Virus record (IMG/VR): IMGVR_UViG_3300021420_000084 | Span: 1 to 37,681 of that record | Strand: one strand, 5' to 3' | Source: a virus | Length of the DNA: 37,681 nt | Shown: positions 1-37,681 of the stretch, one piece after another | Layout of the letters: each line of letters opens with the position of its first letter | Position numbering within the stretch: the first letter of the stretch is position 1 | The notes under the pieces: generated by a model | Database searches by the model: none | What the model saw: the letters and a program-made list of their open reading frames with translations, nothing else | Told to the model about the DNA's origin: nothing | Made by a program: the position numbers and the translations under genes

Positions 1-134
1 GGTTGGTGCCAGATCGACGTCGAGGTGAAGGGCTGCGAGTACGGGTTGCGCGTGGCGGATGGAGTCGTCACGCCGGGACCGGCGCGCAGTCCGCTCACGA
101 CGAGACCGGTGCCGAACGCCAAGCCGGCGATGAC
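1..134. repeat. Terminal direct repeat, left copy (circular-closure overlap)
   Basis: These 134 bases match 37548-37681 except at base 8 (G here, T at 37555). The exact match is 126 bp long. The phosphoesterase gene reads through the repeat in frame on both sides. This is the signature of a circular or circularly permuted genome assembled with overlapping ends. A true short terminal repeat is possible but cannot be told apart from sequence alone. Confidence 0.93.
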
Positions 135-269
135 GGCGGTGGCGACGACGTGCTGCCACGTCACGCGTGCATTCGAGACAACCGTTGCGTGGTCAGCAAC
201 CGCCTGCCTATGGTCGGCCGCCGCTGTCTCTTCGGGTGTGACGTCGGGTGGCTGGAGGGGACCGGTCAA
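1..269 (-). CDS. Virion-associated phosphoesterase, N-terminal part (continues at 37547 across the circle junction)
   Basis: This is the 5' end of the phosphoesterase gene whose main body lies at 35519-37681. The proposed start is TTG at 269. It overlaps the TGA stop of the 67-aa gene as TTGA, with the AG-rich stretch GGTGAGG just upstream. Read through the junction, the whole gene is 2298 nt (765 aa). This piece encodes a polar stretch of about 45 residues and then one hydrophobic segment (around WQHVVATAVIAG, continuing to [11 protein letters not shown]), which looks like a membrane anchor or uncleaved signal. Base 8 lies in the codon after the Trp of the SIWNQP motif, so this copy encodes His where the right-end copy encodes Asn. 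The reading frame is certain; the start codon is less so. Confidence 0.75.
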   Translation of the reverse strand, partial: MTGPLQPPDVTPEETAAADHRQAVADHATVVSNARVTWQHVVATAVIAGLAFGTGLVVSGLRAGPGVTTPSATRNPYSQPFTSTSIWHQ

Positions 270-469
270 TTCCTCACCGCCTTGATGGCAGCGGCGATCT
301 GGAGCTTTGCGACGGCTTCAGCGATCACCGGTGCGACCGTCTCCGGCGTCATCCCCGGCGGGATCGGCAGCACGGCGGCGTCGAGGCCGTCGCGCAGCTG
401 CGAGGCGAAGTAGCGCACGGCCTGCTCGGCCTGGTCGCGGTCGGGAACGTCGACGGTGATCGAGCGCAT
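266..469 (-). CDS. Small hypothetical protein, 67 aa
   Basis: I do not recognise this protein. The ATG at 469 is preceded by GGGAG about seven bases upstream, a good ribosome-binding site. It begins with a short strand-like segment (RSITVDVPD), followed by a helix rich in Ala, Gln and Arg, a Pro-rich turn (PIPPGMTPE) and a C-terminal amphipathic helix (AEAVAKLQIAAAIKAV). There is no signal peptide, Cys pair or membrane span. It sits between a fibre/decoration-like gene and the membrane-anchored phosphoesterase. Its stop overlaps the proposed TTG start of the latter, so the two are probably translationally coupled. A role as a small virion or assembly partner of the phosphoesterase is only a guess from position. 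Confidence 0.7.
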   Translation of the reverse strand: MRSITVDVPDRDQAEQAVRYFASQLRDGLDAAVLPIPPGMTPETVAPVIAEAVAKLQIAAAIKAVRN

Positions 470-484
470 GCCGCGCTCCCTGCG

Positions 485-1171
485 CTAGTGGTAGTTCTGC
501 ATCGTCAGCGCGGCCGCCGCGATCTGCAGAGAGTCGCCTGCGTTCGGCGTTCTCGTGGCGCCAAAGGTCCACCAGGCGTAGCGGTTGGCGATCGTCCCGC
601 CACTCAGCGCGTCGTGGAGCGCGCAGTACCCGACGACGTCGGTGCCGTTCGCGCCGGAGAGCGGACCCCAGGTGATCGTGCCCTGGTTGGCGGCAACCGG
701 CGGGTCCGCCGCGGTCGGCGCCGTCCACGGCACCAGTTGGCGCGCGTAGCCGGTCTGGCTGTACTCGGTGCCGAGCGTGTTGTCGGTCGGCGCGGAGGAG
801 ATCAGGAGCGCGAGGTAGGGCGTGAACGCGAGCAGGTACACGAGCGCCCCGATGGCGTGGGTGTACTTGATCGTCTGCGAGTCGACGGTGATCGATGTCG
901 CCGCCGCCGCCGCCGCGCCGTTGACGCAGACCGCCTCGATTGTGCCGAGGGTGCCGGCGGCATCGACGATGAGCAGGATCGCCTCGTCAGGGAGTGCCTT
1001 GCTGGTGCCGGCTGAGCAGGTCAGCGACGTGATGACGCCCGCCGTGGCCGCGCCCGAGAGCGTGGCCACGACCTCGCCGAGCGGCGCGGTGCCGCCGGTG
1101 ATGCCGCCCATCAGGTTGATGCACTCCGCGCGGTTGTTTCCCGTCCGGGTGAACTCGCCCGAGCCGGCCAC
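485..1171 (-). CDS. Predicted virion surface (fibre/decoration-like) protein, 228 aa
   Basis: The GTG start shares its G with the upstream stop (TAGTG). The first half is a Gly/Ala/Thr/Ser-rich beta-type region. Residues about 130-225 have a pattern I associate with phage structural or fibre proteins: TEYSQTGYARQ, then V-x-W-T, a strand ending ITWGPL, a V-x-GYCALHDALSGGT segment and a final G-D-S-L-x-I strand. No enzyme motifs are visible. It is one of a set of probable surface proteins placed between the major capsid protein and the head-tail adaptor. That position suits a decoration or head-fibre protein, but a tail-fibre-derived protein is also possible. Confidence 0.6.
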   Translation of the reverse strand: MAGSGEFTRTGNNRAECINLMGGITGGTAPLGEVVATLSGAATAGVITSLTCSAGTSKALPDEAILLIVDAAGTLGTIEAVCVNGAAAAAATSITVDSQTIKYTHAIGALVYLLAFTPYLALLISSAPTDNTLGTEYSQTGYARQLVPWTAPTAADPPVAANQGTITWGPLSGANGTDVVGYCALHDALSGGTIANRYAWWTFGATRTPNAGDSLQIAAAALTMQNYH

Positions 1172-1500
1172 TACTCGACCTCCTCGAAGAGCTCAGCCAT
1201 CTGGGCCTCGGTGAAGCTCACATGCCGCGTATGCGGCGCGGGCTCGTCGACGTCGAAGCGCAGGACCACGTGGTCCTCGTCGTGGTTGCCGGCTCCGTCC
1301 TCTTCGGCGGGCACGACCGCTGCGACCGTGCCCGTGGCACCCGCGCGCAGCGGGTAGCCGTCCGGCAGCGGATGGACGGTGAGCGTGCCGTCGTCGTTCT
1401 CCTTCCCCGCGGGGTGGAAGGCTGGATTCGACGCGCCCGGCTCATTGCCATGGTCCTTGGCCAGTTGGTAGCGCTGGCCCACCGTTGCGGTGAGGGCCAT
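1171..1500 (-). CDS. Hypothetical protein following major capsid gene, 109 aa
   Basis: The ATG at 1500 lies four bases after the capsid gene stop and the stop overlaps the next start, so this belongs to the capsid operon. The protein is acidic and beta-rich. The first half carries a polar, Gly/Pro-rich sequence (GNEPGASNPAFHPAGKEND) and a strand hairpin (GTLTVHPLPDGYPL). A middle part rich in Gly/Ala/Val resembles a small barrel (RAGATGTVAAVVPAEE), and a strand VVLRFDVDEP is followed by an acidic helix (FTEAQMAELFEEVE). There is no membrane segment. Position next to the capsid gene suggests a head decoration or stabilisation protein, but I see no diagnostic motif. Confidence 0.6.
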   Translation of the reverse strand: MALTATVGQRYQLAKDHGNEPGASNPAFHPAGKENDDGTLTVHPLPDGYPLRAGATGTVAAVVPAEEDGAGNHDEDHVVLRFDVDEPAPHTRHVSFTEAQMAELFEEVE

Positions 1501-1504
1501 CGGC

Positions 1505-2668
1505 TTAGTGCGCCGGTCCGCCGACAGGCTCGAGGACTGCGAAGGGCGACCGCTGGTAGCCGATCGTCAAGGTGACGCCCGTCGCGGTCGCGGTCGCTGC
1601 TGCGCTGATGGTCACGCTCGTTGCGCTGCCGACCGTCACGATCGTCGCGCCCGCAGGAATCCCCGCACCCACGATCGACACGCCGCGATCAGCAGCGGTG
1701 AAGGCCGCGGTGGCGCTGGTGACGGTCGTGTTGGTGTTGGTCGCGCCGTCGGCGACCGTCCGCGAGGCGCCTGATGCGCTGATGGTCGCAGGGTTTGCGA
1801 TACCGAAGCCGATCCGCATGTAGCAGCGGAGCGCGACCATATCCTGCTCGGCGAGTGAGATCGCCACCGTCCCATCGGGGTTGGTGAAAACCGCCTGGTC
1901 AAGCATCTGCACCCGAATTTCCTGGCGCATACCGACCACGGCGTTGGACCAGTCGCCGGCGAAGAGGGTCGCAAGCGCGAGCTGGAAGGAGTTGTTTCGT
2001 GCGTAGGTGATGTCCGTGCCATAAAGCACGTCCGGCGTCCCAGCCTGGAGCGATGGCTGAAACAACAGAACTCCCGAAGAGGTCGCGCGCAAGCCGCGCA
2101 ACAGTGACTTCAGACCGATCGACCCGACGAAGCCATTGATGTCAAACCCATCTGCCTCGACCAGAGCCATCAGGTTGTTGATGTCCTGGGCGATATCGAC
2201 GCTGGTGCCGGTGACGTACCGGTTGTCAGCAGCTGACGCCTGAGAGTAGATGCCGCCCGCCGGCCACGACGAAGGGGCGTTGGTGCCGAAGAGGATGGCG
2301 GAATCGATATCCTGCCCCATCGCCTCGGCGATTCTCGGCGTCAGTTCACCGAAGATGTCGAAGGTCGCGTCATCGACAAGAGCCTGGGGCACGACGATGA
2401 TCGAGGCGAGCTCCTCGGCGGTCAGCACCATCGCAGACCATTGCGCCGCTGTGAGGGCTTTCTTACCGGAATCGCGCGGGTTGACGAACCCTGAGGTCGG
2501 CAGTGCCGTCATCACGGGGACGTTGTCGATCAGCGTTCCCATGGGGGTTTGCCGGCACAGCTTCAGGCAGGCCGATTCGCGGACGACCCCTTGGATGATC
2601 TCGGTCGAATATTCCTGGGGAACAACGACGCCTGATCGAAGTACCTGGGGGCTGATCGGCTCGGACAC
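1505..2668 (-). CDS. Major capsid protein, HK97 fold
   Basis: At 387 aa this has the length and layout of an HK97-type capsid subunit: an N-terminal arm ending in VPQEYSTEII, an E-loop region (residues ~45-80, PVMTALPTSG to AQWSAM), a spine helix (about 100-125, ATFDIFGELTPRIAEAMGQD) followed by ILFGTN, and a C-terminal P-domain ending SPFAVLEP. It lies downstream of portal and scaffold genes as expected. The GTG start has GAGG eight bases upstream. An unusual feature is about 70 Thr/Ser/Ala/Gly-rich residues (~301-371, from SRTVADGATN to TLTIG) inserted before the last strand, resembling an Ig-like surface domain. The scaffold gene is separate, so no N-terminal delta domain is needed. Confidence 0.92.
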   Translation of the reverse strand: MSEPISPQVLRSGVVVPQEYSTEIIQGVVRESACLKLCRQTPMGTLIDNVPVMTALPTSGFVNPRDSGKKALTAAQWSAMVLTAEELASIIVVPQALVDDATFDIFGELTPRIAEAMGQDIDSAILFGTNAPSSWPAGGIYSQASAADNRYVTGTSVDIAQDINNLMALVEADGFDINGFVGSIGLKSLLRGLRATSSGVLLFQPSLQAGTPDVLYGTDITYARNNSFQLALATLFAGDWSNAVVGMRQEIRVQMLDQAVFTNPDGTVAISLAEQDMVALRCYMRIGFGIANPATISASGASRTVADGATNTNTTVTSATAAFTAADRGVSIVGAGIPAGATIVTVGSATSVTISAAATATATGVTLTIGYQRSPFAVLEPVGGPAH

Positions 2669-2689
2669 TGTGTCGACCTCGTTGCAGGT

Positions 2690-2733
2690 TTGACGTTCAA
2701 CCCGTCAACGGCGACGCCTTTCCGGCGACCGGA
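2690..2733 (-). promoter_or_regulatory. Paired stem-loops in the capsid-gene leader
   Basis: Two perfect short inverted repeats precede the capsid start: TTGACG/CGTCAA with a 7-base loop (2690-2708) and TCCGG/CCGGA with a 3-base loop (2721-2733). The whole untranslated stretch 2669-2822 holds no ORF I can support, apart from the operator-like site at 2794-2806. It may be a structured 5' leader or a processing site for capsid mRNA. Confidence 0.35.
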
Positions 2734-2793
2734 CGACCGAGATCCCGCGTCCTCGGCGGCACTGGGCTCGCTTCCCTGCGGGGTCTCTCGGGG

Positions 2794-2806
2794 GTGACCC
2801 TATCAC
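2794..2806 (-). promoter_or_regulatory. Operator/stoperator-like 13-mer, site A
   Basis: An exact copy of GTGACCCTATCAC (read on the - strand as GTGATAGGGTCAC). It lies in the gap between the 24-aa membrane peptide and the capsid gene. The same 13-mer occurs exactly at 17405-17417 and 33207-33219. No convincing -35/-10 pair accompanies this copy. Confidence 0.5.
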
Positions 2807-2822
2807 CTCCGGCGAGAAAGTG

Positions 2823-2897
2823 CTACAGGACGTGCCGGAGCACGATCACCACAATCACCAACAGAAGAAGCAGCCAGAGGAACTCAACCACTGTCAC
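2823..2897 (-). CDS. Tiny single-pass membrane peptide, 24 aa
   Basis: The GTG start overlaps the TGA of the upstream gene as GTGA. The peptide is almost entirely one hydrophobic helix (VEFLWLLLLLVIVVIVL) with a short RHVL tail, followed by TAG. Reading frame, coupling and extreme hydrophobicity support a real gene. It is the last of three consecutive membrane-protein genes between scaffold and capsid. The function is unknown; small phage peptides of this kind can act in lysis timing or superinfection exclusion, which is inference only. Confidence 0.5.
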   Translation of the reverse strand: MTVVEFLWLLLLLVIVVIVLRHVL

Positions 2898-3430
2898 TTC
2901 CTCGTGTCGAGGGCGTCGGCGGCCGCTTGGCTGATCGCCGTCTGTGCGAGCGCCTCAGCCGCGGTCCGCGACTTCGCATACTCGGCTTCGGCGAGCGACG
3001 CGACCGCCTCGGCGTCCTTATCCAGCGGATTCTGGTGCGCGATCACCCGGGCAAGTGTCGCGACGGTTCCGAGCAGGGCGGTGTGCTGAGCATTCACGAG
3101 GATATGCGTGCCGTCCGAGACCGCCTTGATCCCATCAAGCTTCGCGACGGTCTCACTCGTCGAGGCCGCGAGCGTTTCCGCGACCTCCTTTGTTGCCCGG
3201 ACGGTCGCCGTCGCGCTCTCCTTCGTGACGCTGACGACGGTCTCGGCGGCGATCCGCGCGGCCTCCGCGCTCGCAGTCGCGGCCTTGGTGGCCTCCTCCG
3301 CCGCCAGCCGGTTCGATCTCGCGATGTAGCGCGCCGCGAGGATCGGTGAGGTCATCGTCGCCAGGAAGCCGATCACCGCGACCACGTAGATTGGGATGTC
3401 GCTGCCGGTGCTGATGAGCTGTCCGAGCAC
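2894..3430 (-). CDS. Membrane-anchored coiled-coil protein, 178 aa
   Basis: I do not recognise a family. The GTG start directly follows the TAA of the upstream gene. Residues ~12-32 form one transmembrane helix (IPIYVVAVIGFLATMTSPIL), followed by a positively charged boundary (RYIARSNR). The remaining ~140 residues are a long Ala/Thr/Glu/Lys-rich helix with heptad-like spacing. The predicted topology is a short N-terminus, one span and a long coiled-coil tail. It is coupled to a membrane protein on each side. The location between scaffold and capsid genes is odd for membrane proteins. Candidate roles are an accessory lysis protein, a spanin-like tether or superinfection exclusion, none of them demonstrated. 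Confidence 0.7.
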   Translation of the reverse strand: MLGQLISTGSDIPIYVVAVIGFLATMTSPILAARYIARSNRLAAEEATKAATASAEAARIAAETVVSVTKESATATVRATKEVAETLAASTSETVAKLDGIKAVSDGTHILVNAQHTALLGTVATLARVIAHQNPLDKDAEAVASLAEAEYAKSRTAAEALAQTAISQAAADALDTRK

Positions 3431-3658
3431 TTACCGCACCTGTCCGCTCACAAAAGCGACGAGGATGACTGCAACGAGAGTGACCGCGATGAAGCCGAGT
3501 GCGATGAGCCCGATGAACGAGTGTCCGAGCGTCCGCTCGATCGACCTGAATCGGTCGTCGTAGCGACGATCGCGCTCGTCCATGATCGCCTTGACCTCGC
3601 GGAAGGTCGGGAGCTCCCAATCCTTCCGCGGATCTCTCGGCCGTTCGTCGTCACTCAT
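3431..3658 (-). CDS. Small coiled-coil/transmembrane protein, XhlA- or holin-like, 75 aa
   Basis: The chosen ATG at 3658 gives a protein starting MSDDERPRDP. It has an acidic N-terminus, a charged amphipathic helix (about residues 20-45, REVKAIMDERDRRYDDRF) and one strongly hydrophobic C-terminal span (SFIGLIALGFIAVTLVAVIL). A charged helix before a single C-terminal span is the plan of XhlA/hemolysin-type holin accessory proteins, though the similarity is only architectural. It follows the scaffold gene by five bases and leads into the membrane coiled-coil gene without a gap. The lysis cassette with a two-span holin is elsewhere (21.8 kb), so this may be a second membrane-active module. Confidence 0.65.
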   Translation of the reverse strand: MSDDERPRDPRKDWELPTFREVKAIMDERDRRYDDRFRSIERTLGHSFIGLIALGFIAVTLVAVILVAFVSGQVR

Positions 3659-3662
3659 CTCG

Positions 3663-4247
3663 CTACCGCCGCAGCGAGCCTCTGAGGAGGGCATTGATCT
3701 CGTCGTGAGTGCCACTGCTCGTCGGCGGACCCTGATGACCGCCGGGGAGCGTCTTGGACGTGCGGCCGGCTTGCGGCGCCACATATGGCCGCGCCTTGAC
3801 AAACTCCTCGAGCTTGGCCTTCACTTTCGCCAGGTCGATCTTGCCGTCATCGCCGACGGTCAGATCGCTGCCCTGGAGCAGCTGCACGGCGTCGTCGACC
3901 GCCTCGGGCACGATCATGGTCGCCGCCTCAGCGCGAATCGCAGTCTGAAGTAGCGATGTGCGCAGCTGCGAGACGCTGCCGACCTGGGCCTGGAGCGATG
4001 TCACCTGAGTGCGCGCCGCTGCCAGCTCGGCCTCGGCGGCCTGGGCACGGCCTTTCCACGAGTCGAGGCTTCGCTCCATGCGTCTGCGCGAGCGCGTTGC
4101 CTGCTGCTGCGGCGTGAGAACGACGCCGTCGACAGCCTCATCATCGTCATGCTCGGGATCAGGCGCCGGACGCGTCGCGGCGGGAGTCGGAGCTGCTGCT
4201 GGGGCAGTCGGAGCAACTGGCGCGGGCGGCGTCTCTGTTTCAGGCAT
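3663..4247 (-). CDS. Capsid scaffolding protein, 194 aa
   Basis: It lies between portal and major capsid genes, the usual scaffold position. It has the typical composition: a Pro/Ala-rich disordered N-terminus (residues 1-35), an acidic patch (EHDDDEAVDG), then a long charged coiled coil (about 50-100, containing WKGRAQAAEAELAAARTQV). An acidic middle (VGDDGKIDLAKVKAKLEEF) follows, and the C-terminus is basic (LLRGSLRR), as in scaffolds that contact the capsid lattice electrostatically. GGAGG lies about six bases before the ATG. The product should chaperone procapsid assembly and then be lost. There is no protease motif in it and no prohead protease gene nearby. Confidence 0.85.
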   Translation of the reverse strand: MPETETPPAPVAPTAPAAAPTPAATRPAPDPEHDDDEAVDGVVLTPQQQATRSRRRMERSLDSWKGRAQAAEAELAAARTQVTSLQAQVGSVSQLRTSLLQTAIRAEAATMIVPEAVDDAVQLLQGSDLTVGDDGKIDLAKVKAKLEEFVKARPYVAPQAGRTSKTLPGGHQGPPTSSGTHDEINALLRGSLRR

Positions 4248-4273
4248 GAGGTCCTCCTACAACTTTCATGTCA

Positions 4274-5851
4274 CTAGAACCCACCGCCTGGCGGGGGCGG
4301 CGTGGGGCCGGCTTTTCCGGGGTTCTGCGAGACAGGGGCGCCCGGCAGCTCGCCCTGACCGCCGACCACGTCCGGCGCCGGCGGCATTCCGGGACCACCG
4401 ACGGCTTCGGTGAGACGGAGAACAGGCTGCAACGGAGCGAGCTTCGCAGCGTCCGCCTGGTCCTCTTTCCGCTGCTTATACATGCGCTCGATCTCCTGCG
4501 GCGAGTAGCCGAGGTATTCCATGACCGCCTGCCAGGGCACGCCCGTCTGCTGCCGCACCAGCGCCGCCTGCGCGAGCGTCGCCTCGGAGCGCGTCTCCGG
4601 CGATTTCCACATCACCTCGGCATTGCGCGCCTTGGCGAGCGCGTCGTTGCCGGCGATCAGGCCGGCGAGTCTCATGACCTCTTCCCAGGAACCGCCGAAC
4701 GCGACCTGCTTTCGCTGCACCTTCTGGATGAGACCGGTTTCTGCCGCTTTGATGCTCTCGCCCGACAGGCGGTCGGCGCTCGCCGAGAAATAGTGCGGCG
4801 GCACCTGGGAAATCGCCGCGATCGCATGCGTGAGCATGTCCAGTCCGTTCACCAGCGGGGTGATGTCGGAGGTGCTGAACTCGCCAAATTTCGTGTTCTG
4901 ATCCTCTGCCTGCCAGAGCCGATCGATACCCGTCTTGAAGGGCTGGATTGGGTTGCCGCTGTCATCCTTCTGGATCTCGAGCCCGGTCGCGTAGCGCTGT
5001 CGATAGCCCTGCTGGTTGCCCACCAGGATCGTGTTGAAAAGCATCGAGTTGATGGCGTCCTGCACCGGCATCACGGGCCAAAGCTCAGAGCGCCTTGCGA
5101 TGTTCTCGGTGCCGCTGGTGAGCAGCTGGGGCACATTTCTGAAGGCCACCATCGGCACGACGCCGTAGGGGTTGTCCAGCACTCCCTCAGAATTCAGCCC
5201 CGTGTCGATCACCCATCGCAACTGGGCGGGATCGGCGACGCCAGTCCCACCGATTGGACTGCTCGACCTGTAGAGGTAGACCGCGTCGGGAAGGAAGAGT
5301 TCGCCATGTGTGAAACCGTAGGCGTCGGCGTAAATGCGCAGCCCGGCCAGGCGTTTCTTCGAGTTCATCGGGTCGGTCTCGACGATCGAGGCGTTGGGGT
5401 GGCTGACTGTGATGTCCGGGAACTTCGGATCGTCGCCTTCCCACACTGTGACGTTGCTTTCGCCGTTGAGCAGCGCCTCGAAGTGCACCGTTGAGGACAG
5501 CTCGTCGAGATCTGCCGCCTGCCAGATGTCCCACGCGCCCGGATCCGCGTCGGTCGAATCACCGACCCGGAAGCCCTGCACATGCAGGCGCTCCTCGACC
5601 GCGCTGATGACCAGGCGCATCCAGTTCAGGCCAAACCTGTCCGCATAGAACACGTTGCCGAAGGCTTTGCGCAGGTTCTGATCAGCGTAGGCGAGCCGAA
5701 ACTCGCCGTCAAAGTATTTCTGCAGCTTAGCGAGCCGCGTCCTGCGCATCCGAATGTTCTGATGGAGGCGTCGCAGCCACCACAGCGGAGCTCCCGGAGA
5801 GTCGATATTCCCCGACCCGGTCGCTTCCGCGGGCAGCGGCAGAACGGTCAC
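4274..5851 (-). CDS. Portal protein, SPP1 gp6-like
   Basis: At 525 aa from a GTG start this fits the portal family of siphoviruses (Phage_prot_Gp6 type). Recognisable elements are the N-terminal LQKYFDGEF and ADRFGLNWMRLVISAVEERL segments. Then come a YGVVPMVAFRN motif, a stem-region helix near ILVGNQQGYRQRYATG, and the conserved ISQVPPHYFSASADRLSGESIK motif at about residues 350-370. The Pro/Gly-rich tail (ending PTPPPPGGGF) is probably disordered. The portal forms the dodecameric DNA gate at one capsid vertex, docking terminase and later the adaptor protein. It lies downstream of TerL, with two small genes between them, and upstream of the scaffold, which is standard order. Confidence 0.93.
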   Translation of the reverse strand: MTVLPLPAEATGSGNIDSPGAPLWWLRRLHQNIRMRRTRLAKLQKYFDGEFRLAYADQNLRKAFGNVFYADRFGLNWMRLVISAVEERLHVQGFRVGDSTDADPGAWDIWQAADLDELSSTVHFEALLNGESNVTVWEGDDPKFPDITVSHPNASIVETDPMNSKKRLAGLRIYADAYGFTHGELFLPDAVYLYRSSSPIGGTGVADPAQLRWVIDTGLNSEGVLDNPYGVVPMVAFRNVPQLLTSGTENIARRSELWPVMPVQDAINSMLFNTILVGNQQGYRQRYATGLEIQKDDSGNPIQPFKTGIDRLWQAEDQNTKFGEFSTSDITPLVNGLDMLTHAIAAISQVPPHYFSASADRLSGESIKAAETGLIQKVQRKQVAFGGSWEEVMRLAGLIAGNDALAKARNAEVMWKSPETRSEATLAQAALVRQQTGVPWQAVMEYLGYSPQEIERMYKQRKEDQADAAKLAPLQPVLRLTEAVGGPGMPPAPDVVGGQGELPGAPVSQNPGKAGPTPPPPGGGF

Positions 5852-5869
5852 AGACGTTGGCTCCCGGGA

Positions 5870-6094
5870 TTAGGCGACAGGCGCAGCCTCGACGGCTGCA
5901 GCTAGAGGCGCCGGCGGGTTGACGATCGCCTCGAGGGCCGCCGTGTTGGCACCGAGTGACGTCACCACGCCGTCGAGGGCGGTCTGGTCGGCGGCATCGA
6001 GCACCGTTCCGCCCGCGGCGAGATGGGTCTGCAGGCCGTCGACGGCTTGCGTGTTGGCAGCGACAGCGGCGACAAGGTCGGCAATCGTGGACAT
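5870..6094 (-). CDS. Small Ala-rich protein upstream of portal, 74 aa
   Basis: Two in-frame ATGs exist, at 6145 and 6094. I choose 6094 because it has an AGGAG site at ideal spacing, whereas 6145 has no ribosome-binding site and lies against an operator-like 13-mer. The protein begins MSTIADLVAAVAANTQ and has two repeats of the pattern L-x-x-x-V-x-A-N-T-x-A (about residues 7-20 and 47-60), with an Asp-rich loop between and a Pro/Ala-rich tail. This looks like a short helical hairpin or trimeric coiled coil of the kind found in small phage structural proteins. Function is unknown. It may use the downstream portal start by coupling, 18 bases away. Confidence 0.65.
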   Translation of the reverse strand: MSTIADLVAAVAANTQAVDGLQTHLAAGGTVLDAADQTALDGVVTSLGANTAALEAIVNPPAPLAAAVEAAPVA

Positions 6095-6149
6095 CAGATC
6101 TCCTAGGCGGTGGTCAATCCGCTCGAGCACCTCTGCTTCGAACATTGAC

Positions 6150-6162
6150 GTGACCGTATCAC
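6150..6162 (-). promoter_or_regulatory. Operator/stoperator-like 13-mer, site D (one mismatch)
   Basis: GTGACCGTATCAC differs at one base from the 13-mer found exactly at 2794, 17405 and 33207, and keeps the GTGA/TCAC arms. It lies in the gap between the small basic gene and the pre-portal gene, in the same orientation relative to leftward transcription as the exact copies. Confidence 0.42.
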
Positions 6163-6188
6163 GGTGTCCGAATCACCGCGATGGAGAG

Positions 6189-6335
6189 CTACTTCTTGCC
6201 GGTCGGCTTGAACGGGGGACGAGCGCCCGGGAACGCCGGCTTGCCCACGGCCGGCGACTTCGCAGCCGCGGCCTTGGCTTTGTTCGCTGCGAGCCTCATG
6301 TCAGCTGGGGTGGCCTTCGAGGGTTTCCCGCCCAT
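6189..6335 (-). CDS. Small basic protein, 48 aa
   Basis: The ATG at 6335 is chosen because GGAGG sits five to six bases upstream. A longer reading from GTG at 6380 has no ribosome-binding site. The protein is very Lys/Ala/Pro-rich (MGGKPSKATPADMRLAANK, then AFPGARPPFKPTGKK at the C-terminus), with a net positive charge and no hydrophobic core, so it is likely disordered. It could bind DNA or the acidic scaffold, but no family is recognisable. It lies between TerL and the pre-portal gene. Confidence 0.6.
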   Translation of the reverse strand: MGGKPSKATPADMRLAANKAKAAAAKSPAVGKPAFPGARPPFKPTGKK

Positions 6336-6410
6336 GATTTCCTCCGGAACGACGACGTCGCGGCGTCGGATGAACGTCACTGCCGCGATTCTAGGCGTGA
6401 TATGACCGGA

Positions 6411-8039
6411 TCACCAGCCCACGGCCTTTCGGCTCGGTGGCTTCGCCGAGCCCCGGCGCATCACGCCGTCGACGGCCAGGACCAGGGCGACGATGCCATC
6501 GATGCGGCTCCCACTCGCCTGGCGCTTCGGCTTCACGAGCTCGATCCGCTCGAAACGGTCCTCCTTGCCTTCTACCGACATTGCATTCCACCTGGCCACC
6601 GGGTTGCCACCGTGGGTGATTTCCTTCGTCTTCAGCCAGTCAAGCAACTGACGGACCGGCGCGTTGAGCGCATACCCCTGTGACACCTGCACCGACGTCA
6701 GGCCGCGGTTCTCGAGCTGCTGGATGATCGGCGCAGCTGACCAGCGGTCGTAGTTGAGGTCGACGACACGAAAGGCCTTGCGATCCTCGTCGATCTGCCG
6801 ATAGACGTCGTCGTAATCGATGACCGCGCCCTCGCACGCGGTGATCCAGCCCTCCTCCACGAACCGCGAGACCGCGTTGTCGGTCAGCTTGTCGAGCGGC
6901 GCGACCATATCCGCCGGCAGCCAGAACCGCCAGAGCGCGAAATTGGCCAGATCGGGGAAGAGCCAGCACAACGAGGTCAGGTCGCTCGTCGCCGAGAGGT
7001 CGAGACCGCCGAAACACCGCTGCTTCGTCGCCCGACCGGCGAGCTCCTCGGGCGATTCCGCGGGTGCGCCGGCACAGGCGTCCCAATCCATCTCCGGAAT
7101 CAGGCGGGAACCTGCCTGCTGCCACTGATTCAGCCGAAACCGGCGGAAACTGTGCTCTTTCCGAGGGTCGTTACGCGCCTCGAGCGCCAGGTCGCGCAGC
7201 GAGCCGATGCTGAGGAACTTTCCGAGCGCGGGATTGGCCCAGCCCCAGTTCTTCTCATCAAACGGGTCGGCATTCATCGGCGTGTTGCGCTGAAAGACAA
7301 GCCGCCGAGGATCGAGAAGCGGGTTCGTGGCAACTCGCTCGCTATACTTGTGCTCGGCGAACGCCCACGCGTGCTGTACGTCGCCCGCGGTGCCGGCGCC
7401 GATGAGCAACGGCTGCATCCTTGCCCCGAAACCGTGGTGGAGCGCGTCCCAGAGTGCACCGTCCGGCTGCTCCTGGACCTCGTCGAAGATGATCCCCTGC
7501 GGATTCTGTCCGAGGTTGCCAGCGGCGTCGGCCGGGATGACCTGATAGAACGATCCGGTCGGCGAGTCGTAGAGTCGCTTTCCCTGTTTGTTGGACGTGA
7601 TCCGCCGCGACAGTATCGGCGACAGTTCCACCATCCGCTCGGCGACATTGAAGACGAGCTTGGCCTGATCCGTGTCGATCGCACAGCCATACACCTCGCT
7701 GCCTTCCTCGTCGTCGGCGACCATCAGGATCAGCGCGATGGCGGCGAGTATCTCGGACTTTCCGTTCTTCTTCGCGAGCTCGAGCCAGAGCACCCGATAG
7801 ACACGCAGGTAGCACTCGAATTCCTCATTCCACTCGACCAGCCCGAAGAGCGGGACGATGATCTCATCGCGCTGAAAGTCCTCGAGGACGAAGGGCTTGC
7901 GCGCCCATTGCCTTGTCTTCGTATGGACCAGGATCGACTCGATGACGCTGACGACGCGCTGGGCCCGCGGCGCGCACAGATGAGTGCCGACCTCGTGGCA
8001 GCCCTCGGCCGCCTTGTCACATGCCGGCGGTCGCGTCAC
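6411..8039 (-). CDS. terL: Terminase large subunit (ATPase and nuclease)
   Basis: At 542 aa it carries the signatures of the packaging motor. The N-terminal ATPase has a Walker A-like ELAKKNGKS (residues ~87-95), a Walker B GIIFDE (~182-187) and a coupling segment LLIGAGTAGD. The C-terminal RNase H-like nuclease has its first Asp in CFGGLDLSATSDLT (~342-355), a second acidic cluster AVIDYDD, and a third Asp in SRIDGIVALVLA. It resembles the HK97-type (Terminase_1) branch. It cuts concatemeric DNA and pumps it through the portal. The GTG at 8039 abuts an upstream stop as TGAGTGA. A slightly later start would not affect the domains. Confidence 0.96.
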   Translation of the reverse strand: MTRPPACDKAAEGCHEVGTHLCAPRAQRVVSVIESILVHTKTRQWARKPFVLEDFQRDEIIVPLFGLVEWNEEFECYLRVYRVLWLELAKKNGKSEILAAIALILMVADDEEGSEVYGCAIDTDQAKLVFNVAERMVELSPILSRRITSNKQGKRLYDSPTGSFYQVIPADAAGNLGQNPQGIIFDEVQEQPDGALWDALHHGFGARMQPLLIGAGTAGDVQHAWAFAEHKYSERVATNPLLDPRRLVFQRNTPMNADPFDEKNWGWANPALGKFLSIGSLRDLALEARNDPRKEHSFRRFRLNQWQQAGSRLIPEMDWDACAGAPAESPEELAGRATKQRCFGGLDLSATSDLTSLCWLFPDLANFALWRFWLPADMVAPLDKLTDNAVSRFVEEGWITACEGAVIDYDDVYRQIDEDRKAFRVVDLNYDRWSAAPIIQQLENRGLTSVQVSQGYALNAPVRQLLDWLKTKEITHGGNPVARWNAMSVEGKEDRFERIELVKPKRQASGSRIDGIVALVLAVDGVMRRGSAKPPSRKAVGW

Positions 8040-8150
8040 TCAGCGAGCGTAGCGCCCTTCGAGTTTCTCCATGCCTTCATCCTGCACTTCGTCGAGCAGA
8101 AGAGCGCCGTCTGGCGCCAAAAGCGAAAGGGCCGGCCGCAGAGTTTGCAC
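8040..8150 (-). CDS. Possible 36-aa ORF directly upstream of TerL
   Basis: A GTG at 8150, with AAGGG about nine bases upstream, opens a 36-codon frame (starting QTLRPALSLL, ending EKLEGRYAR) whose TGA overlaps the TerL start as TGAGTG. The acidic middle (LLLDEVQDEGMEKLEG) looks protein-like. The competing explanation is the strong hairpin at 8127-8164, which overlaps the start of this frame and could instead be a terminator or leader structure. Both readings are kept with low confidence. Confidence 0.3.
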   Translation of the reverse strand: MQTLRPALSLLAPDGALLLDEVQDEGMEKLEGRYAR

Positions 8151-8164
8151 CTGCGCCGGCCCTT
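8127..8164 (-). terminator. Long hairpin before TerL, terminator-like on the - strand
   Basis: A 15-base arm (8127-8141) pairs with a 14-base arm (8151-8164), leaving one bulged base and a 9-base loop. Each arm contains GGGCCGGC or its complement. On the - strand the stem is followed by TTTCGCTTTT, a weak T tract. That would make it an intrinsic or attenuating terminator between the 109-aa gene and terL. Confidence 0.45.
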
Positions 8165-8184
8165 GGCTGGATCCTCTCTCGAGG

Positions 8185-8514
8185 TCATACAGCGACTGGC
8201 GGCATCCAGGTCACGGTGATCTTCCCCTTCTTTGGGGCTGCGAGCGCGAAGACGCCGAGGGTCGCCATCCTAGTGATGCTGAGACGGCTGCCGCCCTGGG
8301 ATTGACCACCCACAGTGAACCCGAGCGCCGTCATGCGCGGCGCGTCCTTCTGGAACTCCTTCGCGTTCTTGTAGGTCTTCATTTGCGGCTGAGCGAGCTG
8401 GAACTCGGCCCGTGCGGCAGCCTGTTCGGCGCGAAAACCGACGACCGGGACGTATGGCACGCCCGCCTTCTTGGCAGCGAGCTGCGCCTTGAGATTCTGA
8501 GAGAAGTTCGACAT
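8185..8514 (-). CDS. Hypothetical protein between TerS and TerL, 109 aa
   Basis: The ATG at 8514 is chosen because of GGGAG nine bases upstream. It begins MSNFSQNLKAQLAAKKAG, then a mixed region with AEQAAARAEFQLAQPQ, a Lys-rich segment (MKTYKNAKEFQKDAPRM), and a beta-rich Gly/Ser C-terminus (LGFTVGGQSQGGSRLSI) ending in KITVTWMPPVAV. No family is recognised. The small and large terminase genes flank it, so a packaging or head role is plausible but unproven. A hairpin lies just downstream. Confidence 0.6.
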   Translation of the reverse strand: MSNFSQNLKAQLAAKKAGVPYVPVVGFRAEQAAARAEFQLAQPQMKTYKNAKEFQKDAPRMTALGFTVGGQSQGGSRLSITRMATLGVFALAAPKKGKITVTWMPPVAV

Positions 8515-8593
8515 GCGGTGCGCTCCCTTGCCTCGCCGGACCGTTGAATCCTGGCGAGCCATAGCGTAACAGGCGGTACCTACGAGAAGGTTG

Positions 8594-9070
8594 TCAGCTG
8601 AGCAGTTTTTCTAGCTCGCTCGGCGATTCGGGCGTCACCAGGACGCTCCTCGAGCTCGGCGTCAGCCCAAACTCCAGCCCGTACGACCGAACTACCGTCG
8701 CTTCCTGCCTGATCATCGCCACCAGCGGGTTTTTCACGCGATCAGTGGCATTTCCGTGCCGGCCGTCCACCAGAAACGCCGCGTCCTTCGTCGCCAGCGC
8801 CCGGAGGTGCCAGATCATCTCGTGGTGCATCGCGTAGTGCTCGCATAGCACGCCGAGCAGCGGTGCATCCGCCGGCGACAGCACTCGCGAGCCGCTCAGG
8901 CTCGCCACGATCGCGTTCCAGGCGAGCTGCGCCAGGTCGGAGAGCGGAAGCAGCGGCCTGATCTCGCCGTCGGCGATCACCGGCTCGTTCGGATTGAGCC
9001 TCGAAGGCCTCGTCTCACCCTTCAGGACGCGCAGTTTCGTCGGAGTCGGCCGCGGGCCCGGCTTGCTCAC
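8594..9070 (-). CDS. terS: Terminase small subunit, P27 family
   Basis: The start at GTG 9070 gives the typical P27 N-terminus: a Gly/Pro-rich SKPGPRPTPTKLRVLKGETR motif (the P27 family usually begins with such a basic GP-x-PTxLKxLxG element). Then come a Pro-rich stretch ending PLLPLSDLAQLAW, a helical core with LGVLCEHYAMHHE, an NPLVAMI segment, and a C-terminal GLTPSSR motif. At about 158 aa it is a normal length. An in-frame longer reading to 9331 exists but covers a repeat-rich stretch and is rejected. The product recognises phage DNA and hands it to TerL. The ~32-bp repeats just upstream are candidate binding sites. Confidence 0.9.
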   Translation of the reverse strand: MSKPGPRPTPTKLRVLKGETRPSRLNPNEPVIADGEIRPLLPLSDLAQLAWNAIVASLSGSRVLSPADAPLLGVLCEHYAMHHEMIWHLRALATKDAAFLVDGRHGNATDRVKNPLVAMIRQEATVVRSYGLEFGLTPSSRSVLVTPESPSELEKLLS

Positions 9071-9357
9071 GGTCAGAGTCTGCTCCCGGACCGAAAATCG
9101 CGCGATTCGGCCGCACATGATCAAAACCGGTCCACCGGTACCGACGATCGATGCTCGGCGGTGGTATACCCCCTGCCACCACCCGGCCTCGATTTTGCGA
9201 CCTCGGCGATCGCCCAGAGATCCCACCCAGATTTCCTGGGCGCCCTTGATTTTCAAGGGTGCCGTGCGGTCGGCACGGACGGCATCGATCCTGCCTGCCC
9301 GGGCGACGTCGTGAGTGCCCACCGTTGACACCAGGCGCCCTAGATTTCCGAGGCGGC
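9071..9357. other. Repeat-bearing non-coding stretch between terS and HNH gene
   Basis: No gene is supported here on either strand; the frame open upstream of terS has no ribosome-binding site and looks like extension. The stretch holds two of three ~32-bp direct repeats and several short inverted repeats, among them a 7-bp stem CCCTTGA/TCAAGGG at 9243-9259 and CCCAG/CTGGG at 9226-9240. Its position next to terS and an HNH gene is where many phages keep their cos or pac site. Confidence 0.5.
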
Positions 9358-9491
9358 CTAGATTCTGGCGCGGTCCTCGTCGCCGAACTGTCGCTTGTGG
9401 AGGATCACCTCAGGTCCGGCCTCGCCCATGACCACGCGGCGTGGTGCGCCAACCGTGCTACCCCTGGATTTCAGGCGGCCTCGATTCGCCT
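9226..9491 (-). repeat. Three imperfect ~32-bp direct repeats flanking the HNH/terS junction
   Basis: Copies lie at about 9226-9259, 9337-9370 and 9460-9491. On the - strand each reads roughly AATCnAGG, then CGCC, then GAAATCnnGGG, that is, two AATC half-motifs separated by a CGCC core. A lone half-motif (AAAATCGAGG) lies near 9188-9197. Spacings are about 111 and 122 bp. The third copy lies inside the HNH coding region. This resembles an array of protein-binding sites rather than a coding repeat. Confidence 0.55.
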
Positions 9492-9786
9492 CGGCCTGTG
9501 ATTTGCGGTCGTGGCAAGGTTGGCAAGCGCCGGCGAGGTTGCTGTCATCATCCGATCCGCCTTCCGACCTCGGAACGATGTGATCGACTGTCGTCGCTCG
9601 TCTCGTGTGACAGAGATAGCAAAGGCGATCTCGCTTGAGGATGCGTCGAACTGTGGTCGTCCAACCTGCGGGCATGGTGTGGTCTTTGTTCCAGGTCGGT
9701 CGTTTGTGCGCCTCACAGAAACCACCACCCGGGATGAGTTCGCTGCAGCCAGGTTGCCGACATGGCAGTGTCGGTCGGTTAGCCAT
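9358..9786 (-). CDS. HNH endonuclease next to terminase
   Basis: The ATG at 9786 (preceded by GGCGAGG, overlapping the upstream stop by eight bases) gives 142 aa. Two zinc-type Cys pairs are visible: C56-x2-C59 (LCYLCHTRR) and C88-x2-C91H (GACQPCHDRK). Between them lie D68H69 of VDHIVPRSEGG and N83 of DDSNLAGAC, the HNH core. The N-terminus adds further Cys/His (CRQPGCSE, FCEAHK). HNH proteins beside terminase genes are often required with TerL for cos cleavage in other phages; that is known of the arrangement, not shown here. The C-terminal tail is unusual and carries repeat-like DNA. Confidence 0.9.
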   Translation of the reverse strand: MANRPTLPCRQPGCSELIPGGGFCEAHKRPTWNKDHTMPAGWTTTVRRILKRDRLCYLCHTRRATTVDHIVPRSEGGSDDDSNLAGACQPCHDRKSQAEANRGRLKSRGSTVGAPRRVVMGEAGPEVILHKRQFGDEDRARI

Positions 9787-10318
9787 CCTCGCCATCGGCT
9801 GCCAGGCGTTGATCGACGGCGACGCGCAAGGCTTGTGCCGCCTCTGACGCCGGCTTCTGCAGGTCGATGATCGACACACGCGCTGAGGTGGGATCGCTCA
9901 GCGCGCGGCTGAGTGCCGCGTCGTACGTGCGCCAGGTGAAGGCGAGCTCGGCGATGACCGCATTGCTTGGTGCGCCGGCATGTGAGACCTCTTCTTTTGC
10001 CTCACCGAGCTGCGCCTCGACGATCTCGACACGCTCAAGCCGCCAAATGCCGAGAATCGACGAAAGCGGGATCGAGTTTGTGCCGCCGACGCTCTTGTGC
10101 TCCCATCCGGGCGGACTCCAGGTCTCGCAGAAGAGCAGATTCTCGTCGTTCGCGAACACAAAGGTGCCGGTGCTTCGGTGCTTGTTGAAATCGCGCTCCC
10201 AGGAGAGGATTTCGGGCCGATCGTGCCAGCCGCTGAGGTAGCGTGCATCGACCCACTCGATTTCGAGCGCATCGCCCGGCAGCAGGTTCAGATTGACGAT
10301 GGCGTCCTGGGTGATCAT
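9779..10318 (-). CDS. Hypothetical protein, 179 aa
   Basis: I do not recognise this protein. It starts with ATG at 10318, shortly after the methyltransferase stop, and ends over the HNH start. The first ~90 residues are a soluble mixed alpha/beta region with several Trp residues (IEWVDARYLSGWHDRPEILSW) and a strand pair TGTFVFANDENLLFCETWSPPGW. A conserved-looking SILGIWRLERVEIVEAQ strand-helix follows. The C-terminal ~60 residues are helical and Ala-rich. There are no membrane spans or zinc motifs. It is in the early leftward operon between a DNA methyltransferase and an HNH nuclease. Confidence 0.7.
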   Translation of the reverse strand: MITQDAIVNLNLLPGDALEIEWVDARYLSGWHDRPEILSWERDFNKHRSTGTFVFANDENLLFCETWSPPGWEHKSVGGTNSIPLSSILGIWRLERVEIVEAQLGEAKEEVSHAGAPSNAVIAELAFTWRTYDAALSRALSDPTSARVSIIDLQKPASEAAQALRVAVDQRLAADGEDG

Positions 10319-10328
10319 GCCCTTTCCC

Positions 10329-10964
10329 TCAAATGACCTTCGCGACGCGCTGCTCAGCCAGCTCGACGTCGGATGGATCGATCTCGATGCCGATGAACTG
10401 ACGTCCGAGCTCTGCAGCCGCTACCAGCGTCGTGCCACTGCCGGCGAACGGGTCAAGAACGACGTCGTGCACCCGTGTCGACGAAGCGATGCACCGCGCG
10501 GCGAACTGTTGCGGCATCGGCTCGAATCGCGCCTCCGTGAATACGGTTTTGTGCGCCCAAACGGGTGATTTCGTCATTCCAGTCGGCTCGTAGCGTGCGT
10601 GTTGGTCCTTGGCGAGCAAAAACAGCCGATCGAGCGGTCCGTTGCGATAGTCGAGGATGATTTCGCGCGCCAGCAGCCATCCGTCGTCGGTGAGCGCGAA
10701 AGCGACGCGGTACGGCATTCCGACGACGCCGCCAGTGCGTGAATCGCCGAGATTGAGCCAGAGCGTGGCGTCAGGACGCGTTACACGCCACACCTGGCGG
10801 AAGATCGCGACCAGGTGCTCGATGTACTCCTCAGGCGTCGACTCACGACCGAGTGTGCCGCCGTATTCGACAATTGGCCAAAACGGCGGCGCCGTGACGA
10901 CCGTCTGGACGCTCCCGCCAGCGAGCGTCGGCAATATCTCGAGAGCGTCGCCGCAGTGGATCAT
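10329..10964 (-). CDS. DNA methyltransferase, N4-cytosine/N6-adenine type
   Basis: From ATG 10964 (211 aa) the order of motifs is that of beta-type amino-methyltransferases. The start MIHCGDALEILPTL (nucleotide-binding strand) is followed by the catalytic motif IV at residues 24-29, here TAPPFW. A LWLNLGDS segment comes next, then the AdoMet-binding motif I DPFAGSGTT near the C-terminus with LGRQFIGIEIDP. The catalytic motif is usually [DNS]PP[YFW]; the first position here is Ala, which may reduce activity or change base preference. A longer in-frame ATG exists at 11066 but overlaps the upstream gene. A 12-codon ORF (10961-10999) ends on this start as ATGA. A likely role is protection of phage DNA from host restriction. 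Confidence 0.87.
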   Translation of the reverse strand: MIHCGDALEILPTLAGGSVQTVVTAPPFWPIVEYGGTLGRESTPEEYIEHLVAIFRQVWRVTRPDATLWLNLGDSRTGGVVGMPYRVAFALTDDGWLLAREIILDYRNGPLDRLFLLAKDQHARYEPTGMTKSPVWAHKTVFTEARFEPMPQQFAARCIASSTRVHDVVLDPFAGSGTTLVAAAELGRQFIGIEIDPSDVELAEQRVAKVI

Positions 10965-11001
10965 CGTTTGACCGCGAGAATCGGGGTTGCCTTCGGCATT
11001 A

Positions 11002-11376
11002 TCAGGCGGTCCCAACCAGGCCACGGCGCGTCGCCTCGGCCAAGGCATCGTCAGCGGCGCGTTCAATGAAGTGGTCGTAGCTGTAGGTGCAGACCGGATC
11101 GGTGCAAAACTCCTTGTGCTTCGCGTTCGCGTAGCAGATCGGACACCGCTCGGTGCCGTCGGGGTTGTCCATCATCACGTCGATCCCACCGATCCGCATG
11201 ATCTGAGACAGGATCGCGTTGTGTGCTCCCATCAGCGGCTCGAAGTTTTCGGCCTCGCCGTGGTCGGCCACCATCTTGCCCATGACCTCCGGGCCGCTCT
11301 TGGCGACGAAGCGGTACAGGCCACGCTCTCGGATCGCCTCGCGGAGCGACTCCCAATGCGGTTGACAGAACTTCAT
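11002..11376 (-). CDS. Conserved-type phage hypothetical with Cys/His metal motifs, 124 aa
   Basis: The ATG overlaps the upstream TGA as ATGA. The protein opens MKFCQPHWESLREAI, has a middle helix and a GAHNAILSQI segment, then C-terminal Cys clusters CPICYA and FCTDPVCTYSYDHF that could bind zinc. Similar short proteins with an N-terminal CQPHW and C-terminal Cys pairs are common in actinophage early operons, with no assigned function that I know of. It lies between another zinc-type small protein and the methyltransferase. Confidence 0.72.
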   Translation of the reverse strand: MKFCQPHWESLREAIRERGLYRFVAKSGPEVMGKMVADHGEAENFEPLMGAHNAILSQIMRIGGIDVMMDNPDGTERCPICYANAKHKEFCTDPVCTYSYDHFIERAADDALAEATRRGLVGTA

Positions 11377-11774
11377 ACGTCTGGCCCTCGGTCCATGGCT
11401 CGCTCAACCGTGTCGATCGCAAAGTGGCCATCAGTCGCGTAGTAGACCAGTTGGCAGGGGTCGCAGACAGCATCCGCGTACTCGGCGCTTTCCACGCTGC
11501 CCTGACACTTCGGGCATCTGCCGTCGCGAACCTCGTGCCACGCAGCCACCAGAACGTGAATGTCATCGAGGCCAAGTGCGACCCACACCGGGTAGAGCGG
11601 ATGCGTCCAGTCCGCTTTCGAGGCGAGCGGTTCCTTGCCGTCGCCACCCTTGAGCCGGTCGATCTCCGAACGCAGCCGTGTGACCTCACCGGCAAGCTCC
11701 TGGGCGATGGCCTCCCAGCCCGGAAAGCCCTCCTCCGTGGGCCTGATAAGTTGCTCGGTAGTCGGGGTTCTCAT
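11373..11774 (-). CDS. Small protein with coiled coil and CxxC pairs, 133 aa
   Basis: The ATG at 11774 shares its A with the previous TGA (TGATG). The N-terminal third contains a short coiled coil (ELAGEVTRLRSEIDRLKG). The central part is Trp-rich (HPLYPVWVALGLDD, AWHEVRDGRC) and leads into a zinc-ribbon-like region: CPKC, then about 17 residues, then CDPC (RCPKCQGSVE and VCDPCQLVYY). No family is recognised. The zinc ribbon suggests nucleic-acid or protein binding in the early leftward operon. Confidence 0.7.
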   Translation of the reverse strand: MRTPTTEQLIRPTEEGFPGWEAIAQELAGEVTRLRSEIDRLKGGDGKEPLASKADWTHPLYPVWVALGLDDIHVLVAAWHEVRDGRCPKCQGSVESAEYADAVCDPCQLVYYATDGHFAIDTVERAMDRGPDV

Positions 11775-12019
11775 CACCAGAACCAAAACACGAGGAAGGC
11801 GGCGACGAGGATCACGAACATGTGCCGCAACATCCGCGCTCCCTCGTCAGAGAGCCACTCGAGACGGACACGCTCATCAGGTGCGCCGTCGTGGAAGTGT
11901 CGGAGCCAGCGCGAGCTGCCGTCGTAGCGCGTGTAGAGCGTTGTGCCGTTGGCGAAGCGCCCGCCATCGCCGTGCGGCGGATTCCTGCGGTGGTAGAAGC
12001 GCGATCGCTGGTCCTTCAC
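11774..12019 (-). CDS. Small tail-anchored membrane protein, 81 aa
   Basis: The GTG at 12019 overlaps the TGA of the VRR-NUC gene (GTGA). The first 60 residues are basic and Gly/His-rich (FYHRRNPPHGDGGRF, SSRWLRHFHDGAPDER). The extreme C-terminus is one hydrophobic span (MFVILVAAFLVFWFW) with no residues after it, so it is predicted to be tail-anchored with the body in the cytoplasm. There is no known family. A role in membrane-linked exclusion or host takeover is possible but has no direct support. Confidence 0.65.
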   Translation of the reverse strand: MKDQRSRFYHRRNPPHGDGGRFANGTTLYTRYDGSSRWLRHFHDGAPDERVRLEWLSDEGARMLRHMFVILVAAFLVFWFW

Positions 12020-12453
12020 TTGCGGAGCTCGCGCTCGATCGTGCCGTCGTGCCAATGCGACGGTCGCCAGATCCACGCTTCGGCGCCGGCGTCACGAAAC
12101 GCCTGCAGCCAGGCAATCTGCTCGACCGGCACTCGAGCAGCATTGTCGGCCTTGAGCTCGACGACCAGGAGCCGACTGCCTTTGGTCATCACGAGGTCAG
12201 GGAAACCGGCGCCATCTGCGCTCACAGGTGTGCGCATGCCGCGACTGGTCATCGCCGGCCGAAAGTGCGCGATCCTGAAACCGTAGACGCGCGCCAAGCC
12301 TGGCTTGCTCTTCGAGCCGACGACGCAGTCGTACAGCTGCTGCTCCGACATGTGAAGGAAGTGCCGACCGGCAGCGGCGGGGATGGCGCGAGGGATAGCG
12401 CTACCGCTGACAGTTGAGATTACGCCCGGCCGGCACTCAGATAGGGAGCTCAT
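12016..12453 (-). CDS. VRR-NUC domain nuclease, 145 aa
   Basis: The PD-(D/E)xK core is clear: GAGFPDLVM with Asp at residue ~86, VVELKAD with Glu99 and Lys101, and a following Gln in VEQIAWLQ (~112), ending in WRPSHW as in stand-alone phage VRR-NUC proteins. The start at ATG 12453 overlaps the previous TGA. A shorter start at MSEQQLYD (12351) would match the domain edge better but lacks a ribosome-binding site. VRR-NUC proteins often act as structure-specific nucleases such as Holliday-junction resolvases. Here it sits in the recombination operon downstream of RecT and RecB homologues. Confidence 0.85.
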   Translation of the reverse strand: MSSLSECRPGVISTVSGSAIPRAIPAAAGRHFLHMSEQQLYDCVVGSKSKPGLARVYGFRIAHFRPAMTSRGMRTPVSADGAGFPDLVMTKGSRLLVVELKADNAARVPVEQIAWLQAFRDAGAEAWIWRPSHWHDGTIERELRK

Positions 12454-12938
12454 GCGACGAGTAGCCAGAGTTGCGCTGGCGATCTGCCGGCGCCGCGTTG
12501 GATGTTGCAGCGCAGATGCGCGAGGGCGACGTTGGACGGCTCGTGTGTGCCTTTGCCGTGCTTAGGTGAAAGCGGGATCAGATGGTCGATGCTCTTCGAC
12601 AGTGGGTCGGGGTATGCAGTTTCCCACCGCACCCGACCGCCGCAGATGTGGCAACGACCGTGGCAGCGGTCAAAGATCTCTCGCAAGGAGACTGACGCCA
12701 CAAACGCACCGATCTTCTTTGTGCGGCGCGTCCGCGAATACTCGGGGTGCTCGTGTGAGCAACGCCTGTTGGCTTCGCGCACCTTCTCGGGGTTGGCAAC
12801 CCGCCAGTGGGTGCTCCTCTCGAGCATCTCCTCTCGATGCGCGAGGTAGTACCGGCGATTCCTTTCGCGAATCGCCTCCGGATGATTCGCCACATACCGG
12901 CGGCTTCGCGCTCGCTTGAGCTCGAGATCTACGCCCAC
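12450..12938 (-). CDS. HNH endonuclease with basic helical N-terminus
   Basis: The first good start after the previous gene's stop is GTG 12938, giving 162 aa. Residues 1-75 are very Arg/Glu-rich (KRARSRRYVANHPEAIRER and HRVAN-type repeats of the form ANPExxRExNRR), a DNA-binding spacer seen in many phage HNH proteins. The nuclease domain has CHICGG (C96, C99), SIDHLIPLS (D118, H119), N136 of EPSNVALAH and HLRCNIQRG (H141, C144). It is probably a homing-type or recombination nuclease. It lies between a conserved hypothetical and the VRR-NUC gene. Confidence 0.87.
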   Translation of the reverse strand: MGVDLELKRARSRRYVANHPEAIRERNRRYYLAHREEMLERSTHWRVANPEKVREANRRCSHEHPEYSRTRRTKKIGAFVASVSLREIFDRCHGRCHICGGRVRWETAYPDPLSKSIDHLIPLSPKHGKGTHEPSNVALAHLRCNIQRGAGRSPAQLWLLVA

Positions 12939-12939
12939 T

Positions 12940-13386
12940 CTAGGCGACGCCGCTCGGCACGAGTGAGGGGTCGAAAGGGCGCGCGGCATCTTCTGCGATC
13001 CGCTCCTCCGCCGTCTTGCGATGTGGCTTTGTTGACGCCGCCTCGTCGAGTGGCAGCTGCGGCGTACCCTTCGCCTCGTCGTCGAGCTTCTTCTGCTCCT
13101 CAACACGACGCCGCGTCTCGGCCAGGATGCTCTCGACGGCGCCTTCGTCTGCGAACGCCGCCTCGACGACGTTCATCACATGTACCCGCGTCAGTCCGCC
13201 GTCCGTGTCCTTGATCGGGTCGAAGCGAACCTTGCTGACGGAGAGCTTGAGGATGACGACGCAGGTCGACTCCAGCGCCATCTCGACAGGGTCGAGTTTG
13301 AGCGGATCGCGCAGACCGCCGGCTGCGCCGGGGATCTCGATACCGACACTCAAAACGTCGTGCGCCTCGAAAGCGGTCAGGGTCAT
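12940..13386 (-). CDS. Conserved-type hypothetical following RecT, 148 aa
   Basis: The ATG overlaps the RecT stop as ATGA. The N-terminal ~75 residues form a beta-rich domain: MTLTAFEAHDVLSVGIEI, GGLRDPLKLDPVE, CVVILKLSVSKVRFDP and GGLTRVHVMNVVEA. This pattern recurs in phage recombination operons without a known activity, as far as I can recall. The C-terminal half is a charged helix (ETRRRVEEQKKLDDEAK) and a disordered Lys/Pro tail. The tight coupling suggests function with RecT or with downstream nucleases. Confidence 0.7.
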   Translation of the reverse strand: MTLTAFEAHDVLSVGIEIPGAAGGLRDPLKLDPVEMALESTCVVILKLSVSKVRFDPIKDTDGGLTRVHVMNVVEAAFADEGAVESILAETRRRVEEQKKLDDEAKGTPQLPLDEAASTKPHRKTAEERIAEDAARPFDPSLVPSGVA

Positions 13387-14864
13387 TCGGTTGCCTCCGT
13401 TGGTGGTTGTGCTGAACGAGCAGCGCCCAGGACCTCGAGGAGCTTCTGACGGTCGAGGCCGCTGAGCCAGGTCGTGACCTTGCCGTGCTGCTCTTCGTCC
13501 CAGCCGAGTGAGGCGAGCGTTGGTCGCAGCCTGTCGCCGCCGGCGAGACGTGACAGCTCGATGCGCGCCTGCTCGGCGAGCTCGGCGTCAGGGATGACGA
13601 CGAACGGCGGGATCGTGCTGGCGTTGAAACGCTCCTCGCCGCGGATGACAGCTCGCACGTGCTCGATGACGAATGCCGACTGCGACTGCGACAGGTCCTT
13701 CGCGCTGTCGCTGCGTTTGTCGGTCATGATCGAGACGAGCTTTGCTCGATCGATGCCAGCTTCGCGGCACAGCATCGCGATCTTCTGATCGTTCGGCATG
13801 TGCTCGACCGTCGTCGCGGCGTTGAGCTCGTCGACGACCTGGTCGACAGTGGGCGCTTGCGCTTCTGCAGCTGCGACGCCGGCGTCGGTGATCTGGATAC
13901 GGTCTTCGTCGCCCGGCACCTCGAGGTCGGCGACCGGCGACGGGTTGTCTGGTGGAGTACCCGCCGCCGGCGCTTGTGAACCCGTCTGAGTTTCGGGCGT
14001 GTCGCCTGGGACCTCGAGCTCAACCTTCGGCGCGTCGACCTGCGGCGCGCCTGCAGCTGTCATCGGCGTCGTGCGCGCTCGCGTCGAGCGGCGTCGTGTT
14101 CCCCCACTTTCGGGTGCGTCAGCTTTCGGCTCGTCCGAATGCTCGACTTCGGTTGCCGCGGCTGTGTCGACGATATCGATCGTCTCGCGCTCGGCCTCAT
14201 CCATCTCCTCGACAACATGCGAGATCCCGAGCAGACCGTCTTCGTCGAGCAGCCGGCAGAGCTCGGCGCTGGCGCGTGCGCTCAGCTGGGCCCGCGGTTG
14301 CTTCTGCCACGGTCCAGGCTTGCCATACGGCATTTCGAGCAAGCCGGCAGCCTTCGCCTCTTCCATCGTCCAGAGAATCGACATCACGTGCTCGGGGTCG
14401 TCGGCGCGATATCCCCACCAGCGCACGCGCTGCGACGTATACTCGTTCGGATCCGGCCAGATCTTGTGACCGTGCGAACGCACGAGCGCGCGGAGCGTCC
14501 TGGCCCACGTGATGATGTCTCCGCCGTGGTCGTTGCCATGGCTGTCGGTCTTGTGTGGCGTGACCGTCATCGCTTGCATCGACGCCATCGGTCCTAGACC
14601 GAGTTCGTGGCCGAGGAGCATCAGCGCGGCGACGCTCGCCGGCTTGTTGCGCAGTCCGGACGGGACGAAGTCGGTCGCCGCCACCATGCGTGCCAGCGTC
14701 GCGGCGTGTGGGATAAGGGACCAAGACGAGAGCTTGCCGTTGCTCGGAATCGCCGGAAGGTGTAGCTCGGGAGTGCGCGCGATCAGCGCCTTGTCGTCGG
14801 CGAGCGGAAGGCCAGCGACGACCTCGGGCTGCGGCGCCGCCGCCGCGGTGTCGAGATCTGTCAT
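13383..14864 (-). CDS. recT: RecT-like single-strand annealing protein
   Basis: The ATG at 14864 overlaps the previous TGA. The N-terminal ~230 residues match the RecT fold pattern: ATLARMVAATDFVPSGLRNK, the typical VAALMLLGHELGLGPMASMQ segment, a short strand hairpin with LVRSHGHKIW, a TMEEAKAAGLLE helix, WQKQPRAQLSARASAELCRL and DGLLGISHVVEE. At 493 aa it is longer than usual RecT. Residues ~235-330 form a Pro/Ala/Glu-rich linker, and a second helical part (~330-480, DQVVDELNAATTVEHM onward) follows. It anneals ssDNA during phage recombination and pairs with the RecB-like exonuclease three genes upstream. Confidence 0.88.
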   Translation of the reverse strand: MTDLDTAAAAPQPEVVAGLPLADDKALIARTPELHLPAIPSNGKLSSWSLIPHAATLARMVAATDFVPSGLRNKPASVAALMLLGHELGLGPMASMQAMTVTPHKTDSHGNDHGGDIITWARTLRALVRSHGHKIWPDPNEYTSQRVRWWGYRADDPEHVMSILWTMEEAKAAGLLEMPYGKPGPWQKQPRAQLSARASAELCRLLDEDGLLGISHVVEEMDEAERETIDIVDTAAATEVEHSDEPKADAPESGGTRRRSTRARTTPMTAAGAPQVDAPKVELEVPGDTPETQTGSQAPAAGTPPDNPSPVADLEVPGDEDRIQITDAGVAAAEAQAPTVDQVVDELNAATTVEHMPNDQKIAMLCREAGIDRAKLVSIMTDKRSDSAKDLSQSQSAFVIEHVRAVIRGEERFNASTIPPFVVIPDAELAEQARIELSRLAGGDRLRPTLASLGWDEEQHGKVTTWLSGLDRQKLLEVLGAARSAQPPTEATE

Positions 14865-15280
14865 GCGGCGACTCCCTGTCTCTTGGCGCGTTCTCGCTCT
14901 CGATGGCACGTCCTGCATATACGGCTGCCGTTGTTGAGACGCGTGTTCGTCTCGTCGTAGAGGTGATTCCGCGGGCAATGCGTTGCTGCCGCATTCAGCG
15001 CGGTCAAGGTCTTGCCGCGGAGCAGGTTCTCGCGATGCGTTACCGGATCCAGATGATCGGGACGCACGCAGGCGGTGGTGCCGCACGTGTGGTCTGGCTC
15101 ACATCCCTGGGGCATTCGGCCGACGAACATGTCGAACGATGCCTGATGCGCGCCCATCGTCTTCCCGTTGTAGCGGAACCGCCCATAGCCGTGATGATCG
15201 ATTGAGCCCTGCCAGATCCAGCAGCCGTCGCCGACAAGCACTTTTGCAGCGAACCGGCGAAGCGTGGAGGCGTCGATCAT
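14861..15280 (-). CDS. HNH endonuclease (plant-type GCWIW/AH...DH...HL family)
   Basis: The sequence shows the common phage HNH layout: GCWIWQGSIDHHGYGRFRYN at the N-terminus, AHQASFDMFVG, then DHTCGTTACVRPDHLDPV and THRENLLRG. It ends with a second metal site, HCPRNHLYDETNT and RICRTCHRER. The catalytic His is probably the one in PDHTCG, with PDHLDP completing the metal site. At 139 aa it is full length. ATG 15280 and the stop both overlap neighbours (ATGA). Insertion between RecB-like and RecT genes, which usually adjoin, suggests a selfish HNH that has landed in the recombination cassette or a nuclease now part of it. Confidence 0.88.
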   Translation of the reverse strand: MIDASTLRRFAAKVLVGDGCWIWQGSIDHHGYGRFRYNGKTMGAHQASFDMFVGRMPQGCEPDHTCGTTACVRPDHLDPVTHRENLLRGKTLTALNAAATHCPRNHLYDETNTRLNNGSRICRTCHRERERAKRQGVAA

Positions 15281-15501
15281 GCTGTTGCCTCCTTTGCGCT
15301 GACGCTATAGCTCTCTCCCGGCGCATCCCATAGAAGAGCGCGAGTTCCGCAGCTACAGACAACGAAGTGGTATGACGCGCCAGGCACGTCGTGGAGGACG
15401 AGTTCCGCCGCCTTCCGTGCGATCTTCGCGCGCTTGACGTTACCGAAGGTCAGGAGCCACGACCGCGCCGGGTCGTCACGCCATTCGTGGTCGTGGTTCA
15501 C
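15277..15501 (-). CDS. Small hypothetical protein, 74 aa
   Basis: GTG 15501 overlaps the RecB-like stop (GTGA). The protein opens VNHDHEWRDDPARSW, then a basic helix (NVKRAKIARKAAELVLHDV) and a short strand pair FVVCSCGTRALLW with a CxC, ending in a Ser-rich tail. The His/Cys content suggests possible metal binding (HDHEW at the start and CSC near the C-terminus). There is no known family. It is fully coupled between the RecB-like exonuclease and the HNH gene. Confidence 0.6.
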   Translation of the reverse strand: MNHDHEWRDDPARSWLLTFGNVKRAKIARKAAELVLHDVPGASYHFVVCSCGTRALLWDAPGESYSVSAKEATA

Positions 15502-16322
15502 GCCGTTGCCTCCTTGACGACCGAAAGATTGGCCTTGGTTGTCGGCGGCACCAGCGCACCGCTGACGACGGGACGCGTGGCTCTGTCGCCGGCGCGCTCG
15601 CGGATCCACCTGGTCGTCTGCGCCGCATACAGGAACTCGCGGAAGTCCTGCTCGTCGACGTGCAGCACGTAGAACTGAAAGTCGTCAGGCGTCAGCCACA
15701 GCGCCGCATAGGTCTCGACGTGCGGCATCGGTTCCTCGCTGCCGTCGTCGTGCAGGATCGACTCGGCGCTGCCGTAGGCGATCGCCTGGAGGCCGGTCTC
15801 GGCGAAGATGCCGCTGCGCGACGTCTTGATATCGAGCAGCGTCGTGCCGAGGTCCTCGAGCTCGCCGAGCCAGTCGAGCGTGCCCATGTAGCGATAGCGC
15901 CGGTTGATGACCGTCAGCTCGGTGCGCACGTTGGTCGGTTGCCACGCTGCTTCCCAGGCGATGTAGGCGTCGACGGGACCGAGCAGTTCCTCGGGCACCG
16001 TGACGTTCTTCTCGCCGGCGCCGAGGCGAGCGGCGAGCGCGTGCACTTCGGTGCCGCGATTCGCCGCCTTGTCGCGGTCGCGGAACGGCACGCCCTTGCA
16101 CAGGTCGATCAACTCGTCGTCGCCGAGTTCGGTGAGGATGCCGCGCCTCGAGGCGACGAACTCAGCGACCGATCGCGCGGCCCAGGCGGTGAGCGCCGGC
16201 TTCGGCACGCCACCGTTCAGCAGGGTCGTGACGCCGTCACACTTCGTGCCGTCGAGGAAGTACTCGTGATTGCGGCCGCGGTCTACGCGCCGTGTCTGCG
16301 GTCGCAGCTGGCGCGGGCTCAC
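15498..16322 (-). CDS. RecB/Cas4-like PD-(D/E)xK exonuclease
   Basis: At 274 aa it contains the RecB-type nuclease signature in order: GTEVHALA (residues ~90-97, His of motif I), TELTVIN (Glu135), YMGTLDWLG (Asp150), LLDIKTSRSG (Asp164 and Lys166) and the Q-x3-Y motif LQAIAYGS (Gln179, Tyr183). It should resect double-strand ends to supply ssDNA to the RecT-like protein encoded downstream, the equivalent of the RecE/RecT or Red pair. The GTG start overlaps the upstream TGA. The pairing is known for phages; activity here is inferred from motifs. Confidence 0.85.
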   Translation of the reverse strand: MSPRQLRPQTRRVDRGRNHEYFLDGTKCDGVTTLLNGGVPKPALTAWAARSVAEFVASRRGILTELGDDELIDLCKGVPFRDRDKAANRGTEVHALAARLGAGEKNVTVPEELLGPVDAYIAWEAAWQPTNVRTELTVINRRYRYMGTLDWLGELEDLGTTLLDIKTSRSGIFAETGLQAIAYGSAESILHDDGSEEPMPHVETYAALWLTPDDFQFYVLHVDEQDFREFLYAAQTTRWIRERAGDRATRPVVSGALVPPTTKANLSVVKEATA

Positions 16323-16534
16323 TTGATCTTCCCTGCCGCGCGTGTGGCGATCAGCCGATCACGTTGTGCGGCTCTCCTCTCGGCAGTCCAGGCGCCCGAA
16401 CTCTTCCTTCGAGGCGACGTCACTTCAGCCCCCCCCCCGATCGCGGCGCCGACAGCGGCGTAAACCGCGCCGATCTTCGACTGCGGCACGATGACGGTCA
16501 CCTTCACGACCGGCTCCTCGACCTGGTCGCTCAC
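16319..16534 (-). CDS. Small protein with a 10-G slippery tract, 71 aa
   Basis: GTG 16534 overlaps the upstream TGA. The N-terminal half (SDQVEEPVVKVTVIVPQSKI, then AVYAAVGAAIGGG) is a strand and a small hydrophobic helix. The C-terminal half is a basic helix (SPRRKSSGAWTAERRAAQRD). The two halves are joined across a run of ten G bases on the coding strand (16429-16438). With ten G the frame is fused. With nine, the first half would stop at AAGTGA and a new GTG start would overlap that stop. Either the tract toggles between one fused and two separate proteins, or it is an assembly length error. No family is recognised. Confidence 0.6.
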   Translation of the reverse strand: MSDQVEEPVVKVTVIVPQSKIGAVYAAVGAAIGGGAEVTSPRRKSSGAWTAERRAAQRDRLIATRAAGKIK

Positions 16535-17262
16535 GCTGTGACCGCAAGCATCCGATCGAGCAGCTCGAGTGCACTGGCCTGGAGCGCCACGACCGTAGGT
16601 CGGAGCGCGGCGGCCCCCGCGGCGGCCCTCGCGGCGGCCCACGCGGCGGCCCACGCGGCGTCCCACGCGGCGGCCCCCGCGGCGGCCCTCGCGGCGGCCC
16701 CCGCGGCGGCCCACGCGGCGTCCCACGCGGCGGCCCCCGCGGCGGCCCTCGCGGCGGCCCCCGCGGCGGCCCACGCGGCGGCCCACGCGGCTCGTGCTTT
16801 CGCACTTGCCGCATTCAGTGCCGTCTGCGCCGCCTTCGCGCTCTTCGAGTCAGTGATCGGTGCTGTGGCCTCGATCGCCTGAGCTTCCGCGTCGAGCTTC
16901 GCGAGACGCAGCCACGCGGGTGCGCTGACGCGGCAGTACCAGTCGAGCGCCATCCACGAGCGCTCACGCTCTTGGGCAGATGTCCCTGCGGTGTTGACGA
17001 GCCTCGGGATGTACGGCTTGAGCATCTGACGATCGGTGTCGTCCATGCCGTCGTTCCAGCCGCGCAGGAAGTCGCTGATGACCTTCGACGCGCAGGTCGG
17101 GTGGTCGCTCCACTTCTCGCCGGCGATGAAGGCCACCGCCTCCATGACGCACATCTGTCCGTCGGGCTCGTGCGCACCGTGGAGCAACGTGAGGCTGTCG
17201 AGAAACGCCTGCAGTGCCCTGCCGCGGAGAGGCTTGCTCCGTGTCGCGACCTGGGCGCTCAC
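16531..17262 (-). CDS. Protein with conserved N-terminal domain and Ala-rich tandem-repeat tail, 243 aa
   Basis: GTG 17262 overlaps the previous stop (GTGA). Residues 1-115 are a conserved-looking domain: LTLLHGAHEPDGQMCVMEAV, AGEKWSDHPTCASKVISDFL, GWNDGMDDTDRQMLKPYIPR and TSAQERERSWMALDW. I have seen this pattern (MCVMEA, WSDHP, ND, R..L.P) in phage and actinobacterial proteins without known function. The tail (~155-225) is built of AWAAAxAAA units such as RAAAGAAAWDAAW, translated from the 12/60-bp DNA repeat, and probably forms a long Ala/Trp helix. Copy number may vary. It is an early gene next to the leftward promoter. Confidence 0.72.
   Translation of the reverse strand: MSAQVATRSKPLRGRALQAFLDSLTLLHGAHEPDGQMCVMEAVAFIAGEKWSDHPTCASKVISDFLRGWNDGMDDTDRQMLKPYIPRLVNTAGTSAQERERSWMALDWYCRVSAPAWLRLAKLDAEAQAIEATAPITDSKSAKAAQTALNAASAKARAAWAAAWAAAGAAARAAAGAAAWDAAWAAAGAAARAAAGAAAWDAAWAAAWAAARAAAGAAALRPTVVALQASALELLDRMLAVTA
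16612..16795. repeat. Tandem repeat: 12-bp unit in three 60-bp copies
   Basis: The unit GCGGCGGCCCnC repeats with a higher-order period of exactly 60 bp: copies starting at 16621, 16681 and 16741 differ by only a few bases, and a partial unit precedes them. Every unit is a multiple of three, so copy changes keep the reading frame of the 243-aa protein. Confidence 0.9.
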
Positions 17263-17387
17263 GAGTTCGCCAACCCGACGAGTGCCAGGACGACCAAGGC
17301 GAGGATGATCACCGTGAACGAGAACCAGTCAAATCCAGGGCTCGGACGCCAGGCGTCGTAGCTCTCGTCGCCGATCCAATTTGCCAT
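17259..17387 (-). CDS. Small membrane protein, first gene of leftward early operon, 42 aa
   Basis: A perfect GGAGG lies four bases before ATG 17387. The N-terminus (MANWIGDESYDAWRPSPGFD) is soluble and Trp-rich. The C-terminal half is one membrane span (FTVIILALVVLALVGLA) ending NS. As the first gene after the early promoter it would be expressed immediately on induction or infection. Functions such as superinfection exclusion are typical of such genes in other phages, but this is inference. Confidence 0.75.
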   Translation of the reverse strand: MANWIGDESYDAWRPSPGFDWFSFTVIILALVVLALVGLANS

Positions 17388-17404
17388 GTCGCCTCCGGGG
17401 TGAT

Positions 17405-17417
17405 GTGACCCTATCAC
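17405..17417 (-). promoter_or_regulatory. Operator, exact 13-mer, site B, over leftward promoter start
   Basis: GTGACCCTATCAC (- strand GTGATAGGGTCAC) lies five bases downstream of the predicted -10 hexamer of the leftward promoter, so it covers the expected transcription start. A repressor bound here would block the early operon. This is the best functional context of all copies of the 13-mer. Confidence 0.62.
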
Positions 17418-17422
17418 GCGGC

Positions 17423-17452
17423 ATCATGGGCGCAGACGGGCCGGTTTGTCAA
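17423..17452 (-). promoter_or_regulatory. Leftward early promoter
   Basis: A perfect -35 TTGACA (17452-17447 on the - strand), an 18-bp spacer and CATGAT (17428-17423; four of six TATAAT bases). The predicted start is near 17416, inside operator B and about 30 bases before the 42-aa gene. It would drive the whole overlapping - strand early operon. Confidence 0.6.
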
Positions 17453-17459
17453 CCGCACT

Positions 17460-17489
17460 TTTACGGGATCGCGTCAGGGCGTGTAGGAT
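17460..17489 (+). promoter_or_regulatory. Possible rightward promoter for the HTH gene (leaderless)
   Basis: TTTACG (17460-17465), an 18-bp spacer and TAGGAT (17484-17489). The predicted start falls at about 17496-17497, the first base of the GTG chosen for the HTH gene, which has no clear Shine-Dalgarno. The mRNA would therefore be leaderless, as is known for some phage repressors. Confidence 0.35.
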
Positions 17490-17496
17490 GCGGTCC

Positions 17497-17703
17497 GTGA
17501 GTCGTTTAGCGGAACTTCGCACTGCCCGCGGTTGGACGCAGGAGCAGCTCTCAGCAAAGGCTCATATCAGCCTGCGGGCGATTCAGTACCTCGAGCGCGA
17601 GGACCGCGTGCCGCGGCTGCTACTCCAGCAGAGCTTGGCGAGAGCGCTCAAGGTCAGCGTCGCCGAGCTCGGTTTCGACGAGGGCACGCCCCTGGTGACG
17701 TGA
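17497..17703 (+). CDS. Cro/CI-type HTH regulator, putative immunity repressor, 68 aa
   Basis: The protein is a nearly pure XRE helix-turn-helix domain: SRLAELRTARGWTQEQLSAK, AHISLRAIQYLERED, RVPRLLLQQSLARAL and KVSVAELGF. The recognition helix is around residues 28-40. There is no C-terminal oligomerisation or protease domain. Start choice: GTG 17497 (preceded by AGGATGCGGTCC) rather than upstream ATG 17488, because of the likely leaderless transcript. It diverges from the leftward early operon and lies next to the integrase, as phage repressors or Cro proteins do. It is the natural candidate to bind the GTGA..TCAC 13-mers, one copy of which abuts its stop. Confidence 0.82.
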   Translation: MSRLAELRTARGWTQEQLSAKAHISLRAIQYLEREDRVPRLLLQQSLARALKVSVAELGFDEGTPLVT

Positions 17704-17712
17704 CCCATTCAC
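17700..17712 (+). promoter_or_regulatory. Operator-like site E (two mismatches)
   Basis: GTGACCCATTCAC matches eleven of thirteen bases of the repeated operator-like 13-mer. It overlaps the stop codon of the HTH gene, so it might serve feedback or read-through control. Confidence 0.33.
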
Positions 17713-17875
17713 ATTCCTGACCTGGGCGCGTAGCATCCCGTCGAGTGGAGAGCGAGCGCCCCTTAAATGCCGGCGGCGCCGGTGCTAGCCGACGCCGCAG
17801 AAGCAAACCCACTCCCAGCCAAAGGAGAGATCGATGGCCGTACCCTACCAAACGTCGCAGCCCGACGGCAACAGA
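17704..17875. other. Gap between HTH gene and integrase 3' end
   Basis: No gene is supported in these 172 bases. A strong Shine-Dalgarno (AAGGAGAG at ~17822) and ATG 17834 face right, but the frame they open runs antisense to the integrase and is treated as a probable shadow. No T-tract terminator is obvious. Confidence 0.4.
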
Positions 17876-18808
17876 TCAGAGTCTCAGCCCCGTCCGTTGG
17901 CGCGGGGTGCGCCGCGCGAAGGCGTCGAGCAGATCGATCGAGGCGGCATCTACGTATCGCTCGGTCATCGCGATCGTGCTGTGACCGAGCGCGCGCTGGA
18001 TCGCCCAAGGGACGACTCCGTCCTGCGCGAGCCGGGTGGCGAACGTGTGCCGAGCCTTGTGGGGATACGCGCGGATCCCGGTGGCCTGTCCGAGGCGTCG
18101 CCAGATCATGTAGATCCCGGTGGAGGAGAGAGGTCCAAAATCGCCGGCGACGCACCTGGTGCTGGTGAGGAACAGGCTCCGGCAGACGGCTCGCGGCCGA
18201 ACCTTCGAGAGGTACTGCTCGAGCTCGGCGGCGAAGGCGTCGGAGATGGGCACGCCGCGATCCTTGCGACCCTTACCCTGTCGGACGCGGACGACCCAGG
18301 CCTGGCCGGCGTCGATCAAATCATCGACGGTGAGATTCGCGATCTCCGACCGTCGGAGCCCGGTTTCGATGACGATTCGCACCAGGACGCGGTCGCGACG
18401 ACAGCGACAGGCGCTGAGGAGGAGCCTTTCTTCCTCAGCCGTGAAAACCGGCGGGCGGACCTGGGGCTGCCGCGGTCCCTTGACACGGAGGATGTCGACA
18501 GAGGTCAGCCAGCCGCGATCGATGCAATAGCTCGAGAAGCTGCGCCACACCCGGCAGTAGTCGTCGACGGTCGATGGCCGCAAGCCGTCGCAGAGGAACT
18601 CTCGTTTCAGCGACTCGAGCACGACGGGCACCAGCTGGCCAGGGTTCGTCACCTCGTGGCGCTTCCGGAAGGCGACGGATCGACCGCCGATGAGCAGGGT
18701 GCGGTACGTCTCGATGGTGGCCGGGGTGCAATTGTCAGCGCGCAGACGCCCAAGGTAGGCATCGACGGCCGCATCCCAGACGGGTGTGGGAGCGCCGATG
18801 ACTTTCAC
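17876..18808 (-). CDS. int: Tyrosine site-specific integrase
   Basis: At 310 aa from GTG 18808 it has a core-binding N-terminal SAM-like domain (DAYLGRLRADNCTPATIETY and the following helices) and the catalytic domain with all expected residues: Arg152 in ETGLRRSE, Lys in GKGRKDRG (~179-182), His250-x-x-Arg253 in YPHKARHTFATRL, His276 in LGHSTIA and Tyr285 in MTERYVDA. It is a short XerC/D-like type without an obvious arm-binding domain. It reads away from the attP, which lies about 120 bases upstream of its start. It should integrate the phage into a host tRNA-Gly gene. Confidence 0.95.
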   Translation of the reverse strand: MKVIGAPTPVWDAAVDAYLGRLRADNCTPATIETYRTLLIGGRSVAFRKRHEVTNPGQLVPVVLESLKREFLCDGLRPSTVDDYCRVWRSFSSYCIDRGWLTSVDILRVKGPRQPQVRPPVFTAEEERLLLSACRCRRDRVLVRIVIETGLRRSEIANLTVDDLIDAGQAWVVRVRQGKGRKDRGVPISDAFAAELEQYLSKVRPRAVCRSLFLTSTRCVAGDFGPLSSTGIYMIWRRLGQATGIRAYPHKARHTFATRLAQDGVVPWAIQRALGHSTIAMTERYVDAASIDLLDAFARRTPRQRTGLRL

Positions 18809-18822
18809 GGTCAGCGAACGTA

Positions 18823-18902
18823 CAGCATTGATGACAGTGCGGGCGGACAGCGAGATTTCTCCGTGCCCGCCCTAGATGACGACGTCCTTCCAACCAATGC
18901 TG
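18823..18902. repeat. Nested inverted repeats between int and attP
   Basis: CAGCATTG (18823-18830) and CAATGCTG (18895-18902) form a perfect 8-bp inverted pair around a second pair GGGCGG/CCGCCC (18841-18846, 18867-18872). The outer pair could be recombinase or excisionase arm sites; the inner pair could form a hairpin in the int leader. Confidence 0.4.
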
Positions 18903-18926
18903 AGAGTGAATCACCGTCGGTGACAA

Positions 18927-18972
18927 TGGAGCGGGAGACCGGACTCGAACCGGCGACATCCAGCTTGGAAGG
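18927..18972 (-). other. attP: attP core: 3' half of tRNA-Gly(TCC)
   Basis: On the - strand this reads as the 3' part of a tRNA: anticodon loop CTTCCAA (anticodon TCC), stem GCTGG, T arm GCCGG-TTCGAGT-CCGGT, acceptor CTCCCGC, discriminator T and an encoded CCA. The 5' anticodon stem does not pair, so identity ends at the loop and no complete tRNA is present. Phages that integrate into tRNA genes carry exactly such a half copy as the attP core. It lies just upstream of a tyrosine integrase gene. Confidence 0.85.
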
Positions 18973-18976
18973 AAAC

Positions 18977-19339
18977 GTGTCAGACGGAGACCCTTCACAA
19001 ACTCAGCCTTCCAATCAGGACGTCGTCGGACAACAAGACCCGGTTGAGGCTGGGCTAGAAAAGCGGGTTGAGGGTAAGGCACGAAAGCTGTCGGTGGTCG
19101 TAGCCCACCCCCAGATGGTGCCGTGGTGGATTGCTGAGGACCTCACGCCGACCGAGGCACGGCGGATGCTCAAGGCGCTGACGGCCGTGGTGGCGGCGAT
19201 GACGCCGCGCGTCGGCCTGGTGGACGGCGAGCTCGCGTCGCTAATCAACACGGTGCTCGAGCTCATTGACACCGGCAACGACCGGCAGGACCTCGAGGTG
19301 GCCGTCGAGGCGGTCGTGCTCACGCTGGAGAGCCAGTGA
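18977..19339 (+). CDS. Hypothetical protein opening the rightward operon, 120 aa
   Basis: The chosen GTG 18977 has GGAAGGAAAC directly upstream; the GGAAGG part belongs to the attP core (antisense of the tRNA anticodon loop). An ATG at 18926 in the same frame would add a 17-residue peptide (METxGLEPATSSLEG type) that is the well-known antisense-tRNA artefact. The N-terminal ~40 residues are polar; the remainder (KLSVVVAHPQMVPWWIAED, PTEARRMLKALTAVVAAM, VGLVDGELASLINTVLELID) is a compact helical domain. No family is known. It is coupled by GTGA to the replication initiator-like gene. Integration would change everything upstream of its start. Confidence 0.65.
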   Translation: MSDGDPSQTQPSNQDVVGQQDPVEAGLEKRVEGKARKLSVVVAHPQMVPWWIAEDLTPTEARRMLKALTAVVAAMTPRVGLVDGELASLINTVLELIDTGNDRQDLEVAVEAVVLTLESQ

Positions 19340-20196
19340 CCTGGGCCCGCTTGGATGACCGCGCCTGGCACAACCAGAAGCTGCTCGCGTTGACGCCGGG
19401 AGCACGCCTTCTATGGGTGTTTGGACTCAGTTTCATCGGCGCCGGCTGGCCCGAGAATGGCGGAGCAATTGCTCAAGCAAGTGCTTCGATGCTTGCGCGA
19501 ACGCAAGGGGTGCCGACCCGAGCAATTGCTGAGCTCGTCGAGGCTGGCCGGTGGGAGCGCGGCGAGGGCGGTGCGTTCGTCGTCCACGACGTCGCTGCGT
19601 ATTTTCCGCCCTCGGATTTAATTGTTAAGAGGCGGGAAGCTGGAAGGCGCGGGGGACGCGTTTCAAGATCAAACCCCGAAGCAAATGCTCCAGATTTGCT
19701 TAAGCCTTTGCCCTCGGGCGCGCGCGTGGAGTCCCGTCCCGTTAACCCGGTAACCACTACGACTACGCCTAACGGCTCCGTCGTAGTGGCAGCAGCAGCC
19801 GACGATGCCGCGGCATTTGCCGACCTTCTGGAACCAGTACGTGTCGACCTGGTCGGCGTCTACGTCGACGCCTGTCGAGCAGCAGGAGCGGAGCCGGTCG
19901 CGAGAATGCCAGCGCGGGTTGGCGCTGCCGCGAAGGAACTGCGCGACGCCGGGCATCGCGATGAGGTCCTGGCGATCGCCGTTCGCGAGCTCGCGCGACG
20001 CAACGAGCAACCTGCGCGACTCGCCTGGATCGTTGGCGACGTCGAGCGCCACCAGGCCGGAACACCAATCGGTCGAATCCGACCTCCGGCGCTCACCGCG
20101 CCATCGGAGAACCCCGTCGACGTGCGCGTCCGAGCCGAGAAGGCGCGACTAGCCGAGATGCGCGCCGAGGAGGCCAGAAGTGCTGAGCAACGCTGA
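19336..20196 (+). CDS. Replication initiator/organiser-like protein, 286 aa
   Basis: The GTG overlaps the upstream stop. The N-terminal ~100 residues match the winged-helix start of phage replisome organisers: TWARLDDRAWHNQKLLALTP, ARLLWVFGLSFIGAG, NGGAIAQASASMLAR and VEAGRWERGEGGAFVVHDVA, ending PPSDLIVKRREAGRRGG. A disordered Thr/Ser-rich linker (~110-150) leads to a C-terminal helical domain (LVGVYVDACRAAGAEPVARM, VLAIAVRELARR) and an Arg-rich tail. The shape is that of DnaD/DnaB-type or Rep initiators that bind an origin and recruit a helicase loader, which is encoded next. No origin iterons were identified inside it. Confidence 0.72.
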   Translation: MTWARLDDRAWHNQKLLALTPGARLLWVFGLSFIGAGWPENGGAIAQASASMLARTQGVPTRAIAELVEAGRWERGEGGAFVVHDVAAYFPPSDLIVKRREAGRRGGRVSRSNPEANAPDLLKPLPSGARVESRPVNPVTTTTTPNGSVVVAAAADDAAAFADLLEPVRVDLVGVYVDACRAAGAEPVARMPARVGAAAKELRDAGHRDEVLAIAVRELARRNEQPARLAWIVGDVERHQAGTPIGRIRPPALTAPSENPVDVRVRAEKARLAEMRAEEARSAEQR

Positions 20197-20752
20197 CCTC
20201 GAGGAGATCCGCCTGGTCGCCGGGCTGCGCTGGCCAACCGACCCCGTCGCCGGCGCGGCCGAGACCTGGAGCGGCTGGCGGAAGTCGCTCGACCAGTTCT
20301 CATTCAGCGACGTGATGGCGGCGGTGATCCTGCTCGGCGAGACCAGCGAGCGGTTCCCGTCGCTCGCTCGCCTTCGGCTCGGCATCGAGTTCGCCGTCGA
20401 AGAGCGAGTCCGGGAAGAGCCGAAGCCACTCCTCGAACCGCCAGCGCCGACGACGGTTGAGATGCGGCTCGCAGCCTTCGACCAGTCGATGATCGACGAT
20501 CGCATCCGTCGCCACGCCGAGCTCAGCGTGTTCGTGCGCAAGTACGGCGAGGGCTCTGTCCACGGCATGAGCGTCGCCGAGCGCCACAAGCTGATCGAGG
20601 ACGTCGGGCCGATCGAGGCACGGGCCCGTGAGGAGCTCGCGAAAGGCGGCGATCCTGGCGAGCTGGCCCGGCGTTTCGTGCACGCCTTCTCCTCGGTTCC
20701 CGGTCAGCCATCCGGCGGTGCGAACGAGCGTTCGGTTGTGGACCTGACGTGA
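20180..20752 (+). CDS. Helicase-loader-like protein (G39P-type N-terminus), 190 aa
   Basis: GTG 20180 has GGAGG seven bases upstream and overlaps the previous gene by 17 bases. Residues 1-75 follow the pattern of phage loaders such as SPP1 G39P: MLSNADLEEIRLVAGLRWP, a Trp-containing helix ETWSGWRKSLDQFSFSDVMA, then ETSERFPSLARLRLGIEF, where the Pro-Ser-Leu-Ala-x-Leu motif is typical. The rest is charged and helical (RIRRHAELSVFVRKYGEGSV). No replicative helicase gene is present in the genome, so it would hand over the host DnaB-type helicase. The call rests on pattern and position only. Confidence 0.62.
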   Translation: MLSNADLEEIRLVAGLRWPTDPVAGAAETWSGWRKSLDQFSFSDVMAAVILLGETSERFPSLARLRLGIEFAVEERVREEPKPLLEPPAPTTVEMRLAAFDQSMIDDRIRRHAELSVFVRKYGEGSVHGMSVAERHKLIEDVGPIEARAREELAKGGDPGELARRFVHAFSSVPGQPSGGANERSVVDLT

Positions 20753-20776
20753 CCCGGTGTACCGTCCCCGATCACG

Positions 20777-21151
20777 GTGACCCGAGCGAGGCGAAAACCA
20801 GCTCCGTCGCCGAAACCCGCCCGGTTGCGGACCATTCCCCAGGCCGCGGTGGAGCTCGGGCTCTCGTCCCAGACGCTGCATCGTTGGCGCCGGGACGGCA
20901 AGCTCCTGGCCGAGCGCAACGAACTCGGGCACTGGCTGATCGACCTCGACCGCGTGGATCCCGAATTGGTCGCCTCGGCGAAGATCATGTCCGAGTGGCG
21001 CTATCCGCCCGGCTCGACGACGATCGATCGGGTGCCGCGTGTCGTCACGCGCCAGGCGTCGGACGAGTCCGAGGTCGCTTGGCTCAAGGAACGTCTCGAG
21101 GTGGCGATGGAGATCATCGAGCAGCTGAGCAGAGGGGACAAGCCGGCCTAG
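20777..21151 (+). CDS. MerR/excisionase-like HTH protein with C-terminal coiled coil, 124 aa
   Basis: After a basic N-terminus (TRARRKPAPSPKPARLR) comes a winged-helix motif of the excisionase/MerR type: TIPQAAVELGLSSQTLHRWR, RDGKLLAERNELGHWLIDLD. The last 30 residues are a coiled coil (EVAWLKERLEVAMEIIEQLS). A GTG start at 20777 without a clear Shine-Dalgarno is the first in frame after the upstream stop. It could be a recombination directionality factor for the integrase, or a replication-associated DNA-binding protein; its place behind the loader gene fits both. Confidence 0.68.
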   Translation: MTRARRKPAPSPKPARLRTIPQAAVELGLSSQTLHRWRRDGKLLAERNELGHWLIDLDRVDPELVASAKIMSEWRYPPGSTTIDRVPRVVTRQASDESEVAWLKERLEVAMEIIEQLSRGDKPA

Positions 21152-21173
21152 GACTGACCCTCGGCGCTTGCGA

Positions 21174-21219
21174 TTCCCCGCGCCGGGGTCCACACTGCGG
21201 CGTGAGGTGATCCAGTCAC
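21174..21219 (+). promoter_or_regulatory. Hairpin and weak operator-like site before lysis genes
   Basis: The gap 21152-21250 holds CCCCG/CGGGG with a 3-base loop (about 21175-21187), without a T tract, and the near-palindrome GTGATCCAGTCAC at 21207-21219, ten of thirteen bases like the repeated operator 13-mer. It may separate replication and lysis control. Confidence 0.28.
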
Positions 21220-21250
21220 GTCCGCGCTGACGACCGACGCACGACACGGC

Positions 21251-21478
21251 ATGCGCGCCAGCGACGCGATTGACCAGGCCGGCGATGAGGCCCTGGCGGA
21301 ACTCCTCGACCTTCCAGGTTCCGAACGCGCGCGCCTCAAGGAACTCCGCGAGAATGCCAGAGCCTTGTGCGGCGAGTACTTCGCCAGAGCCGCGGCTCGC
21401 CGCCTTCCCCCGCCGAGCTGTCCCGGCTGTGAAGCGCGGGCGCTCGATCCACAACCCACCCGAGGAGGCCGACGATGA
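21251..21478 (+). CDS. Small hypothetical protein before lysis cassette, 75 aa
   Basis: ATG 21251 has no good ribosome-binding site but is the first plausible start; the stop overlaps the next ATG (ATGA). The first 50 residues are helical and acidic-basic (MRASDAIDQAGDEALAELLD, RARLKELRENARALCGEYFA). The tail has a CPGC motif and basic residues (LPPPSCPGCEARALDPQ). There is no family. It might be a small regulator or a lysis accessory. Confidence 0.5.
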   Translation: MRASDAIDQAGDEALAELLDLPGSERARLKELRENARALCGEYFARAAARRLPPPSCPGCEARALDPQPTRGGRR

Positions 21479-21801
21479 CCGAGCAACTCAGCGAACCGAG
21501 CCCCGAGGCGTCGCCGGCCAAAGCCAAGCTCGCGGAGCCGCCGCCGGTCGGCGCGCGCGTCGAGGCTGCGATCGTCGGCGGCCAGGTGGTGATCCACGGC
21601 ACCGGATTCGGCGCCGGGGAGGAGGTCGACTCGATGCTCTCGCGCCCGGACGGCACCGACTACACGACGCGTGTCGTCGCCAACGCCGAGGGCGAGTGGA
21701 GCTCGTATGCGCGCTTCTACGGCGCCGGCGAGCACCGCGCGATCGCCAAGCGCTCAGGCATGGCTGACGTCGTCTCCGAGCCGTTCGGAGAGGCGCCATG
21801 A
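21475..21801 (+). CDS. Ig-like single-domain protein in lysis cassette, 108 aa
   Basis: Both ends overlap neighbours as ATGA. After a 25-residue Pro/Ala/Lys tail the remainder has the beta-sandwich signature of bacterial Ig-like repeats: ARVEAAIVGGQVVIHGTGFG, AGEEVDSMLSRPDGTDYTTR, VVANAEGEWSSYARFYGAGE and HRAIAKRSGMADVVSEPFG. There is no signal peptide. Its place directly before holin and endolysin is unusual; it could be a wall-binding or inhibitory partner for the lysin, or a virion protein expressed late. Confidence 0.65.
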   Translation: MTEQLSEPSPEASPAKAKLAEPPPVGARVEAAIVGGQVVIHGTGFGAGEEVDSMLSRPDGTDYTTRVVANAEGEWSSYARFYGAGEHRAIAKRSGMADVVSEPFGEAP

Positions 21802-22061
21802 AACTGCCGACGCTCACGCAGCTGCGCAACTGGTGCCACGACGGCCTGGCGGTCGTCGGCCTTCTCGGGTTCACGTTCGGCCTCGGCGCGACCGCACTCG
21901 CGCAGGCCGTTCCCGCCGACTCTGTCAAATACGGGCCGCAGATAGCGATCATCAGCGGGATCCTGCTGGCCGCGTCGAAGGCGATCGACTCGCTGAACAA
22001 CGCGTTCGGCGGAACACCTGTCGCTCCAGTTGCGCCCACGCCTGCTCCACCGCCCGCTTGA
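21798..22061 (+). CDS. Holin-like protein with two membrane spans, 87 aa
   Basis: It has two hydrophobic helices, DGLAVVGLLGFTFGLGATAL (about residues 15-35) and YGPQIAIISGILLAASKAI (about 45-65), with a short polar loop and a Pro/Ala-rich C-terminal tail. This is the plan of small two-span holins. It starts on the previous stop (ATGA) and its own TGA overlaps the TTG start of the peptidase gene. The expected role is to form membrane lesions that release the endolysin and set lysis time. Confidence 0.78.
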   Translation: MKLPTLTQLRNWCHDGLAVVGLLGFTFGLGATALAQAVPADSVKYGPQIAIISGILLAASKAIDSLNNAFGGTPVAPVAPTPAPPPA

Positions 22062-22807
22062 CCCTCATCGCGCCGGTCGTCGGCTCGGCAGAGTCTCAGC
22101 TCGCAGACCACGCCGAGTGCGGATCGCTCGCGTGTCAATCGATTCTTCGTCTGGCAGACAAGGCCGTCGTGATGCCGATCGAGGACAACTCAACCGCGGA
22201 GATGCTCGCCGCCGGCGTCGCGAAGGTGCTGAGCGCCGCGCGCACGAGCGTCGTCGCAGGGAATCTCGCGGACGTCGTCGCCGCGGCGATACCGCTCGGT
22301 CACTACGTCGTCGGCCTGGTGCACTGCACCGGGAACGCGGTCCCGACGCCGCCTCCGGCCGCGGCCGCGCATTGGGTCGCGATCTATGACGCGTCGGGCG
22401 CGTACTACCAGGTGTGGACGGCGACATATCAAAACGGCTTCGACATGCGAGCCTGCTCCGACGGGAACGGCCCGCACCTCGTCATCGATCTATCGGAGGT
22501 TGACACCATGAGCGCGGCCGCAGAGCAGCAGATCGCAGACCTTCACGCGGCGGTGTTTCAGCCCGTCGCGCTCAACGGCGGCACGTCCCTCGCGACGACG
22601 CCGCCGAACAACATCGATATCATCCGGCGCGCGGTGAGCCCGTACAACGCGGGCTATCCTCCGGCGAGCGGCGTTCTCGCGGTGGCCGGCGCCGGTCTGT
22701 CCGCGGCGCAGTCGGCGGCTCTCGCAGAGATCCCAGCGATCGCGGCCGCGCTCGCCACCGGAGACCTCACACTCGCGCACATCGAGGCCGCGCTGAAGAC
22801 GGCCTAA
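22058..22807 (+). CDS. Putative endolysin, C39-like cysteine peptidase, 249 aa
   Basis: TTG 22058 overlaps the holin stop (TTGA). Within the N-terminal ~150 residues a cysteine-protease pair is visible: ADHAECGSLACQSIL with Cys21 (the C39/papain-like C-G-x-x-x motif) and AHWVAIYDASGAYYQVW with His105, with VVGLVHCTG between. A start later than this would delete the Cys. The C-terminal ~100 residues are Ala-rich (EQQIADLHAAVFQPVALNGG, NNIDIIRRAVSPYN, LAEIPAIAAALATG) and may bind the wall. C39-like domains are used by actinophage lysins to cut peptide cross-links. The catalytic assignment is from motif only. Confidence 0.68.
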   Translation: MTLIAPVVGSAESQLADHAECGSLACQSILRLADKAVVMPIEDNSTAEMLAAGVAKVLSAARTSVVAGNLADVVAAAIPLGHYVVGLVHCTGNAVPTPPPAAAAHWVAIYDASGAYYQVWTATYQNGFDMRACSDGNGPHLVIDLSEVDTMSAAAEQQIADLHAAVFQPVALNGGTSLATTPPNNIDIIRRAVSPYNAGYPPASGVLAVAGAGLSAAQSAALAEIPAIAAALATGDLTLAHIEAALKTA

Positions 22808-23586
22808 TACGCCCTGATGTAGACGTTCGCGCCGAGGTTCGGCGGGACGTTCGCGGTGCCGGAGCCGGTCGAGCCAGTCGCGCCAGGTGTGGTGCTCGCC
22901 GTGTTGCCGGGGTCGGTGCTTCCTGAGGTCGCCGAGCCGCCGACCACGTTGACGCCCGACGCTCCAGCGGTCAGGTTCGAGTTCTGGAATCCCTCGGTAG
23001 TGTGGGTGTGTGGTCCGCCCGAGCCATGGAGGTGCGCCGCGCTCGTGTGCGTGTGCGCGGGCTGGCTGCCGAGCGCGGAACGCGTTCCGAGCACGATGCC
23101 ATTGACGCCGGCGCCCATGATTGCCACGCCGCGCGCGTCTGGCAGCGTCGTCCCGCCGAGGAAAGCCGCCAGCTCCCAATATGTGGTGCCGTTGAACGAT
23201 GAGCCGTCAGCGAGCAACCACGCGGGATCCGAAACCGCTCCGCCGAACGCCTTGTACTCACCGACCTGCGCCGGCGGTGGCGCGCCTGGTGGACCGTAGA
23301 GCACGGTGTAATCGGTCCCGTTGACGAGCATGTAGACGGTGTCACCGGTTCGCGGCGAGTAGGTCGGCGCGTAGACGACTCCCGCCGCCGGTGTGGGGTT
23401 GCCGAGGATCGTGACCGTCAGCGTTCGCGGCGGCCCTGGTTGGATCGACTGCACGACGCCGCTCGCCAGCGTGAGCGACGCCGCGCCGGCCGTTGTGCTC
23501 GAGTCAGGACTCGGCGTGCTGGTGAGGGCGATGGCTAGGTCACCAGGCGTTGCCGGCGGCGGCTGCGGGCCTCCGAGGTTGGTCAT
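22804..23586 (-). CDS. Tail collar-domain protein (tail fibre or tip)
   Basis: ATG 23586 has AGGAG upstream. The 260-aa protein has an N-terminal beta region (TLASGVVQSIQPGPPRTLTV, TGDTVYMLVNGTDYTVLYGP) and then a classic collar domain: DPAWLLADGSSFNGTTYWEL, AFLGGTTLPDARGVAIMGAG, SQPAHTHTSAAHLHGSGGPH (His-rich, metal-binding in homologues) and the end motif VPPNLGANVYIRAY. Such proteins trimerise at the tail tip and contact the host. It is the last gene of the - strand; its TAG overlaps the TAA of the endolysin on the other strand. Confidence 0.9.
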   Translation of the reverse strand: MTNLGGPQPPPATPGDLAIALTSTPSPDSSTTAGAASLTLASGVVQSIQPGPPRTLTVTILGNPTPAAGVVYAPTYSPRTGDTVYMLVNGTDYTVLYGPPGAPPPAQVGEYKAFGGAVSDPAWLLADGSSFNGTTYWELAAFLGGTTLPDARGVAIMGAGVNGIVLGTRSALGSQPAHTHTSAAHLHGSGGPHTHTTEGFQNSNLTAGASGVNVVGGSATSGSTDPGNTASTTPGATGSTGSGTANVPPNLGANVYIRAY

Positions 23587-23594
23587 GGCTGCTC

Positions 23595-24782
23595 CTATGA
23601 CGGTTGTGGGAAGGCGGCGATAGACCGGCAGCCGGCCACGAGCTTGCCGCCCGAGCCATAGCCCTTCGTGTAGCCGTCCATGACGTACAGGCCGGCTGCG
23701 ATTCCGGTCGGCGTATGGGTGACCGAGATCACGTCGTCGACGTCGTGGTCCGGCTTCGGGAACGCGGTGAGCGTGATCGCCTCGATCGAGCCCAGCGAGA
23801 GCAGTAGCTGGGCGTCGGCGACGGTGTCGGCCTGCGCCTGCACGTTGATATTCGGCGACGTGTAGTTGAGAACCTGGCGCCCGTACTTACCGCCGACGAA
23901 GGTTGAGCTCGCCGAGTTGAGGTCGATGCCATGTGGCGATTGGCTCTGGATCGGTACCGCGACGCCTGAGCCCGAGCCGGTCGCGATGACGTAGTTGAAC
24001 GCCGTCTTGCGGCTCAGCGAACGCACGATCTCGGTGGCCAGGTTGCCGAGTCCCTCGGCGTAGGTCCAGGCGGTCGGCGAGCCCACGGGGTTCGGAACCG
24101 GCAGCAGCGTGATCACGCCTGTCGGATCCGGGAAGAGCTCGCAGCCGGCGTCCGTTGCCATCTGGATCGCGCCCGCCCACGGGTCGTCACCGGGCTTGAA
24201 GATCGGCGGCGCCGCCGGCGTGAGGAAGCCGGTCGGTGCGAAGTTGAACGTCGGCGTGAAGCCGACCGGCAGCGATGAGAGCATCCTCTGGATTTCTCCG
24301 CCCAGATCGACGCCGGGCGTCACGGGCCAGAGGTCGGCGAAGCCCGCACGCTGAAACGCTGCGCCCCGGTCGCTCGCCAGCAGCGTCACAACCAGGTCGG
24401 CCCCGCTGCCGTCCATATCGTTCTCACCAATGCCGAAGACACCGTCCTGAATGAGCTCCTGCGTCCCATCCGGGTACGCCAGTCCCGAGTAGGTCACGAG
24501 CTCGTTGCCGTACGGCGTGAAGATGCCGTTGGGCCCGCGCGGCACGACCGGGACGATGTTGCCGAGTGGATCGAAGGCGACGCCCTCGGTGAGCACCACC
24601 GAAATCGTGCGGCGCATCGCGTTGTTGCGATCGACCGTCAGCGAACTGCTCGCCTCCATCTGGAACCGCGCGAGCAGCACCTCGCCACCCCAGACCTCGG
24701 CGGCAGCGATCGGCGTGACGCTCGAGCCTTTCAGCGCCTGCGAGTACTTCGCCGAGATGTTGACGACGCCCGAACCGGGCAC
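23595..24782 (-). CDS. Minor tail protein, hub-like (DUF5047-type), 395 aa
   Basis: GTG 24782 shares its G with the upstream TAG. The N-terminal ~200 residues follow the pattern of actinophage minor tail proteins: ISAKYSQALKGSSVTPIAAA, a SSLTVDRNNAMRRTISVVL segment, FTPYGNELVTYSGLAYPDG, VTLLASDRGAAFQRAGFADL. Then come a GAIQMATDAGCELFPDPTGV domain and a C-terminal YVMDGYTKGYGSGGKLVAG. It is probably a baseplate/tail-hub component linking the distal tail and tip proteins, expected from its position right after the large tail protein. The family name is recalled from pattern, not searched. Confidence 0.72.
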   Translation of the reverse strand: MPGSGVVNISAKYSQALKGSSVTPIAAAEVWGGEVLLARFQMEASSSLTVDRNNAMRRTISVVLTEGVAFDPLGNIVPVVPRGPNGIFTPYGNELVTYSGLAYPDGTQELIQDGVFGIGENDMDGSGADLVVTLLASDRGAAFQRAGFADLWPVTPGVDLGGEIQRMLSSLPVGFTPTFNFAPTGFLTPAAPPIFKPGDDPWAGAIQMATDAGCELFPDPTGVITLLPVPNPVGSPTAWTYAEGLGNLATEIVRSLSRKTAFNYVIATGSGSGVAVPIQSQSPHGIDLNSASSTFVGGKYGRQVLNYTSPNINVQAQADTVADAQLLLSLGSIEAITLTAFPKPDHDVDDVISVTHTPTGIAAGLYVMDGYTKGYGSGGKLVAGCRSIAAFPQPS

Positions 24783-27061
24783 TACGGACGCGCCGCCTCG
24801 ACGAACGTGACCGCATGCTCGCGGAAGCTGGCGTGGGCAGTCTCGATCACGGGCAGATCCGTGCCGACGTCGGTCATGTTGTTGACGTAGACCTGGAGCG
24901 GTTCTGGCGACTGCAGCAGGATCGTGCGGGTTAGGCTGAGGAGCGCCTCGAGGGCGGTCTCCGTGGCGACACTCGTCGTCAGCAGCGTCATGTCGAACTG
25001 CCGCCCGGTGAGACCGCCGAACGCCACGAGCGAGAAGGGCGAGCCGAGCGGGAAGTGCTCGGTCTGCTGCTTGCGCACCGTCGTCTTGTAGGTGCCGCGT
25101 TTGATGTAGACGTTGACGGCCGGCACCAGGCCGAGCGGGTCGATCAGCCAGAAGGCCGAGACCTGTCCGGTCACCGAGGCCGCGGCGAAGGCCGAATAGC
25201 TCACCGGCGCGCCCGTCCAGACCTGCGCCTGGTACTGGCGCGTGACACCTGACGGCTGCTCGGGATCGATGAGCACCGCCGGCGTTGGATAGCACGTGAG
25301 CGCCGCGGCGCCGCGCATCAGCGTCCAGGTCGCGCCGCCGTTGTCGCTGAACCACACATCGCCCGTGGGACCGCCTGCGCTGCCCGTCAGCGTCACGGTC
25401 GTCTGATTGGTCGCGGCGTTGTAGACGGCCGTCAGCGTGGGCGTGGAGGGCGCGATGTTGGCAATCTGGAAGGTGATCGCCGACGCGTAGCCGCTGAGCA
25501 GGCCGGTGGCGCCGATGGTCTGCACTGAGTAGGAGTAGATGCCCGCCGCCGTCCAGGTGCTCGTGGTGACCTGCGAGACCGTCGTCAGCCCCGTAACCGC
25601 AACCTCGGCGCCGCCCGTCGCGCCGGCCTGCGCCGCCGTCCACGCCGCGCCGGTCCACCACTGAAAGCCAGCGGCCGAATCGCGGCGCACATAGGCACCG
25701 GTCTGCGCATCGCTCGGCTGGCCCAGTACGAATGTCCAGTCGAGGACGAGGTTGCCGGCGACGAGTGGAACCACACCACCGGTCGGCGAGGTCAGCAACG
25801 GCAGCCCTGGCGGTTGCGGCGCCGCGGTGTAGTAGCCCAGCAGTCCGTAGGTCGAGGTGCTCTTGTACGCCTGCCAGTCCACATGCAGCGGATCCACCGG
25901 CTGCGTGACCATGCGCAGCGTCGACATGTCCGCGGACGCGCCGCCGCCAGACACCGCGGCGTTGATCGTCGTCACCGCACCTACCGCCGGCGCCGTCGGC
26001 GTCGAGAGATTGATCGTCATCTGCAGCAGGTCGTCGAGGTGCGACGCCAGCGTCGACCAGCCGAGGATGAGGATCGTGCTCGTCGGCGTCGTCGGACCAG
26101 CCGCGGCAGCCCACGCGAGGCTCGCGCCCTGAGCAGGGAAGTTCGACGTCGTGCCGATGGCCGAGAGCAAGCCCAGCAGCGCCGAGCTCGAGCAGGTCTG
26201 CACGGAGAGCTGCGCCGGCGTGCCCGTGGAGCGATAAATTGCCGCCCACAGATTCGAACTCTGCCGGATGAGTTGAATCTTCGTCGTAAGCGAGAGAGTG
26301 CCGCACGTCAGGCTGTGGCTCAGGCCGCCGCCGCCCGTGAACGTGCCGCTCGAGGTAACGCCCCACGCGCCGAGCCAGAACGAGGTCGCGGTGGTGGCAC
26401 TCGCGGCGACCCCGCTGGTAGCGCCGAAGCCATCAGCCGAGAGCGCAAGGTTCGAGCCCGATGACGCGGCGTATCCAGCGCCGCCGAGGAACGGCGGGTT
26501 GATAGTGCACTTGGTGACGAGGCTGCTCTGCGTTCCAGCGAGCGCCTTTCCCGCATCGATGATGACGACGTAGTCGTTGCCGGCTGCGTCGTCGCAGATG
26601 ACGATCAGGTGACCCGCTTGGCCGGTACCGCCGCCGGTGTTGCACCAGAGCGCAGCGAAGCCACCGAGGTTCTGTCCCTCCGTTTGACTCGGGCCCGGGT
26701 TGAGATATGGCTGCGCGCTCCACGTGTGACCGCTGCCCTTCGTGAACGCCTGGACTCCGAGGTTGTCGCTGCTCGAGCTGTCCTGGCCGATGACGTAGAG
26801 GTTGTCACTGCCGTCGACGACCAGGTCGAGCGCCTGTGGCAGTCCTGGCACGTCGAAGTTGTTCGACGAGATCGAGGCGACGAAGACGGGCGTGCTGATG
26901 TGGTCCGCCGCGAGCATGAGCGAGACCTGGTTCGGCGCTGCTGCTCCGGGGTCGTACTCGAGGAAGACCTGCGCACCATCGCTGAGCTGCCGGGTAGCGC
27001 GGCTGACGTTGAGTAAACGGTCGCCGGCCGTGACGTCAGATGCGCTCGTCCAGGTGGCCAT
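24782..27061 (-). CDS. Large minor tail protein with beta-propeller-like and FN3-like regions
   Basis: 759 aa, ATG overlapping the tape measure stop (TGATG). Residues ~60-380 contain repeated beta segments (VFVASISSNNFDVPG, DLVVDGSDNLYVIGQ, HLIVICDDAAGN) suggesting a propeller-like domain. Residues ~415-610 look like one or two FN3/Ig domains (PPGLPLLTSPTGGVVPLVAG, WTAAGIYSYSVQTIG, TPTLTAVYNAATNQTTVTLT). The last ~130 residues (YIKRGTYKTTVRKQQTEHFP, LGSPFSLVAFGGLTGRQF, LLQSPEPLQVYVNNMTDV) resemble the C-terminal domain of distal-tail-like proteins in actinophages. It would form the tail tip and may bind cell-wall sugars. Confidence 0.8.
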   Translation of the reverse strand: MATWTSASDVTAGDRLLNVSRATRQLSDGAQVFLEYDPGAAAPNQVSLMLAADHISTPVFVASISSNNFDVPGLPQALDLVVDGSDNLYVIGQDSSSSDNLGVQAFTKGSGHTWSAQPYLNPGPSQTEGQNLGGFAALWCNTGGGTGQAGHLIVICDDAAGNDYVVIIDAGKALAGTQSSLVTKCTINPPFLGGAGYAASSGSNLALSADGFGATSGVAASATTATSFWLGAWGVTSSGTFTGGGGLSHSLTCGTLSLTTKIQLIRQSSNLWAAIYRSTGTPAQLSVQTCSSSALLGLLSAIGTTSNFPAQGASLAWAAAAGPTTPTSTILILGWSTLASHLDDLLQMTINLSTPTAPAVGAVTTINAAVSGGGASADMSTLRMVTQPVDPLHVDWQAYKSTSTYGLLGYYTAAPQPPGLPLLTSPTGGVVPLVAGNLVLDWTFVLGQPSDAQTGAYVRRDSAAGFQWWTGAAWTAAQAGATGGAEVAVTGLTTVSQVTTSTWTAAGIYSYSVQTIGATGLLSGYASAITFQIANIAPSTPTLTAVYNAATNQTTVTLTGSAGGPTGDVWFSDNGGATWTLMRGAAALTCYPTPAVLIDPEQPSGVTRQYQAQVWTGAPVSYSAFAAASVTGQVSAFWLIDPLGLVPAVNVYIKRGTYKTTVRKQQTEHFPLGSPFSLVAFGGLTGRQFDMTLLTTSVATETALEALLSLTRTILLQSPEPLQVYVNNMTDVGTDLPVIETAHASFREHAVTFVEAARP

Positions 27062-29553
27062 CAGCGCCTACCCTTCGCGGCCGCGAGCTGCAGCGCCTGG
27101 CCGTGCCAACGGCCGATCTCCGCGCGCATCGCAGGGATGACCTCAGCTGCGGTGATGCCGTGGACGTGGAACTCGTTGTACATCGGCGCCGCCTGGCCCG
27201 CGCCACCGCTCGCACCGGAGCCGCCACCCATCATCGACTGGAACTGCGAGCGATTGAGGACGACCTCGGGGCCAGACTCACCGACGCCGATCATCGTTGG
27301 CGAGTCGAAGTAGCCGCCGCCGGCGTGCCACTGCGGGATGAGCGGGATCTGCAGTTTCGACCCGAGGAAGGGGATCGCACCGGTCACCTTGTTGATGCCG
27401 CCGATGATCCCGTCGATGATCGAGATGATCAGGTTCACCGCGCCCTTGATGATGCTCACGATGCCGTTCCACGCACCGGTCACGTCATTGCCGATGCCAG
27501 TCCAGACGGCGCTCAGCACCGAGCGGATCCCGTTGAAGATGCCGCCGATCACCGTTGCGAACGTGGTGAACACCGTGGTGATCGCGCCCCACACCGTCTT
27601 GATCACCGCGGTGATTACCGACCAGATGACGGCGAGGGTATCGCGCACGATGGTGAATGCGAGGGTGATTCCGAACCCGATCGCGCCGACGATCGGCAGC
27701 ACCCACCCCTTGATGGCGTTCCAAATCGCGACGAGAGCGGTCGCGATACCGGAGACGACGCCGATGACGATCGCCGCGGCAATCTGGAAGATCTGCGAAA
27801 CGACGTCCCAGAGGGCTTGCACGATGATCTTCACCGCTGTGCTCAGCACGTTCCACGCGACGGTGATGACGCTGAACGCGACCTGGAGCACGCCGATGAT
27901 GATCGCCAGGTACACCTTGAAGATCGTCGAGACCACTGTCCACCAGACCTGCACGACAGCGAGGATCACCGGCAGCACCGTCGTGAACACAGCTTTGATG
28001 ACGTTGAACGCGACCGAGATCGCCGCCTCGATGACGGCCAGGATCGGCAGCACAACGCCCTTGATGGCGTTCCAGACGCTCATCACCACGCTGAGTACCG
28101 CGCTCCAAACCGTCTTCGCCACGCTCTCGACGAGACTGAAGTGGGTGACCACCAGGAGGATCACCGCCGCCAGGGCGACGAGCCCGATGATGATGGCGCC
28201 GATCGGGTTCGCGAGCAGCGCCGCGTTGAGAATGGCCTGAACGCTGGCCCAGACGCCGGTCACACCCGCGGCGAGACCCGCCTGGGTGATGTACTCGATG
28301 ATGAACGTCGCGAATCCGATTCCCTTCATAACGAGCGTGGCGGCGATCCATGCTCCGAGCGCGCCGGCGACCACCAGCAGCACGGGCCCGAGACCGCCGA
28401 ATATGTTGATCACGTCCGTGACCCAGCCGACAAGTGTGCCGAGAGCAGGGATGCCCGTGTTGACGAGGAAGCCGAACACAGTCGTCACGACCGGCATCAA
28501 CTGCATGCCGAGCGCTGTCGCCCAATCGATGACGCGCGTCTTGAGCCGATCCCACATGCCGGCGAAGTTGTCGGTCGCCTTCGCCGCACCCGCCTGGGCG
28601 GTGCCCGTCTTGTCAGCTGCGATCGCCGCCTTATCCCAGCCGGGCAGCCCGGCCATGATGGTCGCGTCGAGCGTCTTGGCGGCGCCGGAACCGAACAGCG
28701 CCTTCTCGGCAGCGAGTCGCTGCGCCTCGGTCATCGTGGCGAGTTTCGGTGTGAGTTGACCGATCACCGATGCCATGCCGACGAACTTCCCATTGGCGTC
28801 GAATACGTTCAGCCCGAGCGTCTTGAGTTCGGCGTCCGTGGCCTTCGAGCCGCCGAGGAGCGTCGTCATGCCCGTGTTCACCGCGAGCAGACCGCGCGAA
28901 CCGCTGACGCCGTGAGTCGCCAGGTCGAGCAGCAGCGTGCCCACATCGTTCAGCGATGGCGCCAGTGGCCCGAGTTTGGTGTGCAGCTTGTCGACTGCGC
29001 TGGCGACGGAATCGATCGGCATGTTCAACGAGCGGCTGACGTTGTAGAGCAGGTCGCTCGCGCTCGCCGCGTCCTTGACCGGAATGCCATATGCCTGCAT
29101 TACGCTGGCGAGCGACGACACCGTCGATGCGAGGGGCCTTCCAGTCGCCTCTGCGAGCGCCATCGCAGCCGACATGAATGACATCGACTGCGCAGCGTTG
29201 AGCGCACCACCATTGAGCGTCGCGAGCTGACCCGATACCGGCGCAAACGCCGTCATCATTTCCTGGGCGGTGAACGTGGTCTGGCCGCCCGTTGCCAGGA
29301 ACGCCGACCCGATCAGGTTCGCCTGCTTGATGGTGATCCCCGAGTTCGCGGCCATCAAGTCGGTTGCGCTCGTATACTTCGACGCCAGGTCGACGACCGC
29401 GGCGCCGGCAGCTGCGATCCCGCCGATGATGGCAAGCGGCACCATGCCACCGAACATCTTTCCAGCCTCGCCGACGGCGCCGGAGATGGTCGCGAGCAGA
29501 CCTGATGTGTCAGCCTCGAACGGGACGAGCGCCTTGCCGGCGAGAGTCGTCAC
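27061..29553 (-). CDS. Tail tape measure protein
   Basis: 830 aa from GTG 29553, the longest gene and directly after the tail chaperone pair, as expected. The N-terminal 300 residues show the TP901-type core: FEADTSGLLATISGAVGEAG, ASKYTSATDLMAANSGIT, ATGGQTTFTAQEMMTAFAP, DVGTLLLDLATHGVSGSRG and GSGAAKTLDATIMAG. The middle (~360-660) is strongly hydrophobic with repeated WNxIKGxVLPIxxxI and VWxxIxxVxxT units. The C-terminus has GGGYFDSPTMIGVGESGPEV and LNRSQF, a common tape-measure ending. At roughly 0.15 nm per residue the tail would be about 125 nm long. Confidence 0.95.
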   Translation of the reverse strand: MTTLAGKALVPFEADTSGLLATISGAVGEAGKMFGGMVPLAIIGGIAAAGAAVVDLASKYTSATDLMAANSGITIKQANLIGSAFLATGGQTTFTAQEMMTAFAPVSGQLATLNGGALNAAQSMSFMSAAMALAEATGRPLASTVSSLASVMQAYGIPVKDAASASDLLYNVSRSLNMPIDSVASAVDKLHTKLGPLAPSLNDVGTLLLDLATHGVSGSRGLLAVNTGMTTLLGGSKATDAELKTLGLNVFDANGKFVGMASVIGQLTPKLATMTEAQRLAAEKALFGSGAAKTLDATIMAGLPGWDKAAIAADKTGTAQAGAAKATDNFAGMWDRLKTRVIDWATALGMQLMPVVTTVFGFLVNTGIPALGTLVGWVTDVINIFGGLGPVLLVVAGALGAWIAATLVMKGIGFATFIIEYITQAGLAAGVTGVWASVQAILNAALLANPIGAIIIGLVALAAVILLVVTHFSLVESVAKTVWSAVLSVVMSVWNAIKGVVLPILAVIEAAISVAFNVIKAVFTTVLPVILAVVQVWWTVVSTIFKVYLAIIIGVLQVAFSVITVAWNVLSTAVKIIVQALWDVVSQIFQIAAAIVIGVVSGIATALVAIWNAIKGWVLPIVGAIGFGITLAFTIVRDTLAVIWSVITAVIKTVWGAITTVFTTFATVIGGIFNGIRSVLSAVWTGIGNDVTGAWNGIVSIIKGAVNLIISIIDGIIGGINKVTGAIPFLGSKLQIPLIPQWHAGGGYFDSPTMIGVGESGPEVVLNRSQFQSMMGGGSGASGGAGQAAPMYNEFHVHGITAAEVIPAMRAEIGRWHGQALQLAAAKGRR

Positions 29554-29554
29554 G

Positions 29555-30135
29555 TCAGTTCAGTCCTTGCTCCGCGCTGGCATAGAGTGCCGCGAGGTTG
29601 ACGCCGGACAGCGACGTCACGGTCCGAGCCGTCGGCTTGGCCGCCCCATATGTCGGGTTGCCCTTTTCATCGTGAGTCTCGTAATAGAGCGCGCCTTCGC
29701 TCGGCAGATAGCGCACCAGGCTGATGAGTCGGCGCAGCGTTTGCGCCGACTCACCCCAGACGCACTCGTGAAGATCTAGCCCGTAGAACCGTTGGAAGTC
29801 CGCCTCGACCGCGTCCCACCATTCGGTGAGGATCTCGGCGAGGCTTTCCGTTCCCCCGGCCCAACTTTGTATGCCTCCTGCACTATCTGCTGCAGCTCGT
29901 CGAGCCCGACGTCGCGCATCGCAGCCTCGGCCTTGTCGTCGCCGAACAGCGCCCGATATGCGTCGCGCATCGCCGGCGTTGCAGCTGCAGGGTCCGCCTG
30001 CGCATTGGCGAGGGCGAGCATCGACGACATGATGGTGCCAGGCATATAGACGGGCAGCTTGTAGCTGTGCCCGTTGGCCTTGACGACCATCGGTTCGAGT
30101 GACTTGCGCCGCTCATCGAGATTGATCGTTCCCAT
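29555..30135 (-). CDS. Tail assembly chaperone, -1 frameshifted long form, 193 aa
   Basis: The long product reads the first ~94 codons of the short gene and then slips -1 at GGGGGAA (29857-29851) into a 99-codon frame. That frame begins GTESLAEILTEWWDAVEADF, continues FYGLDLHECVWGESAQTLRR and LVRYLPSEGALYYETHDEKG, and ends ASAEQGLN at TGA 29555, two bases from the tape measure start. The extension is Trp/Tyr-rich and clearly protein-coding although it has no start of its own. This is the conserved G/GT arrangement of long-tailed phages, in which both forms assist tail assembly around the tape measure. Confidence 0.85.
29726..29752 (-). repeat. Perfect 11-bp stem-loop inside the frameshift extension
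   Basis: GAGTCGGCGCA (29726-29736) and TGCGCCGACTC (29742-29752) pair perfectly around a 5-base loop. It lies about 100 bases after the slippery site and just after the stop of the unshifted frame. There is no T tract. It could stimulate or monitor frameshifting, or stabilise the mRNA. Confidence 0.6.
29776..30135 (-). CDS. Tail assembly chaperone, short form, 119 aa
   Basis: ATG 30135 lies seven bases after the major tail protein stop. The first ~93 residues are the functional domain (MGTINLDERRKSLEPMVV, KANGHSYKLPVYMPGTIMSS, RDAYRALFGDDKAEAAMRD, VGLDELQQIVQEAY). After the slippery site the unshifted frame gives only a basic, low-complexity tail (KASPRSSPNGGTRSRRTSNG). The short form is made in excess of the long form in characterised phages. 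The gene lies between the major tail protein and the tape measure protein, its standard place. Confidence 0.82.
   Translation of the reverse strand: MGTINLDERRKSLEPMVVKANGHSYKLPVYMPGTIMSSMLALANAQADPAAATPAMRDAYRALFGDDKAEAAMRDVGLDELQQIVQEAYKVGPGERKASPRSSPNGGTRSRRTSNGSTG
29851..29857 (-). promoter_or_regulatory. Programmed -1 frameshift slippery site
   Basis: The - strand reads GGGGGAA, with the zero frame as G-GGG-GAA (codons 94 and 95). Slipping back one base lets the GGG codon re-pair perfectly and GAA partly, and enters the long open -1 frame. The position at the boundary of conserved and low-complexity coding in the short form supports it. Confidence 0.78.
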
Positions 30136-30141
30136 CGAGAT

Positions 30142-30918
30142 CTACGCGACCAGCGATGGATATGGGTTGTCGAGCGGGTCGTTGCTGAGCACGAACCACG
30201 CGTCCGTGTTGCACCGGAACGTGACGTCGTACTGGATTTCTCCGGTCGCCTTCAGTGCGTAGCCATTGACGTTGATGACCAGCGCCTGGGGGTAGATCTC
30301 CCGCTTGATCACGGTGCCGTCGTTCCACTCAAGGCCGAGCATCCGGTTGTCGTCGACGCCGGGCGTCGGCGGCGTGTACTGGAAAAGCGCGGGCGACGAG
30401 GACGCGATCACGAACGGTGTGCCGGCGGTTGGCGTGCCGCCCACCCACGACGAGCCCGTGAGCACGGTCGCCGTGTTGCTGGTGATCACCATCGAGCTTG
30501 CGCCCGCATAGACGGTGAGCCCCGCATACGCGTTGACGGTCCAGGCCGCGCCTGAGTCGGTCGCGGTCCCCGCCGCGTAGGTCGGCGACGCGATGTTGGC
30601 GGTGCCGATGATCGCCCATGCGCCGCCGCCGTTGAACAGCACGGAGTTGAGCCCGCCCCCCTGGATCAGCTTGGCCTGGATCTCGCGGATCCGCTCGACG
30701 ATGCGGGAGCGAACCGGCGTGTCCGATTGCCACGCCTTCACGTCGTAGGACGTGATCTTCGGCGTGACCACCACGCCGCCCTGATCGGTGAACCCATGGT
30801 CGTTCCAACCGACTGGCCACGCAGCCGTGACAGTCGACGGCGCCGTGGTGCCGAGCGGTGCGGTGAGCACGCGCCCCTTGATCGCGATGCGCACACTGGC
30901 GCCGGATTGTCCTGCCAC
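30142..30918 (-). CDS. Major tail protein, 258 aa
   Basis: GTG 30918 has GGAGG upstream at good spacing. The N-terminal part (IAIKGRVLTAPLGTTAPSTV, AAWPVGWNDHGFTDQGGVVV, KITSYDVKAWQSDTPVRSRI, VERIREIQAKLIQ) and the C-terminal part (GLEWNDGTVIKREIYPQALV, NGYALKATGEIQYDVTFRC) match siphovirus tube proteins. Between them, about residues 85-175, is an inserted beta-type segment (NAYAGLTVYAGASSMVITSN to GTPFVIASSS) that may protrude from the tube. It is the gene before the chaperone pair. It should polymerise into the tail tube around the tape measure. Confidence 0.9.
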   Translation of the reverse strand: MAGQSGASVRIAIKGRVLTAPLGTTAPSTVTAAWPVGWNDHGFTDQGGVVVTPKITSYDVKAWQSDTPVRSRIVERIREIQAKLIQGGGLNSVLFNGGGAWAIIGTANIASPTYAAGTATDSGAAWTVNAYAGLTVYAGASSMVITSNTATVLTGSSWVGGTPTAGTPFVIASSSPALFQYTPPTPGVDDNRMLGLEWNDGTVIKREIYPQALVINVNGYALKATGEIQYDVTFRCNTDAWFVLSNDPLDNPYPSLVA

Positions 30919-30930
30919 GATGGTTTCCTC

Positions 30931-31377
30931 CTAGGGAAGCGGGTGAACGGTGAGCGAGACGGTGAAGAGAACGCGCGGTGTGGGTGGAGTTCTGGACGTG
31001 TCTGGCAACGACTGCAATCCCTGGATCTCGCGGACGTAGACGATGATGCCCGCTGGGTTGCTGAAGCCCGCGGAGGCGAACAGCGCGGCCTCGGCTAACA
31101 GCGCGAGCGCCATCGCGCCGCTGTCCCCGCTGTAGAGCGGGCCACTCGGCGCGCTCGCCGGCGCGAAGCAGTCCACCTGGATTGAGCGGTCCGCGAGGCG
31201 CTGCGGTGCGCTGATTGAGCGCGGGCCTCCGAGGGCATGCAGGCGGATCCACGCTGTCGTCGTGTCCTGCGGTGACATCGTGACAACGCGGTCGCCGACA
31301 GCCTCGCCCACCGCTTCGTCTGCGACCAGGACGGCGCGCGCCAGGAGCACGGCGTCGGGCATTACTACGACGCTCAT
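30931..31377 (-). CDS. Tail terminator/completion-like protein, 148 aa
   Basis: ATG 31377 overlaps the stop of the gp10-like gene (ATGA). The layout is that of minor tail proteins that cap the tube: a helix-rich start (MPDAVLLARAVLVADEAVG), a strand with MSPQDTTTAWIRLHALGG, SIQVDCFAPASAPSGPLYSG, a helix GAMALALLAEAALFASAGFS and closing strands IIVYVREIQGLQSLPD and FTVSLTVHPLP. The final R-x-x-F-T-V-x-L-T-V strand is typical of gpU/gp17-type terminators. Position directly before the major tail protein agrees. Confidence 0.77.
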   Translation of the reverse strand: MSVVVMPDAVLLARAVLVADEAVGEAVGDRVVTMSPQDTTTAWIRLHALGGPRSISAPQRLADRSIQVDCFAPASAPSGPLYSGDSGAMALALLAEAALFASAGFSNPAGIIVYVREIQGLQSLPDTSRTPPTPRVLFTVSLTVHPLP

Positions 31378-31658
31378 GGATCCGACCACGCGACACCGGT
31401 CGCCTCGACGCCTCGGCGCAGCGGTGCCGACGGTGAGTCGTTCACGCTGCCGTACTCGATCAGCGCCCAGAAGGAGCTTGTGCTTCCGAGCCCTTCCTCG
31501 TCGGCAAACAGCGAATCGCGATAGCGACCGGTCAGGACGGGTGCAGCGTCCTGCGCGGCCGTGAGCGCGACGTCCTTGAACGACATCATTGCCGCCTGGC
31601 TCTCGGGATCCGCCATGAGCTCGGCTTCGAAGCTGGGATTTGGCGTGAACGAGATCAC
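31374..31658 (-). CDS. HK97 gp10-like head-tail joining protein, 94 aa
   Basis: GTG 31658 overlaps the zinc-ribbon gene stop (GTGA). The sequence has the family pattern: a short strand (ISFTPNPSFEAEL), a helix (AAMMSFKDVALTAAQDAAPV), L-T-G-R-Y-R-D-S-L, then FWALIEYGSVNDSPSAPLRR. The A-P-V-x-T-G-x-Y/L-x-x-S segment followed by IEYGS is characteristic of gp10-like proteins. It is short for the family but appears complete. It acts at the interface between head connector and tail terminator. Confidence 0.85.
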   Translation of the reverse strand: MISFTPNPSFEAELMADPESQAAMMSFKDVALTAAQDAAPVLTGRYRDSLFADEEGLGSTSSFWALIEYGSVNDSPSAPLRRGVEATGVAWSDP

Positions 31659-31828
31659 ACCGGCACCGGATGAGCCTTCGCCCATTCCTCGAACTTGTCG
31701 ACGGTGACGACGAGCACCGCTTCGCAGCCGTGACAGACGAGGTGAATCTCCTGCGGCCAGAGGATCTCGCGCTCCAGACGCATCCGGCAACCGCACTCCT
31801 CGCAGCGGATGATCAGGTTCTGCGCCAT
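31655..31828 (-). CDS. Zinc-ribbon protein among head-tail joining genes, 57 aa
   Basis: ATG 31828 overlaps the head-closure stop (TGATG) and its TGA overlaps the next GTG. Two Cys pairs, C9-x2-C12 (IIRCEECGCRM) and C32-x2-C35 (HLVCHGCEAVL), are 20 residues apart as in a zinc ribbon. The C-terminus is VTVDKFEEWAKAHPV. It has no predicted span. A stand-alone zinc ribbon between head-closure and gp10-like genes is seen in some actinophages; it may be structural or a transcription-related protein. Confidence 0.75.
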   Translation of the reverse strand: MAQNLIIRCEECGCRMRLEREILWPQEIHLVCHGCEAVLVVTVDKFEEWAKAHPVPV

Positions 31829-32253
31829 CAACCGCTCACCTGGACGACGCGCCCTTCGACGTGATGATCGACACCGGTGCGAGCGTTCTGCACATGCAGC
31901 GCCTCGATGACGCGATAGCTGACGCCGTCGACAATGAGAGTGTCGTCAGCGGTGAGCTCGATCTGCGGCGGGAGCACGACCTGGTGTGTGGTGACCAGCG
32001 TGTCGCTCTCGACCAGGTGGATCGCCTCACTCATCGGCTCGAGATAGCCAAAGACGACGTCGACGCTCGTGATCGATGGCATCGCATTGCCATAGGTGTC
32101 CTCGGCGACGTCGCCGATATGTTCGACGGTGATCTGCTTGGTGAGCAGATGCTGCCAGCCCGGACCTGGCGGCCAGAAGGTCGTCGGCGCGGCGTCGGCC
32201 TGGCCCGAGGCCTCAGCTCCTCCAGTCGCGCCCAGCTGCTGCGTGGTCGGCAT
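31828..32253 (-). CDS. Head closure (stopper) protein, 141 aa
   Basis: ATG 32253 overlaps the adaptor stop (TGATG). After a ~30-residue Ala/Gly-rich start the fold is a small beta barrel: HLLTKQITVEHIGDVAEDTY, VDVVFGYLEPMSEAIHLVES, VVLPPQIELTADDTLIVDGV and SYRVIEALHVQNARTGVDHH, ending VEGRVVQVSG. The L-x-x-D-D-x-L-I-V-D-G-x-S-Y-R-V element is typical of gp16/gpFII-type stoppers. It should close the DNA channel below the adaptor. Position between adaptor and gp10-like genes agrees. Confidence 0.82.
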   Translation of the reverse strand: MPTTQQLGATGGAEASGQADAAPTTFWPPGPGWQHLLTKQITVEHIGDVAEDTYGNAMPSITSVDVVFGYLEPMSEAIHLVESDTLVTTHQVVLPPQIELTADDTLIVDGVSYRVIEALHVQNARTGVDHHVEGRVVQVSG

Positions 32254-33149
32254 CAGGGAAGCCCACCAATGGGCGTGCTGGTGACGAGGCTGCCGACACG
32301 GTACGGTCGGAACTGCGACAAGGCGGCCTTCTCGTCGGGCGTGAGCCACGCGGGCCCGACGCCCGTGTAGGTCACCGCGTAGCCGGCGCCGATGCGCTCG
32401 CTCGTCACGCCGTCAGGGTTGGCTGTCAAGCGCGCAGCCACCGCGGCGAGGACCGTGCGGATGATCTGCGGGACGTCCTCGTCTTCCCACCCGTGCGTGT
32501 AGGTCACCGAGTACCACGTGAACGCGAGCACGTTGGGATCCGCGATGCGACCGGCTGCGTCCGCCGTCGGAAGCGGCACCACGGGGATGTTCGGGGCGAT
32601 GTCCTCGGAGTCGGTCAGCAGGCTCGCCTCGAAGCCCATGTCGAACGACTCGTCGCTGTCGCCAAAGGACGCCGTGCCCAGCTGACCCAGCACTGCCGTG
32701 ACGGCGATCACCGGACGCCGCGGCAGCTGGATGATCCCGTCCTCGTAGGAGTACAGCTCCACAGTCTCGGTGACGACCGCCAGCGGCCGGTCAATGTATT
32801 GCTCGACGATCGATTGCGCAGCGATCTGCTGCGGCGAGCCGCCGCGGCGAGGGCTGACGGTCAGCGAGGCCGAGATGCCGGCGCCGAGCTGGTTGCCGCT
32901 GCCGTCGAAGGCATCGCCGATGACCAGCCATTCGCCGTCGGTCGTCGGTGTGAAGGCGAGCGCGTACACGCCCTGAGAAACGCGCGTCGCCTGCGGTGCA
33001 CTGCCCACCGTGTAGGGCGTCGCGTTGCCGAACGGACTCACCGACGAGAGCACGACCGAAGCCGGGTCGTATTCCTGTCCAGCGGCGTTGAGGAACATGA
33101 CCTGGCCAACGGCAGGCTGGCCGACGATGGTCGCTACTGCGACTGTCAT
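32253..33149 (-). CDS. Head-tail adaptor (gp6-like) with extra N-terminal beta domain, 298 aa
   Basis: ATG 33149 overlaps the stop of the repeat protein (ATGA). The C-terminal ~180 residues hold the adaptor fold: SIVEQYIDRPLAVVTETVEL, YSYEDGIIQLPRRPVIAVTA, VTYTHGWEDEDVPQIIRTVL, AAVAARLTANPDGVTSERIG and LTPDEKAALSQFRPYRVGSL. The H-G-W/Y-x-x-E/D-x-x-P-x-x-I motif is characteristic. Residues 1-100 (QVMFLNAAGQEYDPASVVLS, GVYALAFTPTTDGEWLVIGD) are a separate Ig-like domain not usual for gp6 homologues and likely exposed at the neck. It joins portal to head-closure protein. Confidence 0.85.
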   Translation of the reverse strand: MTVAVATIVGQPAVGQVMFLNAAGQEYDPASVVLSSVSPFGNATPYTVGSAPQATRVSQGVYALAFTPTTDGEWLVIGDAFDGSGNQLGAGISASLTVSPRRGGSPQQIAAQSIVEQYIDRPLAVVTETVELYSYEDGIIQLPRRPVIAVTAVLGQLGTASFGDSDESFDMGFEASLLTDSEDIAPNIPVVPLPTADAAGRIADPNVLAFTWYSVTYTHGWEDEDVPQIIRTVLAAVAARLTANPDGVTSERIGAGYAVTYTGVGPAWLTPDEKAALSQFRPYRVGSLVTSTPIGGLP

Positions 33150-35506
33150 GACACAGGGTTCCTCCGAAGGGTCACAACCGGGAGCTCGTCCTCGATCAGA
33201 CCTGACGTGACCCTATCACCTCCCGCCGAAATGCTCACACCTGGCGCAGGACCCACGCTCATGGTCGCAGCGACGCTGCCGTTCGACGTGACGCTCGTGA
33301 GCGGCGAAGCGCCCGCAACGACAACGGCGAGCACATCGATCGGAGGTCCGACGATCGTTCCGGCGATCCCGCCCGAGGCGATCGCTGCACCACTGGCCGC
33401 GAGGAAGAAAATCGCCGCGGTCGTGGCGAAGGCTGAGCCACTTGCGCGACCCGTCCCGGTCGCAGCCACCGCTAGGAGCGCGAGTGCGGCTGCGTTTCCC
33501 GATGCCAGCCCCCGACCAGCCGACACGAGAGCGCCGAGAACAAGGGCAGAAGTCGAGCCGGAGGCGATGCCAGCACCGTTCGCGGCGACCGACAGTGCGA
33601 CTGCCGCGCTGGCAGTCCCGCTCGTCTTGGCAGCACCGGCAGCGACGACCAGCAGAGCAACGAAGGCAGCGGAGCCGGAGGCGATGGGGGCGCCATTGGC
33701 CGCGAGACCCACTGCTCCGATCGTGACGGCCGACCCGCTCGCAACGGCTGCGCCGGCGGCCGCAAGGACCATTCGCTCGACGACGACCGCTTGGCCGGTG
33801 GCGATGACCACGCCGGCGGCGGCCAAAGCCTCCAAGGCAATAACCGTCACCGCGCCGCTCGCCTTCGCCGCTCCGGCAGCTGACAGCACGCCCAAGGCCG
33901 ACTCGCTGGCTGCGCCGCTCGCCTTCGCGGAGCCGGCTGCGAGGAGAACCTCAAGCAGCGTCGCGGCGGCTGCACCCGAGGCGAGCGCTGAGCCCGCGGC
34001 CGACACGGACAGCGGACCGACGAGTGAAGCCCCACCAGAAGCCACAGCAGCGCCCGCGGCGGCCAGGACGTCCAACAATGCACGGGCGACAGCGGATCCG
34101 GCCGCTACAGCCGCTCCTGTAGCCGCCAGCGCGAGCTGAGCAGTGGCGACGATGGACCCGCTCGCGACCGCGGCGCCAGCTGCGCTCAGCGCACCGAAGG
34201 TAACGATTGCGGCCGCGCCCGAGGCCTTCGAGGATCCGTTTGCGGTGACGGTCAGCGGGAACCAGTTGACAACGCCGGAAGCGACGGCACCGCCAGCGGC
34301 CGCCAGGACGTCGATCGCGGTGGCGATCGCAGCTCCGGACGCGAGTGCCGAGCCTGAGGCTGCGAGCGCCTGCTCGGCAGTCGCCGCGGCGGTCCCGCTA
34401 GCCTTCGCGGTTCCAATGGCCAGAAGCACGTCGAGCGCCGTCTGCAGCGCCGTACCCGATGCAATCGCTGCACCGGCGGCTGCGAGCACCCCGAGATCCG
34501 TCAGAGCCGCCGCGCTGCTCGCTTTCGCTGCGCCGGCCGCGACCAGGAGTGTCGTGTCGACGACGACAGCAGCTCCGGACGCTACGGCCGCGCCGGCAGC
34601 GGCCAACACGTCGAGCGCGGTCTGACCGGCGGCACCGGAGGCGAGGGCAGCGCCGGCCGCGGTGGCACCGGTGCTCTGCCAGATCTGCAGCGCGGCGCCG
34701 CTTGCCTTCGCGGAACCGGCGGCCGTGACCAGCAGAGGACCGAAGGCGACGGCGCCGCTCGCAACTCCGCCGCCGGCAGCCGCCGAGCCGGTCATGTTCT
34801 GGGTCTGGCCGGCGGTGCCGCTCGCCACGGCTGCGCCGGCGGCAGTCTCCGACCAGGTGGTCGTGCCGCTCTTATAGCTCGCGAGGTTGAAGACGAAGCG
34901 GTTGGCCGCCGTGCTGAACGCGATGACATCCGTGTCGGCCGTCGTGCCCGTCGTCGCTGTGAGCTTGTAACCGCTCATCGTGAATTGAGCGCCGCTGGTC
35001 GATCCGTTATTGGTCAGATAGGTGACGCCGGTGTCGACGCCGGCGCCGTTGATGTTGTTCGTCCACGGGTTCTCCGTTTGCGCGACACCTGACCGAAGCG
35101 AGCCGCCGAAGACGATCGCGCGTCCCGTGCCACCATCCGTGCCCCCGTTCGTCAGCGTGATCGTGGTCGCGGTGGTGCCGGTGCCCGTTGCGCCTTGCTC
35201 ATAGACCGTTGTGCCGCTGAGCTCGAGGATCTGGCAGTCCATATAGAGACCGCTCGCCTCGTTCCACGTCGGCATCGTGTCCGACCCAACCGCGATCTTG
35301 TCCCAGATCTCCGCGACGGCGACGCCGGACGCCTGGCCTTGGCGCTTAGTCCATCCGGTCGTGCTGCCAGAGAGCGTTGTATTGACGCCGGTGCTTGCGC
35401 GCGCCGTGACGAATGCGATGAGGACATGCCCGGCGACCGCCGACGCATAGACCGGCGTTACGGTCGTGGTGCCGGTGGCGAGCGGCGAGTTGCCGACGTA
35501 GGCCAT
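33146..35506 (-). CDS. Giant tandem-repeat surface protein: 25 units of about 20 residues, 786 aa
   Basis: ATG 35506 follows the phosphoesterase stop by twelve bases. Residues 1-225 form a beta-sandwich-like domain (GHVLIAFVTARASTGVNTTL, GWTKRQG, MDCQILELSG, IVFGGSLRSG), like carbohydrate-binding or phage surface modules. Residues ~227-733 are 25 imperfect 20-residue repeats of the form [VLIKR]-A-S-G-x-A, six to eight variable residues, then L-x-V-L-A-A-A-G-A-A. The last ~50 residues are a distinct C-terminal cap. There are no Cys or enzyme motifs. A regular Gly/Ala repeat of this kind suggests a beta-solenoid or fibril. With its location among virion genes it may be a head fibre, decoration or adhesion protein. 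No family is recognised. Confidence 0.75.
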   Translation of the reverse strand: MAYVGNSPLATGTTTVTPVYASAVAGHVLIAFVTARASTGVNTTLSGSTTGWTKRQGQASGVAVAEIWDKIAVGSDTMPTWNEASGLYMDCQILELSGTTVYEQGATGTGTTATTITLTNGGTDGGTGRAIVFGGSLRSGVAQTENPWTNNINGAGVDTGVTYLTNNGSTSGAQFTMSGYKLTATTGTTADTDVIAFSTAANRFVFNLASYKSGTTTWSETAAGAAVASGTAGQTQNMTGSAAAGGGVASGAVAFGPLLVTAAGSAKASGAALQIWQSTGATAAGAALASGAAGQTALDVLAAAGAAVASGAAVVVDTTLLVAAGAAKASSAAALTDLGVLAAAGAAIASGTALQTALDVLLAIGTAKASGTAAATAEQALAASGSALASGAAIATAIDVLAAAGGAVASGVVNWFPLTVTANGSSKASGAAAIVTFGALSAAGAAVASGSIVATAQLALAATGAAVAAGSAVARALLDVLAAAGAAVASGGASLVGPLSVSAAGSALASGAAAATLLEVLLAAGSAKASGAASESALGVLSAAGAAKASGAVTVIALEALAAAGVVIATGQAVVVERMVLAAAGAAVASGSAVTIGAVGLAANGAPIASGSAAFVALLVVAAGAAKTSGTASAAVALSVAANGAGIASGSTSALVLGALVSAGRGLASGNAAALALLAVAATGTGRASGSAFATTAAIFFLAASGAAIASGGIAGTIVGPPIDVLAVVVAGASPLTSVTSNGSVAATMSVGPAPGVSISAGGDRVTSGLIEDELPVVTLRRNPVS
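33207..33219 (-). promoter_or_regulatory. Operator/stoperator-like 13-mer, site C, inside coding sequence
   Basis: An exact GTGACCCTATCAC within the last ~25 codons of the repeat protein (encoding part of DRVTSG), about 60 bases before the adaptor start. On the - strand both this copy and site A are preceded by GGAG, so they share GGAGGTGATAGGGTCAC. Being inside a gene argues against a simple promoter operator. Confidence 0.5.
33308..34828 (-). repeat. Degenerate 60-bp (20-codon) tandem repeat array
   Basis: 25 coding repeats with period 60 bp, divergent at DNA level but regular at protein level, each with an A-S-G turn and an A-A-A-G core. Units alternate between a hydrophobic and a Lys first residue in part of the array. 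The divergence indicates an old array under selection for the pattern, not a recent expansion. Confidence 0.85.
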
Positions 35507-35518
35507 CAGGCCACCGGG

Positions 35519-37681
35519 TCAGCCGAAGAAGGCTGAGATGTCCGCAGCGCTCGCCGCGCCGCCGAGATAGCCGAGTCCGTAGACACCCTCGATCGCCCGC
35601 AACACGGCGTAGTGGTTGATCAGCGTCGTCACCGCCCCCTTCCCCTGCGAGACGCTCGAGATGATCACCGTCGGGATCTGGTTCGTCGTGCCGGCATCGC
35701 CCTCATCCATGGTCACGATGACCGTGCTCGGGAAGTTGAGGAACCACGGCGAGGCGAGGATCGGGGCAAGGTTCTGTGTCAACCACGCGTCGCCCTGCTG
35801 CACCGTCCCGTCGTGCATATCGTCCGTGAGGTTCGGCGTTATCCACACGAAATCTGGAGCCGACGCACCGTCGAACGTCGAGAGCGCCGACGAGATCCCC
35901 GGATATGGGACGTCGCGACAGACCGCCTGGTTGTCCTTGAAGAACTCGAAGGGGTTGTGCTTGAGCGCATAGCCGCCGCTCGAGCCGCCTGTGTAGCACG
36001 CGCTCGGCATCGACTCCATCCAACCGACCCATGGCACTCCGGCTGCAGTGAGCTGTCCTCCGAGGTCAGTCACGCTCAGCGAGTTCGCCGCACACGAGCT
36101 GTCGGTCGTGCAGCCCTGGATGCCGCCGCTGTCGAACGCGACATAGTTCGGCTCTGACGGATGGCTCACGCCGTGGCTGTTCGTGAAGCTCACATACTTC
36201 GCTGCGAGCGAGCAGAAGTACGGGTCCGCGCTGCACGTCCCGAGGGTCGCCGCGTAGCCCTTGTTTTCTTCCATGATCACCAGGACGTGCTGCGCTCCAG
36301 GCGGTGGCGTAGCAGTCGGAGAGGGCGTAGGTGTCGGCGACGGTGTCGGTGTGGGCCCGATCGTCGGTGAGGGCGTCGCGCTCACGGTAGGCGTCGGCGT
36401 CGCGGTCGGACCAGGTGTCGGGGACGGGCACGCCGTCGCCGACGGCGTCGGTGGCAGCGTGGCTGTCGGAGTGGGAGCGACAGTCGACGTGGGCGTGGGC
36501 GCGATCGTCGGTGTCGCCGTTGCGTCAGGCGCCTCGCTGAAGTCGTCGTCACCATCGCCATCGGGGTCGAATGCCGCTGTCGGCGTGGCGGCCGCGAGGT
36601 ACGCTCCGGTCAGGGTCGCGCCGGAGCAGCTGGTCGACAGCGGTGCTGCGAGCGGCTGCAGCGGCGTTCCACCACCGCCGATCGACGTCGGTCCGTTGTT
36701 CGTGACGACCGCGAGCTCGCTGATGATCTTCTGCACCGACGCGCCCCATCCAGCGCCGCCAACGCCGGCGGTCGCGAGCGGGAAGCCCCAATCGGTCTGG
36801 AACTGCGCCGCGGTGTTCGCGTCGCCCTGCTCGACGCCGAGCGTGAACACGCTGCGCGCGCTGTCGTTCTTCACGTAGGCGCCATAGTTCTGCAGCGTCC
36901 AGGCGAGCTCGAGCGCCGCCGGCGAGAGACCAAGCGAGGCGACGTTCACGGACTGCGGGATTGCCAGGAGCGCACCCATGCTCAACGCCGGCGTCGAACC
37001 GCCCGGCGAGTAGGCGTACGAATCCTTCTTCGTCGCCGGCCAGCGAAAGCCCGGGGACGTCGGGGTGCAATCGTTGGCGCAGTCGATGTTGGTGACAAGC
37101 GCGTGTGGTGCACCTTGCTTGCCTGGTGCGATCTCGCCAGGACGGAGAAGGCCACCGAGGTATGAGAGCCCCGAGCCGCCGGCGCCACCGGTTAGACCCG
37201 CGCCGTAGATCGTCCCATACGTCTTGAAATGCCCAGCCGTCGCCGGTGTGTTCGCAACGCATCGAGCGAAGGCGCCACCCTCGTCGATGGTCTGTCCGTC
37301 CGCGTGGAGAATGGCGAAGCCGCTGTTGTGCGAGCTCGATGCAAGCACCAGGCTGCCAGGAATCGGGTCGGTGCCGAGCGTCCCGCCGGTGACGGCGCAG
37401 GTGTTGCTGTGCTGGCCACCATTCAGCTCGATCGCCGTCAACGGTGCGGTCGGGTCCTGGATCAGCGTCGCCGCATCTGTGGTGAGCGTGGCGATGGTCG
37501 GCGGTTTGACGACTCCCGTTGCGCTGTATGTGGCCGCGGTGCCGATCGGTTGGTTCCAGATCGACGTCGAGGTGAAGGGCTGCGAGTACGGGTTGCGCGT
37601 GGCGGATGGAGTCGTCACGCCGGGACCGGCGCGCAGTCCGCTCACGACGAGACCGGTGCCGAACGCCAAGCCGGCGATGAC
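35519..37681 (-). CDS. Phosphoesterase (PF04185-type) fused to an N-terminal surface domain; 5' end wraps to position 269
   Basis: With the wrapped N-terminus the protein is about 765 aa. After an N-terminal membrane segment comes a ~330-residue beta-rich domain ([55 protein letters not shown]). A Ca-binding-type loop ([16 protein letters not shown]) and a ~75-residue Pro/Thr/Ser linker follow. The C-terminal ~240 residues are a phospholipase C/acid phosphatase-type phosphoesterase: [62 protein letters not shown] and [13 protein letters not shown], with a late [11 protein letters not shown]. Such enzymes hydrolyse phosphate esters, e.g. phospholipids or wall phosphodiesters. Among virion genes it is a candidate envelope- or wall-degrading surface enzyme. 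Confidence 0.85.
37548..37681. repeat. Terminal direct repeat, right copy
   Basis: The second copy of the 134-base terminal overlap, identical to 1-134 except for T at 37555. Merging the copies gives a continuous phosphoesterase gene, so the contig should be treated as a closed circle of 37,547 bp. Confidence 0.93.

Follow-up and report, generated by a model that had tools for sequence, protein, structure and literature searches.

A 20-residue Gly/Ala repeat protein encoded near a Gp80-like gene is a putative accessory fibre of the phage virion

How phages cling to cells and surfaces is decided by their accessory fibres, and in uncultivated phages most of these fibres lack annotation. The IMG/VR record IMGVR_UViG_3300021420_000084, analysed here over its whole stretch of 37,681 nucleotides (the window), raises the question of what a long repeat protein rich in glycine and alanine might do among virion genes. 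The gene, here called P0001, encodes 786 residues on the minus strand from an ATG at 35506 down to 33146; the first-pass annotation had given these ORF coordinates correctly, and stops interrupt the plus-strand reading of 33146-35506. An N-terminal domain rich in Thr, Ser and Gly (residues 1-215; 34862-35506, minus strand; recognised by a phmmer match to locus L020, described below) is followed by 25 units of about 20 residues (residues ~220 to ~720; 33347-34849, minus strand; from the unit list and column statistics) and a C-terminal tail of about 65 residues.

Anchored on G-x-x-x-A-S-G, the units are spaced by 19-22 residues, mostly 20, and have the consensus [LV]AAAG(A/S)A(V/K/I/L)ASG(A/S/T)A. 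In unit numbering this reads L1 A2 A3 A4 G5 A6 A7 V/K8 A9 S10 G11 A12 A13, after which the sequence varies apart from L18 and V20. The glycine at position 5 is present in 25/25 units, A3, A9 and G11 in 24/25 each, and S10 in 23/25. Identity at lag 20 reaches 0.394, where shuffled sequences average 0.183 (sd 0.015; Z 13.7); the highest lag-20 value among 2000 shuffles was 0.235, and at lags 5-60 the shuffles never rose above 0.247. The 25 regular Gly/Ala units described from the letters alone are therefore borne out by both the unit list and the lag statistics. Positions 7, 9, 11 and 13 are nearly always tiny, and the alternation of tiny and large residues is fixed by position. Other familiar glycine-rich repeats do not describe this pattern: by inspection the RTX beta-roll nonapeptide GGxGxD is absent (there are 6 Asp in 502 residues), and the period is 20, which does not fit a collagen-like Gly at every third residue.

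Over the core, the units share 63% of their amino acids. At shared fourfold codons, third positions agree between units at a rate of 0.321, where unrelated codons would be expected to agree at 0.318, and Tandem Repeats Finder found no DNA repeat in the repeat region. The DNA divergence between units noted at first reading is thus even stronger than was claimed. Third positions as unlike as those of unrelated codons indicate that the units arose long ago and have been maintained by selection on the protein, and that the periodicity does not stem from recent DNA expansion.

To obtain a structural model, P0001 residues 301-510 (210 residues) were submitted to AF2 with a 13-sequence alignment. The model is all-beta (pLDDT 78.5, about 88 in the first half; pTM 0.73) and has two 8-residue strands per unit with two-residue turns through most of the segment. 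Its best match by VIA is the curli subunit CsgA (Z 20.1, 199/210 aligned, at a high rmsd of 7.8 Å), followed by RsaA (Z 14.9, 2.8 Å over 194 residues), and Foldseek matches of the repeat model were weak (PDB E of at least 0.03). AF2 folds even random perfect repeats confidently as beta-solenoids, with outward hydrophobic stacks as a warning sign (PMC11795689), and such stacks are present in the P0001 model. For diverged repeat families, including PF07012, all prediction methods agree (PMC11795689). Because the P0001 units have diverged and the AF2 bias is described for near-perfect repeats, we regard a two-sheet parallel beta-solenoid as credible, that is, plausible and unproven. The earlier suggestion of a solenoid or fibril thus gains an all-beta model closest to parallel beta-solenoids, qualified by the bias of AF2 towards that fold. 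Each unit would contribute two strands of about 8 residues, stacked around a tight Ala/Gly core to which the tiny residues at positions 7, 9, 11 and 13 of the first strand would belong, and 25 coils at 4.8 Å in a single chain would make the rod about 12 nm long. Outward position 8 is V/I/L in 17 units and K/R in 8, a mix that suggests side-to-side association, for example as a trimer. For P0001 residues 1-330, AF2 with four sequences gave a pLDDT of 36.

The same units could instead build a trimeric, intertwined fibre shaft (triple beta-spiral or beta-prism), in which the strands pair between three chains and the shaft would be longer and thinner than a solenoid; P0001 would still be an accessory fibre. 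Most phage fibres are trimers, and two short strands per unit with a turn predicted at positions 4-5 (A/N/S/T-G, the Gly invariant) would suit such an arrangement. The outward positions are largely hydrophobic and charged residues make up 4.6% of the repeat region, as expected for a further buried interface. However, the monomer model is already compact and has solenoid matches, and we judge the intertwined shaft rather unlikely, while giving it more weight than any other alternative to the single-chain rod.

Where else does the repeat occur? Whole-protein searches with P0001 (PHROGs, Pfam at E 1, NCBIfam, PDB, and tblastn in phages) found no relatives, nor did P0001 peptide patterns in IMG/VR, and literature searches returned no description of a 20-residue G-x-A-x-A-x-G repeat. 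The repeat was not recognised at first reading and is likewise missing from every library that we searched, although it is widespread in viral contigs. When IMG/VR was scanned with a DNA pattern of three G-x-A-x-A-x-G cores 20 codons apart, at least 119 stretches matched. Among the matches listed, lag 20 was the best period among lags 13-29 in 102/119 pattern ORFs, a figure in which the pattern itself imposes period 20 over three units and only extension beyond three units is independent evidence. Chains of 7-37 units were found in 60 ORFs from 58 loci, and the median ORF of the family has 86% of its spacings at exactly 20 residues, again among the matches listed. A control scan with 18-residue spacing gave at least 121 matches, which were collagen, 9-residue GAASATGxx repeats and other types rather than members of the present family; collagen-like ORFs numbered 0/119 with the 20-residue pattern versus 22/121 in the control (matches listed). 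The control loci (L127-L246) thereby show another phage repeat that is common, nine residues long and written GAASATGxx or GAATASGxx. In bacterial genomes, 96 matches were nearly all other repeats, and four resemble the family (L331, L292, L252 and L255).

Members of the family are defined by several units that keep a 20-residue register and have small residues at unit positions 5, 7, 9 and 11, and P0001 has this pattern. A profile of the P0001 units matches L101 (3e-19), L091, L004, L020 and L046, and shuffled ORFs gave nothing below 0.8. A match of this profile to PkwA (E 0.011) was taken as chance, as were NDM beta-lactamase matches of P0007. In L020 the N-terminal domain of P0001 (phmmer E 5.9e-8) is fused to the same 20-residue repeat, and similar N-terminal domains occur in L072 and L010 by profile grouping, both being themselves part of the profile. 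No LamG/concanavalin-like lectin was matched in the P0001 N-terminal domain in Pfam or by PDB sequence. Several repeat proteins carry a basic C-terminal motif of spaced Arg and Val (for example PRYRVASSGRRFSAATARNFKVSA; L331:5878-7854, L292:2334-3026 and L354:7416-8156), which is possibly a docking tail; P0001 has no clear copy of it.

The window places P0001 in a structural block. Its ends share an exact 126-bp direct repeat (9-134 = 37556-37681), which makes it probable that the assembly is complete and either circular or terminally redundant. Across the junction the minus-strand order is large terminase, portal, scaffold, major capsid protein (1505-2668; phrog_10, E 3e-47), a 109-aa ORF (1171-1500), a 228-aa Gp80-family protein that is a putative fibre anchor (485-1171; PF23140, 45.5 bits against a gathering threshold of 27, E 1.2e-11), a PF04185 phosphoesterase with a hydrophobic N-terminus and a Pro/Thr-rich linker (35519-37681, its frame crossing the junction to a TTG at about 269), and P0001. 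Directly downstream follows the head-tail adaptor (32253-33149, minus strand; phrog_442, E 6e-15), whose start overlaps the P0001 stop, and then head closure, a gp10-like ORF (by inspection), major tail protein, tape measure and tail proteins. A phosphoesterase before the gene and an adaptor after it had been read from the sequence, and the PF04185 and phrog_442 matches confirm both. Part of the phosphoesterase matches the minor tail protein family phrog_17388, and L020 has no phosphoesterase between its Gp80-like and repeat genes. The 109-aa ORF has an L020 homologue in the same relative place (35% identity). Elsewhere, an ORF at 17876-18808 (minus strand) resembles a tyrosine recombinase/integrase by eye, which suggests a temperate phage.

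The Gp80-family gene offers a link to function. The search used a Gp80 profile from which all 58 counted repeat loci had been kept out; some of its members were chosen as neighbours of repeat genes, so that it may favour that subtype. A Gp80-like gene was found in 24/58 repeat loci versus 1/120 control loci of similar size among the matches listed (Fisher p 7.8e-13, somewhat optimistic because the repeat loci include near-duplicate contigs such as L050 and L056). The Gp80-like gene lies upstream of the repeat gene, on the same strand and within 4.5 kb, in 22 of these 24. It was also present in 12/61 further pattern loci with shorter repeat chains (matches listed); the association is frequent, not universal. 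In L020 the two genes are four bases apart, with the Gp80-like gene upstream, and in the annotated phages C72C1 and ctjtQ328 a 20-residue repeat gene directly follows a Gp80-like gene. Gp34 of mycobacteriophage Gadjet (20-residue repeats) lies directly before gp35. A Foldseek BFVD list, independent of the linkage count, includes Gordonia phage Trine gp27 (22-residue repeats); gp26, its neighbour on the upstream side, has a Gp80-like score (E 4e-5). P0001 itself is not of the Gp80 family, having no PF23140 match and no Pfam match of any kind at E 1. Rhodopsin matches of the window's Gp80-like protein were taken as chance. Octadecabacter virus DB2 gp11 (L356:7065-8591), three genes after a Gp80-like gene, has 22-residue repeats (HALTAxSVEAASE...), and its annotation as 'ribonuclease E' is probably wrong.

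Pfam names PF23140 as Gp80, podophage GP4 fiber I protein, and family member L331:4655-5161 matches PDB 8jou_a (E 2.3e-6); a PDB search with BcepMigl gp57 returned no GP4 chain. Consistent with the Pfam name, we take 8jou to be the GP4 tail. The GP4 structure paper, as cited in PMC11784390, is Zheng et al. 2023, J Mol Biol 435:168258. The orthologues of Gp80 form part of the virion: one is present as 10 chains in cryo-EM entry 8jou, phiM5_17 is annotated 'detected in phage particle proteome' and JC1 gp53 was found in purified virions (PMC9144972). JC1 gp54, which adjoins the Gp80 orthologue, is absent from the virion mass-spectrometry list (PMC9144972).

We consider it reasonably probable that P0001 is an accessory virion fibre of the neck or tail, in which a beta rod is held by the Gp80-like protein and carries a surface-binding terminal domain. 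With the anchor holding the rod on the neck or tail, the N-terminal domain (or, in the opposite orientation, the other end) would face the host surface and bind it reversibly. A fibre cassette would accordingly comprise a Gp80-like anchor, a repeat rod and an exchangeable terminal domain. The first-pass annotation had proposed a neck or head fibre from gene placement; linkage to Gp80-like genes across unrelated phages is the strongest functional evidence and speaks for a fibre, but the place of the gene varies between phages. The adaptor is directly downstream of the repeat gene in L032, L062, L096 and L091 (phrog_442) and nearby in L018 (phrog_477), while the repeat gene sits in a tail-fibre/lysis region in the phage of L020 and between the connector and major tail protein genes in that of L072 (gene roles partly by inspection in both).

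Alternatively, P0001 could be a capsid decoration or surface coat, with repeats that lie flat along the head or neck and do not protrude. The gene does lie between the major capsid and adaptor genes, and PHROGs classes the Gp80-like group as 'head protein'; however, Pfam calls Gp80 the podophage GP4 fiber I, and related repeat genes occur in tail-fibre regions of other phages, which makes a coat improbable. Least probable is a largely disordered, low-complexity linker born of expansion and composition bias: 60% of the residues in the repeat region are Ala, Gly or Ser, AF2 over-predicts solenoids for repeats (PMC11795689) and sequence searches with P0001 give nothing, but synonymous sites are saturated with protein positions held, and a fixed tiny/large alternation in a 20-residue register across unrelated phages would be unexpected.

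Beyond the single gene, the 20-residue Gly/Ala repeat may, as a more tentative proposal that we hold to be possible without favouring it, represent a widespread class of curli-like solenoid rods of 7-37 coils, docked by Gp80 and carrying exchangeable binding domains in podophages and siphophages. If so, repeat rods would be modular, length-adjustable spacers across both groups. The repeat is abundant in viral contigs and absent from the Pfam, PHROGs and NCBIfam libraries searched, and the low-complexity filter of BLAST can mask such repeats. Through the link to Gp80/fiber I, a large class of genes labelled 'hypothetical' acquires a function open to testing, and fibre cassettes can be sought by a simple rule, an anchor gene plus a repeat gene.

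The closest counterparts of P0001 are proteins of uncultivated IMG/VR phages, for example L020, L072, L091, L101 and L084, and of L331 in a Rhodocyclaceae MAG, which share its register and core; in L091 the downstream order (adaptor, then tail genes) also resembles the P0001 locus. The relatives differ in loop sequences, unit number (7-37) and N-terminal domains, a few of which close with what by eye is a LamG-like 'ANPWKF' motif. In CsgA (PDB 8c50), two strands per ~20-residue unit form two stacked sheets, as predicted for P0001; unlike CsgA, P0001 has no curlin PF07012 match (Pfam, E 1) and no signal peptide by eye, and its gene lies among phage structural genes. Another repeat type in the window, in a 243-aa ORF at 16531-17262 (minus strand), consists of 12-bp tandem units (array 16606-16791) encoding Ala-rich tetrapeptides AAWA/AAGA/AARA with Trp, Gly or Arg; in type it resembles the repeat of mycobacteriophage Tweety gp54, which has a 12-bp unit encoding AA + G/W/Q + S/Y (PMC2884959). 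GP4 Gp80 fiber I (PF23140, PDB 8jou) is the genomic partner of P0001, a protein of ~140 residues without 20-residue repeats. Trine gp27 (BFVD A0A2Z4Q9M1) and Gadjet gp34 have repeats beside a Gp80-like gene, like P0001, in the tail-gene region and annotated as hypothetical only; for the Trine repeat, homology to P0001 is not detectable by profile. The neck fibre of phage A-1(L), gp80-gp81-gp82, is attached to the neck and bears a distal carbohydrate-binding module (PMC10966104). We liken it to P0001 by its working only, and the name of A-1(L) gp80 has no connection with that of GP4 Gp80: the A-1(L) fibre is built of beads of separate trimers, whereas P0001 is one repeat chain.
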